Origin: Muribaculaceae bacterium
GTDB lineage: Bacteria; Bacteroidota; Bacteroidia; Bacteroidales; Muribaculaceae
Reading direction: 5' to 3'
Length of the DNA: 64,000 nucleotides
NCBI GenBank assembly: GCA_910573745.1
Contig: CAJSYI010000003.1
Location: forward strand, 1-64,000
In this document: positions 1 through 64,000 of the stretch, one piece after another
How positions within the stretch are numbered: the stretch's first letter is position 1
Layout of the letters: every line of letters begins with the position of its first letter
The notes under the pieces: model-generated
Told to the model about the DNA's origin: nothing
The model's input: only the letters and a program-made list of their open reading frames with translations
The model's database searches: none
Made by a program: the position numbers and the translations under genes

Positions 1-2
1 AT

Positions 3-137
3 ATCTCTAAAAAGTCCAATTTTGATGACTTTTCAGACAAACGAATTATGGAGATACAAAAGAAACTCAACCGTCGTCCACGGGAGAAAATTGACTTCGA
101 CACTCCAAAGAAGCGTTTTTTCGATAAGGTTGCATAA
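3..137 (+). CDS. IS30-family transposase, C-terminal fragment (5' end outside window)
   Basis: An open frame enters from the window edge and ends at TAA 135-137, giving 44 residues. It contains QKKLNRRPREKIDFDTP followed by FF and a short tail. The pattern KLNxRPRKxLxFxTPxxxF is the usual C-terminus of IS30-family DDE transposases, which recognise the terminal repeats and move the element. The frame has no start in view, so whether the upstream copy is intact cannot be seen. It points toward the sigma factor gene. Assignment rests on this short but characteristic tail. Confidence 0.8.
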   Translation: MSKKSNFDDFSDKRIMEIQKKLNRRPREKIDFDTPKKRFFDKVA

Positions 138-167
138 ATTTGCATTTGCTGTTGGACTCTGCAGAAT
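138..167 (+). mobile_element. probable right end of the IS30-type element
   Basis: Directly after the transposase stop lies a stretch ending in TTGGACTCTGCAG. IS30 relatives in Bacteroidetes place their right inverted repeat within a few tens of bases of the transposase stop. The left repeat is outside the window, so the exact boundary and any target duplication cannot be confirmed. Confidence 0.45.
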
Positions 168-276
168 AAAAAAATCTCAGATAAAACGCCATTTTCACTG
201 CTTTGAGTGAACAATTTCCGGGAATGCGCTGTTATCATTTCATAAACATTAAAACAACAGCAAAATCAACTTAAAC

Positions 277-786
277 ATGAAAACCAAAGAATCGTTCAAA
301 CAGCGTCTTGTCGGACTTCAGGGCAACCTTCTGAGTTTCGCCTATCAGCTCACCACCAATCGTGAAGCTGCAGAAGACCTTCTTCAGGACACTACCCTCA
401 AGGCTCTCGACAACGAAGAGAAATATGTTGACAATGTCAACTTCAAGGGTTGGATTTTCACGATCATGCGGAACATATTCATCAACAATTACCGCCAGAC
501 CGTAAGAAAAGCCACTGTGATCGATCAGACAGAAGACCTCTACCACCTCAACATTAGCCAGGACAGCGGACTCGACACCCCGGAAGGCTCTTTCGCCGTA
601 AAAGAAATTTCAGCCGCAGTCAACGCTTTCAGCCCCGAATACCGCGAGCCGTTCAGCATGTTCCTCGCCGGATACAAATACAACGAAATTGCGGAAAAGA
701 TGAATCTCCCGCTCGGCACCGTGAAGAGCCGCATATTCTTTGCGCGGAAGAAGCTCCGCGAACAACTCAAAGACTACAATGTCTGA
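277..786 (+). CDS. ECF-type RNA polymerase sigma factor
   Basis: This 169-residue protein is a sigma-70 family factor of the extracytoplasmic-function class, which directs RNA polymerase to a dedicated promoter set. Region 2 is visible at residues 10-80 (AYQLTTNREAAEDLLQDT, then GWIFTIMRNIFINNYR). Region 4 is near residues 105-165, with the helix-turn-helix YNEIAEKMNLPLGTVKSRIF. The length is typical of minimal ECF factors. No FecR-like or other anti-sigma gene is adjacent: upstream is an IS end and downstream a terminator, so it stands alone and its control cannot be read from context. The start ATG at 277 lies just before the region 2 core. Confidence 0.93.
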   Translation: MKTKESFKQRLVGLQGNLLSFAYQLTTNREAAEDLLQDTTLKALDNEEKYVDNVNFKGWIFTIMRNIFINNYRQTVRKATVIDQTEDLYHLNISQDSGLDTPEGSFAVKEISAAVNAFSPEYREPFSMFLAGYKYNEIAEKMNLPLGTVKSRIFFARKKLREQLKDYNV

Positions 787-863
787 ATTGAATCATCACG
801 AAAAACAAAAGGAATTTAAGATTATCATGTTTCATACGATATTTAGGTTTTAATGTTTTTTTG

Positions 864-932
864 GGGGCGGCATACGGTCGCCCCTATTCCTTACCAAGAC
901 CGACATGCTTCAATTCATGTCGGTCTTTTTTT
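864..932 (+). terminator. tandem hairpins ending in a T run, sigma factor terminator
   Basis: A first short stem pairs GGGGCG (864-869) with CGCCCC (879-884). A second, perfect 12-base stem pairs 896-907 with 916-927 around an 8-base loop and runs into seven or more T residues, the form of an intrinsic terminator for the sigma factor transcript. Confidence 0.85.
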
Positions 933-1092
933 GAGGGTGGAGGCTTGGAAATTTCAGGCATATGAAAAAGGCCCGACTTCACAGTCTGACCTTCCTTGAT
1001 TTAATAACCATTTAAAATTTAACCATTGGGCGAACCGGCTCTATGGCCGTATCCGCTTTATCTTTAAGGCATAATGCCTTCCTTTCTCTTAT
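933..1092. other. non-coding stretch between convergent sigma and ftsE genes
   Basis: I see no gene here. A near-perfect small palindrome (1066-1080, AAGGCAT-A-ATGCCTT) lies just past the ftsE stop and could contribute to minus-strand termination, but it lacks a T run. Confidence 0.4.
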
Positions 1093-1758
1093 TCATTCCA
1101 CAAGCCTTTTGTCTTCGCAACGCAGCACCCGCGCCGGAAACTCATCGACAAGCGAAAGATTGTGGGTGGCCATAAGCACCGTATGACCTTCTTCAGCCAG
1201 ATGGTGCAGAAGCTTGACTATATGGAAACCTGTCTGCGGGTCGAGGTTTCCTGTAGGCTCGTCGGCTATTACAAGGGATGGCTTGTTGAGCAAGGCGCGT
1301 GCTATGACCACACGTTGCTGCTCACCTCCGCTCAACTCGTGAGGCATCTTATAGCTTTTGTTCTGCATTCCTACTTCGCAAAGCACCTCTTCAATCCTGC
1401 TCTCCATATCCGTGCGGCCTTTCCATCCTGTGGCCTCAAGCACAAACCTAAGGTTTGCTTTCACAGTGCGGTCTTGAAGCAGCTGGAAGTCCTGAAACAC
1501 TATGCCGATTCTTCTTCTAAGCTGAGGAACCTGTCTTGGCTTTATATGCAACAGGTCAAAACCGAGCACTTCGGCCTTTTCCCCTGATTCGGGAAGGACA
1601 TCGGCATACATAGTCTTCATCAGAGAACTCTTTCCGCTGCCGACCCTGCCGACAAGATAGCAGAACTCGCCTTTCTTCAAAGTAAAGCCCACATCCTTAA
1701 GCACAATCCTTTCGGCTCTGGAAATGTCTACCTTCTTATAATCTACGATGCTGTCCAT
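1093..1758 (-). CDS. ftsE: FtsE-like cell division ABC transporter ATP-binding protein
   Basis: This 221-residue ABC ATPase has Walker A GRVGSGKS (about residue 37), Q-loop FQDFQLLQD, signature LSGGEQQRV, Walker B LVIADEP and the switch His in ATHN. The short single-domain length and the FQDFQLL segment fit FtsE, which works with the membrane protein FtsX at the septum to control peptidoglycan hydrolases. No ftsX is adjacent, and separate location is common in Bacteroidetes. A generic LolD-type ATPase is the alternative. Its promoter sits about ten bases before the ATG, implying an almost leaderless mRNA. It is divergent from uvrB. Confidence 0.8.
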
Positions 1759-1768
1759 ATATATAATG

Positions 1769-1799
1769 CAAAGTTACCTATTTTTTTGCATATTTCAAA
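1769..1799 (-). promoter_or_regulatory. Bacteroidetes-type promoter for ftsE
   Basis: On the minus strand, TTTG (1796-1799), a 19-base spacer and TAACTTTG (1769-1776) match the Bacteroidetes -33/-7 consensus exactly. The -7 box ends ten bases from the ftsE ATG at 1758. Confidence 0.75.
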
Positions 1800-1948
1800 A
1801 CACAAACAAGCCCCATTCGGTTCAAACCGTATGGTAAAACAGCCTAATACAGCTTGGTTGCATTCATCCAAACCACTAATTATAAGTGAACTAATGAATA
1901 TTAGCAAAATTTTACACATCAAAGTTCCAACAGATGGAGAATTTGTAG

Positions 1949-1956
1949 TAACTTTG
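1949..1956 (+). promoter_or_regulatory. possible -7 box for uvrB
   Basis: TAACTTTG fits the -7 consensus TAnnTTTG and ends six bases before the uvrB ATG. The -33 position lacks a clear TTTG, so only the -7 half is supported. If used, the transcript would begin at or next to the start codon. Confidence 0.45.
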
Positions 1957-1962
1957 TAGGTT

Positions 1963-4059
1963 ATGGAATTCAAACTGACATCTGAATATATGCCTACCGG
2001 CGACCAACCGGAAGCCATCGACGAAATCTCGCGAGGAGTCGAGGAAGGCATGCCTTGCCAGACTCTTCTCGGCGTTACGGGCAGCGGAAAGACGTTCACT
2101 ATGGCCAACGTAATCCAGAAAGTGAAGCGTCCTACCCTGATTCTTTCCCACAATAAGACCCTGGCTGCCCAATTGTACAGCGAATTCAAGAGTTTCTTCC
2201 CGGAAAACTCAGTGCAGTATTTCGTGAGCTATTACGACTATTACCAGCCGGAAGCCTATATCCCGACCTCGGACAAATATATCGAGAAAGACCTGATGAT
2301 CAATGCACAGATAGAGAAACTGCGGCTTTCCACCACAGCCGCGCTCCTGTCTGGGCGGCGCGACGTTATTGTGGTTTCATCCGTGTCGTGCATATACGGT
2401 ATGGGCAACCCGGAAGATTTCGAACAGAGCGTAGTACGCATCAACGTAGGCGACCGAATCTCCCGCAATGCTTTTATGCGAAAACTCGTGGCCTCACTAT
2501 ATTCACGCACGGAAACCGACCTCGGAAGCGGTCAATTCCGTGCAAAAGGCGATACGGTGGACATCATGCTTTCCTTCGAAGACATCCAACTGCGGGTTCT
2601 ATTCTGGGGCGACGAAATAGAAAGAATCCAGACCGTAGACCCGGAAAGCGGAACAGTCTTGACCAATCTTGAAGGCTTCAACATATATCCTGCCAACATA
2701 TTCGTAACAACAAAAGAAAGAGCCGCTTCCGCAGTAGACCAGATAGCCCTCGACCTCGGAGCGCAAGTAGACTTTTTCCAGCGTGAAGGCAGGCTTCTTG
2801 AAGCGCAAAGACTGAAAGAGCGTGTAACGTACGACATAGAAATGATAAAGGAACTCGGGCACTGTTCCGGAATCGAGAACTATTCACGATATTTCGACGG
2901 ACGCGAACCAGGAATGCGACCTTTCTGCCTTCTTGACTATTTTCCCAAGGATTTCCTGACAATCATCGACGAGAGCCACGTTACGCTTCCGCAGATAAGG
3001 GGAATGAACGGAGGAGACCTTTCCAGAAAGATGAACCTCGTGGAATACGGATTCCGTCTTCCGGCGGCCATCGACAACCGTCCGCTCAAATTTGAAGAGT
3101 TCGAGAAGCTTACCAACCAGGTAATCTACGTAAGCGCAACCCCCGGAGACTACGAGCTCCAGCAATGCGAAGGCGTGGTTACAGAACAAATCATAAGGCC
3201 AACCGGCCTTCTCGATCCCGAAATAGAAGTGAGACCTACCCTGAACCAGATCGACGACCTGATGGAGGAAATCCAGCAAAGAATCGAAAACGGCGAACGT
3301 ACGCTGATAACCACACTCACAAAGCGTATGGCAGAAGAACTCAACGACCATCTCAACAAATGGGGGACAAGCACCGCTTACATCCACAGCGACGTGCAGA
3401 CGCTCGACCGCATAAAGATTCTTGACGACTTGCGCGCCGGAATCTACGACGTGCTTGTAGGAGTCAACCTTCTACGCGAAGGACTGGACTTGCCGCAGGT
3501 CAGCCTTGTGGCGATTCTCGATGCCGACAAGGAAGGATTTCTCAGAAACCACCGCAGCCTTACCCAGACTGCCGGGCGAGCGGCACGCAATGTGAACGGA
3601 AAGGTAATAATGTATGCCGACAAAATAACCGAAAGCATGCAACTGACAATCGATGAGACCGAGCGGCGGCGGATGAAGCAGATGAAATACAACGAGAAAC
3701 ATGGAATAACACCGACACAGATTGTCAAAAACATTTCTCCCGACGACCTTCTCGAACTGTACGGCGAACAAAAGCATGCCGAGAAAGAGGACGGCAGGAA
3801 CCAAAACAGGCCACTCAAGACAATCAGGTCGGGCAAGCCTGTCCCTTATATAGAGGGCATGAACTCCCCGGCCATAGCCGCTGAGCCGGTAATCGGCATA
3901 ATGTCGCGGGCAGAGCTTGAAAGGCATATACAGCGTCTCACACTCGACATGCAGAACGCGGCAAAGAACACCGATTTCATACAGGCCGCACAGTTCCGCG
4001 ACGAGCTGTTGGCATGCCAAGAAAAACTGAACCTTCTAACCAAAGCCGAAGAAGCATGA
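1963..4059 (+). CDS. uvrB: excinuclease ABC subunit B
   Basis: UvrB is the damage-verifying helicase-like subunit of nucleotide excision repair. It is loaded on DNA by UvrA and then recruits UvrC. The 698-residue protein has all expected parts: Walker A GVTGSGKT (about residue 40), the YYDYYQPEAYI segment of the beta-hairpin, DESH Walker B, helicase motifs QTAGRAARN in the second half, and a C-terminal UVR motif (RHIQRLTLDMQNAAKNTDF). The length is normal. Its stop overlaps the start of ygiQ (ATGA), so the two are translationally coupled. Confidence 0.98.
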   Translation: MEFKLTSEYMPTGDQPEAIDEISRGVEEGMPCQTLLGVTGSGKTFTMANVIQKVKRPTLILSHNKTLAAQLYSEFKSFFPENSVQYFVSYYDYYQPEAYIPTSDKYIEKDLMINAQIEKLRLSTTAALLSGRRDVIVVSSVSCIYGMGNPEDFEQSVVRINVGDRISRNAFMRKLVASLYSRTETDLGSGQFRAKGDTVDIMLSFEDIQLRVLFWGDEIERIQTVDPESGTVLTNLEGFNIYPANIFVTTKERAASAVDQIALDLGAQVDFFQREGRLLEAQRLKERVTYDIEMIKELGHCSGIENYSRYFDGREPGMRPFCLLDYFPKDFLTIIDESHVTLPQIRGMNGGDLSRKMNLVEYGFRLPAAIDNRPLKFEEFEKLTNQVIYVSATPGDYELQQCEGVVTEQIIRPTGLLDPEIEVRPTLNQIDDLMEEIQQRIENGERTLITTLTKRMAEELNDHLNKWGTSTAYIHSDVQTLDRIKILDDLRAGIYDVLVGVNLLREGLDLPQVSLVAILDADKEGFLRNHRSLTQTAGRAARNVNGKVIMYADKITESMQLTIDETERRRMKQMKYNEKHGITPTQIVKNISPDDLLELYGEQKHAEKEDGRNQNRPLKTIRSGKPVPYIEGMNSPAIAAEPVIGIMSRAELERHIQRLTLDMQNAAKNTDFIQAAQFRDELLACQEKLNLLTKAEEA

Positions 4060-5933
4060 ACGACAGGCCTAAAACCAGATATCCTTTTCTTCCTACGTCC
4101 AAAGACGAGATGGATCGTCTCGGATGGAAACAGGCAGATGTAATCATATTTTCAGGAGACGCTTATGTAGACCATCCTTCATTCGGGGCGGCCGTGATAG
4201 GCCGCACTCTCGAAGCGGCCGGCTACAAAGTGGCCATAGTCCCTCAACCCAACTGGCGGGATGACCTGCGCGATTTCAAGAAACTCGGCAGACCACGCCT
4301 GTTCTTCGGCGTATCGGCCGGCGCAATGGACTCAATGGTGAACCATTACACTGCCAACAGACGTCTGCGCCATGACGACGCCTACACTCCTGAAGGCCGA
4401 CATGGAATGCGGCCAGACTATCCAACAGTGGTCTACTCTAAAATACTCCGCAAGCTTTTCCCTGATGTGCCAATAATAGCCGGAGGCATAGAAGCTTCGC
4501 TTCGCCGGGTGGCCCACTACGACTATTGGCAGGACAGGCTACGGCCTCCGTTCATCCTCGACACCGATGCTGACATGATGATATACGGGATGGGGGAGAA
4601 GCCTGTGGTGGAAATAGCCAACAGAATAGAACAGGGAGAGAGGATTGCCGACATCACGGACGTTCCGCAGACAGTCTTCCTTACTTCAAAAAAGCCTGTG
4701 AAAGACGCCTTGGTGCTCAACTGTTTTGAAGACTGCCTGAACGACAAGAGAAAACAGGCCATGAATTTCCGAATAGTGGAGGAGGAATCCAACAGTTTCC
4801 AAGGGAAGGTGATAATACAATCGGCTCTGGGCAAGACCGTGCAGATCAACCCTATGTATACGCATATTACAACTGAGGAGACAGACGCTTCGTTCGACCT
4901 TCCTTATACTCGCCTTCCGCACCCCCGCTACAAAGGCAAACGCATCCCTGCATACGAAATGATCCGCCATTCAATCTGCATGCATCGCGGATGCTTCGGC
5001 GGATGCGCTTTCTGCACCATCTCCGCCCATCAGGGAAAACACATCGCTTCACGCTCGAAAGAATCCATCCTGAATGAGGCAAAAAAAGTGGCGGCGATGG
5101 CCGATTTCAAAGGTTACATTTCCGACCTCGGCGGCCCGTCGGCAAACATGTACTCAATGCAAGGAAAGAATCCCGGCATATGCGCGAAATGCAGGAAACC
5201 ATCCTGCCTGCATCCCAAGCCTTGTCCAAATCTTGACACAGACCACTCGCGACTTCTCGACATATACCGTTCTGTAGACGCGCTTCCGGAAATAAAGAAA
5301 AGCTTCATCGGGAGCGGCGTACGCTACGACCTCGCGATGCATCAGACCGGAAACGAAAACACCGACCGAACCAACCGCGAATATCTCAATGAACTTATCT
5401 GCAATCATGTGAGCGGACGACTTAAAGTCGCGCCTGAACATACATCGTCGAAGGTGTTGAGCATCATGAGGAAACCAGGATTCGGACTTTTCCATAAGTT
5501 CAAACGGGTATTCGACGACACAAACCGCAGAAATGGTCTGCGACAACAGTTGATTCCATATTTCATATCGTCGCATCCAGGATGCCAAGAGGCAGACATG
5601 GCAGAACTTGCAGTTGAAACGAAGAGTCTTGACTTCCACCTTGAACAAGTGCAGGACTTCACTCCTACACCGATGACTCTTGCCACTGAAATATACTATA
5701 CGGGATTCCATCCCTACACAATGGAGCGCATCTTCACGGCTAAAAGCCCGGAAGAAAAACTGGCACAACGTCGTTTTTTCTTCTGGTACAAACCGGAAGC
5801 ACGTCCACAGATTTCCGAAGCTCTGAGACGAATAAACCGAACAGATCTCCTGGAACGTCTTTATGGCCGTTTTCCTGCCAAAACACGTCCTGTCAAACCA
5901 ATAAATCCGAAAAAGACTCGAAAGAAAAGATGA
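4056..5933 (+). CDS. ygiQ: YgiQ-family (UPF0313) radical SAM protein
   Basis: This is a 625-residue radical S-adenosylmethionine enzyme of the YgiQ/UPF0313 family, whose reaction is not established. The cluster-binding cysteines are in CMHRGCFGGCAFC, with the two characteristic glycines. The N-terminal part (DVIIFSGDAYVDHPSFG and IIAGGIEASLRR) is the B12-binding-like domain typical of the family. A lysine- and arginine-rich tail follows. I chose ATG 4056, which overlaps the uvrB stop, over an ATG at 4014 inside uvrB, because the family begins near PFLPTSKDEM. Confidence 0.93.
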   Translation: MNDRPKTRYPFLPTSKDEMDRLGWKQADVIIFSGDAYVDHPSFGAAVIGRTLEAAGYKVAIVPQPNWRDDLRDFKKLGRPRLFFGVSAGAMDSMVNHYTANRRLRHDDAYTPEGRHGMRPDYPTVVYSKILRKLFPDVPIIAGGIEASLRRVAHYDYWQDRLRPPFILDTDADMMIYGMGEKPVVEIANRIEQGERIADITDVPQTVFLTSKKPVKDALVLNCFEDCLNDKRKQAMNFRIVEEESNSFQGKVIIQSALGKTVQINPMYTHITTEETDASFDLPYTRLPHPRYKGKRIPAYEMIRHSICMHRGCFGGCAFCTISAHQGKHIASRSKESILNEAKKVAAMADFKGYISDLGGPSANMYSMQGKNPGICAKCRKPSCLHPKPCPNLDTDHSRLLDIYRSVDALPEIKKSFIGSGVRYDLAMHQTGNENTDRTNREYLNELICNHVSGRLKVAPEHTSSKVLSIMRKPGFGLFHKFKRVFDDTNRRNGLRQQLIPYFISSHPGCQEADMAELAVETKSLDFHLEQVQDFTPTPMTLATEIYYTGFHPYTMERIFTAKSPEEKLAQRRFFFWYKPEARPQISEALRRINRTDLLERLYGRFPAKTRPVKPINPKKTRKKR

Positions 5934-5939
5934 TTTTCC

Positions 5940-5970
5940 ATTGTCATCACGGAAAAAATGCTTACTTTCG
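5940..5970 (+). promoter_or_regulatory. probable promoter of the S9 peptidase gene
   Basis: ATTG (5940-5943), a 19-base spacer and TACTTTCG (5963-5970) are each one mismatch from the Bacteroidetes consensus TTTG/TAnnTTTG. The position is 38 bases before the ATG. Confidence 0.5.
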
Positions 5971-6008
5971 CGCCATAAATATGAAATACAAACAATAACC
6001 GAAAACAT

Positions 6009-8144
6009 ATGAACAAAGCGAAACTCACAATGGGCGCACTCGTACTGCCGGCCCTTTTGGCCGGATGCGGCCAAAACGGGACTTCAGACAAGACCATCAT
6101 CGAGCAGCCCTCTGTCGAGGTGAAAGACGGCATGTTCTCCGCCGAAGTGCTCGAGGCTCTCGGCAGGGTGGACAATGCCACCCCATCTCCCGACGGCAAG
6201 ACAATCATCTTCACACTTACCTACGAAAGCATCGAAGAAAACGCTTCCAATGCTGAAATCTATCGGATGAATGCCGACGGCACGGACATGAAGCGTCTCA
6301 CCACGACACCCTCTTCAGAGTCAAACCTGCGTTGGATCGACGGAGGAAACCTCATAGCATTCATTGCCAAAGACGAGGAAACAGAAAAGGCTCAGGTGTT
6401 CACGATGAAGCCTGACGGTTCAGGGATGAAGCGTGTCAGCAACTTGGAGAACGGAGTGATGTGCTTCGAGATTTCTCCCGACGAATCCAAAATCGTATTC
6501 GGTTCTCTGATCAGTTCCGAAGACAAAGACCCAGCTCTTTTTGAAGGCCTGCCCAAGACCTCCGGCCGTGTAATCAATGATTTGATGTACAAGCATTGGG
6601 ACGAATGGGTAACGGAAATTCCACATCCTTTCGTAGCCGACTTCAAGACAGGTTCGGGCTATGAGGTGGCCAACGAGACCGACATCATGAAAGGTGAGCC
6701 TTTTGAATGCCCGATGAAGCCTTTCGGCGGAGCCGAAACGTTCGCATGGAGTCCGGACAGCAAAAAGCTCGTATATACTTCTCGCAAACTTAAAGGAAAG
6801 GAATACGCCTTCTCCACCGATTCCAACCTCTATCTCTACGACCTTGCTTCCGGCAAGACGGAATGCCTCACAGAAGGCATTGAGGGCTACGACACCAATC
6901 CCGTATTCTCGCCCGACGGCAGCCAGCTTGCATGGCTGTCTATGGAGACAGCAAAATTCGAGAGCGACAAGAAACGCCTGATGGTGATGAATATGTCCAA
7001 TCGTGAAAAACGCGACCTGACCGCAAACTGGGATTATTGGCCTGAGGCGATTGCCTGGTCGCCCAACGGCAAGAGCATCTTCTTCAACGGCTACTATCAA
7101 GGAACCGAGCCCATATTCAAGATTGATGTGGCCACAATGGCGATAGACACGATTGCCGCAGGAACTTGGGACTATGCCGGCGTTCGTCCTGTAAGCGACA
7201 ATGCGGTAATAGCTCTGCGCCACAGTATGTCCCGTCCGAATGAAATCTGCACGGCATCCAAAGGAGCTGAAGTAAAAGACCTCACAGACATCAACGGTGA
7301 ACTTCTCGGCAAATGCAAGTTCGGCAAAGTAGAGAAAGTGATGGTTCCCACCACCGATGGCAAAGAGATGTGCACATGGGTGGTTCTTCCGCCGGACTTC
7401 GACCCCAGCAAGAAGTATCCTGCCATCCTTTATTGTCAAGGCGGTCCGCAGCAGGCTGTCAGCCAGTTCTGGAGCTATCGTTGGAACTTCATGATTATGG
7501 CCGCAAACGGCTATATCGTGATTGCTCCCAACCGTCGCGGTCTTCCCGGATTCGGTGCCGAATGGAACAGACAGATTTCCGGCGATTACGGCGGCCAGAA
7601 CATGAAAGACTATCTCGCTGCAGTAGACTATATGAAAGAGAAGCCGTATGTTGACGGCGACCGTATCGGCGCAATAGGCGCAAGCTACGGCGGATTCTCT
7701 GTATATTGGCTTGCAGGCCATCACGAAGGCCGCTTCGCTGCTCTTGTGGCCCATGCAGGCATATTCAACATCGAATCCCAGTATCTTGAGACGGAAGAGA
7801 TGTGGTTTGCCGACTTCGACCTCGGCGGCCCGTATTGGGACAAAGAGAATGCTGTTGCACAACGCACTTACGCAAATTCCCCGCACAGGTTCATCGACAA
7901 ATGGACAGCCCCGATTCTCGTTACTGTCGGCGAACTCGACTACCGCATCCTCGCATCGCAGGGCATGATGGCATTCAACGCCGCAAAAATGCGTGGTCTT
8001 GAAGCCGAGATGCTTGTCTTCCCCGACGAGAACCACTGGATACTCAAGCCTCAGAACGCTGTTCTTTGGCAACGCACATTCTTCCAATTCCTCGACAAAT
8101 ACCTGAAAAACGGAAAGAAGGAGGAAAAGAAGGAAAACATATAA
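6009..8144 (+). CDS. S9-family (prolyl oligopeptidase/acylaminoacyl peptidase-like) lipoprotein
   Basis: This 711-residue exported serine peptidase is probably anchored by lipid, since the signal peptide ends in the lipobox LLAGC near residue 20. Residues about 45-400 form a beta-propeller with repeated SPDG/SPDE and WSPD motifs (PD40/TolB-like). The C-terminal alpha/beta-hydrolase carries the triad Ser559 (GASYGG), Asp644 (GELDYR) and His676 (ENHW). The family cleaves short peptides, often after proline or N-blocked residues. In gut Bacteroidales such enzymes act in periplasmic peptide use. A small lipoprotein gene follows after a hairpin. Confidence 0.93.
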   Translation: MNKAKLTMGALVLPALLAGCGQNGTSDKTIIEQPSVEVKDGMFSAEVLEALGRVDNATPSPDGKTIIFTLTYESIEENASNAEIYRMNADGTDMKRLTTTPSSESNLRWIDGGNLIAFIAKDEETEKAQVFTMKPDGSGMKRVSNLENGVMCFEISPDESKIVFGSLISSEDKDPALFEGLPKTSGRVINDLMYKHWDEWVTEIPHPFVADFKTGSGYEVANETDIMKGEPFECPMKPFGGAETFAWSPDSKKLVYTSRKLKGKEYAFSTDSNLYLYDLASGKTECLTEGIEGYDTNPVFSPDGSQLAWLSMETAKFESDKKRLMVMNMSNREKRDLTANWDYWPEAIAWSPNGKSIFFNGYYQGTEPIFKIDVATMAIDTIAAGTWDYAGVRPVSDNAVIALRHSMSRPNEICTASKGAEVKDLTDINGELLGKCKFGKVEKVMVPTTDGKEMCTWVVLPPDFDPSKKYPAILYCQGGPQQAVSQFWSYRWNFMIMAANGYIVIAPNRRGLPGFGAEWNRQISGDYGGQNMKDYLAAVDYMKEKPYVDGDRIGAIGASYGGFSVYWLAGHHEGRFAALVAHAGIFNIESQYLETEEMWFADFDLGGPYWDKENAVAQRTYANSPHRFIDKWTAPILVTVGELDYRILASQGMMAFNAAKMRGLEAEMLVFPDENHWILKPQNAVLWQRTFFQFLDKYLKNGKKEEKKENI

Positions 8145-8165
8145 CACAGAGAAAAAACTAAACCT

Positions 8166-8193
8166 GGCGGGCGCAAGACTATTTGCGCCCGCC
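8166..8193 (+). terminator. strong GC hairpin after the S9 peptidase
   Basis: An 11-base perfect stem pairs GGCGGGCGCAA (8166-8176) with 8183-8193 around six bases. There is no T run, so it may attenuate transcription or protect a 3' end as well as terminate. Confidence 0.55.
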
Positions 8194-8208
8194 ATCATAC
8201 TGCATACA

Positions 8209-8538
8209 ATGAACAAACTCATATATATAATAGCAACAGCATTGGCATTCGTGGTTTTATCCTGCGGCCCGTCAGACCCTATAGACAAAGCCGTCAGAAT
8301 CCTCGAACAGTCTTCTGAAAAGGTTCAGAAAGCAAAGACCGAAGACGAAGCCATCAAAATCACTGAAGATACAAGCAAGGAGTTGGAAAACCTGAACATA
8401 AGACAACAGAAACTCACTCCTGAAGAACAGGCCAGACTCACAAAAGCAATCGTCGGATATATGCAGGCCTGCATGAACTCAAAAATAGACTTTACCAAAC
8501 AAGAAACCAATACGGTTCTTGACATGTCTTCAAAATAG
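8209..8538 (+). CDS. small lipoprotein of unknown function
   Basis: A 109-residue protein starts with a hydrophobic signal segment and a lipobox (VVLSC, Cys at about residue 19), followed by a helical, charged stretch with many Glu, Lys and Gln residues that reads as one or two amphipathic helices. I do not recognise the family with certainty. It resembles short helical lipoproteins common in Bacteroidales. It follows the S9 peptidase by 64 bases, with a hairpin between, so it may be partly co-transcribed. Confidence 0.7.
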   Translation: MNKLIYIIATALAFVVLSCGPSDPIDKAVRILEQSSEKVQKAKTEDEAIKITEDTSKELENLNIRQQKLTPEEQARLTKAIVGYMQACMNSKIDFTKQETNTVLDMSSK

Positions 8539-8613
8539 CGACGTTTTTGGTTGCAAAGCAATAAAAAGAGGGTTAAGGCGTTATTTTGGTATAATCATCA
8601 ATTTCATACGCCT

Positions 8614-8766
8614 ATGACGAAAGACTTTACTTTACTTTCATCCCAGACAAGACGCCCCTCGATAGTCAGGTCGCCACGAAAGGCAACCTTGGATTTCGTA
8701 AGGCAGTTTGCAGAATCCTATACTTATCTGAATGGAATATCTGCGCCGAATCTTATAATAAACTGA
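8614..8766 (+). CDS. 50-residue conserved-looking small protein
   Basis: The frame encodes a 50-residue basic peptide with the core TRRPSIVRSPRKATLDFVRQFA and a short C-terminal tail ending IIN. Bacteroidales genomes carry many annotated small proteins of unknown function with the pattern RRPxxxTLDFxRQFARxY; I recall this pattern but cannot search for it here. A TA-TTTTG sequence lies about 25 bases upstream with one base missing from the ideal -7 box. Its ATG at 8614 is preferred over an in-frame ATG at 8551 because similarity starts at MTKDF. Confidence 0.55.
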   Translation: MTKDFTLLSSQTRRPSIVRSPRKATLDFVRQFAESYTYLNGISAPNLIIN

Positions 8767-8792
8767 CCATACGCAAAAGGGGACTATAAAAA

Positions 8793-8838
8793 GAAAAAAC
8801 CGCGATTCAGTGTCGTCGTCAAGACATTGAATCGCGGT
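8793..8838 (-). terminator. terminator of the mscS-like gene
   Basis: A 16-base stem with one G-U pair (8799-8814 with 8823-8838) is followed on the minus strand by a T-rich run (the A run at 8794-8799 on the plus strand). This is an intrinsic terminator 27 bases past the channel gene. Confidence 0.8.
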
Positions 8839-8865
8839 GTCTTATATATCAACCGATATGCTTTT

Positions 8866-9978
8866 TCATTCTTTCGGATGTATGCAATGCACATCGAGCT
8901 GGGGGAAGGGGAAGTCGAACCCAGCCTCCGGCAACTCCTTATAGAAGCGTTCGTTCATACCAAAATAAAGTCCCCAATAATTCGACGAGTGCGTCCATGC
9001 ACGCACCACAAGATTGACACTGCTGTCGGCCAGCTCATCAAGTCCCACAAACGGACTTCTGTCCACTTTTACAGGAAGACCGGCATTAAGGCTTATCTTC
9101 TCTTTAAGCCTTGCCTGTATCTCTTCCTGATGTCTGCGACGGCGCATCCGTAAACGCTGCCACCAGGACAATTCTTCCTTACCTTGGGCGGCACACCCTG
9201 GCAGGCCGTCCTTGCATTCGTCCGAATCATTATTGGCGACTTCATGGTTGAGGGAATCTTCCTCGATGTAATGTTTCACGACCCTCTCGTCAGAGTCGAG
9301 CATCTCAAGAATCTTTGCCTTTGCCGCATTGAAATCGCAACCGTAAGACAGTCCTATTTTCCAGTCCACACGTCTGTAATGCTCAAGTGAATAATTGTTT
9401 ATGGAACCTGTGGAAAGACCGCCGTTGGGTATTATTATGGCCTTGTTGTCCGCTGTATTTATCACGGTATGAAAGATCTGTATGGCCTTTACAGTCCCCG
9501 CATACCCCTGAGCCTCTATGTAATCGCCCACCTTGTAAGGTTTAAGGAGCAATATAAGCACACCGCCAGCAAAATTCTGCAAAGTCCCGCTCAGAGCCAT
9601 ACCGATTGCCACACCTGCGGAAGCAAACAGGGCGAGGAATGAGCTTGTTTCCAATCCAAGAATCCCTATTACGGTGATTATCAGTATAAAATAAAGCACC
9701 ATCTTTATAAAGGACAATACGAACGTGGTCAACGACGGATCCATATTCCTGTTTACCATCACAGTGTAAACCACCTTGTATATTTTGCGTATTATGTATT
9801 TGCCCACATAAAACACAAGTATCGCTATCAGGAGCTTGAAAGAGAAGCTCACAAGACCGTTGGCCATATTGGATATGGCATCATCAAAAGAAAGTCCCTG
9901 AAGGGCTTTCAACCACCCTGAACCGCTTTCAGGGATTTCCGGCACCGGAATCCCCGGCACATCAGAAGTCTGAATCAT
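8866..9978 (-). CDS. MscS-family mechanosensitive ion channel
   Basis: The 370-residue protein has three membrane helices near residues 45-66, 88-110 and 112-140. The third is the Gly/Ala-rich pore helix (ASAGVAIGMALSGTLQNFAGG) followed by the MscS beta domain (KPYKVGDYIEAQG, IIIPNGGLSTGSINNYS). The family opens under membrane tension to release solutes during hypo-osmotic shock. The C-terminal alpha/beta domain is interrupted by an insert of about 65 residues (235-300) that is rich in charged residues and contains a run of arginines (RLRMRRRRHQEE). That insert is absent from the short MscS archetype. Confidence 0.92.
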   Translation of the reverse strand: MIQTSDVPGIPVPEIPESGSGWLKALQGLSFDDAISNMANGLVSFSFKLLIAILVFYVGKYIIRKIYKVVYTVMVNRNMDPSLTTFVLSFIKMVLYFILIITVIGILGLETSSFLALFASAGVAIGMALSGTLQNFAGGVLILLLKPYKVGDYIEAQGYAGTVKAIQIFHTVINTADNKAIIIPNGGLSTGSINNYSLEHYRRVDWKIGLSYGCDFNAAKAKILEMLDSDERVVKHYIEEDSLNHEVANNDSDECKDGLPGCAAQGKEELSWWQRLRMRRRRHQEEIQARLKEKISLNAGLPVKVDRSPFVGLDELADSSVNLVVRAWTHSSNYWGLYFGMNERFYKELPEAGFDFPFPQLDVHCIHPKE

Positions 9979-10032
9979 AACCTGATTTGAAATAATAAAT
10001 ATCTGTTAAAATTTAAACGACAAAAGAAGCTG

Positions 10033-11289
10033 TTATTCAACGTATGCGGCCTTGAACCAGTCGAGTGAACGGTAGAAACGTTCCGAGGCCGTGAAGCTAT
10101 CCGGATTGTATATATGTGCCGACATGCCGCAATATTTTTCACTTTCTATCAGTCTTCCGTTGAAATCTCGTTCAGAAGCATATTTGCATACGGTAAACCG
10201 TCTGAAAACGTCATCCACATTGTTGCTGTCAAGTGTGTTTCCGGCAAGAACCGCCGATGCGAGCATCGACTGCCTAAAATCGTATGCAGGCAAAACCCCG
10301 GTTCTCGTATATTGCTGTAAACCGGAAGTCTCCGGCTTTACGTATCCGGAATATGCCCGACGTGCAACAGCGGCCACCTCTTCTATCACTGACAGGTCGA
10401 ACACGCCTATGGTTACCGCAGCCGGAGCATACGAAACCCTGTAGGTATAATAATCGTAAATTGTTTTGGCTGCGGCCGGAAGGTCGGCAACAGGCTTCAA
10501 CAACTCAGGAATTGCTGCCGAGTAGTCCAACCCCGGAGAATAGACCTCAGTCGGATATGCCACGAAATAACGAGTCTTATGCCGAAGCTGATAAGCAAGT
10601 TCAATGCACGACATATAGCAACAGTCAAACCAAATGAAATCAAAACAACCATCAGGCAGGGCATCGGCAAGTTCATCTATATCCATTTTGTCGCTGATGC
10701 CACCTCCTGCATCAACGCCCCACCACTTGGCCATACCAAGCCTGTCTTCATCTTCACTCGGATCACCCGCTGCAACTACCGGCGACTTGGGATATTCGTG
10801 ATCGGTGAACCCCGGCTCCCAGCCACCGCCATGGCTCCAAAACATCAGTCCGTATCTGTCGGAAGGACGTTTATCCCTGACATCACGTATCACCTCGGCC
10901 AACCTATCCGGATCCGTAGTGAACGTCGTGGCCGGATATTCCTTTACCGCCTTGAACACATAATCTCCCTTCCCCGATTTCTTGGCCTCATAAAGAACAG
11001 CCGATCTTTCTTTTCCGCCGGATGCCGGAACCGTCTCATAAAGCATAAGACGGCAATTAGGCGAAACGGCGTCCGACAATCCACGGAGCATTTCTGATTT
11101 GTCATCCAGCATATTGCCGTAAAGATTGTTGGCCGAAGCCGCATATACCAACACGACATTTTCAAAATGTTCCGGCTCCGGAGGAGGTGGTGGTGTCTCT
11201 TTGTCGCAAGCCGGCATAACCGCCAGGAAAACCATCATCAAGACGTAAAGAAAACATATGATGACACTGTGGCTTAAATCTTTGCACAT
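10033..11289 (-). CDS. clostripain-like (C11 family) cysteine peptidase lipoprotein
   Basis: This 418-residue protein has a signal peptide with lipobox VMPAC (Cys28) and a proline-rich linker (TPPPPPEPE). The caspase-like fold follows, with the catalytic His153 in FWSHGGGW and the catalytic Cys, probably Cys224, in WFDCCYMS. C11 enzymes cleave after Arg or Lys. Bacteroidales versions such as PmC11 and fragipain are surface or periplasmic and often self-activate. Substrates cannot be inferred here. The mscS-like gene follows 54 bases downstream on the same strand, so they could be co-transcribed. Confidence 0.9.
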   Translation of the reverse strand: MCKDLSHSVIICFLYVLMMVFLAVMPACDKETPPPPPEPEHFENVVLVYAASANNLYGNMLDDKSEMLRGLSDAVSPNCRLMLYETVPASGGKERSAVLYEAKKSGKGDYVFKAVKEYPATTFTTDPDRLAEVIRDVRDKRPSDRYGLMFWSHGGGWEPGFTDHEYPKSPVVAAGDPSEDEDRLGMAKWWGVDAGGGISDKMDIDELADALPDGCFDFIWFDCCYMSCIELAYQLRHKTRYFVAYPTEVYSPGLDYSAAIPELLKPVADLPAAAKTIYDYYTYRVSYAPAAVTIGVFDLSVIEEVAAVARRAYSGYVKPETSGLQQYTRTGVLPAYDFRQSMLASAVLAGNTLDSNNVDDVFRRFTVCKYASERDFNGRLIESEKYCGMSAHIYNPDSFTASERFYRSLDWFKAAYVE

Positions 11290-11314
11290 AAATTATCGAG
11301 TTAAAAATCAACCG

Positions 11315-11345
11315 CAAAATTACAACAATACAAGGCCAATTCAAA
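11315..11345 (-). promoter_or_regulatory. promoter of the clostripain-like gene
   Basis: On the minus strand, TTTG (11342-11345), a 19-base spacer and TAATTTTG (11315-11322) match the Bacteroidetes consensus exactly, 25 bases before the ATG. Confidence 0.8.
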
Positions 11346-11383
11346 ACACAACTACAGCTAATTTCATTTTTTTATCCGAAAAC

Positions 11384-11414
11384 TTTGGGTTTTAAGAATT
11401 AATTGTTAATTTTG
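11384..11414 (+). promoter_or_regulatory. promoter upstream of the repeat element and rprX
   Basis: TTTG (11384-11387), 19 bases, then TAATTTTG (11407-11414) form a perfect consensus promoter pointing right. The next gene on this strand, rprX, begins 421 bases later. The transcript must therefore carry a very long leader through the inverted repeat, or produce a separate RNA. Confidence 0.75.
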
Positions 11415-11454
11415 CACTTAAGTGTTAAACAAGCATCCTGTTTTGGATTTACTG

Positions 11455-11749
11455 CAACTAAGAGTGTGTTTGGAATTTTTCTTCATGATTTTTTATGGAG
11501 GATTTCGGGACGGATTAGCGCATGCAGGCGAGGGAGTGCAGCGGGCTGCATGACCGAGGCAAAGGCGAGAAGACGACCGAAAGACCCATAAAGGCACACC
11601 AAAGAGCATATCACGGCATTTTTACGTCCTTTCCGGTCTTTCACTCGTTGCACAGGCCGCTATGCGCCTCGTTCCAAGGCCCGGAAAATCACTGTAAAAC
11701 TGCCTGTAAAAATCAGAATAAAAATCACAAACACATTCTAAACTTAGTT
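11455..11749. repeat. long imperfect inverted-repeat element of about 295 bases
   Basis: The two ends are imperfect reverse complements. The left reads CAACTAAGAGTGTGTTTG, an A/T-rich block, then ATTTTT and GGAGG. The right end, read on the other strand, gives CAACTAAGTTTAGAATGTG, then ATTTTT, TTC and ATTTTT in the same order. Similarity continues weakly inward (GCGCAT, GACCG-AAAG blocks). The centre is GC-rich and contains a smaller CATGCAG/CTGCATG repeat. No convincing protein is encoded. A 12-base direct repeat, ATTAATTGTTAA, occurs outside it at 11398-11409 and 11754-11765. It looks like a MITE-like or structured-RNA element. Confidence 0.6.
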
Positions 11750-11835
11750 GTTAATTAATTGTTAACTCAATAAAAGAAATGTAGAATTCAACCCGGTTTG
11801 CAGGCTTCACAAGGCCAAAATACACCACAAAGGAT

Positions 11836-13389
11836 ATGAAGAAATCGACAATTTGGTTACTGACCATTGTTATGGCCATCACGTTCGGTGCTTTGCTTTA
11901 TTTCCAGATAATGTATCTGGAAAACATGGTGAAGATGAGGGAAGCGCAGTTCTCAGAAAACGTGATGCGGTCTCTTTATGCCACAGCCGGTTACCTCGAA
12001 CGTGAGGAGACACTTCATTTCCTTGAAGAAGACGTAAACATAATCGAATCGAGCCTGTACGACTCTTACGCCGGTTCCGGTGCAATAAGCTATTCTGTAG
12101 AAAGCCCCGACGGAACCATCACAAATTATGGTTTACCGACAGCCAACGGATATAAGTCCAACGAGACCAGTGCCAGATTTCCATCACCCATAGAAGACAT
12201 CTCTTCGCGATACAAGAGCATGCAGGAAGTGATAAGAAGCCAATATCTGTATCAAAGAGGTCTTCTGAATGAGGTGATACTCAATATATTGAGAGAATCA
12301 GGAAACCGACCCATCACCGAAAGGGCTGATTCCGCGACCGTACGGAAATACCTGACGATGGAACTCGCGAACAACGGACTGAACGAGCCTTTCGTCTTCG
12401 CAATAACAGATGATAAAAACAATATCGTATATCAAACAGAAGGTTACGACCCTGCTTTGGAAAAAGGAGTGTACACACAAGCCCTTTTCCAGAATTCTGG
12501 CGCAAAATTCTATCTTATAATCGAGTTTCCGACAAAGAACTCCTACATATTCTCATCAGTATGGTTCCTGATACCGACCTTGTCTTTCACGGTTATACTC
12601 CTGATAATCTTTCTATATACAATAATATTGGCATTCCGGCAGAAGAAGCTCACTGAGATGAAGAGCGACTTCATCAACAATATGACGCATGAGCTGAAGA
12701 CTCCGATCTCAACCATCAGCCTTGCCGGACAGATGCTCAGCGACGACTCCGTGCGCAAATCGCCGACCTCTCTCAAACATCTTTCTCAAGTCATCACCGA
12801 AGAGTCTAAGAGACTGCGTTTTCAAGTGGACAAGGTGCTTCAGCTCTCTGTCTTCGACAATACCGGAGGAGCACTGAAATTCACAATAGTGAACGCCGAT
12901 TCGACAATATCCAACGTGGTCAACACCTTCAAGATCAAAGTCGAGAAATTCGGCGGGGCATTGAGCTGCGACCTTACCGCCGACAATCCGGACGTAATGG
13001 TAGACGAGATGCAATTCACCAATGTCATCTTCAACCTTTTGGACAATGCGGTGAAATACATGCGTGAGGACGTGCCGCCGCGCCTTGAAATATCCACCCG
13101 GAATCCCGACGACAAAAGGATTGAAATACGCATCAGGGACAACGGAATCGGCATCAAGAAAGACGACCTCAGACACATATTCGAGAAATTCTACCGTGTG
13201 CCCACCGGCAACCGCCATGATGTCAAAGGGTTCGGTCTCGGTCTGGCATACGTCAAGAAAATGGTGAGCGTTTTCGGAGGGGAAATCAACGTGGAAAGCG
13301 AATTTGGTGTAGGCACATGCTTCATCATAACCCTCCCTTCCGTGCAGGAAGATGCAGAAAAAGGCGAGCCGGACAATAGACAAGAATAA
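11836..13389 (+). CDS. rprX: RprX-like sensor histidine kinase
   Basis: The 517-residue membrane kinase has one helix at about residues 5-25, an extracytoplasmic sensor of about 210 residues and a second helix at about 240-265 (LIPTLSFTVILLIIFLY). The H-box is FINNMTHELKTPIS (phosphorylated His), and the catalytic domain has N-box NVIFNLLDNAVKY, G1 RDNGIGI and G2 GFGLGL. It passes phosphate to the response regulator encoded 26 bases downstream. Length and order match RprX/RprY of Bacteroides fragilis, a pair known mainly for cross-regulating genes in E. coli. The signal is unknown. Confidence 0.88.
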   Translation: MKKSTIWLLTIVMAITFGALLYFQIMYLENMVKMREAQFSENVMRSLYATAGYLEREETLHFLEEDVNIIESSLYDSYAGSGAISYSVESPDGTITNYGLPTANGYKSNETSARFPSPIEDISSRYKSMQEVIRSQYLYQRGLLNEVILNILRESGNRPITERADSATVRKYLTMELANNGLNEPFVFAITDDKNNIVYQTEGYDPALEKGVYTQALFQNSGAKFYLIIEFPTKNSYIFSSVWFLIPTLSFTVILLIIFLYTIILAFRQKKLTEMKSDFINNMTHELKTPISTISLAGQMLSDDSVRKSPTSLKHLSQVITEESKRLRFQVDKVLQLSVFDNTGGALKFTIVNADSTISNVVNTFKIKVEKFGGALSCDLTADNPDVMVDEMQFTNVIFNLLDNAVKYMREDVPPRLEISTRNPDDKRIEIRIRDNGIGIKKDDLRHIFEKFYRVPTGNRHDVKGFGLGLAYVKKMVSVFGGEINVESEFGVGTCFIITLPSVQEDAEKGEPDNRQE

Positions 13390-13415
13390 TACAACAAATA
13401 ATAAAGCAATAAATT

Positions 13416-14135
13416 ATGGAAGAAAAAGTAAAAATACTCCTTTGTGAGGACGACGAAAACCTGGGAATGCTTCTCAGGGAGTTCCTTCAGGCAAAAGGAT
13501 TCAACGCAGACCTCTGCTCCGACGGAGAAAGAGGCTACAAGGCGTTCCTGAAAGGCCAGTACGACCTTTGCGTGCTTGACGTGATGATGCCGAAAAAAGA
13601 CGGTTTCACGCTTGCACAAGAGATACGCAATGTCAACGCCGACGTACCCATAATATTCCTTACTGCAAAGACTCTGAAAGACGATGTGCTCGAGGGATTC
13701 AAGATAGGTGCGGACGACTACATAACCAAGCCTTTCTCGATGGAAGAGCTGGTGAGCCGCATCGGTGCCATACTGCGCCGCGTGCGTGGCAAAAAAGACA
13801 GGGAGATTACTATGTACCGCCTCGGCAAATACACGTTCGACACACAGAAACAAACGCTTATCGCCGACGGCAAATCTCAGAAACTCACAACAAAGGAATC
13901 CGAGCTTCTCTCCCTTCTATGCTCTCATGCCAACGACATACTTGAACGCAACTTCGCGCTCAAATCAATCTGGATCGACGACAACTACTTCAATGCAAGA
14001 AGCATGGACGTCTACATCACCAAGCTCCGCAAACACCTCAAAGGAGATCCGTCGGTGGAAATCATAAACATCCACGGCAAAGGGTACAAGCTCATCGCTC
14101 CTGACGCTTCGGATGAAGTCGTGCCGCAACTCTGA
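13416..14135 (+). CDS. rprY: RprY-like OmpR/PhoB-family response regulator
   Basis: The 239-residue protein has an N-terminal receiver domain with the acidic pair EDDE, the phosphorylated Asp in CVLDVMMPKKDG, the conserved Thr (FLTAK) and Lys (TKPF). A C-terminal winged-helix DNA-binding domain follows (residues about 135-230, ILERNFALKSIW to VDIHGKGYKL-type end). It is the partner of the upstream kinase. The length and pairing fit RprY. A hairpin follows the stop. Confidence 0.93.
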   Translation: MEEKVKILLCEDDENLGMLLREFLQAKGFNADLCSDGERGYKAFLKGQYDLCVLDVMMPKKDGFTLAQEIRNVNADVPIIFLTAKTLKDDVLEGFKIGADDYITKPFSMEELVSRIGAILRRVRGKKDREITMYRLGKYTFDTQKQTLIADGKSQKLTTKESELLSLLCSHANDILERNFALKSIWIDDNYFNARSMDVYITKLRKHLKGDPSVEIINIHGKGYKLIAPDASDEVVPQL

Positions 14136-14157
14136 CGCGCACCTCTTAAAAAAGTCT

Positions 14158-14212
14158 CCGGAATCAATAAACCGTCAAAGCCGCTCTGTTGATTCCGGGG
14201 ATTCCCTTTTTT
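14158..14212 (+). terminator. hairpin and T run after rprY
   Basis: A 10-base perfect stem (14158-14167 with 14189-14198) is followed after a few bases by six T residues. Confidence 0.7.
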
Positions 14213-14241
14213 GCAAGTCTCTGCTTTTTTGACTAATTTTG
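14210..14241 (+). promoter_or_regulatory. promoter of plsC
   Basis: TTTG (14210-14213), 20 bases, then TAATTTTG (14234-14241) match the consensus, 23 bases before the chosen ATG at 14265. An upstream in-frame start at 14211 would lie inside this promoter and is therefore unlikely. Confidence 0.8.
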
Positions 14242-14264
14242 CACACGCAAACAACTTTCCGACA

Positions 14265-14999
14265 ATGACTATTCTTTACAGAATCTACCAATGGCTCATC
14301 GCAGCCCCGATATTGCTGATCCTTACGGCAATCACAGCCCTGACCACGATTATAGGGACAGCCTTTGGGAAACGCAGTTTCTGGGGATATTGGCCTGCTC
14401 ATTTCTGGTCAAGATGCGTCTGCTCTTTATGGTTGGTGAAAGTAAAGGTGGTTGGCCGTGAACGCATCAATAAAGACCAATCATATGTCTTTGTGGCCAA
14501 CCACCAAGGTGCCTTTGACATTTGGGCCATCTACGGCTATCTCAACCATAACTTCAAATGGCTGATGAAAAAGGAACTCGAAAACATCCCGCTGGTTGGC
14601 CGTGCCTGCAAGGCCGCAGGACACGTATTTGTTGACGACTCCAAGATACACAGCATAAAAGAAACTATAGAAGAAGCGGAAAAGACATTGAAGGACGGTA
14701 TGTCGGTGGTCATTTTCCCTGAAGGCAGCCGGTCTTGGGACGGAAAGATGATTCCTTTCAAACGCGGAGCATTTATGCTTGCCGCCGAATTCAGGCTCCC
14801 TGTGGTGCCGATCACGATAGACGGCTCTTTCAAGGCAATGGCACGCGACACCTACAACGTAACGCCTACGACAATCAACGTTACGATACATGAACCCATA
14901 TTCCCCGGAGAACGAGGATTCAACACCCGCACACTTATGGCCCAATGCCGCGAAGCCATAAACTCCGCACTGCCGGAAAAAGACAAAGACCCGCAATAA
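14265..14999 (+). CDS. plsC: 1-acyl-sn-glycerol-3-phosphate acyltransferase
   Basis: PlsC adds the second acyl chain to lysophosphatidic acid, making phosphatidic acid in membrane lipid synthesis. The 244-residue protein has two N-terminal hydrophobic stretches, the catalytic HX4D motif (NHQGAFD) and the substrate motif VIFPEGSRSWDG, followed by FKRGAFMLA and the VPITIDGS motif. The position of the promoter decides the start. The gene lies alone between the rprXY terminator and the thiamin operon promoter. Confidence 0.92.
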   Translation: MTILYRIYQWLIAAPILLILTAITALTTIIGTAFGKRSFWGYWPAHFWSRCVCSLWLVKVKVVGRERINKDQSYVFVANHQGAFDIWAIYGYLNHNFKWLMKKELENIPLVGRACKAAGHVFVDDSKIHSIKETIEEAEKTLKDGMSVVIFPEGSRSWDGKMIPFKRGAFMLAAEFRLPVVPITIDGSFKAMARDTYNVTPTTINVTIHEPIFPGERGFNTRTLMAQCREAINSALPEKDKDPQ

Positions 15000-15031
15000 T
15001 TTGTCTGTTTGACCGATTTGTATTAATTTTG
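15000..15031 (+). promoter_or_regulatory. promoter of the thiamin operon
   Basis: TTTG (15000-15003), 20 bases, then TAATTTTG (15024-15031) match the consensus and lie directly upstream of the TPP riboswitch. Confidence 0.8.
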
Positions 15032-15065
15032 CAGCCACAGCCGCAACAATGACGGCTGCGGTTAC

Positions 15066-15165
15066 AATCAGGGGTGCCTAAGTCCGTGACATATGACGGA
15101 CAGGACAGGCTGAGATCATACCCTTCGCACCTGACACGGATAATGCCGATACAGGGAGAACGCAT
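15066..15165 (+). ncRNA. TPP riboswitch (THI element)
   Basis: The conserved core is present in order: CAGGGGTGCC, then GGCTGAGATCATACCC, then CACCTGA and GGATAATGCCGATACAGGGA. This RNA binds thiamin pyrophosphate and turns off the downstream thiamin genes. A small stem (15038-15043 with 15053-15058) precedes it near the likely transcription start. No clear terminator follows the aptamer, and the first gene starts about 75 bases later, so control may be at translation or through RNA decay. Confidence 0.95.
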
Positions 15166-15240
15166 AATCTTTCCTTTCCCAGGAACATCCCGATTGACAA
15201 GTGCTAAGCAAGAATCGCATAAGTACGAAAATTTCTGAAA

Positions 15241-16077
15241 ATGGGATGCACAGGAAAACGATACACCACAATCCTTTCGATAGCCGGTTCTGACTGTTCA
15301 GGAGGCGCGGGAATCCAGGCCGACATAAAAACGGCTCAGGCTCTCGGAGTATATGCCTGCACGGCAATAACGTCTGTTACAGCCCAAAACACCACCGGCA
15401 TATCCGCAAAGATGGATGTCGATCCATATGTGCTGCGCCAACAACTGGAACAGATAATCACCGACGAGCCTCCTATGGCCGTAAAGACCGGCATGTTGCC
15501 TTCTCCCGACGCAACAATAGCGGTGGCAGAAGTCCTTGGGAAGCACGGTTGCAGCAACATCGTAGTGGATCCTGTCCTGATTTCCACTTCCGGAACGCCG
15601 CTGACACATCCCCTTGACGAATCCGCAAAAGTCATGAAAGAAATTCTTTTCCCCATGGCGCGACTGATAACACCAAACATCCCGGAAGCCGAGTTCTTGA
15701 GCGGAATCAGTCTATCTGAACCAAAACCGTATACGCTTTATCACGTTTTGCAAAGGATGAATGCAAAATCCATTCTTATCAAGGGGGGACATTCAACCGG
15801 CAGATTATCAGCCGACATACTGATATGCGAAGAAGGACAGGAAGAATTTGCAGACGAACGCATAGAAACGACTAACACCCACGGGACAGGATGCGTGCTT
15901 TCGACGGCGATAGCATGCGGTCTGGCAAATGGGCTGTCCTTGAAAAAATCAATCTCTCTCGCAAAAAGATTCATAAACCATGCCCTGAGCCGTGGTTCAG
16001 CTTACAGTTTCGGAAAAGGCAACGGCCCGCTCTATCTGTTCGGCGACGGCTTCAGGCAAAACGATACAGACAAATGA
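15241..16077 (+). CDS. thiD: hydroxymethylpyrimidine (phosphate) kinase
   Basis: ThiD phosphorylates HMP and HMP-phosphate to HMP-pyrophosphate, the pyrimidine half of thiamin. The 278-residue protein has the ribokinase-fold motifs SIAGSDCSGGAGIQADIK near the N-terminus and THGTGCVLS near residue 220, with an anion hole and catalytic cysteine. It is the first gene after the TPP riboswitch, and its stop overlaps the thiS start (ATGA). Confidence 0.95.
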   Translation: MGCTGKRYTTILSIAGSDCSGGAGIQADIKTAQALGVYACTAITSVTAQNTTGISAKMDVDPYVLRQQLEQIITDEPPMAVKTGMLPSPDATIAVAEVLGKHGCSNIVVDPVLISTSGTPLTHPLDESAKVMKEILFPMARLITPNIPEAEFLSGISLSEPKPYTLYHVLQRMNAKSILIKGGHSTGRLSADILICEEGQEEFADERIETTNTHGTGCVLSTAIACGLANGLSLKKSISLAKRFINHALSRGSAYSFGKGNGPLYLFGDGFRQNDTDK

Positions 16078-16277
16078 ACATAACAATCAACGGCGAAGCT
16101 TTCGTCTGCGCCAAAGAGACAACCACCGTGGCCGAAATCGCAGAAATCAAAGGAATTTCTGCCAAAGGAACTGCCATTGCCATCAACGGGCGCATCTGCA
16201 AAGCTGACGCTTGGACTTCCACAAATCTCAAAGACGGAGATGCCGTCACTGTCATATCTGCCGCTTTCGGAGGATGA
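16074..16277 (+). CDS. thiS: sulfur carrier protein ThiS
   Basis: ThiS is a 67-residue ubiquitin-like protein whose C-terminal Gly-Gly (SAAFGG) is adenylated and then loaded with sulfur for thiazole synthesis. The Gly-Gly end is intact. The start ATG overlaps the thiD stop, and the stop overlaps the next start, so the three genes are tightly coupled. The usual activating enzyme ThiF is not encoded in this operon. Confidence 0.95.
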   Translation: MNITINGEAFVCAKETTTVAEIAEIKGISAKGTAIAINGRICKADAWTSTNLKDGDAVTVISAAFGG

Positions 16278-16870
16278 ACGGATTTACCGCAATAGTCATC
16301 ACCAATCCAGAACCGACCTTTGGGGAAGAAACGGCCATAACGATGCTTCTTGAATCTGGTGCAGCCGATTTCGTACACCTCAGGAAACCGGATGCCTGTT
16401 ATCAGGATTTCAGACACATGATAGAGACAATTCCCGCAAGGCTGCATCCGCGTCTTAAAATCCACAGTCATTTCAGCCTTCTCGGTGAATTCTGTCTCGG
16501 AGGCGCCCATCTCAACTCACGGCATCCGGCTCGTCCCGAAAACACAGAATACACAAGCCGCAGCTGCCATTCGGTCGCAGAGCTTTCAGACAATTCCGAC
16601 GTTTTCTGCTATCAGACATTATCACCCGTCTTCGACAGCATCTCGAAACAGAACTATCACTCACGGTTCAATGCCGCCGAACTGAAAGGGAAAATAAGTG
16701 ATTTGAACGTTATTGCTTTAGGAGGTGTCATGCCGCAGCATTTCAGAGAACTGAAAAGGGCTGGATTCATCGGAGCCGCAATGCTGGGATACGTATGGCA
16801 AAACATCTCCAGACTGTATCATTTAATAGATGAAATAATTACAAACAAAGAATTATGCTGCAATACATAA
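16274..16870 (+). CDS. TenI/ThiE-like protein of the thiamin operon
   Basis: This 198-residue protein has the TIM-barrel outline of the thiamin phosphate synthase/TenI family (FVHLRKPDA, GGAHLNSRHP, VIALGGVMPQHF). It departs from ThiE at key sites: the ThiE motif VHLGxxD is replaced by AHLNSRH, and the pyrophosphate-binding IQxRxK region is VHLRK. In Bacteroidales, thiamin operons often carry two ThiE-type genes, one of which is TenI-like. TenI of Bacillus subtilis aromatises the thiazole tautomer, which is a reasonable but unproven role here. ATG 16274 overlaps the thiS stop. Confidence 0.75.
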   Translation: MNGFTAIVITNPEPTFGEETAITMLLESGAADFVHLRKPDACYQDFRHMIETIPARLHPRLKIHSHFSLLGEFCLGGAHLNSRHPARPENTEYTSRSCHSVAELSDNSDVFCYQTLSPVFDSISKQNYHSRFNAAELKGKISDLNVIALGGVMPQHFRELKRAGFIGAAMLGYVWQNISRLYHLIDEIITNKELCCNT

Positions 16871-17472
16871 CCAACACCAGTTGTCAACACTCCGTGGCAG
16901 AACAGGTAAAGGCCGTGCTTGAAGGCGGTTGCCGTTGGATTCAGATTCGTATGAAGGATGCTTCAGACGAGGAAATACGCAAGGTCTACGAAGAAATCAA
17001 GCCTATGTGTGCCGAGAAAGAAGCATTCATCGTAATCAACGACCGGGTACACCTTGCCAAAGAATTGGAAGCAAGCGGAGTGCATTTGGGCAAGACAGAC
17101 ATGCTTCCCTCAAAAGCCCGTCTCGAACTCGGCCCGTCGGCAATAATCGGCGTTACCGCAAACACATTCGACGACATACTCGCAGTAAGAGGCCTTGACA
17201 TCGACTACATAGGCATTGGGCCGTTTGAGTTCACCGAAACCAAAAAGAATCTCGCGCCTAAGCTCGGCATAGAAGGTATAAAGGAACTTTGCCGCCGTAT
17301 GGACGACAACGGCATAGAGATAGCCCGTGTCGCGGTTGGCGGCATCAAAAGCGATGACATCGAAGCTCTCATTGAAGCCGGCGTCAACGGGGTTGCCGTA
17401 AGCGGTGCAATAGCATTCGCCGACGATATGGCAGAAGCCACCCGCCGCATTCTGGCCAAATTCAAAGTTTGA
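16855..17472 (+). CDS. thiE: thiamin phosphate synthase
   Basis: ThiE joins HMP-pyrophosphate and thiazole phosphate to give thiamin phosphate. The 205-residue TIM barrel has all standard motifs: WIQIRMKD (pyrophosphate-binding Arg and Lys), VINDRVHLAKE, GVHLGKTD, GVTANT, YIGIGPFEFTETK and AVGGI. It overlaps the end of the TenI-like gene by 16 bases and precedes thiG by 57 bases. Confidence 0.95.
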   Translation: MLQYITNTSCQHSVAEQVKAVLEGGCRWIQIRMKDASDEEIRKVYEEIKPMCAEKEAFIVINDRVHLAKELEASGVHLGKTDMLPSKARLELGPSAIIGVTANTFDDILAVRGLDIDYIGIGPFEFTETKKNLAPKLGIEGIKELCRRMDDNGIEIARVAVGGIKSDDIEALIEAGVNGVAVSGAIAFADDMAEATRRILAKFKV

Positions 17473-17529
17473 CCATATGCGTTCCGAACGACGCAGCAAA
17501 TAACCAATTTAGACAACTTTTGATATATC

Positions 17530-18303
17530 ATGAACGATAATCTGAATATCGGAGGCCGCGAGTTCTCTTCGCGCCTTTTCGTCGGCACCGGAAAATTCCC
17601 TTCACCCGACATAATGCAGAAAGCCATCATAGCATCTGAGTCCCAGATGATAACCGTGGCTATGAAGCGTGTTAATATGCTCAACGAGGCAACTGATGAT
17701 ATGCTCACGCATATCAACCGTGAGAAAGTCCAGCTCCTTCCCAACACTTCAGGCGTGCGGGATGCCAAGGAAGCGGTTCTTGCGGCCCAGATGAGCCGAG
17801 AAATCTTCCATACCGATTTCATCAAGCTGGAGATTCATCCCGACCCAAAGTATCTGATGCCGGATCCAATAGAGACACTGAAAGCCACTGAAGAGCTTGC
17901 ACGTCTCGGATTCGTGGTGCTTCCCTACATTCAGGCCGACCCCGTGCTGTGCAAGCTTCTCGAAGAGGCGGGATCAGCCGCCGTGATGCCGCTTGCCGCC
18001 CCCATAGGCACAAACAAAGGCCTCGTAACCCGCGACATGCTTGAAATCATCATCGAGCAAAGCCGCGTGCCTGTGATAGTTGATGCAGGCCTTGGCGCAC
18101 CGTCCCATGCCGCCGATGCGATGGAGATGGGAGCCGACGCTGTGCTTGTAAACACCGCAATCGCAGTCGCTTCCGACCCGGTAATGATGGCCGATGCATT
18201 CCGCATGGCCGTGATTGCAGGGCGAAACGCCTTCAATGCTGGACTCGGCTCAGTAAGCCACACCGCACAGGCCACAAGTCCTCTGACATCGTGGCTTGAC
18301 TGA
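17530..18303 (+). CDS. thiG: thiazole synthase
   Basis: ThiG forms the thiazole ring from 1-deoxyxylulose 5-phosphate, ThiS thiocarboxylate and dehydroglycine. The 257-residue barrel shows [10 protein letters not shown] at the N-terminus, the Schiff-base lysine region IKLEIHPDP, and [17 protein letters not shown] and [18 protein letters not shown] phosphate-binding loops. The order thiG-thiC-thiH is typical of Bacteroidales. Confidence 0.96.
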
Positions 18304-18351
18304 TTCAGCATCACGGCCAATACAACAATTCATATAATTCTTATAGCTTAA

Positions 18352-21272
<2,921 letters not shown>

Positions 21273-21288
21273 CCGAACCGCAAAAAGC

Positions 21289-21350
21289 ACAGAGGAGGAA
21301 GTACTGGAACGGGAAAACATACAAATCCCGCTTCGTACTTCCTTCTCTGT
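21289..21350 (+). terminator. terminator of the thiamin operon
   Basis: A 16-base outer stem with one G-U pair (21289-21304 with 21335-21350) encloses a second 5-base stem (21310-21314 with 21326-21330). The following stretch is T- and C-rich but lacks a long T run. Confidence 0.75.
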
Positions 21351-21436
21351 ACTTTACTCCTCCACCTGCTACCTACATATAGGTATTTTAATGAGACAAA
21401 AGCCAATTAATACGTTCCACATTGCCTTTCAACAAC

Positions 21437-21448
21437 TGATAATCATTA
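21437..21448 (+). promoter_or_regulatory. Fur-box-like site in the feoAB promoter
   Basis: TGATAATCATTA matches twelve consecutive bases of the classical Fur consensus GATAATGATAATCATTATC, and its end overlaps the -7 box. Fur with bound iron would block transcription here. The flanks match less well, so the call rests on the core and on the iron-uptake gene downstream. Confidence 0.55.
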
Positions 21449-21454
21449 ATTTTG
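21447..21454 (+). promoter_or_regulatory. -7 box of feoAB
   Basis: TAATTTTG matches the -7 consensus 26 bases before the ATG. A TTG at 21422-21424 is one or two bases too far for an ideal -33 box. Confidence 0.65.
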
Positions 21455-21480
21455 CACAAAAATAAAGCCATCCACGCATT

Positions 21481-23925
21481 ATGAGATTATCTGAACTGAC
21501 ACCGGGACAGACCGGTGTCATCACAAAAATACTCGGCCATGGGGCGTTTCGCAAACGTGTCATAGAGATGGGGTTTGTCAAAGGACGCGAAGTAACGTCT
21601 GTACTCAATGCTCCCTTGCAGGATCCTGTAAAGTATTCCATAATGGACTATGAAGTCTCACTGCGCCGATCCGAAGGAGCGTTGATAGAAGTCGTCAGTC
21701 CAGAAGAATGGAATGCCGAAACCCATGACAAAGGCCATGCAGACACCGAAGAGCATGATACGGAAAACCAAGGCGGTTTCAGAAAAGACCGCGTAATCAA
21801 CGTTGCACTCATAGGCAACCCCAACTGCGGAAAGACATCCCTCTTCAATATAGTGAGCGGAGCGCATGAGCATGTGGGCAATTACGCCGGAGTAACCGTA
21901 GGAGCCAAGGCAGGGGCATTGCGCTACAAAGGCTATAAGTTCAACATCGTAGACCTTCCCGGCACGTATTCTCTTTCGGCATATTCGCCAGAGGAGCTGT
22001 ACGTAATGCGCTATCTGCGTGAGGAAACACCTGACGTTATAGTGAACGTAGTTGTTGCCTCCAACCTTGAGCGTAACCTCTATCTCACATCCGAGCTCAT
22101 CGACATGAACCGCAGCATGGTGATTGACCTGAACATGTACGACGAACTTAAGCGTTCAGGCAACAATCTGGATTATTCCACTCTCGGAAAAATGCTCGGA
22201 GTTCCCATCGTCCCAACCACCGCATCCACAGGCGAAGGAGTGGAGCAACTGCTCGACACAGTGATTGATGTCTATGAGATGCGACATAAAGACGTGAGAC
22301 ACATCCACGTCAAGATGCGGCCTGAAATAGAGTCGGCCGTCGGCATCCTCAAGGATGCCTTTAAGAAGGACGAAACCATCGGCCATCATTTCTCTCCACG
22401 CTACCTCGCCATCAAGTTCCTTGAAGGCGATCCTGAGATAGAACGCACCCTTTCACCCTACGATTCTTTTCCAGAATGGAAACGTATGCGCGATGAAGAA
22501 GCGGCCAACGTCAAACGCGAACTCGGGGAAGATGCAGCTTCGGCCATAGCCGGAGAAAAATACGGATTCATACGCGGAGCCCTTGCCGAGACAATGGCAG
22601 AAAACGAGAAACAGGAAGAAAAGTCGACCAAGATAATCGATTCGTTTGTAACGAACAAGCTCTTCGGTTTCCCGATTTTCCTGCTTGTGATGTGGCTTAT
22701 GTTCTGGGCCACATTCCAACTCGGCTCATATCCTATGGAATGGATTGAGGCTGGCGTAAGCTGGATTTCTTCTTTAGCCGGCACCCATATGCCGGACGGG
22801 CCGCTCAAAGACCTGCTGCTCGACGGAATAATAGGAGGCGTGGGGGGCGTCATAGTATTCTTGCCCAATATCCTGATTCTCTATGCATTCATATCATTTA
22901 TGGAGGATTCCGGCTATATGGCGCGTGTGGCATTCATAATGGACAAACTCATGCACAGGATGGGGCTTCACGGAAAGTCGTTCATCCCGCTCGTGATGGG
23001 ATTCGGATGCAACGTCCCTGCCATAATGTCCACGAGAATAATAGAAAGCAAGTCAAGCCGCTTGATAACCATACTCATAAATCCTTTTATGAGTTGTTCT
23101 GCACGCATCCCTATATACGTCCTTCTTGTAGGAGCGTTCTTTCCGGCACACGGATCGCTGATATTCCTCGGACTTTACCTGCTCGGAATAATCGTGGCCG
23201 TGGCCACGGCGTGGATGCTGCGCCGCTTCTGGTTCAAAAAAGACGAGACGCCTTTCGTCATGGAGCTGCCTCCTTACCGCATACCTACCGCAAAAGCCAC
23301 GATGCGCAACATGTGGGCAAAGGCAAAACAATACCTGCGAAAAATGGGGGGACTGATTCTGGTGGCATCCATAATCATCTGGGCTCTTTCTTATTTCCCG
23401 CAAAGGACTCCGGAGGACGTTCCTGCAGAGTATCTGACGGAGGCACTTACCGAAATGCAGGCTGTGGATTCCATTAAGACCGACAGTAACGATGCCATAG
23501 CCCTCGCCACAAAAGAATACCAACAGGAGAAATCCATACTCGGAGAAATAGGCCATCTTTGCGAACCCGTGGTTCGTCCGCTCGGATTCGATTGGAAAAT
23601 AAGCGTATCGCTTCTTGCCGGAGCCGCAGCCAAGGAAGTGGTCGTCTCTACACTCGGAGTCCTCTACGTCGGCGACGATGACGCCGATGCGCTTGCCAAA
23701 CGCCTCAAGTCGCCATCCCCCGTCAGCGGTCAGCCGCCGTTCACTCCCCTCAAAGCCATGGTGTTCATGGTGTTCGTTCTTATTTATTTCCCATGCATCG
23801 CTTCTATTGCGGCTATAGTAAAGGAGACGGGCTCATGGAAATACGGAGCGTTTTCCATCATCTACAATACAGCTTTGGCTTGGCTTCTGTCATTCATAGT
23901 CTACAGAATAGGCCTTCTGTTCTGA
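21481..23925 (+). CDS. feoB: fused FeoA-FeoB ferrous iron transporter
   Basis: The 814-residue protein imports Fe(II) across the inner membrane. Residues 1-75 form a FeoA SH3-like domain (LTPGQTGVITKILGHG, MGFVKGREV). A linker leads to the FeoB G domain with G1 GNPNCGKTS, G3 DLPGTYS and the expected switch regions. A helical spacer follows, then the polytopic channel domain with the Cys-containing segments GFGCNVPAIM and NPFMSCSARIP (residues about 505 and 535). FeoA-FeoB fusions are common in Bacteroidetes. A Fur-like site overlaps the promoter, fitting iron repression. Confidence 0.97.
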   Translation: MRLSELTPGQTGVITKILGHGAFRKRVIEMGFVKGREVTSVLNAPLQDPVKYSIMDYEVSLRRSEGALIEVVSPEEWNAETHDKGHADTEEHDTENQGGFRKDRVINVALIGNPNCGKTSLFNIVSGAHEHVGNYAGVTVGAKAGALRYKGYKFNIVDLPGTYSLSAYSPEELYVMRYLREETPDVIVNVVVASNLERNLYLTSELIDMNRSMVIDLNMYDELKRSGNNLDYSTLGKMLGVPIVPTTASTGEGVEQLLDTVIDVYEMRHKDVRHIHVKMRPEIESAVGILKDAFKKDETIGHHFSPRYLAIKFLEGDPEIERTLSPYDSFPEWKRMRDEEAANVKRELGEDAASAIAGEKYGFIRGALAETMAENEKQEEKSTKIIDSFVTNKLFGFPIFLLVMWLMFWATFQLGSYPMEWIEAGVSWISSLAGTHMPDGPLKDLLLDGIIGGVGGVIVFLPNILILYAFISFMEDSGYMARVAFIMDKLMHRMGLHGKSFIPLVMGFGCNVPAIMSTRIIESKSSRLITILINPFMSCSARIPIYVLLVGAFFPAHGSLIFLGLYLLGIIVAVATAWMLRRFWFKKDETPFVMELPPYRIPTAKATMRNMWAKAKQYLRKMGGLILVASIIIWALSYFPQRTPEDVPAEYLTEALTEMQAVDSIKTDSNDAIALATKEYQQEKSILGEIGHLCEPVVRPLGFDWKISVSLLAGAAAKEVVVSTLGVLYVGDDDADALAKRLKSPSPVSGQPPFTPLKAMVFMVFVLIYFPCIASIAAIVKETGSWKYGAFSIIYNTALAWLLSFIVYRIGLLF

Positions 23926-23941
23926 ATCAGCGGGTTTATGA

Positions 23942-23979
23942 ATCAGGCGCATCGAATCTTATAGATCGGTGCGCCTGAT
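23942..23979. terminator. bidirectional hairpin between feoB and mdh
   Basis: A perfect 10-base stem (23942-23951 with 23970-23979) lies between the convergent genes and can serve both. Confidence 0.7.
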
Positions 23980-24003
23980 GTGTTCGTATGAAAAATTGCC
24001 TTA

Positions 24004-24933
24004 TCAGCAGGGAAGAGCCTCGTTGGTCTTGTGGACTGCAGCTGCGCTCTTTGCAAAGAGAGCCTTCTCTTCTTCATTAAGGTCAAGCTCGATGATTCTC
24101 TCGATACCGTTCTTGCCGAGTACGCAAGGAACACCGATGCAGAGATCCTTTTCACCATATTCGCCTTCAAGAAGAGCAGAGCAGGGGATTACTGCCTTCT
24201 GGTCGTGGATGATAGCCTCCACCACTTCAGATGCAGACGCTCCGGGAGCGTACCATGCGGAAGTGCCGAGAAGCTTGGTGAGAGTAGCACCGCCTACCAT
24301 AGTGTCGGCAACCACCTTGTCGAGAGTCGCAGCGTCGAGAAGATCGGAAGCGGGAATGCCACGATATGAAGCGAAACGCTTCATAGGAATCATAGTGGTG
24401 TCGCCATGGCCGCCGATTACGAAGCCTTCCACCTCATTGGGGTTGGCACCGAGGGCCTGTGAAAGGTAATATTTGAAACGAGAGCTGTCAAGCGCGCCGC
24501 CCATGCCGATGATACGGTTTTTGGGAAGACCGGAAATCTTGTGGATAAGATAGGTCATCGTATCCATAGGATTGGAAACGCATACGATGATTGCGTCGGG
24601 GCTGTGCTTGAGCACGCTTTCAGTAACCTGCTTCACGATGCCAGCATTCACGCCGATGAGCTCTTCACGAGTCATACCGGGTTTGCGGGGGATACCGGAA
24701 GTGATTACAACCACGTCGCTGCCGGCCGTAGCCTCATAGTCGTTGGTCACGCCTTTGATGCGGGTGTTCACGTCAAGGAGGTTGGCAGTCTGCATCATAT
24801 CCATAGCCTTGCCTTCGGATACGCCTTCCTTGATATCGATCATTACAACTTCATCGGCCACTTCGCGCAGTGCGATGACGTTGGCCGCAGTAGCGCCTAC
24901 GTTACCGGCGCCGACAACTGTTACTTTCGACAT
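24004..24933 (-). CDS. mdh: malate dehydrogenase
   Basis: Mdh interconverts malate and oxaloacetate with NAD(H). In fermenting Bacteroidales it runs toward malate in the reductive branch leading to succinate. The 309-residue protein has the Rossmann motif VVGAGNVGATAA, the substrate loop GIPRKPGMTREEL with its arginines, VSNPMD and the catalytic His in GGHGDTTM. It is of the LDH-like Mdh type. It stands alone, convergent with feoB. Confidence 0.96.
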   Translation of the reverse strand: MSKVTVVGAGNVGATAANVIALREVADEVVMIDIKEGVSEGKAMDMMQTANLLDVNTRIKGVTNDYEATAGSDVVVITSGIPRKPGMTREELIGVNAGIVKQVTESVLKHSPDAIIVCVSNPMDTMTYLIHKISGLPKNRIIGMGGALDSSRFKYYLSQALGANPNEVEGFVIGGHGDTTMIPMKRFASYRGIPASDLLDAATLDKVVADTMVGGATLTKLLGTSAWYAPGASASEVVEAIIHDQKAVIPCSALLEGEYGEKDLCIGVPCVLGKNGIERIIELDLNEEEKALFAKSAAAVHKTNEALPC

Positions 24934-25060
24934 AATTAAGTTCTATTTAGTTTATTGTTTTAATTGGGTTATTCTCGTTGAACGACGGACACTGCTTCGA
25001 GCGGCCGTTCTATGGCGCGAAATTACTAAAAATTTCCCATACGGCAAAGCCTTTCAGGAT

Positions 25061-25663
25061 TCATAAGTCAGCCTGAAGACCCACCCTTACAATCGGAAAA
25101 TCAGGCGATGTGCAGTCAATCACAGTCGAAGGCGTAGTGCCGCCTTCCCCTCCATCGATGAAGATGTCGGCACGTCCGTCATAAATCTCTGCCACAAGCC
25201 CCGGAGACACTGCATAGTCCTCGTCTTCATAATCAATGGAAGTGTTGAGGAGCGGATTGCCGAGAACTCTGGCCACTTCCCTGCATATCTCCCTGTCGGG
25301 AATCCGTATTCCAACTGTCTTGCGCCCCTTGAAGGCTCTCGGAAGCCCTGAAGCCGCACGAAGAATGAACGTATAAGGGCCAGGCGTCCTCTCTTTCATA
25401 AGCCTGAAAGCCTCGTCTTCAATGCGGGCGTATTCGGCAGCCTGCGATATGTCGGAACATATCACAGAGAGCGTGTTCTTGTCCGGATTCAATCCTTTAA
25501 GACGGCATACACGTTCGATGGCCTTGGGGTTGAGGGCATCGCAAGCCATTCCGTAAAGCGAATCGGTGGGCCATACCATCACCGCGCCGGAACGGACAGC
25601 GCGGACTATTTCATCAAGCGTACGCCCTGAAATTCCGTTATCCCAAATCTTTACCGTATTCAT
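25061..25663 (-). CDS. tsaC: L-threonylcarbamoyladenylate synthase
   Basis: TsaC/Sua5 makes threonylcarbamoyl-AMP, the precursor of the t6A modification at position 37 of ANN-decoding tRNAs. The 200-residue YrdC-fold protein shows VWPTDSLYGMACDA, RLKGLNPDKN and GIRIPDREICREV. I chose the ATG at 25663 (MNTVKIW). A second in-frame ATG lies two codons upstream, whereas longer extensions run into the preceding gene. It is the last gene of the rlmD-mtnN-transporter-tsaC operon. Confidence 0.92.
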   Translation of the reverse strand: MNTVKIWDNGISGRTLDEIVRAVRSGAVMVWPTDSLYGMACDALNPKAIERVCRLKGLNPDKNTLSVICSDISQAAEYARIEDEAFRLMKERTPGPYTFILRAASGLPRAFKGRKTVGIRIPDREICREVARVLGNPLLNTSIDYEDEDYAVSPGLVAEIYDGRADIFIDGGEGGTTPSTVIDCTSPDFPIVRVGLQADL

Positions 25664-25676
25664 AATCATCAAATTC

Positions 25677-26603
25677 TTAATGTCTGATACCCAAAACCTG
25701 ATGCTTGTGCCTCTCGTGCAGTATGAGCTGCCACGAATTGATGATGTTCTGCCACGCAACATAAGCAGCCGGAGCTATCGATGCAATGGGGTTGAGGTAC
25801 GTGAGGGCTATCCATATGGCCAAAAGCGTGTTCTTCTGTCCGAGGCCCTGGCCACCGCTCACTGTATCGCCGAAATGATGTCCGACCCTGCGTCCTGCAG
25901 CGAACTGCAATATGCAGACCACAAGCGCACCCAAAGCGAGAAGAACCATAGTCATGGCAGAACCGGGAGTGAACCTGTTTATGGCAAAACTCACGGAACT
26001 CCCAACCACTATGAAGAGCGAAACAGCCCAAATATAGAACGAAAGCTCCTGCCTCCTAACCAACCAGGCATGAGCCTTCGGAACAAACCTCTCCATGCCC
26101 AATGCGGCAATGATGGGCAGGATCAACAAAGGAAAGACGTTGCGGCATATTATGAGAAAGCTTTGCAGGAATGACATTTCCGGATGCTCTCCTACCGCAG
26201 CAAGCACCACCGGTCCGGAAACTGCAACAAAAACGTTGCATAGAAGCGAATATGTGGCCAACGCAGATATGCTTCCTCCGAGCATTCCGGTAATCACCGG
26301 GGCGGCTGTGGCCGTAGGGATGAACACGCATATAAAAACCCCCTCCGCCAAAGTGCGATCCCACGTCACCAGCGCAAAATACGCTACAGCAGCAAGTGCC
26401 ATCTGTACAGAAAGCAGATGCCACTGAAACCGTTTCGGCCTGAACTCAGACGGCTTCACACGGCAATATGTGATGGTGAGCATAATGAATATCAGATACG
26501 GCGAAAGGAACGTCAGATACCCCATCCATCTGTAAAACAGGGCACCTGCGGCCATTGCGGCCGGAAGCATAAGCGATTTGGCTGCGGATTTTGTCATTAT
26601 CAT
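25677..26603 (-). CDS. BASS-type (bile acid:sodium symporter-like) membrane transporter
   Basis: This 308-residue protein is almost wholly hydrophobic, with nine or ten predicted membrane helices. The segments VFICVFIPTATAAPVITGMLGG and KNTLLAIWIALTYLNP resemble the crossover motifs of the BASS/SLC10 superfamily, whose members take up organic anions with sodium. The substrate cannot be told from the sequence. Its ATG overlaps the mtnN stop and tsaC follows after about 13 bases, so it is inside a housekeeping operon. Confidence 0.75.
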   Translation of the reverse strand: MIMTKSAAKSLMLPAAMAAGALFYRWMGYLTFLSPYLIFIMLTITYCRVKPSEFRPKRFQWHLLSVQMALAAVAYFALVTWDRTLAEGVFICVFIPTATAAPVITGMLGGSISALATYSLLCNVFVAVSGPVVLAAVGEHPEMSFLQSFLIICRNVFPLLILPIIAALGMERFVPKAHAWLVRRQELSFYIWAVSLFIVVGSSVSFAINRFTPGSAMTMVLLALGALVVCILQFAAGRRVGHHFGDTVSGGQGLGQKNTLLAIWIALTYLNPIASIAPAAYVAWQNIINSWQLILHERHKHQVLGIRH

Positions 26604-27280
26604 TACAAAATTTCCAAAATCGAAGTCAATGCGGCGAAAGTGGCTTTAGGGGCATCGTCCCAGAAATTGACATACTGGGCAAAATTATCGCCGCTGCGCG
26701 GGCTGTCACTAATGACCCTTATTATGGCACAGTCCACATCTTCCGAAATGCACGTCTGAAGAATCGATGCGGATTCCATATCCACAGCCAAAGCATCAGG
26801 AAAACGCCTGCATATCTCCTCCACCTGCCCGACGGAATCTATGAACTTGTCTCCACTGCATATCAGACCTTTGCGGACACCCGGACAAGCCTTCACCGCT
26901 GCATCGACAATTCTCTCATTCGTATGCATACGGACAGGGAAACCGTCGGCGGCGCCGTATTCCGTGCCAGGTCCGCACCATACATCGTGATATGCCACTG
27001 CCGACGCCACCACCACATCGAGAGGATGCACGTCTTCTGCGGCACCTCCGGCCACTCCTGAATTTATCACCAGATCCGGACGCACCGACCGGATGAGCTT
27101 GAGTGTGGAAAGAGCAGAATTAACCTTTCCTATTCCGCACTTTGCCAAAGATACGCGATGTCCACCGATGTTTCCACAATGATAGGTCTGGCCTCCTTCC
27201 GTGATTTCTTTATCGTTTTCGAGCAAAGGAAGCAGAAGGTTCATCTCCTTCTGCATAGCCACTATAATGAGTATGTTCAT
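26603..27280 (-). CDS. mtnN: 5'-methylthioadenosine/S-adenosylhomocysteine nucleosidase
   Basis: MTAN hydrolyses methylthioadenosine and S-adenosylhomocysteine to adenine plus the thio-sugar, clearing SAM by-products. The 225-residue protein has the phosphorylase-fold motifs NSGVAGGAAEDVHPLDVVV, AVDMESASI and the catalytic Asp in RVISDSPRS. It sits 21 bases after rlmD, a SAM-dependent methyltransferase that makes one of its substrates indirectly, and overlaps the next gene. Confidence 0.93.
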   Translation of the reverse strand: MNILIIVAMQKEMNLLLPLLENDKEITEGGQTYHCGNIGGHRVSLAKCGIGKVNSALSTLKLIRSVRPDLVINSGVAGGAAEDVHPLDVVVASAVAYHDVWCGPGTEYGAADGFPVRMHTNERIVDAAVKACPGVRKGLICSGDKFIDSVGQVEEICRRFPDALAVDMESASILQTCISEDVDCAIIRVISDSPRSGDNFAQYVNFWDDAPKATFAALTSILEIL

Positions 27281-27301
27281 TGAAAAAATTTTTAGAGGCT
27301 G

Positions 27302-28759
27302 TTACTTGCGCAATGTGAGTTTCACCACATTTTCCACATGATGGGTATGAGGGAACATATCCACAGGCTGAACGGCCACGACTTCATATCTGGCATCGAG
27401 CAAAGCAATGTCGCGGGCCTGAGTGGCCGGATTGCAGCTGACATACACAAGTGTGGCAGGCTCAGCACGGAGTATTGTGTCCACCACGTCCTGATGCATA
27501 CCGGCACGCGGAGGATCAATGATCATAACGTCAGGACGTCCATGCTCAGCGATGAAAGCGTCAGTAAGCATGTCCTTCATGTCTCCTGCATAGAAAAGAG
27601 TATTGTCTATCCCGTTGACGCGGGAATTAAGCTTCGCATCTTCTATGGCTTCAGGAACATATTCTATGCCCACGACCTTATCCGCATTTCTCGCCACAAA
27701 GTTGGCTATTGTGCCTGTACCTGTGTAAAGGTCATAGACAAGAGGCCGTCTGCCGCCATTTTCTCCATCCAGACCGGCAAACCTGCGGGCCACCTTATAA
27801 AGCTCGTATGCCTGGGCAGAATTGGTCTGGTAAAACGACTTGGCATTGATGCGGAACTTCAGTCCCTCCATCTCCTCCTCTATGTAATCATTTCCGCGCC
27901 AAGACTTCACATCAAGGTCGCCTATCGTGTCGTTAAGCTTGAGGTTCACCACATAAAGGAGCGATGTGATTTGTGGGAATCTTGTCTCCAAAGCCTCCAT
28001 CACCATCTTTATCCCTTGCTTGTCATCTTCCCCGAATGCCAAGCATACCATCGTCTGTCCTGTAGAGGCAATACGTATCATAAGTGTACGCAAAAGGCCT
28101 CGGTTCTCTCGGATGTTATAGAACGTCAGACCGTTGTCCTCAGCGAATCCGTAGATGTAATTACGGATTTCATCCCCGAGAGAACCCTGCAGATGGCATT
28201 CGGCTATATGCAATACTTTGTCGAACGCACCGGGAATGTGGAATCCGAGCGCGTCAGGCGAATCGGTGAATTCCTTTCCTGACCTTATGTCCTCCCAACT
28301 GCGCCATTTCTTGTCGGAAAAAGTATATTCCATCTTGTTGCGGTAACGCCATATCTCTTCCGAACCGAGAATAGGGGATATCTCGGGAATCTCCACCTTG
28401 GCAATCCTTTCAAGGGCGTCTTCCACCTGCTGCTGTTTGCAACGCAGCTGAAGGGGGTAGGGCAGATGTTGCCACTTGCAGCCTCCGCACGTGCCGAAAT
28501 GGGCGCAGACAGGCTCCACCCGCTCATTGGCCGGAGCAATCATCCTCACTATATGCCCCTCGGCAAAATGGCGTTTCCTGCGGTCAATCTTTATGTCGGC
28601 CACGTCTCCCGGAGCGCCGAAAGGGATGAAAACCACCATCTCGCCTTCGTCATCCGGACGCATTCTTACTTTCGCTATAGCCTTTCCCTCAGCCGCCACG
28701 GCCATGATTTCCACGGCCTCAAGCAAAGGGTGCTCTTTCTTTTTTCTTCCCATATCCAA
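27302..28759 (-). CDS. rlmD: 23S rRNA (uracil-C5)-methyltransferase RlmD
   Basis: The 485-residue protein methylates a uridine of 23S rRNA (U1939 in E. coli) using SAM. It has an N-terminal TRAM domain, the four-cysteine iron-sulfur motif begun by CAHFGTCGGCKWQH, the SAM-binding VYDLYTGTGTIANFVA, IDPPRAGMH and the nucleophilic Cys in VSCNPATQARD. The paralogues RlmC/RumB are the alternative but lack the TRAM domain and are shorter. It is the first gene of an operon with mtnN. Confidence 0.92.
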   Translation of the reverse strand: MDMGRKKKEHPLLEAVEIMAVAAEGKAIAKVRMRPDDEGEMVVFIPFGAPGDVADIKIDRRKRHFAEGHIVRMIAPANERVEPVCAHFGTCGGCKWQHLPYPLQLRCKQQQVEDALERIAKVEIPEISPILGSEEIWRYRNKMEYTFSDKKWRSWEDIRSGKEFTDSPDALGFHIPGAFDKVLHIAECHLQGSLGDEIRNYIYGFAEDNGLTFYNIRENRGLLRTLMIRIASTGQTMVCLAFGEDDKQGIKMVMEALETRFPQITSLLYVVNLKLNDTIGDLDVKSWRGNDYIEEEMEGLKFRINAKSFYQTNSAQAYELYKVARRFAGLDGENGGRRPLVYDLYTGTGTIANFVARNADKVVGIEYVPEAIEDAKLNSRVNGIDNTLFYAGDMKDMLTDAFIAEHGRPDVMIIDPPRAGMHQDVVDTILRAEPATLVYVSCNPATQARDIALLDARYEVVAVQPVDMFPHTHHVENVVKLTLRK

Positions 28760-28804
28760 TGTCTGTAGACGCCAAAGTCTTGCGCCTTATATAGAAATTG
28801 ACTG

Positions 28805-28837
28805 CAAAGTTAGGCTTTTTCCCGTTAATATCCGAAA
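28805..28837 (-). promoter_or_regulatory. probable promoter of the rlmD operon
   Basis: On the minus strand, TTTC (28834-28837), 21 bases, then TAACTTTG (28805-28812) fit the consensus with one -33 mismatch, 45 bases before the ATG. Confidence 0.6.
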
Positions 28838-28985
28838 GCAAAGGCGTAATTTTCCAACTTGCAGCAACACTGTCATCATGGTTTTTCAACGACAACGACA
28901 TCATTTACAAGTAAGACGGTGCCATATTGAAGTAATCGAGGTGCGAATCCACACACTCTCAGCTTTGAATTGAAAGCAAGCATCC

Positions 28986-29945
28986 TTATTTTAGCTCAAT
29001 ATCTTTCGGATCAACGATGTTATGCAGGATAGCATAGATTACAAGAGCCGCGGTCGAGTGCAGATTGAGCTTTGTGCTGAGATTCTTGCGATAGGTGGTG
29101 ATAGTGTGGAATGACAGGCATAGCTGGTCTGCAATTTCCTTGTTGGATAACCCTTGCGCGACAAGGCGTATGATTTCCTTCTCACGCTCGCTCAAAGTTC
29201 CTGTTTTTTCGTTGGAAGGAGAGGGTATGACGTCCTTTTCTTTTGTCTGTTTCTGCATTAGATATGACGTACGCTTCTCAAGTGCCTCAACAGCAGGCAC
29301 AAGCAAGCTGTTTTCTATCTCACAATGTGAAATGAGATCTTCATCGCAAGCCATTATGCTAAACAGAGCCTGATTAAGGACGCGCGTGTTGGGGATGGGA
29401 TAATGCTGGAGAAACAAATCCTTAAGTTCTGTCAACTTGGCTGCCATACTGTTATGTTTGGTGGAAAAATCCTTTATCCGGAAATCTGAGCTACACACTC
29501 CATTCTCCAGCTGGTCAATGTAAGGGAACACAACCTCATTTTCAAATGTCATATGTTTTCTGACTTCCTCCATATAATCGTCGAAAAACTTGATTATATA
29601 CAATGCCACATCTGTCAACTGCGGATGCTGAACTCCTTGCACCAAGGTCGCCTTGATACAGGGCAAAGAGAAATCCAGAATATACGAGTGCGCCTCTTTC
29701 AGATAGCCTACCAATGTAGGGAGATGGACGGGAAATCCGCTGAAGTTCCTGTTACTGACGAGGTTTGCTACTGCAAGAAAGGTGGGACAGTCGATATTTT
29801 TGTCGGCGCACACGGTCTGTATTGTGCCATTGCCGAATCCGAATGGAATCTTGAAACGGCTAAGCACCAACAGCAACAGACCATTATCCTCAATAATGTC
29901 ACGGATGCGGTCGGAAGCAGTATATATAGCTGATGTCTGAATCAT
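28986..29945 (-). CDS. hemerythrin-like domain fused to a LuxR-type DNA-binding domain
   Basis: This 319-residue protein reads as a metal- or gas-sensing transcription factor. Residues about 10-65 resemble the N-terminal part of ScdA/RIC di-iron proteins. Residues 75-220 form a four-helix bundle with spaced ligands His86, His131 plus Glu135 (KHMTFENEVVFP), His164 (STKHNS) and His207 plus Glu211 (SHCEIENSLLVP), the hemerythrin-like pattern. Residues 248-310 are a LuxR/FixJ helix-turn-helix (LSEREKEIIRLVAQGLSNKEIADQL, TYRKNLSTKL). A di-iron centre could sense oxygen, nitric oxide or iron. It is divergent from the xusABC-like iron operon, its likely target. Confidence 0.8.
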   Translation of the reverse strand: MIQTSAIYTASDRIRDIIEDNGLLLLVLSRFKIPFGFGNGTIQTVCADKNIDCPTFLAVANLVSNRNFSGFPVHLPTLVGYLKEAHSYILDFSLPCIKATLVQGVQHPQLTDVALYIIKFFDDYMEEVRKHMTFENEVVFPYIDQLENGVCSSDFRIKDFSTKHNSMAAKLTELKDLFLQHYPIPNTRVLNQALFSIMACDEDLISHCEIENSLLVPAVEALEKRTSYLMQKQTKEKDVIPSPSNEKTGTLSEREKEIIRLVAQGLSNKEIADQLCLSFHTITTYRKNLSTKLNLHSTAALVIYAILHNIVDPKDIELK

Positions 29946-30085
29946 ATCTATTGCTACAGGAAATGTAAAGAATCCCGGTGCAAAATTACTTCCAATACGT
30001 AAAACATGCCATACCTAAGAACGATTAAAAACACTCTGCATTTTTATACGCAATACTGTCAATCCGGTATAAGACTTCGCTTTAT

Positions 30086-30142
30086 ATCCTATTTTTAGGA
30101 TTACAACACATAGAATAGTGGCACATTTCTACAATTTTTAGG
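30086..30142 (+). promoter_or_regulatory. repeated operator-like motif in the xusA promoter region
   Basis: ATTTTTAGG occurs twice, at 30091-30099 and 30134-30142, 43 bases apart or about four helical turns. The first copy lies in a palindrome, ATCCTA (30086-30091), four bases, TAGGAT (30096-30101). The second ends about 25 bases before the -7 box, where an activator could replace the missing -33 element. The likely binder is the divergent regulator, by inference. Confidence 0.4.
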
Positions 30143-30167
30143 TATTTCCCTATTCCTTCCAAGGTTG

Positions 30168-30175
30168 TAATTTTG
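30168..30175 (+). promoter_or_regulatory. -7 box of the xusABC-like operon
   Basis: TAATTTTG matches the -7 consensus 18 bases before the xusA-like ATG. No TTTG is found at the -33 position, which suggests dependence on an activator. Confidence 0.6.
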
Positions 30176-30193
30176 CACCCAAAATTAATTATT

Positions 30194-32566
30194 ATGATTT
30201 ATCGGATTTTTATAATATCGTTAATATCAGTTCTTGGAACTGTATCAGCCGGTGCCATGCAAGTTTCTGGAGTGGTATCCGGCAAAGTGGTGCAAGCCGA
30301 CGGCACTCCAGTCGATTATGCCACCGTATATCTTAAAGGTACGAATTATTCAGGTTCAGCCAATGAAAGAGGAATATACCATATTAAAGCGCCAGCGGGT
30401 AAATATACTATTGTATTTTCGTCACCGGGTTATGAATCTAAGGAATTAACGGTGCAGATAAATGCAGGTGAGCGCACAAAACTGACTGCAAAGTTAAAAC
30501 CGACTACGGAACTTGCCGAGGTGGTTGTCGTAGGCAATGTTTTGAGCAAAACACGCAACTCCGCTTTCAATGCTACAGCTATTAATACTGAGGAATTTGT
30601 AAACACGACAAAAACATTGAGCGAAGCATTGGCGAAAGCACCCGGCATGAAAATCCGAGAAAGCGGTGGTGTCGGGTCTGATATGGCCGTTACAATGGAC
30701 GGCTTCAGCGGGAAACATGTCAAAGTCTTTATCGACGGCATACCCCAGGAGGGCGTTGGCAGCTCTTTCGGACTCAACAACATACCGGTGAACTTTGCGG
30801 AACGAATAGAGGTATACCGTGGAGTTGTTCCGGTGGGTTTCGGTGCAGACGCCATAGGCGGAGTAATAAATATTGTTACGCCTAAGCATCGGCGGCGATG
30901 GTTTTTGGATGCATCGTATTCCTATGGTTCTTTTAATACCCACAAAAGCTATGTCAACTTAGGTCAAACTCTGTCCAACGGCTTTAAATACGAATTAAAT
31001 GCGTTTCAGAATTATTCAGACAATAATTATTGGGTTGATTCGCCTGTTGAGAATTTTGTTACCGGTGCCATTAATCGCAAAAAACATGAGCATGTCCGTC
31101 GCTTCAACGACACTTACCACAACGAGGCTGTGATTGCCAAATTCGGGGTCGTGAACAAACCTTGGGCTGACCGTCTGCTGGCCGGATTTACATACTCACA
31201 TATGTATAAGGAAATTCAGACAGGTGTACGGCAGGAAATCGTTTACGGGCAGAAACACCGTCATGGACATTCAATAATCGGTTCGATCGAATATGGCAGA
31301 CGTAATGTTTTCACAAATGGTCTTGATGTCTCACTGAATGCCAATTATAACCGGAGTGTAATGATAAATGTCGACACCGCATCTGTAAAGTATAATTGGC
31401 GTGGCGAAACGGAGAAGCTTAACACTCCAGGAGAGCAGTCTTATCAAAACTATCGGTCCAATAACAACAGTTGGTCTGCGGCTTTTACATCCAACTACCG
31501 CATCAACGAAAAACATCAATTTACAGTGAATAACGTTTTTAACACGTTCGGCCGATCGAATGACAATCTTTTGGCAGCCGTGGCAAGTAGCGATGAAATC
31601 GCAAAAGAGACAAGCAAGAACATATTTGGCGTTTCCTATCGTTATAGACCAAATTCAAAATTCAGTTTAACCGCATTCGGGAAACAATACCATCAGTACG
31701 TGGCAGGACCGGTGGCCACCTCTGCTGCACAGGATAAATATGTCAAAATCACCCGATCTGTCGATGCTTTCGGCTACGGTGCGGCAGGGACATGGTTTAT
31801 GCCGTTGGGATTTCAGTTGAAGGCTTCTTACGAAAAAGCATATAGGCTTCCGACAATAGAGGAAATGTTCGGCGATGAAGATCTTGAAGTCGGTGATATG
31901 GCGCTAAAGCCTGAATCGAGCCACAATCTAAACCTGAACCTTAGCTATAATGCTTTTTTCGGCAACAGCACAATCTATGTGGAAGCCGGATTCATCTATC
32001 GTGACACCAGAGACTACATACAACGCAACATCTTATCGCTTGGCGGAGGCAAATCAGCTGCCACTTACGTCAACTACGGGAAAGTTGATACCAAAGGCAT
32101 AAGTGTCACGGCTCGTTACTCATTTGCAAAATGGCTCAGTTTGGGAGGGAGCTTCACTCAGATGAACGTACGCGACAACATGAAGACCGCAATAGGAAGT
32201 TCTGTCACCAATATAGCATACCGTGAACGTATGCCCAATCTTCCGTATTTGTTCGCTGATTCAGATGTCAACTTCCATTGGCACGGATTGGGCGGAAAAC
32301 ATAACGTGCTTACAGTAGCCTACGACAACCAGTACACACATCGATTCTGTTATTACGCTTCCAACATCGGCTCAAATAACAACGACTATATGGTGCCTGA
32401 TCAGTTTTCCCACAATCTCACTTTATCCTATGGGATTAAGAACGGACGGTATAACATTTCGTTTGAATGCCGCAATTTCACGGACGCAAAACTTTATGAT
32501 AACTTCAGCCTCCAGAAAGCAGGACGCGCATTCTATGGTAAACTAAGAATCTATTTTGGCAACTAA
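30194..32566 (+). CDS. xusA: TonB-dependent outer membrane receptor, XusA-like
   Basis: The 790-residue outer membrane receptor has a signal peptide, a carboxypeptidase-regulatory-like domain (about residues 25-105, [20 protein letters not shown]), a plug with [20 protein letters not shown] and [15 protein letters not shown], and a C-terminal 22-strand barrel ending KLRIYFGN. It imports iron complexes with energy from TonB. The order receptor, DUF4374 lipoprotein, PepSY protein is that of the Bacteroides xenosiderophore system XusABC. The ATG at 30194 is preferred over an in-frame TTG at 30173 that overlaps the -7 box. Codon use looks more A/T-rich than in the flanking genes. Confidence 0.8.
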
Positions 32567-32583
32567 CTAAAATATATAAAACA

Positions 32584-33975
32584 ATGCGAAAACTTTTTCG
32601 ATTAGGCGCATTATCCGCGCTCACATTGCCTCTGGCGCTCACATCATGCTCGGAAGAAACCGTTGGTGGAGATGACAAGGGCGCTGCCGTGGATGGCAGA
32701 TTTGTAATCTCTGCATCAGTGCAAGGGTCAAACGCGACATCCCATGTTCTCCTTACCGCAGAATCTCTTGACGGCGGAAACCTGTCGGCTGAAGGAACAG
32801 GGCTGGTCAACGACGGCGCAAGCCAATGGGTGTTCCATGGTCAGGACTATCTCTATGCTCTTACCTATAATCAAGGCAATGCCGGCACCACACGAAGCTA
32901 CTTCCTTGGTCAGAACGGTTCTGTGCAGCCCCGCGATATGGAGTATAAGGTCAGCCGCTTCACCTCCTACGGTATTTACGACAACTATATCATGTCAATG
33001 TCAACCGGAAATGGCCCGGATACTCAGGCTGATGCAAACGGTTATCTTCCAAAGACACTACTTCTGACGTACCTTGACGTGAATGCAGAGACATCCAGGA
33101 GCAACGACACCTCCTCAGGTGCATACTCAGTGGAAAATTTCCTCGGCAACGGGGAATATGTGACACTCGCAGGTATCCAGCAAAGCGGGAACAGGATTTA
33201 TTCAGGCGCGGTTCCGATGGGTCTGAGCCAGTATGGAGCTGCTATCGACGGAGGCAAGTGGGTACGTAAGGGGTACGAAGATCTTGTGAAGACAGCCGAC
33301 GGCGGCTCCAACAGCAGCAGCTACAAGAAAGGGGAACTGCAATGGACTCAGTATCCAGATGAAGGATGGGTGGCTATTTTCAATGATTCCGGCATGACCA
33401 ATCCGACACTCGTCAAGTCCGACAGAATCAGCTACCCTTGCGGACGGCTCAAGTCTCAGTATTATCAGACTGTGTGGGCTGCCGACAACGGTGACATCTA
33501 TGTGTTCTCGCCCTCTTATGCCAAGACCATGACTGATTCTCGCCAGCAAACGAAGCTGCCTGCCGGTGTGGTTCGCATCCCTGCCGGAAAGACTGAGTTT
33601 GACGATTATTACTGTAACATTGAAGAACAGTCTGAAGGTCGCTCGTTCATGCGTTGCTGGCCCGCAGGAGGCAACAGATTCCTTCTTCTGATGTATGACC
33701 GCCCTCTGACTCAAAAAGGATTTGCAGCCACAGACCTTGCCATATTTGATGCCGACTCAAAAAAGCTTACATTCGTTAAAAATCTCCCCAGCGGGATATC
33801 TTCTTTTGGGAAAACGGTATATGTGCATAACGGAGCCGTATATATTGCCATAAATGTTGAGAACAGTTACCCGGCCATCTACCGCATAAATCCGTCAACG
33901 GCAACAGCGACTAAGGGTCTGACTGTAGAGGCTACTGAAATTACGGGATTCGGATTCCTTGAAGCAAAGAAGTGA
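32584..33975 (+). CDS. xusB: DUF4374 surface lipoprotein, XusB-like
   Basis: The 463-residue protein has a lipobox (LALTSC, Cys22) and the DUF4374 architecture, a beta-propeller built from repeats such as [17 protein letters not shown] and [13 protein letters not shown]. XusB of Bacteroides thetaiotaomicron is a DUF4374 surface lipoprotein that binds ferric siderophores and hands them to XusA. The gene follows the receptor by 17 bases and precedes the PepSY gene by four bases, so it is co-transcribed. The siderophore bound here is not predictable. Confidence 0.8.
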
Positions 33976-33979
33976 AGAC

Positions 33980-35146
33980 ATGATAAAGATTTTTCACAAG
34001 ATTCATCTCTGGCTGTCCGTTCCTTTCGGCATTATCATCACCTTGATATGTTTCTCTGGCGCGATGCTCGTCTTTGAGCCGGATATAACGCGGATAATCA
34101 GGAGCGAAGTATATTATGCAACTTCATCCGAAGGCAAGCCCCTCCCTATGGATGTACTTATGGAAAAGGTAAAAGCGACGCTTCCAGATTCCGTATCCAT
34201 AACGGGGATAACGGTGTTTGCCGACAAAGACCGCACCTATCAGGTCAATCTGTCAAAGCCTCGCCGTGCCTCAATGTTCATTGACCAGTATTCCGGCAAT
34301 ATCACCGGTAAATATGAGCGTATAGGATTCTTCTCGATTATGTTCAAACTTCACCGCTGGCTGCTTGACAGTTCCAATCCGCACGGAGGTGGGTTGAAAA
34401 TAGGTAAACTCATAGTTGGAGTGTCTACATGCATATTTGTAATCGCCCTGATATCCGGAGTAGTGATTTGGTGGCCGAGAGTACGCACGGGATTAAGACG
34501 CAGCCTTACAATCACGACAAAAAACGGTTGGCGTTTTTTTTGGAAAAGTCTCCACGTCGCCGGAGGAATGTATGCCCTTGTCATAGTTCTGGTAATGGCG
34601 TTGACTGGCCTTACTTGGTCTTTCGACTGGTATAGGAGCGCATTTTATGCAGTGTGTGGCGTGGAATATGCTCCACGCCACAACAATGGCAGAAATGCAA
34701 AAAACAGTCGAGACAGTCATAATGCGCATGGAATCAAACGGGAGCGCATTGATGATGGGAAAGAAGATATCGAGACATGGCGTCAGCACTCGGAATTCGG
34801 ACACTGGCAGCAGTTTTATGATGAACTGAAGATTCAGAATCCTGATGCCCCTCAGATAACAATTGGAATTGAAAAGGCAACAGTTAAACTTGGCTCAATG
34901 GGCAACGGACGAGCCTCTGATTCATATGTATATAAAAATCGTACAGAAGCAATCAGCCCTTCGGCAAAGTATGCAGACTCGGATCCGGCTGACAAGTTGC
35001 GAGGATGGATATATTCCATCCATACTGGCAGTTTTGGAGGAATGACCACTCGGATAATGTGGTTTTTTGCGTCTATATTAGGTGCGAGCCTGCCCATAAC
35101 AGGCTACTATATGTGGATCAGACGTCTAAAGAAACGGAACCATTAA
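33980..35146 (+). CDS. xusC: PepSY-associated membrane protein, XusC-like ferric reductase candidate
   Basis: The 388-residue inner-membrane protein has an N-terminal helix (HLWLSVPFGIIITLICFSGAM), a PepSY-type periplasmic domain, and helices at about residues 140-175, 195-220 and 360-385. Paired histidines (HKIHLW, FKLHRWLL, WKSLHVAGG, IHTG) resemble heme ligands of PepSY_TM ferric reductases. The family is thought to reduce siderophore-bound iron. A polar insert of about 60 residues with many His, Asn and Arg (YAPRHNNGRNAKNSRDSHNA) follows the third helix. The start ATG 33980 follows the xusB stop by four bases. Confidence 0.78.
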   Translation: MIKIFHKIHLWLSVPFGIIITLICFSGAMLVFEPDITRIIRSEVYYATSSEGKPLPMDVLMEKVKATLPDSVSITGITVFADKDRTYQVNLSKPRRASMFIDQYSGNITGKYERIGFFSIMFKLHRWLLDSSNPHGGGLKIGKLIVGVSTCIFVIALISGVVIWWPRVRTGLRRSLTITTKNGWRFFWKSLHVAGGMYALVIVLVMALTGLTWSFDWYRSAFYAVCGVEYAPRHNNGRNAKNSRDSHNAHGIKRERIDDGKEDIETWRQHSEFGHWQQFYDELKIQNPDAPQITIGIEKATVKLGSMGNGRASDSYVYKNRTEAISPSAKYADSDPADKLRGWIYSIHTGSFGGMTTRIMWFFASILGASLPITGYYMWIRRLKKRNH

Positions 35147-35153
35147 GAGGCTG

Positions 35154-35194
35154 TTTAGGGGGTGTTTCATAACAATTGTTAATGCCCCCCTAAA
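35154..35194 (+). terminator. terminator of the xusABC-like operon
   Basis: A perfect 9-base stem pairs TTTAGGGGG (35154-35162) with CCCCCTAAA (35186-35194), followed by a short T-rich stretch. Confidence 0.65.
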
Positions 35195-35232
35195 TCTTGA
35201 TTGTCTTCATAACGGCTTATATGCTTGCTCTG

Positions 35233-35263
35233 TTTCGCGATTCAAGATTTTTTCGTAATTTTG
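35233..35263 (+). promoter_or_regulatory. promoter of the purL operon
   Basis: TTTC (35233-35236), 19 bases, then TAATTTTG (35256-35263) fit the consensus with one mismatch, 57 bases before the purL ATG at 35321. Confidence 0.65.
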
Positions 35264-35320
35264 CAGTCTGTAAAAATCCGTTAAAACACCAGTACTTTGT
35301 ACGTACCATCACATACAGCG

Positions 35321-38300
35321 ATGATCACATTTTTCAAAAAAGGCTCAACGACAATCCTTGCGGTGGAAAGCAACGATTGTCTCTCACCGGACGACATCAC
35401 CCGGCTTTCTTGGCTTTTCGGCGAAGCAACCCCGCTGAAAGCACGCAAAATCAGCGGCACTTTCGTCGGCCCGCGAAAGGAGATGATAACCCCATGGAGC
35501 ACCAACGCCGTGGAAATGGCGGCCAATATGGGCGTCGCCGGTATCAGCCGGATTGAACAATATGAGAAAACGGCAGACCCGCATCCGGCATTCGACCCGA
35601 TGCTTCAGAACCTCTACCTCGGACTCGACAAATCAATCTTCACCGCCGACATAAAGGCTGATGAGATAATAGAAATCGAAGACATCGAAAAATACAACTC
35701 GGAAGAGGGTCTTGCCCTGTCTTCCGAAGAGGTGAGCTATCTCAAAGCCTTGTCTGAAAGGCTCGGACGCAGGCTCACAGACTCCGAAGTGTTCGGATTT
35801 TCACAAGTAAATTCCGAACATTGCCGCCACAAGATATTCAACGGCCGATTCATAATCGACGGAAAAGAGATGCAGGAATCCCTTTTCTCCATGATCAAGA
35901 AAACCTCAAAGGAGAATCCGAATTCCCTCGTGTCGGCCTACAAGGACAATGTGGCTTTTGTCGAAGGCCCAAAAGCAATGCAGTTCGCTCCGGCCAACCC
36001 GGAAACAGCCGACTTTTTCGAGGAGCGCAAAGTGAAAACAGTGATTTCGCTTAAAGCGGAAACCCATAACTTCCCCACGACCGTGGAGCCTTTCAACGGT
36101 GCAGCCACCGGCACCGGCGGTGAAATCCGCGACCGTTTGGGGGGAGGAAAGGCAAGCCTTCCGATTGCCGGGACTGCGGTATACATGACCGGATATCCTC
36201 GGCCAGACGAATGCCGCAAATGGGAATGCGGCGCCCCGCTTGCACGTCCTTGGCTTTATCAGACCCCTGAACAGATTCTCATCAAGGCGTCGAACGGTGC
36301 TTCCGATTTCGGCAACAAATTCGGACAGCCTCTGATCTGCGGATCGGTACTGACGTTCGAGCATGAAGAAAACAACGAAACGCTCGCCTACGACAAAGTC
36401 ATAATGCTTGCCGGCGGAATAGGGTTCGGAACTATGAAGGATGCCGTAAAAGGCACTCCGGAACCGGGCATGAAAGTCGTGGTCATGGGCGGCGACAACT
36501 ACCGCATCGGCATGGGCGGCGGCGCGGTTTCTTCTGTTGAAACAGGCCAATACGCCAATGCCATAGAACTTAACGCGGTGCAGCGCGCCAACCCTGAGAT
36601 GCAGAAGCGCGTCAGCAACGTAGTCCGCGCTTTGGCAGAAATGGAAGAGAACCCATGTGTGAGCATCCATGACCATGGCGCGGGAGGACATCTGAACGCT
36701 CTTTCGGAACTTGTGGAAGCAACAGGAGGAAAGATTGACATGAAAGAACTGCCCGTGGGCGACACGACGCTTTCTGCCAAGGAAATCATAGGCAATGAAA
36801 GCCAGGAACGCATGGGGCTTGTCATACACAGCAAAGATGTGGAACGTGTGCGCAAGATAGCCGAACGAGAACAGGCACCGTTCTATGTGGTGGGAGAGAC
36901 CACCGACGATGCGCGATTCGTGTTTGAACAGGAAGACGGCTGCCGTCCGATAGATCTCGCCATGGCCGACATGTTCGGAAACTCGCCCAAGACTGTGATG
37001 ACCGATTCAAAGACGGAACGCACGTTCATGCCTGTGGAATACTCCACTTCTCCCGCAGATGTGGAAGGCTACATACGAGATATGCTTGGACTTGAAGCCG
37101 TCGGGTGCAAGGATTGGCTTACCAACAAAGTTGACCGCTCCGTAACCGGACGCATAGCACGTCAGCAATGCCAAGGAGAACTCCAGCTGCCGCTGAGCGA
37201 CTGCGGCGTGGCGACTCTCGACTATCATGGCAAAGCTGGAATAGCCACCTCCATAGGACATGCCCCTCAGGCTGCCCTTATAGATCCGGCCAAAGGGTCT
37301 GTGCTGTCTATTGCCGAAGCCCTGACCAACATATCCGGAGCCTTGCTGAAACAAGGGCTTAAGTCGGTTTCACTTTCGGCCAACTGGATGTGGCCATGCA
37401 AGAATCCAGGACAGGACGCAGCCCTTTACGAAGCCGTGAAGGCTTGTTCAGACTTTGCATGCGCTCTCGGCATCAACATCCCGACCGGCAAGGATTCTCT
37501 CTCCATGACCCAAAAATACGGAGACAAGAAGGTGATGGCACCGGGAACCGTAATCATCTCTGCCGCAGGTGAAGTGCGCAATGTCCGCCGCGTGGCCTCT
37601 CCGGTTGCCCAACTGAAGAAGTCCTCTTTCATCTACATAGACATGAGCCGCGACGAAATGCGCCTCGGCGGATCCGCATTCGCGCAGTCGCTCAATCGCA
37701 TCGGCGATGCCGCTCCGACCGTTACCGACCCGGCATATTTCGCCCGTGTGTTCAATGCAATACAAAAGCTTCTTGAACGCAACCTCATCCTCGCCCAACA
37801 CGACGTTAGTGCCGGTGGACTTGCAACTGCACTTCTTGAAATGACGTTTGCTAACACGAAAGGAGGCCTTGACATCAGTCTTGACTCTTTCGGAGAAACC
37901 GACATCGTAAAGATTCTGTTTGCAGAAAACCCGGCCATAGTGATTCAGGTGGCCGATTCAAAAATGCCTTTGGCAAAAGATGTACTCGACACAGCTCAGG
38001 CAGATTACAGGATTATTGGAAAAGCCGAAATCTCCTCAAAGGGGGAATACCGCAAGCTGAACCTGTCAAAAGGAAGCTTCCGGCTCTCGCTTCCGATAGA
38101 GGAAATGCGCCGCCAATGGTTCCGTCCCTCGTTCATTCTTGATATGGACCAGACCGCGCAGAAATGTGCTGAGGCCCGCTTCATGAATCTCGGCAAGCAA
38201 CCTGTGCGCTTCCGCTTCCCTGCCGATTTCAAAGGCTCCCTCGAAAGTATGGGGCTCTCTGAACACCGCCCCAAAAAGTCGGGTGTACGCGCTGCAATCA

Positions 38301-39043
38301 TCCGTGAGAAAGGCGTGAACGGCGACCGGGAAATGGCCTACAGCCTATATCTTGCCGGCTTCGACGTGAAAGATGTGGCCATGACCGACATCACATCAGG
38401 TCGGGAAACACTGGAAGACGTGAATATGATAGTCTTCTGCGGCGGGTTCTCCAACTCCGACGTTCTCGGTTCAGCCAAAGGCTGGGCTGGTCAGTTCCTC
38501 TTCAATGAAAAGGCAAAACGCGCCCTCGACAACTTCTATGCCCGCCACGACACTCTTTCGCTTGGCATATGCAACGGATGCCAGCTAATGATTGAGCTTG
38601 GACTGATAACTCCGGAACTTGAAAAGAAGCCGAGAATGCTCCACAATGATTCCGGGAAATTTGAATCCACATTCCTTTCGCTCGACATACCCGACAACAA
38701 CAGCGTCATGCTCGGTTCCCTCGCCGGTTCACGTCTCGGAATATGGGTGGCTCACGGAGAAGGCAAATTCCAGCTCCCCGGCTCTCTGAAGGACTACAAC
38801 ATCGCGGCCAAATACAGCTATGCATCGTATCCTGGCAACCCCAACGGATCTCGTGCCTCCGTGGCAGCCATTACAAGCCGCGACGGTCGGCACCTTGCCA
38901 TGATGCCGCATCTTGAGCGTGCGATATTCCCGTGGCAGTGCGGATTCTACCCATCCACCCGCCTCAAGGACGATGCCACGCCCTGGCTCACCGCATTCGT
39001 CAATGCACGCCGTTGGATTGAAGCCAACATCTCCGTCCGTTGA
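35321..39043 (+). CDS. purL: phosphoribosylformylglycinamidine synthase (large, fused form)
   Basis: PurL converts FGAR and glutamine to FGAM in purine synthesis. The 1240-residue protein is the long form in which the synthetase halves and the glutaminase are one chain. Visible motifs are SQVNSEHCRHKIF and KAETHNFPTTVEPFNGAATG in the first half, HDVSAGGLATALLE in the second, and the class I glutaminase nucleophile in GICNGCQLM with the His/Glu pair in MMPHLERAIFPWQ. The start at 35321 begins with MITFFKKG. Its stop overlaps the start of the following lipoprotein gene. Confidence 0.97.
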   Translation: MITFFKKGSTTILAVESNDCLSPDDITRLSWLFGEATPLKARKISGTFVGPRKEMITPWSTNAVEMAANMGVAGISRIEQYEKTADPHPAFDPMLQNLYLGLDKSIFTADIKADEIIEIEDIEKYNSEEGLALSSEEVSYLKALSERLGRRLTDSEVFGFSQVNSEHCRHKIFNGRFIIDGKEMQESLFSMIKKTSKENPNSLVSAYKDNVAFVEGPKAMQFAPANPETADFFEERKVKTVISLKAETHNFPTTVEPFNGAATGTGGEIRDRLGGGKASLPIAGTAVYMTGYPRPDECRKWECGAPLARPWLYQTPEQILIKASNGASDFGNKFGQPLICGSVLTFEHEENNETLAYDKVIMLAGGIGFGTMKDAVKGTPEPGMKVVVMGGDNYRIGMGGGAVSSVETGQYANAIELNAVQRANPEMQKRVSNVVRALAEMEENPCVSIHDHGAGGHLNALSELVEATGGKIDMKELPVGDTTLSAKEIIGNESQERMGLVIHSKDVERVRKIAEREQAPFYVVGETTDDARFVFEQEDGCRPIDLAMADMFGNSPKTVMTDSKTERTFMPVEYSTSPADVEGYIRDMLGLEAVGCKDWLTNKVDRSVTGRIARQQCQGELQLPLSDCGVATLDYHGKAGIATSIGHAPQAALIDPAKGSVLSIAEALTNISGALLKQGLKSVSLSANWMWPCKNPGQDAALYEAVKACSDFACALGINIPTGKDSLSMTQKYGDKKVMAPGTVIISAAGEVRNVRRVASPVAQLKKSSFIYIDMSRDEMRLGGSAFAQSLNRIGDAAPTVTDPAYFARVFNAIQKLLERNLILAQHDVSAGGLATALLEMTFANTKGGLDISLDSFGETDIVKILFAENPAIVIQVADSKMPLAKDVLDTAQADYRIIGKAEISSKGEYRKLNLSKGSFRLSLPIEEMRRQWFRPSFILDMDQTAQKCAEARFMNLGKQPVRFRFPADFKGSLESMGLSEHRPKKSGVRAAIIREKGVNGDREMAYSLYLAGFDVKDVAMTDITSGRETLEDVNMIVFCGGFSNSDVLGSAKGWAGQFLFNEKAKRALDNFYARHDTLSLGICNGCQLMIELGLITPELEKKPRMLHNDSGKFESTFLSLDIPDNNSVMLGSLAGSRLGIWVAHGEGKFQLPGSLKDYNIAAKYSYASYPGNPNGSRASVAAITSRDGRHLAMMPHLERAIFPWQCGFYPSTRLKDDATPWLTAFVNARRWIEANISVR

Positions 39044-40014
39044 TGAAGAAGGCAAAAAGCATCCCAAAAAAATCATCAGGGAGGGCGGCGCTCTTTTTTG
39101 CGTCGCTCCCCTTGATGCTTATGCTTGCCGGATGCTTCACCGGAATAGAAAGCACCCAAAAAATCAACATCACGCGTGAAGACCGCAAGCTTCTAACCCT
39201 CACCGAAGAAGACACATTCCTGAACAAAATCCACGGACAGCCCCTTGCCGAATGGAACACCGGCAAGCAATTCATAGTCTCCGACGGCAGAATCTCGCTT
39301 CTTTTCGACCGTTCAGGTGGATATCACGAACACTCTGACACTTCCGGAATGACCGGCAGACATCTTGCTTTCAAAGGCATAAGCCATCGACGTCTTCCGG
39401 ATGCTTCCGAAGAAACCGTGCTGCTTCTTTCCGACGAAAAGAACGAATTCCGTCTGCCCACCGGCAAAAGTCCGCTTGAATCAAGATATGGAGTCCAAAG
39501 CTCCGACATTCCGATGCTGATAGACCTTGATATGGTAAAAGACGCAGACAGGCTGCTTACGGGCAGAAAGCTTTGGATACGGACAGCCCTGTGGTACGAC
39601 ATTGACGGCAACCGCATGGCCGGACGAAAGTTCATCCCTGTAACCGTGGAACGCGTGGAGCCTGGCACAATGGTATTCCCTCTAAGGCTTACTCTTTCCG
39701 ACGAATCGGGACTCATTTTCATCCAATACATGAACATCGGCAACGGAAGCAATGAAAGCCGTTCATTCGCCAAACTTTTCCGTCTCTCCGACCCTCGCAC
39801 AAGCTATCCTGCCATAAGCGACGAGAATTGGGCATTGATCCAGAAAGGTAAGATACGCCTTGGTATGACCAAAGAGGAATGCCGCCTTTCTCTCGGCAAT
39901 CCTACATCAACCGATTCCGGACACGACTACAGCTCTACAATAGACATATGGAAATATGAAGACGGGACTTTTCTCCGTTTTCAGGACGGACTGCTCATCG
40001 ACCTGATGAAATGA
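39043..40014 (+). CDS. lipoprotein with a C-terminal SmpA/BamE-like fold
   Basis: The 323-residue protein starts with a basic N-terminus and a signal peptide ending in the lipobox MLAGC. The middle part has no family I recognise. The last 70 residues (IQKGKIRLGMTKEECRLSLGNPTS, then IWKYEDGTFLRFQDG) follow the pattern of the SmpA/OmlA/BamE fold, GMTxxEVxxxLGxPxxxxxxxxxxxxWxY. BamE-like domains often work in outer-membrane assembly. The ATG overlaps the purL stop and the end overlaps murB by four bases, so translation of all three is coupled. Confidence 0.7.
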   Translation: MKKAKSIPKKSSGRAALFFASLPLMLMLAGCFTGIESTQKINITREDRKLLTLTEEDTFLNKIHGQPLAEWNTGKQFIVSDGRISLLFDRSGGYHEHSDTSGMTGRHLAFKGISHRRLPDASEETVLLLSDEKNEFRLPTGKSPLESRYGVQSSDIPMLIDLDMVKDADRLLTGRKLWIRTALWYDIDGNRMAGRKFIPVTVERVEPGTMVFPLRLTLSDESGLIFIQYMNIGNGSNESRSFAKLFRLSDPRTSYPAISDENWALIQKGKIRLGMTKEECRLSLGNPTSTDSGHDYSSTIDIWKYEDGTFLRFQDGLLIDLMK

Positions 40015-41825
40015 AATCAGATATGTTCAAACAAGACTACGACATAACGCATCTCACCACTTTCGGCATCCCCGCAAAAGCACGCCTGTTTGCCGAATAC
40101 GGCTCCGTCAAGGAACTGACAAAAATCTCGCGTAAACCCGAATTTCTCGAAAACGAAGTGCTTCACATAGGAGGAGGAAGCAATCTTCTGTTTGTGAACG
40201 ACTTCGACGGGCTTGTCCTGCACAGCGGAATCAAGGGCATCGAGCGTTACGACAAAGATTCCGAAACAGCATTCGTAATAGCAGGGGCAGGCGAGAAATG
40301 GACAGAGCTGGTGGATTGGTGCATCGCCCAAGGACTTGCCGGACTCGAAAACCTTGCCGGGATTCCAGGTGAGGTAGGTGCATCGGCCGTACAGAATGTC
40401 GGCGCATACGGCGTTGAAGCCAAAGACGTGATACACGCAGTGGAATGCTTCGATACAGAAGCACGCAAAACAATCCGACTAACTGCCGAACAGTGCCGTT
40501 TCGGCTACCGCGACAGCATTTTCAAGCACGAGGCCAAAGGACGCTACTTCGTGCTTCGCGTCAGCTTCCGGCTTCGTCCTTCCACAGAAGCCGAGGTTCT
40601 CGGCTATGGTCCGCTAAAGGATTTTGAACAACGCCTCGGACATCATCCTTCCATTGCGGAAGTGAAACGTGAAGTAGAATCCATCCGCGCCTCAAAGCTT
40701 CCCGACCCGAAGTGCATCGGAAGCGCGGGAAGCTTCTTCAAGAATCCGGTTGTTTCCAAAGCCTTCTATGAAGGAGAAGTGCTAAGACGAGATTCCGACG
40801 TGCCATGTTTTGAACTTCCTGACGGAAACGTCAAAATCTCTGCGGCGTGGCTAATAGACCATGCCGGTCTAAAAGGCAAAAGGACAGGCGGAGCCGAGGT
40901 TTATCCTTCTCAACCGCTTGTGATAGCCAACATAAACGAAGCCACCGCCTCAGACGTATGCAGACTTTCAAAGACAGTAGTCAATGAAGTGAACCGACGA
41001 TTCGGAATCCGTCTTAGGCCAGAAGTCAATTTCATCGACAGCTCAGTCCAAATAACTGTTCTCGGAAGCGGGACATCGAAAGGAATTCCGGAAATCGGCT
41101 GCAGTTGCGAAGTGTGTTCGTCAAAAGATTTAAAGGACAAGCGGTTCCGGTCGTCTGTATATGTACGCACCCACGGCCTTGACATCCTAATAGACTCATC
41201 TCCTGATATGCGCATTCAAGCACTCACAAACGACATTGACAACGTGGATGCCGTGCTCATAACACACAATCACACCGACCATGTCGGCGGCATCGACGAC
41301 CTCCGGCCATTCTGCCATTCCGGTGCCATCCCGGTCTACCTGAAGAAGGATGTAGCTGATTCGTTGCGCGTGAGGTATGATTATTGTTTCAAGGAACACG
41401 CATATCCCGGGGTCCCAAGCCTTGAACTGAAAGAAACAGGTCTTGAACCTTTCCACATAGAAGGACTGAAAATCATCCCGATCGGCGTCAGACACGGCAA
41501 GTTGCCAATCCTTGGATACAGAATAGGCAAATTCGCCTATATAACAGATGCCAAGACAATTGACGAAAGTGAGAAAGAGAAACTAAACGGAGTGGAAGTG
41601 CTTATTGTAAACGCGCTGCGCGACCGCGACCATTTCGCACATTTCACCATAGGAGAGGCTATTAAACTGATAGAGGAAATCAAGCCGAAACGCGCATATC
41701 TCACGCATATATGCCATGAAGCCGGCACACACAAGGAGCTTTCCGAAAGGATGGAAAAAGAATCAGACCGCCTCGGCATCGAAATACGCCCTGCCTTCGA
41801 CGGCCAGCATATAGACATAAAGTAA
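40011..41825 (+). CDS. murB: MurB fused to a PhnP-like metallo-beta-lactamase-fold domain
   Basis: This 604-residue chain joins two enzymes. Residues 1-342 are UDP-N-acetylenolpyruvoylglucosamine reductase, the NADPH- and FAD-dependent step making UDP-MurNAc. It shows TTFGIPAKA, GGGSNLLF, AGIPGEVGASAVQNVGAYG and GSAGSFFKNPVVS and ends with the usual RPEVNFI. Residues 346-604 are a metallo-beta-lactamase-fold hydrolase with LGSGTSKGIPEIGCSCEVC, the metal motif HNHTDH (419-424), a later Asp (YITDAK) and the final His (YLTHICHE). Such MBL proteins are normally separate. The linker is only about four residues (codons near 41037-41048). pyrF follows 50 bases later. Confidence 0.9.
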   Translation: MKSDMFKQDYDITHLTTFGIPAKARLFAEYGSVKELTKISRKPEFLENEVLHIGGGSNLLFVNDFDGLVLHSGIKGIERYDKDSETAFVIAGAGEKWTELVDWCIAQGLAGLENLAGIPGEVGASAVQNVGAYGVEAKDVIHAVECFDTEARKTIRLTAEQCRFGYRDSIFKHEAKGRYFVLRVSFRLRPSTEAEVLGYGPLKDFEQRLGHHPSIAEVKREVESIRASKLPDPKCIGSAGSFFKNPVVSKAFYEGEVLRRDSDVPCFELPDGNVKISAAWLIDHAGLKGKRTGGAEVYPSQPLVIANINEATASDVCRLSKTVVNEVNRRFGIRLRPEVNFIDSSVQITVLGSGTSKGIPEIGCSCEVCSSKDLKDKRFRSSVYVRTHGLDILIDSSPDMRIQALTNDIDNVDAVLITHNHTDHVGGIDDLRPFCHSGAIPVYLKKDVADSLRVRYDYCFKEHAYPGVPSLELKETGLEPFHIEGLKIIPIGVRHGKLPILGYRIGKFAYITDAKTIDESEKEKLNGVEVLIVNALRDRDHFAHFTIGEAIKLIEEIKPKRAYLTHICHEAGTHKELSERMEKESDRLGIEIRPAFDGQHIDIK

Positions 41826-41875
41826 AGTTGTGGCACGAGGCACCGTAGTCGTACCACCATAACAAACACAAAGAT

Positions 41876-42700
41876 ATGACCAGACAAGAACTCATAACCC
41901 AAATCCGCCAGAAAGAATCATTCCTTTGCGTAGGTCTTGACCCTGACATCAAGAAAATACCTGAGCATCTCTTGCGCGAAGAGTATCCGCTATTCGCATT
42001 CTGCAAGGCAATAGTAGATGCAACGGCTCCATACGCAGTGGCCTATAAACCAAACCTCGCTTTCTTTGAAGCCGAAGGCACAGCAGGGACTGAAGCTTTC
42101 GAGAAAACCGTAGAATACATCCGAACCAACTATCCTGAGACATTCATCATCGCAGACGCAAAACGCGGCGACATAGGAAATACGTCGGCTCTGTACGCTC
42201 GTTCGTTCTTCTCCCATTACGGGGTGGATGCGGTTACGGTCGCACCATATATGGGTGCTGACAGCGTGAAGCCTTTCCTTGGCGAACCGGGAAAATGGGT
42301 AGTGCTTCTTGCCCTGACCTCAAATCCGGGTTCTATGGATTTCCAGATGCAGGAACTCTCCAACGGCAAACGCCTTTTCGAGCAAGTGCTCGAGACTTCA
42401 AGGGAATGGGCAGGAACCGACGAGATGATGTACGTGGTTGGTGCCACCAGAGGCGAACTCATCGGCGATGTCCGCAAGATTGTCCCTGACAGTTTCCTTC
42501 TCGTGCCCGGCGTGGGTGCCCAGGGAGGAAGCCTTGAGGAAGTATGCCGTTACGGCATGAACAAAGACTGCGGCCTTCTCGTCAACTCATCCCGCGGCAT
42601 CATCTACGCATCAAAAGGGGAGGACTTCGCCGAAGCAGCATCACGCGAAGCCCATAAACTCCGCGACGCAATGGCCGCCCATCTCGCCGCAAATCTGTAA
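41876..42700 (+). CDS. pyrF: orotidine 5'-phosphate decarboxylase
   Basis: PyrF makes UMP from OMP, the last step of de novo pyrimidine synthesis. The 274-residue protein is of the longer type 2 class, with [12 protein letters not shown] at the N-terminus and the catalytic Lys/Asp cluster in [13 protein letters not shown], then APYMGADSV and [10 protein letters not shown]. It is likely read with the purL-murB genes and ends at a very strong hairpin. Confidence 0.95.
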
Positions 42701-42708
42701 TCTCCACA

Positions 42709-42756
42709 ATAACGACTGCGGGGGCCAACCGATCGGTTGGCCCCCGCAGTCGTTAT
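42709..42756. terminator. 22-base perfect hairpin between pyrF and glnS
   Basis: Positions 42709-42730 pair perfectly with 42735-42756 around a 4-base loop GATC. There is no T run on either side, but the stem is exceptionally stable and sits between convergent genes. Confidence 0.8.
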
Positions 42757-42775
42757 CAATTGCCTTTATGACTGT

Positions 42776-44485
42776 TTATTTGCCTTCTTTCTTCATCTCT
42801 TTGGCCCAAGAGTCTTTCAGGCCAATGGTTTTATTGAAGACAAGTTTCTTTTCAGAAGAATCCGTGTCTACGGTATAATAACCCAGACGCTGGAACTGGT
42901 AATGATCTCCGGCCATGGCGCGCTCTGCAAGCCATGGCTCAACCATGACATTTTCGCGCACTATGAGCGAGTCGGGATTGAGGAGGTCGCGGAAATCGCC
43001 TTCTTCTGCCGACGGATTCTCTACCGCAAAGAGCCGGTCATAATCCCTGACCTCAACCTTCACTGCGGAAGGAACCGACACCCAATGAAGTGTGCCTTTC
43101 ACCTTCCTGTCCGCACCCGGAAGTCCGCTACGCGTCTCAGGGTCGTAAGTAGCCAAAATCTCCAAGATGTTGCCATCTTCATCCTTCTTCACACCGGTAC
43201 ATTTCACTATATATGCACCTTTGAGACGCACTTCCTTGTCTGGCGACATACGGAAAAACTTTTTGGGAGGATTCTCCATAAAATCTTCACGCTCTATCCA
43301 AAGTTCACGCGTGAACGGCATCTGATGCTTGCCCTCCACAGGATTTTCCGGATTGTTGTCCATCTCCATCATCTCAGTCTGCCCTTCGGGATAATTGGTA
43401 AGGACGAGCTTGACAGGATTCTGCACCGCACTAACGCGAGTGGCCGTCTTGTTGAGATCCTCGCGCACAGAATGCTCAAGCAGCTCTATATGGTTGAGCG
43501 CTTCATACTTGGTGTAGCCGATACGATTTATGAAATCCTTGATTGCAGAAGGAGTGTAGCCGCGACGTCTGAGCCCGCATATAGTCGGCATACGGGGGTC
43601 GTCCCAACCTCTCACCAAACCTTCCTTGACGAGCTGAAGCAGTTTGCGCTTGCTCATGACAGTGTAGGTAAGGTTCAAGCGATTGAATTCAATCTGACGA
43701 GGGCAATATGATTCATCTGCCAATTCCTTGACGAAATACTCATAAAGCGGACGGTGAGGCACGAATTCCAATGTGCATATAGAATGGGTAACGCCCTCGA
43801 AATAATCGCTCTGCCCGTGCGCGAAATCATACATCGGATAGACTTTCCACTTGTTGCCTGTACGCCAATGCGGAGTCTTGATGATGCGATACATGATCGG
43901 ATCCCGGAAGTGCATATTCGGATTGGCCATATCTATCTTGGCCCTGAGCACCATCGAACCCTCCTCGAACTCACCGTTGTTCATACGCTCAAACAGTTCA
44001 AGGTTTTCCTCTACAGGACGATTGCGGTAAGGGCTGTCCTTACCGGGTTCGGTAGGCGTACCCTTCTGCGCGGCAATCTCTTCGCTCGACTGCTCATCCA
44101 CATAAGCCTTTCCTTCACTGATCATCCGTTTGGCAAGGTCGAAAAGCTGAGGGAAATAATCAGAAGCATAATAAAGACGGTCTTCCCAATCATATCCGAG
44201 CCAATGGATGTCCCGCTTTATTGCCTCCACATATTCAGTGTCCTCCTTCTGAGGGTTAGTGTCGTCAAAACGCAGATTGCATGTGCCTCCGAACTTTTCA
44301 GCCGCACCGAAGTCCATAATGAAAGCCTTGGCATGGCCTATGTGCAGGTATCCGTTGGGTTCAGGCGGAAAGCGTGTATTGAGCCTGCCTCCGTTTTTGC
44401 CAGCCTCCAAATCGGACTTTATCTCCTGCTCTATGAAGTTGAGGCCGTTCTCATTGACGACGGCCTCGTCTTTAATTTCAGTCAT
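42776..44485 (-). CDS. glnS: glutaminyl-tRNA synthetase
   Basis: GlnS charges tRNA-Gln with glutamine. The 569-residue class I synthetase has the HIGH-type motif PPEPNGYLHIGHAK, DDTNPQKEDTEY, the KMSKS-type motif VMSKRKL and an anticodon-binding beta-barrel half. Direct charging by GlnS, not the Gat amidotransferase route, is usual for Bacteroidales. It follows carB by 58 bases on the same strand and may be read through from carAB. Confidence 0.97.
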   Translation of the reverse strand: MTEIKDEAVVNENGLNFIEQEIKSDLEAGKNGGRLNTRFPPEPNGYLHIGHAKAFIMDFGAAEKFGGTCNLRFDDTNPQKEDTEYVEAIKRDIHWLGYDWEDRLYYASDYFPQLFDLAKRMISEGKAYVDEQSSEEIAAQKGTPTEPGKDSPYRNRPVEENLELFERMNNGEFEEGSMVLRAKIDMANPNMHFRDPIMYRIIKTPHWRTGNKWKVYPMYDFAHGQSDYFEGVTHSICTLEFVPHRPLYEYFVKELADESYCPRQIEFNRLNLTYTVMSKRKLLQLVKEGLVRGWDDPRMPTICGLRRRGYTPSAIKDFINRIGYTKYEALNHIELLEHSVREDLNKTATRVSAVQNPVKLVLTNYPEGQTEMMEMDNNPENPVEGKHQMPFTRELWIEREDFMENPPKKFFRMSPDKEVRLKGAYIVKCTGVKKDEDGNILEILATYDPETRSGLPGADRKVKGTLHWVSVPSAVKVEVRDYDRLFAVENPSAEEGDFRDLLNPDSLIVRENVMVEPWLAERAMAGDHYQFQRLGYYTVDTDSSEKKLVFNKTIGLKDSWAKEMKKEGK

Positions 44486-44543
44486 AATCTTTTCGTTTAA
44501 CTATGTGCTTCCTGCTTGATTATTGGCCTGAAAAGCCCATAAA

Positions 44544-47500
44544 TCAATATTCATCCCACGATTTGATTCCGATTTCATCAATAGACAGATTGCAGAAGGC
44601 ATTGATGAAAGCCGAAGCCAACCGGGCATTGGTGATAAGAGGAATATTAAGGTCAACTGCCGCGCGACGGACTTTGTATCCGTTGCTTATCTCCTTGTCA
44701 GACAGATTTTTCGGAATATTGACAACCATATCAATCTTGTGCGAACGAATCATATCGAGAAGCTGCGGCTGACCCTCTTCCGTCGGCCAATAGACACGAA
44801 TTGCCGGGATTCCGTTTTCATTAAGGAAACGATGAGTCCCTTCAGTGGCACAAATCGTGTAACCCTTACGGTGCAGCTTACGCGCAGGCTCAAGCAACGC
44901 AACCTTCTGGCGCGCTCCGCCGGAACTGATGAGCACCGAACTCTTCGGAATCGTGTAGCCTACGGAAAGCATCGCCTTCAAGACCGCCTCATCCGTGTCA
45001 TCACCGATACATCCAACTTCTCCTGTCGAACTCATATCTACGCCAAGCACAGGGTCTGCACCCTGAAGACGAGAGAAAGAGAACTGTGAGGCCTTGATGC
45101 CCACATAGTCCAGATCGAAAGCCGATTTTCCCGGCTTGTCCACCTTAAGACCAAGCATGACTCGTGTAGCCGCATCTATGAAGTTCTGCTTCGACACCTT
45201 GCTGACGAATGGGAACGAACGGGACGCACGAAGGTTGCACTCAATCACTTTTATGTCATTGTCCTTGGCGAGGAACTGGATGTTGAACGGGCCGGAAATA
45301 TGCAATGCCTGTGCTATCTTGCCGGAAATCTTCTTTATGCGGCGCATAGTCTCCACATAAAGCTTCTGAGGAGGGAACTGGATTGTGGCATCGCCCGAAT
45401 GCACACCCGCGAACTCTATATGTTCCGAAATCGCATAAAGCTTGATTTCACCGTTCTGGGCCACGGCATCCATCTCTATCTCTTTGGCCTGCTGAATGAA
45501 TTCCGACACGACTACAGGATGGCGTTTCGACACGTTAGCCGCAAGCCGCAAGAAACGTGTAAGCTCCTCTTCATTGGAACATACGTTCATCGCCGCTCCG
45601 GAAAGAACGTATGACGGACGCACGAGAACGGGGAAGCCTACTTCAGCCACGAACTCGTTGATTGCTTCAAGCGACGTAAGCTCGCGCCAACGCGGCTGAT
45701 CCACTCCGATTGAATCGCAGAGCGACGAGAACTTGTTGCGATCCTCTGCACGGTCGATGTCATAAGCCTGTGTCCCGAGAATCTTCTGGCCCGCACCGTC
45801 AAGACGCATGGCAAGATTGTTAGGAATCTGACCACCGGTAGAAAGTATAACGCCGTGAGGATTCTCAAGCTCCAATATGTCCATGACACGCTCGTATGTC
45901 AGTTCGTCGAAATACAGGCGGTCGCACATATCGTAGTCAGTAGATACTGTCTCCGGATTGTAATTGATCATCACAGGACGTAGACCTTCTTTGGCTACAG
46001 TGAGAAGCGCGTTCACACCACACCAGTCAAACTCCACCGAGCTTCCTATTCTATACGCGCCCGAACCGAGCACCACCACGGATTTACCGTCGTTTTCATA
46101 AGTGATGTCGTTCTCGCTGCCGTTGTATGTCAGATAGAGATAGTTGGTCTGTGCAGGATACTCTGCGGCAAGCGTATCAATCTGCTTGACCACAGGAACT
46201 ATGCCAAGTTCCTTACGACGAATCCTTACGCTGTCAGACAACTCTTCACTCCGCTCATTCATGGCATTGCCGAAAAGAGCCCGGCCTATCTGGAAATCGC
46301 TGAATCCCTGACGTTTCGCCTTTTTGAACAAATCCAAAGGCAGAGCTTCCACCTTGTCATAGCCTTCAAGCTCCTTGCCGGTCTCTACTATATGGCGGAG
46401 CTTTTCAAGAAACCAACGGTCAATCTTGGTCAAATCATGAATCTGCTCAACAGTGAATCCGTGGCGCAGAGCCGTTGCGATTGCAAAGACACGCATGTCG
46501 GTCGGCTCTTTCAGTGCCAGCTCTATGTTGTCGCGGCTCACCTCCTTGTTCTCTACAAATCCGTGCATACCGCGTCCCGTCATACGCAGGCCTTTCTGTA
46601 TCGCCTCCTCAAAAGTGCGGCCAATAGCCATCACCTCACCGACGGACTTCATAGACGAACCGATTTCACGGCGGACGCCATGGAATTTGCCCATGTCCCA
46701 ACGTGGAATCTTACATACTATATAGTCCAATGCAGGCTCAAAGAAAGCCGATGTGGACTTGGTAACAGAATTCTTTAGCTCGTGCAGTCCGTAGCCCAAG
46801 CCCAATTTAGCCGCAACGAAGGCAAGAGGATATCCAGTAGCCTTCGAGGCAAGCGCAGAGCTGCGCGACAAGCGGGCATTGACCTCAATGACACGGTATT
46901 CCATCGACTTCGGATCGAAGGCATACTGCACATTGCATTCACCAACGATGCCGATATGACGTATTATCTTTATGGCAAGTTTACGGAGATAATGATAGTC
47001 TTCATTGGAAAGAGTCTGTGAAGGAGCAACCACTATGCTCTCGCCGGTATGTATTCCGAGAGGGTCAAAGTTCTCCATATTGCAGACCGTTATGCAGTTG
47101 TCATAACGGTCTCGTACCACTTCGTATTCAACCTCTTTCCAGCCTTTAAGGGATTTCTCCACAAGCACCTGAGGCGAGAAGGAGAGGGCTTTCTCCACAA
47201 GATGCACAAGTTCATCCTTGGTGTCGCAGAATCCGCTTCCAAGCCCGCCGAGGGCATAAGCGGCACGGACTATTACGGGGTAACCCAAACGGTCGGCTGC
47301 GGCAACAGCACCTTCCACATCGCATACAGCCTCGCTTTTGATGGTCCTGACATCAATCTCGTCAAGTTTCTCCACGAAAAGCTCCCTGTCTTCCGTGTCC
47401 ATAATTGCCTGTACGGGCGTACCGAGCACTTCCACTCCGAATTCCTCAAGAATGCCCTCTTCGTAAAGCTTCACTCCGCAGTTAAGAGCCGTCTGGCCTC

Positions 47501-47786
47501 CGAAAGAAAGCAGAATTCCATCCGGACGCTCCTTTTCAATTACTTTTTTGACAAAATACGGAGTTACCGGAAGAAAATATATCTTGTCGGCAAACCCCTC
47601 GGAGGTCTGCACAGTCGCGATGTTCGGATTGATGAGCACCGTCTCGATGCTTTCCTCCTTGAGGGCTTTAAGTGCCTGCGAACCGCTATAATCGAATTCA
47701 CCGGCCTCGCCGATTTTAAGCGCACCCGAACCGAGCAGCAACACTTTCTTTATGGGCTTCATCGGCCCTGATTTTATGTCGTTCAT
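44544..47786 (-). CDS. carB: carbamoyl-phosphate synthase large subunit
   Basis: CarB makes carbamoyl phosphate from bicarbonate, ammonia and two ATP for arginine and pyrimidine synthesis. The 1080-residue protein shows the two homologous ATP-grasp halves: LGSGALKIGEAGEFDYSGSQ and its twin LGSGAYRIGSSVEFDWCGVN, with RPSYVLSG and VIECNLRASRSFPFVSK. The C-terminal allosteric domain is present (YWPTEEGQPQLLDMI). The length is normal. It follows carA by 25 bases. Confidence 0.97.
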   Translation of the reverse strand: MNDIKSGPMKPIKKVLLLGSGALKIGEAGEFDYSGSQALKALKEESIETVLINPNIATVQTSEGFADKIYFLPVTPYFVKKVIEKERPDGILLSFGGQTALNCGVKLYEEGILEEFGVEVLGTPVQAIMDTEDRELFVEKLDEIDVRTIKSEAVCDVEGAVAAADRLGYPVIVRAAYALGGLGSGFCDTKDELVHLVEKALSFSPQVLVEKSLKGWKEVEYEVVRDRYDNCITVCNMENFDPLGIHTGESIVVAPSQTLSNEDYHYLRKLAIKIIRHIGIVGECNVQYAFDPKSMEYRVIEVNARLSRSSALASKATGYPLAFVAAKLGLGYGLHELKNSVTKSTSAFFEPALDYIVCKIPRWDMGKFHGVRREIGSSMKSVGEVMAIGRTFEEAIQKGLRMTGRGMHGFVENKEVSRDNIELALKEPTDMRVFAIATALRHGFTVEQIHDLTKIDRWFLEKLRHIVETGKELEGYDKVEALPLDLFKKAKRQGFSDFQIGRALFGNAMNERSEELSDSVRIRRKELGIVPVVKQIDTLAAEYPAQTNYLYLTYNGSENDITYENDGKSVVVLGSGAYRIGSSVEFDWCGVNALLTVAKEGLRPVMINYNPETVSTDYDMCDRLYFDELTYERVMDILELENPHGVILSTGGQIPNNLAMRLDGAGQKILGTQAYDIDRAEDRNKFSSLCDSIGVDQPRWRELTSLEAINEFVAEVGFPVLVRPSYVLSGAAMNVCSNEEELTRFLRLAANVSKRHPVVVSEFIQQAKEIEMDAVAQNGEIKLYAISEHIEFAGVHSGDATIQFPPQKLYVETMRRIKKISGKIAQALHISGPFNIQFLAKDNDIKVIECNLRASRSFPFVSKVSKQNFIDAATRVMLGLKVDKPGKSAFDLDYVGIKASQFSFSRLQGADPVLGVDMSSTGEVGCIGDDTDEAVLKAMLSVGYTIPKSSVLISSGGARQKVALLEPARKLHRKGYTICATEGTHRFLNENGIPAIRVYWPTEEGQPQLLDMIRSHKIDMVVNIPKNLSDKEISNGYKVRRAAVDLNIPLITNARLASAFINAFCNLSIDEIGIKSWDEY

Positions 47787-47811
47787 TTGAGTCTTGTCTT
47801 GTGGAAGTGGA

Positions 47812-48897
47812 TTATAACATTGCTATGAACTTGTCGAATATGAACTCAGTGTCCTTCGGGCCGCTGCTTGCTTCAGGATGGAACTGGGCCGAGAAGAAAG
47901 GCTTGCTCTTGTGGCGAAGTCCCTCATTGGAGCCATCGTTCAGATTTATGAACAGGGGTTCCCAGTCGGCAGGCACAGAGTCGTTGTCAACTGCAAATCC
48001 ATGGTTCTGCGATGTTACGAAGCACTGGTCCGAACACGCCATGATTACAGGCTGGTTATGCCCACGATGACCATATTTAAGCTTGAAAACCTTCGCTCCG
48101 GCCGCACGTCCCATAAGCTGATTTCCCATACAGATGCCGCAGATTGGCTTGTCTTTCTTCATTGCCTCACGAAGATGCCCGACAGTCGCCTCCGCAAACT
48201 CCGGAGAGCCGGGGCCGTTGCTTATGAAAAGGCCGTCATAGTCGAGCGTGTTGAAATCAAAATCCCACGGGACAAGCGTAACCTTAACTCCGCGCCGTGT
48301 CAGGCAACGGATGATATTGTATTTTGTGCCGCAGTCCACAAGCACCACATGTTTGTCTCCGTCGCCGAAAGTGCGCACTTCCTTAGTGGACACTTTCGCA
48401 ATGAGGTTTTCAGTATTGGGGTCCTTGAAATCAATCTCGTCATCATTGCCGAACACAATCTTGCCAAGCATGCTTCCCTTTTCCCGAAGCAGTTTTGTGA
48501 GTCGGCGTGTGTCTATTCCGTACAGGCCGACACGCTTCTCCTCTTTGAGCCATTCGCTCAAAGGGCGTTCCGACTGCCAGTGAGACGGCTCATCGCTGTA
48601 TTCCTGACATATTATCGCTTCACAATGGATACGGTCTGATTCGAAATATTCGCTCACGCCGTCGGCCCCCTTTATTCCGGCAGAAGGAACGCCGTAATTG
48701 CCGAGAATCGGATATGTGGTTACTAAAATCTGACCCTCATAGCTGGGGTCAGTAAGACTTTCCGGATAGCCGGTCATAGCAGTGTTGAACACCACTTCTC
48801 CGGCGCATGGATGCTCGTATCCGAACGACACTCCCTCAAACCGGGAGCCGTCCTCGAGCACTAATGTGGCCTTTGTCTGTTCGGTCATTTTGCTCAT
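47812..48897 (-). CDS. carA: carbamoyl-phosphate synthase small (glutaminase) subunit
   Basis: CarA hydrolyses glutamine and channels ammonia to CarB. The 361-residue protein has the N-terminal CPSase domain (FNTAMTGYPESLTDPSY) and the class I glutaminase triad: Cys in GICMGNQLMG and His/Glu in QFHPEASSGP. The ATG at 48897 lies 14 bases after the -7 box. An in-frame ATG at 48888 is possible. Confidence 0.96.
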   Translation of the reverse strand: MSKMTEQTKATLVLEDGSRFEGVSFGYEHPCAGEVVFNTAMTGYPESLTDPSYEGQILVTTYPILGNYGVPSAGIKGADGVSEYFESDRIHCEAIICQEYSDEPSHWQSERPLSEWLKEEKRVGLYGIDTRRLTKLLREKGSMLGKIVFGNDDEIDFKDPNTENLIAKVSTKEVRTFGDGDKHVVLVDCGTKYNIIRCLTRRGVKVTLVPWDFDFNTLDYDGLFISNGPGSPEFAEATVGHLREAMKKDKPICGICMGNQLMGRAAGAKVFKLKYGHRGHNQPVIMACSDQCFVTSQNHGFAVDNDSVPADWEPLFINLNDGSNEGLRHKSKPFFSAQFHPEASSGPKDTEFIFDKFIAML

Positions 48898-48911
48898 CGA
48901 TGTTGGTCATG

Positions 48912-48943
48912 CAAAGTTAGCAGTTTTCCCGCGATTGTGCAAA
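48912..48943 (-). promoter_or_regulatory. promoter of carAB
   Basis: On the minus strand, TTTG (48940-48943), 20 bases, then TAACTTTG (48912-48919) match the consensus exactly. Confidence 0.8.
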
Positions 48944-48979
48944 TTCAGCCTTTACTTTCATTCATATTTCCCGATTATG

Positions 48980-49010
48980 CTTGATGTTCCGGCTTTTTTC
49001 ATTAATTTTG
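48980..49010 (+). promoter_or_regulatory. promoter of the LysM gene
   Basis: CTTG (48980-48983), 19 bases, then TAATTTTG (49003-49010) fit the consensus with one mismatch, 59 bases before the ATG. Confidence 0.65.
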
Positions 49011-49069
49011 CGCCTATCTTTCAAAGCTGACGGGAACGGCTTCCGGAACAGGCTTTGTAACATAATGTT

Positions 49070-50998
49070 ATGAAACGCAAAACGTTATTCGCATTTCTCC
49101 TGACAACGGCCTCGTGCCTGTGCGTCTCCGCAAACAGCAGTTTCCCTGTAGTCAACATACAAGGGAAGCCCTATTATTACTATGAAGTCAAAAAAGGAGA
49201 CTCACTCTATGGAATCGCCAAAAACAACGGATGGGACGCAGACAAGCTGTGCGAGCTTAATCCTATCGTATCGCTTGACTTGAAGAAAGGTGCGCGACTC
49301 TATTATCCTGTGAGCGACAAAGACGCAGTGGCATCCCGTCTTGCGGAAATCCAAGAACCGCAGACACGGGAGAAAAGGAAAATCCGCCATACCATAGCAA
49401 AAGGCGAGACGATATATTCCATTGCCAAGAAATACAATGTGCCTACCGACCTGATTTATTACCAGAATCCTTCTTCAAGGACAGGAATAAAGGCTGGTGA
49501 GACGCTTACGATCATCCCGGATGAAAAAATGGCTTCAGCCGAGCTTTATGTTATACAAAGCAAAGACACGCCTTACAGCGTCGCAAAAAAATTCAATTGC
49601 GCCGTGGAGGACATATTCAGGGAGAATCCTGGTGTGAGCGAAAAGAATTTCAAAGCGGGCTCCACAATACGCATAATGGCCAACGCAAACGTGCACCGAA
49701 TCAAAACAGAGACCGTGGAGGCTGAAAAGCTCGACAGCTTTGGCACGTACAAGGCAAAATCCAATGAGTCGTGGGAGGGCATAGCCCGCAGACTCGGGGT
49801 CGATGTGGACGACCTGAAAGAAATCAATCCGGAAGTCGAACTGAAGAAAAACACAATAATAGCTGTTCCAAAATATGAGAAGATAGAAGTGGAACGGCAA
49901 TATGTGGCCGAAGACCCTCGAGAAAAAACGGCAGAAGGTCGTATGGAAATATACGAAGATGTAAAGGCAAGCCTGACGCGGACACCGGGCAAAGTGAAAG
50001 TGGCAATAGTGCTCGACACGCCGTCGTCCAAGAAAGACCTGGAGTTCAGCCGTGGATTCATAACAGCCGTAGACCGCTATAAAAACGCCGGTTTTGAAAC
50101 CGACCTCGAAATAATCCGTGGAGACCGCGACAAAGATGCAGTGCTTGCAGACATCAAAGATTTCAAACCGAGTCTTATCATCACAACCGCAGACAAGGAT
50201 TATCCTGCCTATCTCAACGAATACGCCAAAGAGAACTATGCGATGGTAGTCAATCCTTTCGATCTGAAATCTGAAGGATTTCTTACAAATCCCGCAGCGA
50301 TACAATTGATGCCTCCATCGACACAGTTCAACGAATCTGTGGCTCGCTACATACTCGATAATTTCGAAGACCGCAAAATGGTGATTGTCTCTTCCAACAT
50401 CGAGGATGACCTTATTGCCAACCTTGTGGCAGACCAGACCGATTCTTCAAGAATACTCCAGCTGACTCTTGAGGAACTCCGGGATTATCCTTTCTACGAG
50501 ACGGAAAAGTACATAGTCTATGCCACGCCTACAAAAAAGAGCGACGTTACCTCTCTCATTGACATCATCCTTACCGCCAAAGAGGAATCGCCACTCACGG
50601 AAATAGCTGTCATCGGACGCCCCAGTTGGGTCACGATTGCCGACGGCCTAAAGGAAAAGCTGTTCCAAGCCGACGTATATATTCCTTCCCGTTTCTATTT
50701 CGATATGGAAAACGCTGACAGCAAAAACTTCCTTGCCGACTACAAGAGGATATTCAGGCATCCTCCACTGAAGTCATATCCCGTATACGCAGCTTCAGGC
50801 TACGATGTTGCAAATTACTTCCTCCCCCTTCAGGCATATGCGCCGGAAGACTACTCAATGACTCCGCAGACAGCCACCCCCCAACTGCAGGTCGATGTGG
50901 ACTTGTCAAGAATGCCCTCCGGAGGCTATCTCAACCCAATATGCTATATGATACGCTTCGCGCCTTTCCAATACATTGAGAAAATCAGAATAGAATGA
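49070..50998 (+). CDS. multi-LysM protein with a type I periplasmic-binding fold
   Basis: The 642-residue exported protein has a signal peptide and then four LysM-type modules (about residues 36-80, 105-150, 158-203 and 225-268; for example VKKGDSLYGIAKNN and IAKGETIYSIAKKYNV), which bind peptidoglycan sugars. Residues about 308-600 read as a type I periplasmic-binding fold (VKVAIVLDTPSSKKDLEFSRG, PSLIITTADKDYP, IAVIGRPSWVTI), without an ABC permease nearby. LpoA, which activates a peptidoglycan synthase in E. coli, has a similar fold, so a cell-wall role is plausible. It overlaps the next gene by four bases. Confidence 0.8.
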   Translation: MKRKTLFAFLLTTASCLCVSANSSFPVVNIQGKPYYYYEVKKGDSLYGIAKNNGWDADKLCELNPIVSLDLKKGARLYYPVSDKDAVASRLAEIQEPQTREKRKIRHTIAKGETIYSIAKKYNVPTDLIYYQNPSSRTGIKAGETLTIIPDEKMASAELYVIQSKDTPYSVAKKFNCAVEDIFRENPGVSEKNFKAGSTIRIMANANVHRIKTETVEAEKLDSFGTYKAKSNESWEGIARRLGVDVDDLKEINPEVELKKNTIIAVPKYEKIEVERQYVAEDPREKTAEGRMEIYEDVKASLTRTPGKVKVAIVLDTPSSKKDLEFSRGFITAVDRYKNAGFETDLEIIRGDRDKDAVLADIKDFKPSLIITTADKDYPAYLNEYAKENYAMVVNPFDLKSEGFLTNPAAIQLMPPSTQFNESVARYILDNFEDRKMVIVSSNIEDDLIANLVADQTDSSRILQLTLEELRDYPFYETEKYIVYATPTKKSDVTSLIDIILTAKEESPLTEIAVIGRPSWVTIADGLKEKLFQADVYIPSRFYFDMENADSKNFLADYKRIFRHPPLKSYPVYAASGYDVANYFLPLQAYAPEDYSMTPQTATPQLQVDVDLSRMPSGGYLNPICYMIRFAPFQYIEKIRIE

Positions 50999-51690
50999 CC
51001 GTGAGATTAATATTCAGACTGGCTCTTGCAGTCTCTGCAATTCTCGGAGGCGCTATGCATTCCTCCGCACAGACCCACTATAAAGCCAACATCGCCATAG
51101 GCGTCAAAGGAGGTGCGGACATGTCGCGGGTATTTTTCAATCCGTCAGTAAGGCAAAGCTTCATATTCGGAGGCGTGGCCGGCATGACATTCCGGTATGT
51201 GGAAGAGAACCACTTCGGACTGATTGCGGAAGTAAACTGGACACAACGCGGATGGAAAGAGTCTTTCGAAGAAGCCCCTTACAACTATTCCCGCACTTCC
51301 AACTATATACAGATTCCGGTGATGGCACACATATATTTCGGTCGTCGGGGAAGGTTCTTCTTTAATGCCGGACCGGAAATAGGCTTTTTCCTGGGGGAAT
51401 CCACCAAGGCAAACTTTGACCCGTTCAACACTTCCGAGCTTCCGGATTTTCCGAACACAAACCGCACAAACACACAACAGACCTTGCCGATTTCACACAA
51501 AGTAGACTATGGCATATCTGCTGGAATAGGAGGAGAATTCAGCATCACGCGACATAATGCGCTTTATATGGAAGCTCGATTCTACTATGGGCTCGGCAAC
51601 ATAGTCAAATCAGGACGCACCGAACCTTTCAATGCATCCAACCAGATGTCTGTAAGCCTTTGTCTCGGATATTGGTTCCGCATAAGATAA
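50995..51690 (+). CDS. outer membrane beta-barrel protein (PorT-like family)
   Basis: The 231-residue protein has a signal peptide ending near HSSAQ and then an eight-strand type barrel with alternating hydrophobic patterns (IAIGVKGGADMSRVFF, FGLIAEVNWTQRGW, FFFNAGPEIGFFLG) and a final aromatic strand (SVSLCLGYWFRIR). This matches the OMP_b-brl_2/PorT-like families of Bacteroidetes. Its start overlaps the stop of the LysM gene, so the barrel may anchor or signal to that periplasmic protein. Confidence 0.82.
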   Translation: MTVRLIFRLALAVSAILGGAMHSSAQTHYKANIAIGVKGGADMSRVFFNPSVRQSFIFGGVAGMTFRYVEENHFGLIAEVNWTQRGWKESFEEAPYNYSRTSNYIQIPVMAHIYFGRRGRFFFNAGPEIGFFLGESTKANFDPFNTSELPDFPNTNRTNTQQTLPISHKVDYGISAGIGGEFSITRHNALYMEARFYYGLGNIVKSGRTEPFNASNQMSVSLCLGYWFRIR

Positions 51691-51711
51691 GACGATAAAA
51701 CCATTGGAGGC

Positions 51712-52110
51712 TCAGCAACCGGTTTTCCCCTCATTGATGAAACAGACACAACCGGCTCCGGCAACAATAGAGATTCCGGACACAATCATCATAAGTTGTT
51801 GAGGTGCAATCTCACCAGGAACGCTGAATGCCGCCAAGATCCACCCGCCTGTCATAGCCGCGATGATCTGCGGTACGCATATAGAACAGTTGAACAGGCC
51901 GAGATAAGCACCGATGTTGCCGCCGCGCAATGAATTTGCCAGGATGTGAACTGCCAGGCGAACATGGCGGCTCAGGCGATCATATAAAAGCAAACGGAAT
52001 GAAAAGCAGATACCGGTTCGTTATCAGCCCGGCAAAGACAAATCCTGCGGCACAGAGCATAAGGTTCAGCGCGTAAGATAATTGCTGCTCCGGAAGCTGG
52101 GGCCATCGTA
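51712..52110 (-). pseudogene. decayed C-terminal part of an MFS (SLC45-like) transporter
   Basis: Reading the minus strand, LSYALNLMLCAAGFVF starts near 52090. The frame then shifts, and MIA-stop-AAMFAWQFT follows with an internal TGA at 51972-51974 where a Trp is expected. After a one-base deletion near 51945 the frame continues as ILANSLRGGNIGAYLGLFN and GGWILAAFSVPGEIAPQQ to a stop at 51712. These fragments together read like the last third of a sugar-symporter-like MFS protein. At least two frameshifts and one nonsense change show decay. The N-terminal two thirds are missing, since nfo begins directly upstream. Confidence 0.8.
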
Positions 52111-52122
52111 ATCAACAAGTAT

Positions 52123-52965
52123 TTATTCTACAAGCGAATAGAGCCATTCTATTTCCTTCTTCCAAAGTGAATCATCCGGGGTCTCGAGGATTATGGGCAT
52201 ATCGTCAAACCTCGGATCGTTCATAAACCGTCGGAAAAACTCCTCACCAAGTGTGCCTGTACGCAGACTTGCATGACGGTCTATTCGCGAACCCAGTTCG
52301 CGTTTGTCATCGTTCAGATGGATTCCGCGCAGATAGCCGCGACCTATGACTGAATCGAATTCGCGCCATGTTAAGTCATAGCCTTCCTGCGAAGAAATGT
52401 CATAGCCCGCCGAATATGAATGGCATGTGTCAATGCAGACCCCGACACGGCCTTTGTCCTCCACCCCGTCGATGATGCGGGCAATCTGCTCAAACCTGTG
52501 TCCGAGATTTGAACCCTGACCTGCCGTGTTTTCAATTACCGCCGTAACCCCGTCTGTCTGCTCAAGGGCAAGGTTGATGGATTCGGCTATCCTGTCGAGA
52601 CAATCATCCTCCGGAATGACATTGAGATGGCTTCCGGGATGGAAATTGAGCATTGTAAGCCCAAGCTGGGCGCAACGCTTCATCTCATCCAGAAAAGACT
52701 TCCTCGACTTGTCAAGCTTCTCCGGATCAGGCGAACCAAGATTGATCAGGAAATTGTCATGCGGCAGAATAAGATGTGCCGGATAACCGTATGCCGCGCA
52801 TCGCTCCTTAAATGCCTGTGCCTCTTTTTCTGTTATGCTTTTTGAATGCCATCGTGAGCTGCTGCCTGTAAAAAGCGCAAAAGATTTGGCCCCTATGCTG
52901 TTGGCGTTCAGTGGTGCGGCTGATACGCCGCCCTGCACGCTCACATGTGCTCCTACATATTTCAT
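52123..52965 (-). CDS. nfo: endonuclease IV (AP endonuclease)
   Basis: Nfo cuts DNA 5' to abasic sites in base excision repair using three zinc ions. The 280-residue TIM barrel has the AP endonuclease 2 signatures FHPGSHL, VIENTAGQGSNLG, CIDTCHSYSAGYD and GIHLNDDKRELGSRIDRH. The length is normal. The upstream promoter-like sequence lies 26 bases from the ATG. Confidence 0.96.
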   Translation of the reverse strand: MKYVGAHVSVQGGVSAAPLNANSIGAKSFALFTGSSSRWHSKSITEKEAQAFKERCAAYGYPAHLILPHDNFLINLGSPDPEKLDKSRKSFLDEMKRCAQLGLTMLNFHPGSHLNVIPEDDCLDRIAESINLALEQTDGVTAVIENTAGQGSNLGHRFEQIARIIDGVEDKGRVGVCIDTCHSYSAGYDISSQEGYDLTWREFDSVIGRGYLRGIHLNDDKRELGSRIDRHASLRTGTLGEEFFRRFMNDPRFDDMPIILETPDDSLWKKEIEWLYSLVE

Positions 52966-52990
52966 CTGTAAAAACTCGTTTTGTCAGGCA

Positions 52991-53024
52991 CAAAAGTACT
53001 AAAAAATTTCCGTATGACTCCAAT
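52991..53024 (-). promoter_or_regulatory. probable promoter of nfo
   Basis: On the minus strand, TACTTTTG (52991-52998) matches the -7 consensus. An ATTG (53021-53024) lies 22 bases upstream, one base beyond the usual spacing. Confidence 0.5.
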
Positions 53025-53065
53025 TTTTAGTAACTTTATGCCCACAAACAGTCTCAAGACAGAAT

Positions 53066-53866
53066 ATGACGTCTATCCCCAACGATTATCCTAAAATATC
53101 AAAAGCCAAAATACAGCTGTATGCTAAGCTTGAATCAAAGAAATTCAGGAGCAAACATCATATGTTCATTGCACAAGGCCACAAATCCGTCATCGACACC
53201 ATCGGGGCTTTCAACCTTGTCAATATATGCGCAACACCTGAATGGATCAATGCCAACATAAGTTCGTTTGAAGCCTACAGGAACCTCATATCATCCGCAT
53301 CTCCTCAACAGCTCAAGAAGATGTCTTCCCTTAAGAACGCCCCCGACGTCATAGCCGTATACTGGCTTCCTGACGATGACACCGGCATTCCAAAACTCGA
53401 AAAAGACAAGCTTTATGTCCTGATTGACGGCATCCAAGACCCCGGCAACCTTGGCTCAATCCTAAGAACCGCCGACTGGTTCGGAATCAGAGATATATTC
53501 GCCTCTCCGGATACAGTTGACATATACAATCCAAAAGCTTTGATGGCAACCATGGGATCGTTGGCGAGGGTAAGAATCAGATATCTGAACCTTCCCGATC
53601 TCATACGAACCAATCCTTCCTTTCCGGTCTACGGAACTCTGCTCGACGGCTGCGACATATACAAAACCAATATGAATGCCTCCGGAATGGTGGTCTTCGG
53701 CAATGAAGGCCAAGGTCTGTCTCCTGAAATCCGTGAGTTGATAGACCGTCCGATTCTGATTCCGCCTTTCAATCCTGCAAGCCATGCGGAATCACTCAAC
53801 GTAGGCGCAGCCGCAGCCGTGGTTCTGGCTGAATTCCGCCGTTCCCAAATCCACAACACGTTATAA
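53066..53866 (+). CDS. TrmH/SpoU-family RNA 2'-O-ribose methyltransferase
   Basis: The 266-residue protein belongs to the SPOUT class, which methylates ribose in tRNA or rRNA with SAM bound in a trefoil knot. Motif 1 is DPGNLGSILRTADWFG, motif 2 VFGNEGQGLS and motif 3 IPPFNPASHAESLNVGAAAAV. An N-terminal substrate-binding domain precedes it. The target nucleotide cannot be told. radA starts 10 bases after its stop. Confidence 0.92.
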   Translation: MTSIPNDYPKISKAKIQLYAKLESKKFRSKHHMFIAQGHKSVIDTIGAFNLVNICATPEWINANISSFEAYRNLISSASPQQLKKMSSLKNAPDVIAVYWLPDDDTGIPKLEKDKLYVLIDGIQDPGNLGSILRTADWFGIRDIFASPDTVDIYNPKALMATMGSLARVRIRYLNLPDLIRTNPSFPVYGTLLDGCDIYKTNMNASGMVVFGNEGQGLSPEIRELIDRPILIPPFNPASHAESLNVGAAAAVVLAEFRRSQIHNTL

Positions 53867-53876
53867 CCCACTTGAA

Positions 53877-55247
53877 ATGGCAAAGACAAAGACAGTTTTT
53901 TTCTGCAACGAATGTGGACACGAATCTCCGAAATGGGTAGGGAAATGTCCCGGATGCGGCCAATGGAACACGATGGTAGAAGAAACCGTTACGGCAGAAA
54001 AAGGTTACGGCAAAAGCCGTCGCGGCCTGCTCGACTCCGATTCGGCCCCGGTCGCGATTTCTGAAATCGAGGCACTTGAAGAGCCTCGGATACATCTTCC
54101 GTCCGAAGAGCTAAACCGTGTGCTTGGCGGAGGCCTCGTAGCCGGAAGCCTGACTCTCCTCGGCGGTGAGCCTGGAATCGGCAAATCCACGCTGCTGCTG
54201 CAGAACATACTCTCAATACGCAACAAGAAAATCCTCTACGTATCAGGAGAGGAATCGGCCACCCAGCTCAAGCTACGCGCCGACAGAATAGGCAAAGCGG
54301 CCGACAACACCTTCATACTGTGCGAAACGTCGCTCGAAAGGATATTCGACCAGACTCAACGCGTCAAGCCACAGCTGCTGGTCATAGACTCCATCCAGAC
54401 TGTGTATTCCACTGAAATGGAGTCCGCACCGGGATCAGTGAGCCAAGTGCGGGAGTGCGCCGCACGTCTGCTGAGATACGCAAAGACATCATCTGTGCCT
54501 GTGATTCTCGTGGGACACATAAACAAGGACGGGGCGATAGCCGGTCCCAAAGTGCTCGAACACATAGTTGACACCGTGCTTCAGTTCGAAGGAGACAGGC
54601 AATATCTGTACAGGCTTCTGAGAGCAATCAAAAACCGCTTCGGTTCGACTGCGGAAATAGGTATATACGAGATGGTGGAAAAGGGGCTGCGCGAGGTCAG
54701 AAACCCGTCGGAAATGCTCTTGTCGCAGAACCGGGAAGAGAACATGTCGGGCATAGCCATCGGCGTTACGGTGGAAGGCATCAGGCCGCTTCTCATCGAA
54801 GTGCAGGCTCTCGTCTCTTCCGCTGCCTACGGCACGCCTCAGCGTTCTGTAACCGGATTCGACCAGCGTCGGTTGAATATGCTTTTGGCCGTACTCGAAA
54901 AAAGAGCCAGGTTCAAGCTGTCGCAGAAAGACGTCTTCCTGAACATAGCCGGTGGACTGAAAGTAGCCGACCCTGCGCTTGATCTGGCAGTCGTGGCCGC
55001 AGTCATGTCTTCAAACTTCGACATCCCCCTGCCGCAAGGGACAGCAATGGCCGGAGAAGTAGGGCTTTCAGGCGAGATACGCACTGCGGCAAGAATCGAC
55101 CGCCGAGTGGCAGAAGCCCAGAAACTCGGATTCGACACCATCTACATACCGAAAAACAATCTCAAAGGCGTCAAAACTTCAGATTACTCAATAAATATTG
55201 TGGAAGTCTCTAAAGTCGAGGAACTTTTCCGTCACCTCTTTGCATAA
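53877..55247 (+). CDS. radA: DNA repair protein RadA
   Basis: RadA is a RecA-like branch-migration ATPase that processes recombination intermediates. The 456-residue protein has the N-terminal zinc finger (CNECGHESPKWVGKCPGC), Walker A GGEPGIGKST, the RadA signature KNRFGST and a Lon-like C-terminal domain (GGLKVADPALDLAV, GEVGLSGEIR). The length is normal. It is read with the upstream methyltransferase gene and converges on prfA. Confidence 0.97.
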   Translation: MAKTKTVFFCNECGHESPKWVGKCPGCGQWNTMVEETVTAEKGYGKSRRGLLDSDSAPVAISEIEALEEPRIHLPSEELNRVLGGGLVAGSLTLLGGEPGIGKSTLLLQNILSIRNKKILYVSGEESATQLKLRADRIGKAADNTFILCETSLERIFDQTQRVKPQLLVIDSIQTVYSTEMESAPGSVSQVRECAARLLRYAKTSSVPVILVGHINKDGAIAGPKVLEHIVDTVLQFEGDRQYLYRLLRAIKNRFGSTAEIGIYEMVEKGLREVRNPSEMLLSQNREENMSGIAIGVTVEGIRPLLIEVQALVSSAAYGTPQRSVTGFDQRRLNMLLAVLEKRARFKLSQKDVFLNIAGGLKVADPALDLAVVAAVMSSNFDIPLPQGTAMAGEVGLSGEIRTAARIDRRVAEAQKLGFDTIYIPKNNLKGVKTSDYSINIVEVSKVEELFRHLFA

Positions 55248-55255
55248 GCATTAAG

Positions 55256-56374
55256 TCAAAGTTCTGATTCCTTGAGTTTCTCTGCATTCTCAGCCACAAT
55301 GAGATGGTCGATGCAATCCTGTATGTCGCCATTCATAAAGGCAGGAAGATTATAGACCGTATAATTGATACGATGGTCTGTGATGCGTCCTTGCGGGAAA
55401 TTGTATGTCCTTATTTTTGCCGAACGGTCTCCAGTGCTTACCATAGTCTTTCTTCTCGATGCTATATCATCGAGATATTTTCTATGCTCCCTGTCATATA
55501 TGAAGGTGCGGAGCCGCGACAAAGCGCGCTCCTTGTTCTTGGGCTGATCCCGCGTCTCGGTGCACTCTATCAGAATCTCTTCCACAGTCCCGGTGTTCGG
55601 ATTGCGCCAGTTGTAGCGCAGACGGACACCTGACTCCACTTTGTTGACGTTCTGGCCACCGGCACCGCCCGAACGGAAAGTGTCCCACCGGATTTCCCCT
55701 TCGTGTATTTCCACCTCAAAATCTTCCGCCTCAGGCAGAACGGCAACCGTGGCGGCAGAAGTGTGCACACGCCCCTGTGTCTCCGTGGCAGGAACACGCT
55801 GCACCCGATGCACACCGCTTTCGTACTTCATGATTCCATAGACACCTTCGCCAGTCAGGCTGAAAATAATCTCCTTGAAACCGCCAGCCGCACCTTCCGA
55901 AACGCTCGACACGGCCAACTGCCAGCCTTTCGTCTCCGCATATCTCTGATACATACGAAAAAGGTCGCCTGCAAAAAGCGCAGCTTCGTCGCCTCCAGTC
56001 CCTCCTCGAATCTCCACAATCGCATTCTTGGAATCATCCGGATCTGCCGGAACAAGAAGGAGCTTTATCTCTTCCTCAAGACCAGGAAGCTTTGAAGAAG
56101 CCTCTTCAAATTCTTCACGGGCAAGCTGACGCATCTCCGGATCAGCCTCATCCGACATGACGGCCTGCGACTCCTCAATCGACAATAGTGCCGAACGATA
56201 ACGCTTCACCGCATCGAGAATCTTTTCAAGGTCGCGGTATTCTTTGGTGAGCTTGACATACCTTGCCCTGTCTGCTATGACCGCAGGATCCGTTATCAAC
56301 GTAGCCGTCTCTTCAAACCTTGCATCAAGACCCTCAAGACGCTGCAACAGAGGATTTCCGGTTATGTAATTCAT
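55256..56374 (-). CDS. prfA: peptide chain release factor 1
   Basis: RF1 reads UAA and UAG stop codons and triggers peptide release. The 372-residue protein has the PCRF domain, the stop-codon motif PATETQG, and the catalytic GGQ in GGAGGQNVNKVES. The PAT motif distinguishes it from RF2 (SPF). It is slightly longer than E. coli RF1, mainly at the ends. Confidence 0.97.
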   Translation of the reverse strand: MNYITGNPLLQRLEGLDARFEETATLITDPAVIADRARYVKLTKEYRDLEKILDAVKRYRSALLSIEESQAVMSDEADPEMRQLAREEFEEASSKLPGLEEEIKLLLVPADPDDSKNAIVEIRGGTGGDEAALFAGDLFRMYQRYAETKGWQLAVSSVSEGAAGGFKEIIFSLTGEGVYGIMKYESGVHRVQRVPATETQGRVHTSAATVAVLPEAEDFEVEIHEGEIRWDTFRSGGAGGQNVNKVESGVRLRYNWRNPNTGTVEEILIECTETRDQPKNKERALSRLRTFIYDREHRKYLDDIASRRKTMVSTGDRSAKIRTYNFPQGRITDHRINYTVYNLPAFMNGDIQDCIDHLIVAENAEKLKESEL

Positions 56375-56434
56375 GACAATGATTTCTTTTGTTTAGAACC
56401 TGTTGAAATTGCGGCATTCTCCGCTTCAGGACTG

Positions 56435-56466
56435 CAAAATTAAGCAAAGTCTATGGAATAACCAAC
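56435..56466 (-). promoter_or_regulatory. probable promoter of prfA
   Basis: On the minus strand, GTTG (56463-56466), 20 bases, then TAATTTTG (56435-56442) fit the consensus with a weak -33 element, 60 bases before the ATG. Confidence 0.55.
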
Positions 56467-56495
56467 TCCCTGAAGAATGCCACTAAGTGCCTTAA

Positions 56496-56527
56496 ATTGG
56501 ATATGTGTAGAAAAAGTTGTAACTTTG
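56496..56527 (+). promoter_or_regulatory. promoter of the Crp-like gene
   Basis: ATTG (56496-56499), 20 bases, then TAACTTTG (56520-56527) fit the consensus with one mismatch. Confidence 0.65.
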
Positions 56528-56616
56528 GCAAATATTTCTGTATTCACGCGACACATAGTGTCAAAAACAGATAACCGTCATCTTTTTTGAACCACATATT
56601 TCTTAATCACCGTCCA

Positions 56617-57318
56617 ATGGCTTCAATGTACGTTACAATAATGGATCTCCCGCTTTTCAAGGGAATCTCTACTGATCATGTTTCGGCTTTCCTTGAAAAG
56701 ACAAGGCTTGAATTTGTCAAATATGCTCCCGGAGATGAGCTTCACCACCAACAGGAACAATGCAACGAGATGAGATATGTCATCTCAGGAAAAGTAGGCA
56801 TAATCCACAGCAATGTCTCCGGCTCCTGTTCCATCCATGAGGAAATCCCTACGGGTAGCGTTATCGGCGCAGACCGTCTCTTCGGCATGAACACCGTCTA
56901 CACAAACACCGCTGTTGCCCTTTCCGATGTGTGCATAATGAAATTCAGCAAGGATAAGTATCTTCAGCTTCTGGCCAGCGATGAGATATACTTAATGAAC
57001 ATACTCAATTACCTTTCCTTAAGGACTCAGCGATCTGTAGATGCCCTTAACCAACTGTATTCAGGAAGTCTTCTCGGTCATCTGGCGTATTGGCTGGAAA
57101 CACTTACCGAAAGAGATTCCAAAAACATAAAAGTGGACTGCACCATCGAATCCTTGAGTTCACTGACCAACATTTCAGCCGATGAACTGGAGAGACAGAT
57201 TGATTTCTTGAAACGAAGACGATTGGCATTGTATTCATCGCAGTCTTTCGCAATCCCTTCAAGACGCAGGCTTATCGAAGCCGCAATTGAAGAAAACTCC
57301 GCATCAGCCATCAGCTAA
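56617..57318 (+). CDS. Crp/Fnr-family transcriptional regulator
   Basis: The 233-residue protein has an N-terminal cyclic-nucleotide-binding-type beta-barrel (about residues 10-120, LPLFKGISTDHVSAFLEK, EEIPTGSVIGADRLFG), a dimer helix and a C-terminal domain (about residues 150-215) with a weak helix-turn-helix, TNISADELERQIDFLKRRRL. The phosphate-binding cassette of true CRP is not evident, so the ligand is unknown. ATG 56617 is preferred over an in-frame TTG at 56587. The HU gene follows after 45 bases. Confidence 0.85.
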   Translation: MASMYVTIMDLPLFKGISTDHVSAFLEKTRLEFVKYAPGDELHHQQEQCNEMRYVISGKVGIIHSNVSGSCSIHEEIPTGSVIGADRLFGMNTVYTNTAVALSDVCIMKFSKDKYLQLLASDEIYLMNILNYLSLRTQRSVDALNQLYSGSLLGHLAYWLETLTERDSKNIKVDCTIESLSSLTNISADELERQIDFLKRRRLALYSSQSFAIPSRRRLIEAAIEENSASAIS

Positions 57319-57363
57319 TTCGTTTTTTTTTGCTATCTTCGCATCATAAACAAAAAAACACAG

Positions 57364-57681
57364 ATGGACAGACGAAGTTTTATTGATGCAATATCCGCCA
57401 AGACAGGAATATCCAAGGAAGACACAGGTCTTCTGCTCGACGCTTTGCGCGATACGATAGCCGAGCGTTGCTCCGAATCCGACAGCGTCGCCTTGCCGGG
57501 ATTCGGCGCGTTCGAGGCAAAAAAACGTCTTGAACGAGTGGCCGTCCATCCGGCCTCAGGAAAACGTCTGCTGATTCCGCCCAAAATATCCCTCGTGTTC
57601 AAGCCTTCCGCCATACTAAAGCAGAAAGTGAACCAGCCTACAACCATAACCGACCAATCCTCTGCACGACATGAACAATAA
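57364..57681 (+). CDS. HU-family DNA-binding protein
   Basis: The 105-residue protein has the HU/IHF fold: an N-terminal helical pair (RRSFIDAISAKTGISKEDTGLLLDAL), then ALPGFGAFEAKKRLERVAVHPASGKRLLIPP, the DNA-binding beta arm, and a final helix. A polar tail of about 15 residues is extra. HU proteins bend and compact DNA. Its end overlaps the next gene, which starts with a second HU domain, by 11 bases, so the two are translationally coupled and could form a heterodimer. Confidence 0.9.
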   Translation: MDRRSFIDAISAKTGISKEDTGLLLDALRDTIAERCSESDSVALPGFGAFEAKKRLERVAVHPASGKRLLIPPKISLVFKPSAILKQKVNQPTTITDQSSARHEQ

Positions 57682-58897
57682 GATCTCATTTCCAGAACTT
57701 GCGGCTCTTCTTTCGCTGCGCACCAGCCTCAGCAAAAAGGCGTGCGAGGACTTTCTGCGGGAATATGCCGCTACAGTAGCATCCGCCCTCGCAGAAGGGG
57801 AATACGTCCGAATCAAAGGATTCGGGACATTCAAGCTCAATGCCATCGAGCCACGAAAGAGCGTCAACGTCTCCTCCGGAAAAGAGATGGAAATACCCGG
57901 GCATTTCCGAATATCATTCACCCCTGCAAAGGAGCTTGCCGAAGCCATAAATTCCCCATTCGAAGCATTCGAAGCCGTAGAGCTTGCCGATGATTTTGAA
58001 GATGCCCAGGCAGAAGACACTTCCGTCATCACTGAATACACGGAAGCCGCCGATTCACCCGGACAACGCGCAATCGAAGAGACCTCCTATATTTTTGAAG
58101 ACAACGACTTAGCCGAACAGTCTTTGGAAAGTTCCATCAAAACCGAACCTGCCGACAACAATCCTGAAACACAATACCATACTTCTTCATCGGACGATCC
58201 ATCATTGAATCCAAAAGCTGAAGAAACGACTGACACGCCTCTCCCCAAACCAGAACCGGAGGAAACACCGGTATACGAACAGGCTGTGCTTGAACAGTTC
58301 CCATCACCTATAGGCAACAACGATGAAAAGCCTTCATTTTCCGAGAATGAGACACAGTCTGCTGATAATCGGAGACAGCATCACAGACTACGCAAGCATT
58401 TCATATTCGGCATATTGACCGGAATAATAATGTCCATTGCTGCGGCAGGAGTTTGTTATATGGTGTTGTATTACAAAGTTACCCGATTGAACGGATACCA
58501 TACAGAAATCCCCACGGTCGCAACAGACACGTTGCCATTGCCTGTAGCCACAGAAAACGTTGCCGACAAAAAAGCCGCAGACATTCCCAATGAACCTGAT
58601 ACGGTAAGCGTGCCCACACAACCGTCCGACCAACCGACCAAGCCTGAACCGGAATATGACACAATAACCACAACCCGCTATCTGACAACGATGGCGAAGG
58701 ATCATTACGGCAATTACCATTTCTGGCCTTACATATATGAAGAAAACAAAACGATTCTCGGTCATCCCGACCGTATACGCCCCGGCACGAAAGTGAAGAT
58801 TCCGCCATTGTCCAAATTCGGGGTCAGTCCTGACGATCCGGCAGACGTGAAAAGGGCAAAACAAAAAGGAGTGGAGATTTATTCACGATTCAGGTAA
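57671..58897 (+). CDS. HU domain-transmembrane-LysM protein
   Basis: This 408-residue protein has four parts. Residues 4-95 are an HU domain (FPELAALLSLRTSLSKKACE, VRIKGFGTFKLNAIEPRK). Residues 96-230 are a long acidic and proline-rich linker (KPEPEETP). A basic patch (RRQHHRLRKH, 234-243) leads to one membrane helix at 244-268 (FIFGILTGIIMSIAAAG). After a second Pro-rich linker, residues 333-380 read as a LysM module (TTMAKDHYGNYHFWPYIYEEN, IRPGTKVKIPP). By the positive-inside rule the HU domain is cytoplasmic and the LysM periplasmic, so the protein could tie DNA to peptidoglycan. That role is inferred. Confidence 0.85.
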   Translation: MNNKISFPELAALLSLRTSLSKKACEDFLREYAATVASALAEGEYVRIKGFGTFKLNAIEPRKSVNVSSGKEMEIPGHFRISFTPAKELAEAINSPFEAFEAVELADDFEDAQAEDTSVITEYTEAADSPGQRAIEETSYIFEDNDLAEQSLESSIKTEPADNNPETQYHTSSSDDPSLNPKAEETTDTPLPKPEPEETPVYEQAVLEQFPSPIGNNDEKPSFSENETQSADNRRQHHRLRKHFIFGILTGIIMSIAAAGVCYMVLYYKVTRLNGYHTEIPTVATDTLPLPVATENVADKKAADIPNEPDTVSVPTQPSDQPTKPEPEYDTITTTRYLTTMAKDHYGNYHFWPYIYEENKTILGHPDRIRPGTKVKIPPLSKFGVSPDDPADVKRAKQKGVEIYSRFR

Positions 58898-58911
58898 AAC
58901 CACCAAGCGTT

Positions 58912-60915
58912 TCAGCCGTTTTTTCGTGACTTTCGGAGCTTTCGGGCTGTCTCCCGATGCTTCTCCGCAAGGTCTTCCATTTCAAGAGAATCATAGACAC
59001 GGGCAAGAGCATCGTGAAGTTCTGCACATTTCTTGTTGTGTCTCAAGGCATTGGAATAAAGAAGCAATGCTTCGTCTGGCGATCCGGAAGCCTCTGCAAG
59101 ATTTCCTTTCAGCACATTAAGGTCAAACGCGGGAAGCGTCTTTTCTCGTTCGGCTTTGTCAATGTCGCTTTCTGCCTCTATGAACCGGTCAAGGAGCATA
59201 AGGGATTTCACCCGTCCGCATATCGCTTCAGGGAGTGCCGGATCAAGGCGCAAGGCTTTCCCGAAATTGGAAAGCGCAGCTTTTGCCGCACCGTCTACCG
59301 ACAGGCATTCTTCGCCCATTTCAACGTATTCCGATGCAAGTGAACGCATCTCGTCGCGCATACGCTGAATCTCATCTTCAAGCCTGTTCACAATCTTCAG
59401 TTTGCGTCCTATGAAACGAGCCACCACTTTTGTATCAATGCCCGACGACAGCGTCATGGCTTCCACCGTCTTGGCTGAAGCCTCTTCCATGTCGCGGTTG
59501 TCGAAAGCATCAAGCGCATCGGCATAAAGCATCTTGGCTTTCGCCTCATCAAGAGCCTCGCTTACGCGCCTACGGTCATTGAAGCTGCCGGCAAATTCCA
59601 CCGCCCCGCGGCTCACTATCACATCGCGCCGGGAAATGGGGGAGTGGAACGTCAGTCCCTCAAGCGAACGGCACCGGCTCAACGCCACATAAGTCTGTCC
59701 TGCGGAAAAAGCACCGTTACCGAGTTCTATGGCGACTTTATTGAATGTAAGGCCCTGGCTTTTATGCACCGTCAATGCCCACGCAGCCTTGACCGGAAAC
59801 TGGACAAACCGGCCAATCACTTCTTCATTGACCTTCTTTTCAGCCTCGTCGAAAGTGTATTTGATGTTTTCCCATATCTCACGTTCCAAGGCATGCACAG
59901 ACCCGTCTTCAAGTCTGATGCGGATATTGTCCTCTTCTATGGCGTCTACAATGGCAAGAGTCCCGTTCACCCATCTTTTGTCCTTGTCATTCTTAAGAAG
60001 TATGACCTGTTCATCCTTCTTAACTGCAAGATTGAGGTCGGTGGGCAATGAACGCTCCGGGAAATCCCCTTCAACCTTGCCTGCAAACACCTTTTCCGGA
60101 TTGGGATTATGCTCCATCTGCCGCGCGTTTATGGCATCGGCAAGGTCGCGGCGCGATGCAAGAGTCATGACAAACCCTTCTGTGTCTGCGTCGCAACCCT
60201 TACTTTCATTTCCGCTAATCATACGGGTATTCAACCGTCTCAGGTCATCACCTGTGGCCTGATTGACACGGATGCGGTCGAGCAGCGATATGAATTCTGA
60301 ATCCGTCTGACGATACACTTTCTTGAGTTCAATCGACACAAGCGGCACTTTCTGATAGGCGAGAGCGTTGAAGAAGAAGAAATCAGGATAATAATGGCTT
60401 AAGATGGTGCGCGTGTCGGAGGTAACGACAGGCTCGAGTTGGAATATGTCGCCGACGAGCAGAAGCTGTTTTCCGCCGAACGGGTCTTTTCTGTTGCCAG
60501 TGGCTGCCCTAAGAAGACGGTCTATGAAATCGATGATGTCCGGACGCACCATAGACACCTCATCTATAATCAGAAGTTCCAACGCCTTTATGAGTTTGAA
60601 CTTCTCTTTCCTGAGCTTCAGCTTCTTCAGAATCTTCGATGTGGAATAATCCGGATCGTCGGGAGGAACAGGACGCATCGGAATCTGGAAGAAGCTATGG
60701 AGCGTTACTCCACCGACGTTTACCGCCGCAATCCCCGTCGGAGCAAGCACAACATATTTCTTCTTGGTGTTCTTGCAGATGTAACGAAGAAACGTGGATT
60801 TGCCTGTACCCGCCTTGCCTGTCAGAAACACGCTTTTCGACGTATGCCGGATAAGATTCCAGGCCTGCAGGAATTCCGGATTGGCAAGGTCAAAGTTTTC
60901 AGGAAGTTCAGTCAT
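58912..60915 (-). CDS. Pif1/RecD-like helicase with C-terminal TPR repeats
   Basis: The 667-residue protein has an N-terminal superfamily 1 helicase core: Walker A GKAGTGKST, VVLAPTGIAAVNVGGVTLHSFF, LLIIDEVSMVRPD, LLVGDIFQLEPV and the late motif WALTVHKSQGLTF with YVALSRC. Residues about 530-660 form helical repeats of the tetratricopeptide kind (ALSNFGKALRLDPALPEA, ALLLYSNALRHNKKCAELHDAL). Pif1-type helicases unwind forked DNA, RNA-DNA hybrids or G-quadruplexes. The TPR part suggests a protein partner. Its start overlaps the end of pyrC by eight bases. Confidence 0.9.
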   Translation of the reverse strand: MTELPENFDLANPEFLQAWNLIRHTSKSVFLTGKAGTGKSTFLRYICKNTKKKYVVLAPTGIAAVNVGGVTLHSFFQIPMRPVPPDDPDYSTSKILKKLKLRKEKFKLIKALELLIIDEVSMVRPDIIDFIDRLLRAATGNRKDPFGGKQLLLVGDIFQLEPVVTSDTRTILSHYYPDFFFFNALAYQKVPLVSIELKKVYRQTDSEFISLLDRIRVNQATGDDLRRLNTRMISGNESKGCDADTEGFVMTLASRRDLADAINARQMEHNPNPEKVFAGKVEGDFPERSLPTDLNLAVKKDEQVILLKNDKDKRWVNGTLAIVDAIEEDNIRIRLEDGSVHALEREIWENIKYTFDEAEKKVNEEVIGRFVQFPVKAAWALTVHKSQGLTFNKVAIELGNGAFSAGQTYVALSRCRSLEGLTFHSPISRRDVIVSRGAVEFAGSFNDRRRVSEALDEAKAKMLYADALDAFDNRDMEEASAKTVEAMTLSSGIDTKVVARFIGRKLKIVNRLEDEIQRMRDEMRSLASEYVEMGEECLSVDGAAKAALSNFGKALRLDPALPEAICGRVKSLMLLDRFIEAESDIDKAEREKTLPAFDLNVLKGNLAEASGSPDEALLLYSNALRHNKKCAELHDALARVYDSLEMEDLAEKHRETARKLRKSRKNG

Positions 60916-62272
60916 TTCTATGATTGAAATTCAACGGTTTGGACACATGGGGAAGAAACTTATGTCCACAATCGTATTCATAAGCCTTACTGCCATTGAC
61001 GTAAACCGCTTCTATCCGGCAAGAAAAGCGTTCACCTTCAAGAGGAGACCAACCGCATTTTGTCAACAGACTCTCACGCGTTATGACAGTATCCGCACCG
61101 GGATTGACCACAACAAGATCGGCATAATGGCCCTCTCGTATGTATCCTCTTCGATTTATGCCGAAAAGGTCGGCTGGACGGTGGGACATCATTTCCACCA
61201 CCTTTTCCACACCCCAATGTCCTTGTCTGGCAAGTTCAAGCATCATAAGCAGTGAATGCTGTATCAACGGCCCGCCTGACGCTGCGTGGGTCGCATCACC
61301 CTCTTTCTCAGAAAGCAGATGAGGAGCATGATCAGTAGCCACTATGTCTATGCGTCCGTCAGCCACGGCCCGACGCAGTTCATCACGGTCGGCTTCTGTC
61401 TTCACCGCAGGATTCCATTTGATGCGGCTTCCAAGGCGTGCATAATCCTTATCCGTGAACCAAAGATGGTGTACGCAGACTTCTGACGTTATCAGCTTAT
61501 CAGAAGGTTCTCCGGCATACAGCATCCGTGCCTCGTCCGCAGTGGAAAGATGCAATATGTGAAGACGCGTGCCGAACCGTTTGGCCCTCGAAATCGCCTT
61601 CACGGTAGATGCCACACACGCTTCAGTGCTTCGGATTTTAGGATGTTCGGAAACAGGAACCTGATCGCCATATTTTTTCCTGGCCTCAGAAATATTGGCA
61701 CGAATGATGCCTTCGTCTTCGCTATGTATCGCAACTATCTTCCCGAGGGAAAATATGGCATTGAGGGCTTCTTCGTCATCCACAAGCATATTGCCTGTTG
61801 ACGCACCGAGAAAAACCTTGACACCAGGGATTTTTGAATAATCAGCTCCAGAAAGAACCTCTGTATTATCGTTTGTGGCTCCCATCCAGAATGCGTAATT
61901 CACCGCAGATGACTTTTCAGCCCTCTCCATCTTGTCTCGCCAAGCTTCGACCGTTACCGTAGGAGGTTTGCAGTTTGGCATATCCATAAACGACGTTACG
62001 CCTCCGGCAAGAGCAGCCCGGCTTTCCGAACCCATATCGGCTTTGTGGGTCAACCCCGGCTCACGGAAATGCACCTGGTCGTCAATCACACCAGGCATAA
62101 TCATCTTGTTCTTCAGGTCAACCGTCTCCCTCGAATCTTCAATCATTTCGGGTGAAGGCTCACCTTCGCCTACGGCTGAAATAAGTTCCCCTTTGATTGC
62201 CACGAAACCGTGGAAGCTACGGCCCCCATTCACCACAGTGGCATTGTGGAAAAGAATATCGTTCATGTCCAA
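60908..62272 (-). CDS. pyrC: dihydroorotase (class I)
   Basis: PyrC cyclises carbamoyl-aspartate to dihydroorotate in pyrimidine synthesis. The 454-residue amidohydrolase has the metal motif VHFREPGLTHK, the central GASTGNM and later histidines (AIHSED, LHILHLST), and the catalytic Asp in ATDHAPH. The carboxylated-lysine class I type is less certain than the enzyme family. It follows the glycosyltransferase by 24 bases and is coupled to the helicase gene. Confidence 0.93.
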   Translation of the reverse strand: MDMNDILFHNATVVNGGRSFHGFVAIKGELISAVGEGEPSPEMIEDSRETVDLKNKMIMPGVIDDQVHFREPGLTHKADMGSESRAALAGGVTSFMDMPNCKPPTVTVEAWRDKMERAEKSSAVNYAFWMGATNDNTEVLSGADYSKIPGVKVFLGASTGNMLVDDEEALNAIFSLGKIVAIHSEDEGIIRANISEARKKYGDQVPVSEHPKIRSTEACVASTVKAISRAKRFGTRLHILHLSTADEARMLYAGEPSDKLITSEVCVHHLWFTDKDYARLGSRIKWNPAVKTEADRDELRRAVADGRIDIVATDHAPHLLSEKEGDATHAASGGPLIQHSLLMMLELARQGHWGVEKVVEMMSHRPADLFGINRRGYIREGHYADLVVVNPGADTVITRESLLTKCGWSPLEGERFSCRIEAVYVNGSKAYEYDCGHKFLPHVSKPLNFNHRND

Positions 62273-62296
62273 ATTATGAAAAATGAATGCGCAATG

Positions 62297-63022
62297 TCAG
62301 AATCTGCTTGCCAAGCTCTTGAGGCGCAATTTAATGACCCCCAGCACCGCCTCACCGAATATGCTCCCGTTCATCTTCGATGTGCCAAGAACACGATTGA
62401 TGAACACTATCGGAACTTCCACAATCCTGAACCCCTTGAGATGAGCCTTGAACTTCATCTCAATCTGGAAAGCATATCCCTTGAATTCAATGTCGTCGAG
62501 ACCGATGTTTTCAAGCACCCGGCGACGATAACACACAAACCCAGCAGTCGTGTCCCTAAGCTTCATTCCGGTAACAATACGCACGTACGCCGACGCATAG
62601 TAAGACATAAGCACCCGTCCCATAGGCCAGTTCACCACGTTCACACCGGTTATGTAGCGTGAGCCGATGGCGACATCGGCCCCTTCTTCCTTACAGGCCC
62701 GGTATAGCTTCATAAGGTCTTTAGGATTGTGGGAAAAGTCGGCGTCCATCTCTATGACATATTCATATCCTTGCGCCAACGCCCACTTGAAACCATGTAT
62801 GTAAGCAGTGCCCAGACCGAGCTTCCCTCTGCGTTCTTCAAGGAATATGCGCTCCGGATACACCCGCATCGCATCGCGCACAGCAGCAGCCGTCCCGTCG
62901 GGGGAATTATCATCGACCACCAGCACGTCGAATCTGACCGGAAGCGACATCACGGTCTCAAGCATCTTCGAGATGTTCTCTATCTCGTTGAATGTGGGAA
63001 TTATAACAACGACATCTTGCAT
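62297..63022 (-). CDS. polyprenol-phosphate mannose synthase-like glycosyltransferase
   Basis: The 241-residue GT2-family enzyme resembles dolichol-phosphate mannose synthase (DPM1). It shows VVIIPTFNEIENISKML, VVDDNSPDGTA, the DxD in IEMDADFSHNP, and GSRYITGVNVVNWP. It probably moves a hexose from GDP- or UDP-sugar to undecaprenyl phosphate for envelope glycans or protein glycosylation. No C-terminal membrane domain is present. It is the first gene of the cluster with pyrC and the helicase. Confidence 0.9.
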   Translation of the reverse strand: MQDVVVIIPTFNEIENISKMLETVMSLPVRFDVLVVDDNSPDGTAAAVRDAMRVYPERIFLEERRGKLGLGTAYIHGFKWALAQGYEYVIEMDADFSHNPKDLMKLYRACKEEGADVAIGSRYITGVNVVNWPMGRVLMSYYASAYVRIVTGMKLRDTTAGFVCYRRRVLENIGLDDIEFKGYAFQIEMKFKAHLKGFRIVEVPIVFINRVLGTSKMNGSIFGEAVLGVIKLRLKSLASRF

Positions 63023-63054
63023 TATTTCATTTGTGCCAAATGAACACTACGGTG

Positions 63055-63062
63055 CAAAGATA
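63055..63062 (-). promoter_or_regulatory. -7 box upstream of the glycosyltransferase operon
   Basis: On the minus strand, TATCTTTG matches the -7 consensus 32 bases before the ATG at 63022. An ATTG lies 22 bases upstream, so the -33 part is weak. Confidence 0.5.
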
Positions 63063-63096
63063 GCAATTTTGACCAAAATATCGGCAATAAAACGGT

Positions 63097-64000
63097 CTAA
63101 AAAACGATATTGTATTTTTTCAATACTTCAATGGGATGATATGAACGCTTTGCCTGCCGCAGCCCTTCATCTCCTCCGTCATCCTCACGGTTGACATACA
63201 CCAGCTCCGGATGCAGTTCAAGCATGCGCGAAGCAAAAGCCTTGTTGACGGCCTCATAGCTGCCGTTGGTATTACGTGTTGCCTTTTCGATATGGACATA
63301 CAAAGTATCACCTTTTATGTCTCCTATGGAAAATCCTACCGTGCGGCCGCCTGATTCAAGGATTATGCCCTCAAGATGCCTGTCGCCTTGGGCAACATAA
63401 TTTATCATCTTACGCGTCAGGCAACTCTCTATCATCTCCATAGGAGCTCCGTCTGCTTCAGCATCATATGTTTCCATAAAACGCATAGCCTTTGAAGCAT
63501 TTTCCGATGTCAGGGCCTTCACCTCAGCATCAGGGTTTTCTGCAATGAACTTATTGATATGATTGCGTTTCTTGCCCAACTTCTTACCTTTTAAAGAAGC
63601 CAACGCCTCTATGGGATACATATAGTCTCCCCAATATTCCAAGAGACTTATCTTCTTAGGATTCAGCAACCTGAAAGCTTCCACAGCATATTCAGGTATG
63701 GCGGAAAACACCATCTCAATACCGTTCTCACGGCAGTATCCGGCTATGAGTCCCACTGCCTCCGAAAACGGCAAAGCCCCTATTGGCAGAGAAAACGCAG
63801 GAAGAGAGGTGTTGTCTTCAACAAGACCCTTTATGAACAAGGTGTCGCGGTAAATGCAGTATTCATACTTGAAATAGTCCACCCACATAAGCAGACCCCC
63901 ATAAGAGAAATCCGTGGTGCGTCCATTCTCCTTTTCAAAGAAAGGCATAATACCATCCATCGCCTCCTGTGTAACAGGCAAAAAATGCAACGGAGATTCT
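63097..64000 (-). CDS. DUF2156-family protein, N-terminus outside the window
   Basis: About 300 residues are visible. The frame is open to the window edge and the first possible in-frame start in view is a TTG at 63990, so the true start may lie beyond 64000. The text shows TTDFSYGGLLMWVDYFKYEY, GKKLGKKRNHINKF and GRTVGFSIGDIKGDTLYVHIEKA, the pattern of the GNAT-like DUF2156 fold shared with the C-terminal domain of lysylphosphatidylglycerol synthase. The transferred group and acceptor are unknown. It ends with a conserved lysine-rich tail, 74 bases before the glycosyltransferase gene. Confidence 0.85.
   Translation of the reverse strand, partial: ESPLHFLPVTQEAMDGIMPFFEKENGRTTDFSYGGLLMWVDYFKYEYCIYRDTLFIKGLVEDNTSLPAFSLPIGALPFSEAVGLIAGYCRENGIEMVFSAIPEYAVEAFRLLNPKKISLLEYWGDYMYPIEALASLKGKKLGKKRNHINKFIAENPDAEVKALTSENASKAMRFMETYDAEADGAPMEMIESCLTRKMINYVAQGDRHLEGIILESGGRTVGFSIGDIKGDTLYVHIEKATRNTNGSYEAVNKAFASRMLELHPELVYVNREDDGGDEGLRQAKRSYHPIEVLKKYNIVF

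Follow-up and report, generated by a model that had tools for sequence, protein, structure and literature searches.

To our knowledge, how chromosomes are positioned and anchored in Bacteroidota is poorly understood. The closest precedent for the gene pair described here is the group of CCDC81-type HU-SPOR proteins, and an HU domain anchored to the envelope is not in itself a new idea. These bacterial double-HU proteins (PF18174/PF18175), which carry a transmembrane (TM) segment and a SPOR domain and were reportedly delineated by Burroughs et al. 2017, are said to have a predicted role in chromosome partition. Our literature searches found no paper on a protein that joins HU to LysM.

The window, a stretch of 64,000 nt from contig CAJSYI010000003.1 of a gut Muribaculaceae bacterium (GCA_910573745.1), encodes a small HU protein followed directly by a second protein, the tether, that combines an HU domain, a membrane helix and a LysM domain (Table 1). 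The two open frames overlap by 11 nt, as stated in an earlier note on this DNA, which had also placed both genes behind a Crp-like gene. That gene is present here and absent from the other loci compared; it was rejected as an associated component because its neighbourhood is not conserved in those loci, and it probably lies outside the HU-LysM system. Scans for sigma-70 promoters and terminators gave scores near shuffle expectation. Dozens of diverged full-length orthologs rule out a chance fusion or a frameshift artefact as the origin of the tether frame; because orthologs at about 20-47% identity retain the HU-TM-LysM layout, the architecture is not due to chance.

Table 1 Features of the HU-LysM locus, in positions of the window.
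Feature	Position	Strand	Basis
Crp-like regulator	56587..57318	+	cNMP_binding E 2e-14; 5' of the small HU gene
Small HU protein, 105 aa	57364..57681	+	PF00216 E 1.3e-21; dedicated partner of the HU-TM-LysM protein
HU-TM-LysM (tether) protein, 408 aa	57671..58897	+	Pfam, NCBIfam, relatives, AlphaFold model
Tether HU domain, residues 1-100	57671..57970	+	PF00216 E 9e-19; model Z 11.1
Tether inner linker, residues 101-236, disordered, acidic, Pro-rich, predicted cytoplasmic	57971..58378	+	pLDDT, composition
Tether membrane helix, residues 238-273, predicted basic cytoplasmic flank	58382..58489	+	Hydropathy, AF2 helix, K/R asymmetry
Tether linker, Pro/Thr-rich, ~residues 274-324, predicted periplasmic	58490..58642	+	Low pLDDT
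Tether LysM domain and conserved C-terminal helix, residues 325-408	58643..58894	+	PRK11198, PDB profile matches, AlphaFold

Profiles, PDB matches and the AlphaFold model agree that residues 2-100 of the tether are an HU domain. Pfam PF00216 matches residues 9-94 at 67.9 bits and the small protein, which by this profile is an HU protein, at 77.1 bits (cut-off 22.4 in both cases). In an AlphaFold2 model built on a 65-sequence alignment, pLDDT exceeds 90 across the greater part of both the HU and the LysM domain, and the modelled HU part aligns to the Anabaena HU-DNA structure. The HU domain that the earlier note had seen at the N-terminus, and for which it had proposed structure prediction of the first ~100 residues as a check, is borne out on both counts. 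The tether has one membrane segment (Kyte-Doolittle, KD, 2.27 at 244; AlphaFold2 helix over the residues given in Table 1), whose flanks hold five K/R inside and two outside, and in 56 aligned relatives with one hydrophobic segment the N-terminal side carries more K/R in 52, equally many in two and fewer in two. The positive-inside rule relates such a flank bias to membrane orientation; because the K/R excess lies on the N-terminal side of the helix, the HU domain is predicted to be cytoplasmic and the LysM domain periplasmic, which agrees with the single N-in helix with a basic cytoplasmic flank that had been proposed. The inner linker, described there as long, acidic and Pro-rich, holds 36 D/E against 7 K/R in 136 aa, with pLDDT ~40-50 over most of its length, and in the 56 relatives it has a median length of 140 aa and a median net charge of -33. 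The outer linker of these relatives, under a definition slightly wider than that used for the window, spans 48-111 aa (median 80).

The LysM-like C-terminus that had been suspected is missed by Pfam alone: PF01476 gives no LysM match in the window's tether and matches only 4 of 32 relatives, at E up to 0.01, and the window's domain is without the usual GDTL start, although it contains the invariant residues Trp352 and Asn359. It is recovered by NCBIfam PRK11198 (Kbp LysM; residues 312-379, E 1.4e-9), by the sequence of Kbp in the PDB (E 1.4e-4) and by comparison of the tether family profile with solved LysM domains (Kbp 4e-14, TsaP 4e-6, Ecp6 4e-5). Structure prediction and profile comparison, the checks suggested for this end of the protein, both return the beta-alpha-alpha-beta LysM fold. 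The modelled domain (pLDDT ~97) aligns over residues 326-394 to the Kbp LysM with Z 7.7 and rmsd 1.9; matches to Kbp and to injection-system baseplate LysM chains together span Z 7.7-7.9, values near 8 that can come from common arrangements and with which the sequence evidence agrees here, and rmsd is 1.2-1.9 for three of the four best structure matches.

What this LysM binds is a separate matter. Its closest counterpart by sequence and fold, Kbp/YgaU (PRK11198), is generally known as a K+-binding BON-LysM protein without TM or HU, unlike the tether. Because the Kbp LysM sits in a cytoplasmic K+ binder, the tether LysM need not bind peptidoglycan; it might bind a protein or an ion, and the tether would then be a nucleoid protein that is fixed to the membrane but does not touch the wall. 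The presence of phage/contractile-injection baseplate LysMs beside Kbp among the nearest matches would suit such a reading, but the domain lies C-terminal to an N-in helix and would be periplasmic, and the family profile also matches TsaP and Ecp6, whose LysMs are extracellular or wall-associated. We consider this account very improbable and read the domain as a putative peptidoglycan binder. Two further observations concern LysM domains elsewhere. Apparent outer-membrane beta-barrel and OmpA-like proteins (L221, L222, L223; recognised by eye) end in the LysM subtype of the tether without an HU domain, and the window has, at 49181-49858 on the + strand, a 645-aa open frame with a secreted-like start and four LysM repeats (PF01476, E 5e-9 to 1e-4).

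In the genomes compared, which are mostly MAGs and come from overlapping samples, the tether is present in 33 of the 36 other sampled genomes of the window's genus and in every one of the 16 whose completeness reaches 90%; the three that lack it are 76-79% complete. Of 393 evenly sampled Bacteroidales genomes, 98 match the tether profile, a count that includes HU-only or LysM-only hits, and the full architecture in a single open frame occurs in at least 17 Bacteroidales families. It is also carried by a deep family outside the class Bacteroidia (f142), which at a guess from its sequences might be a Balneolaceae-like group, and in other orders of the class only HU-alone matches are found among the matches listed at the chosen threshold. 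Named tether records are mostly Muribaculaceae MAGs, with few isolates.

The small HU gene accompanies the tether throughout. It lies directly upstream of all 75 full-length tethers with readable flanks, at spacings from a 17-nt overlap to a gap of ~115 nt, mostly overlapping, and in a second set, drawn partly from the same genomes, upstream of 74 of 76, the two exceptions being tethers whose starts lie 41 and 67 nt inside their contigs. This linkage points to the small HU as an obligatory partner. Among 79 HU domains placed in one tree, which like all our HU trees has few columns and can be trusted only in its main splits, the tethers form one clade (99/94) and the small partners a second (100/97), each distinct from housekeeping HU and from IHF. 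A covariation analysis (MI-APC) of the HU pairs (126 pairs, Neff 69) was dominated by phylogeny and held no usable signal, and a mirror-tree correlation (r 0.83) was set aside as proof of HU-HU contact because shared vertical descent explains it. Natural fusions also bear on the pairing. One genome (G294, L230) has at the syntenic site a single 361-aa HU-HU-TM-LysM chain and no separate small HU, and versions of 754 and 643 aa stand at the same site in two others (G066, L231; G180, L232), these fusions occurring in two families other than the window's. Because the two HU domains are fused into one chain at the same syntenic site, the fusions provide strong evidence of the Rosetta-stone kind that the two HUs would work as one dimer, and they can be likened to an engineered single-chain IHF (PDB 2iie). 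The earlier suggestion that the two HU domains may pair thus gains support from conserved linkage, translational coupling and fusion.

In several Bacteroidales families the pair lies between ftsY-rimO and moxR-DUF58-batX-batA-batB-batC-batD; among 19 loci examined, moxR is 3' of the pair in 14 and rimO 5' of it in nine, with genes named by Pfam/NCBIfam at L209 and by BLAST or clustering at the other loci. At L209:5813-17436 and syntenic loci the block runs ftsY-rimO, HU pair, moxR-DUF58-bat, where bat denotes the Bat (aerotolerance) system. In the window genome moxR is on a different contig and the moxR-bat context is lost. Conservation of the pair upstream of moxR-DUF58-bat in several families is what a membrane-bound one-component regulator might show, with LysM sensing the state of the peptidoglycan and the HU heterodimer serving, like IHF, as an architectural regulator of particular promoters; a head, a TM segment and a periplasmic sensor are, as is generally known, the typical parts of such regulators. 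However, HU as a rule has little sequence specificity, and long disordered linkers on both sides would be poor at transmitting a signal, and we hold a regulatory role to be distinctly unlikely.

The residues that HU proteins use on DNA (numbered here as in E. coli HU-beta) are divided unequally between the two subunits. The window's small HU retains the equivalents of arm-tip Pro63 and Arg58 and has a net charge of +4; the tether HU retains Arg58 and has Val in place of the arm-tip Pro, so that the intercalating Pro63 is found in the arm of one subunit and not of both. Among the Bacteroidales pairs of the set, tether HUs have Arg58 in 22 of 22 and Val/Ile at the intercalating position in 22 of 22, and their small partners have Pro63 (22/22), Arg58 (22/22) and basic residues at 53-55 and 86. 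Over 80 HU pairs, Pro63 is present in 78 small HUs and Arg58 in 63, and Arg58 in 74 tethers; the median arm charge is +6 for the small HU in relatives with arms, against +4 in E. coli HU-beta, and 0 for the tether HU, whose net charge in relatives is ~0. Since the Bacteroidales tether HU is near neutral and without the intercalating Pro, DNA contact in this order would probably rest mostly on the small partner. Outside the class, the f142 tether HU has Pro63 in 10 of 10 and nine of the small partners are acidic; as an observation in its own right, the DNA-binding features of this family (L145-L162) look swapped, with the intercalating Pro on the tether HU and several small HUs acidic.

Armless tether HUs occur at L142 and L236 (the window's own family), at L234 and in the fused L230. 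Their four partners have net charges between -2 and -8, where other partners have a median of +4; this contrast between armless and armed pairs is clean only within Bacteroidales because the nine f142 partners are acidic too. We read these patterns as an HU pair that gains or loses its DNA-binding features together, which would support joint function. To judge from these residues, DNA binding by the pair is not universal, and because a few lineages combine an armless tether HU with an acidic partner, nucleoid tethering cannot hold for every member. The direct nucleoid-to-wall tether of the earlier note is therefore upheld in its HU-TM-LysM architecture and given up as a property of all members. 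The same lineages could indicate that the two HUs dimerise for contact with proteins rather than with DNA, as has been proposed for CCDC81, and that the tether fastens a different cytoplasmic partner to the wall. Arm loss with acidic partners at L142, L234, L236 and L230, the near-neutral tether HU and L233, a CCDC81-like armless double HU with TM and LysM recognised by eye only, are consistent with this idea, but the near-constant Pro63 and the strongly positive arms of the small HU in relatives with arms, together with the positive net charge of the window's own small HU, argue for DNA, and we regard a purely protein-docking pair as unlikely.

With both folds, the topology signature, the conservation, the coupling and the fusions computed directly, we favour, at slightly better than an even chance, an obligate HU heterodimer that clamps DNA and is tied through the membrane to peptidoglycan via LysM. 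Of the two subunits encoded, one would be soluble and the other held in the inner membrane by its one N-in helix, with a periplasmic LysM at its end, and translational coupling would match their amounts. The heterodimer that we infer to form in solution would clamp DNA in the cytoplasm in the manner of IHF and HU; in Bacteroidales the small subunit would give the intact intercalating arm and most of the positive charge, and the tether subunit dimerisation and Arg58. The acidic linker may be a flexible spacer with no affinity of its own for DNA, and the extended outer linker may let LysM reach and bind peptidoglycan glycan, whereby chromosomal DNA would be held at the envelope. A role in chromosome positioning or segregation would follow, although the neighbours in syntenic relatives are ftsY-rimO and moxR-bat, with no segregation genes, which counts against anchoring. 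A protein bridging nucleoid and wall directly would link the layout of the chromosome to growth of the envelope. The HU-LysM module is small, apparently core in the genus and found across many Bacteroidales families, and we regard the gene pair as a good candidate for a chromosome-to-cell-wall link.

Set against known systems, the pair shares with IHF (himA/himD) and HU alpha/beta heterodimers two diverged HU paralogs that likely pair, of which the small subunit carries arms, Arg58 and Pro63. Unlike them, it has one membrane-anchored subunit and scores far below the IHF alpha/beta and HU equivalog cut-offs of NCBIfam (tether 41.5 bits against 115, small HU 53.2 against 111 at best). With CCDC81-type proteins the tether shares an HU module inside, one TM segment and a wall-type domain outside. 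Those proteins hold two divergent HUs in one chain and a SPOR domain, whereas the tether has a classical PF00216 HU, a separate partner gene and a C-terminus that is LysM and not SPOR; against the PF18174 and PF18175 double HU it gives only a weak PF18175 match (E 0.13). The window genome also encodes a CCDC81-type protein (L163:694-1671, - strand, contig C6; PF18174 E 3e-17, PF18175 E 4e-11) with one hydrophobic segment and a C-terminus judged SPOR-like by eye, Pfam finding no SPOR at E 0.05, and thus appears to encode wall-linked HU proteins of two kinds. A further locus, L233:4653-6536, combines two armless CCDC81-like HUs (by eye; Pfam silent) with a very long charged linker, TM and LysM, and may be intermediate between the LysM tether and the CCDC81-SPOR proteins. 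The fused versions and the arm-loss series outline a possible route by which a DNA-packing fold becomes a module for docking proteins, as has been suggested for CCDC81. It is tempting to speculate, at somewhat less than an even chance, that an obligate and deeply conserved HU heterodimer ties the Bacteroidota chromosome to peptidoglycan and that the pair could be ancestral, through fusion and arm loss, to fused double-HU wall anchors including the CCDC81 type. The pair differs from that precedent in its classical type of HU, in a partner encoded by its own gene, in the outer LysM domain, in its syntenic setting and in the existence of natural fusions.
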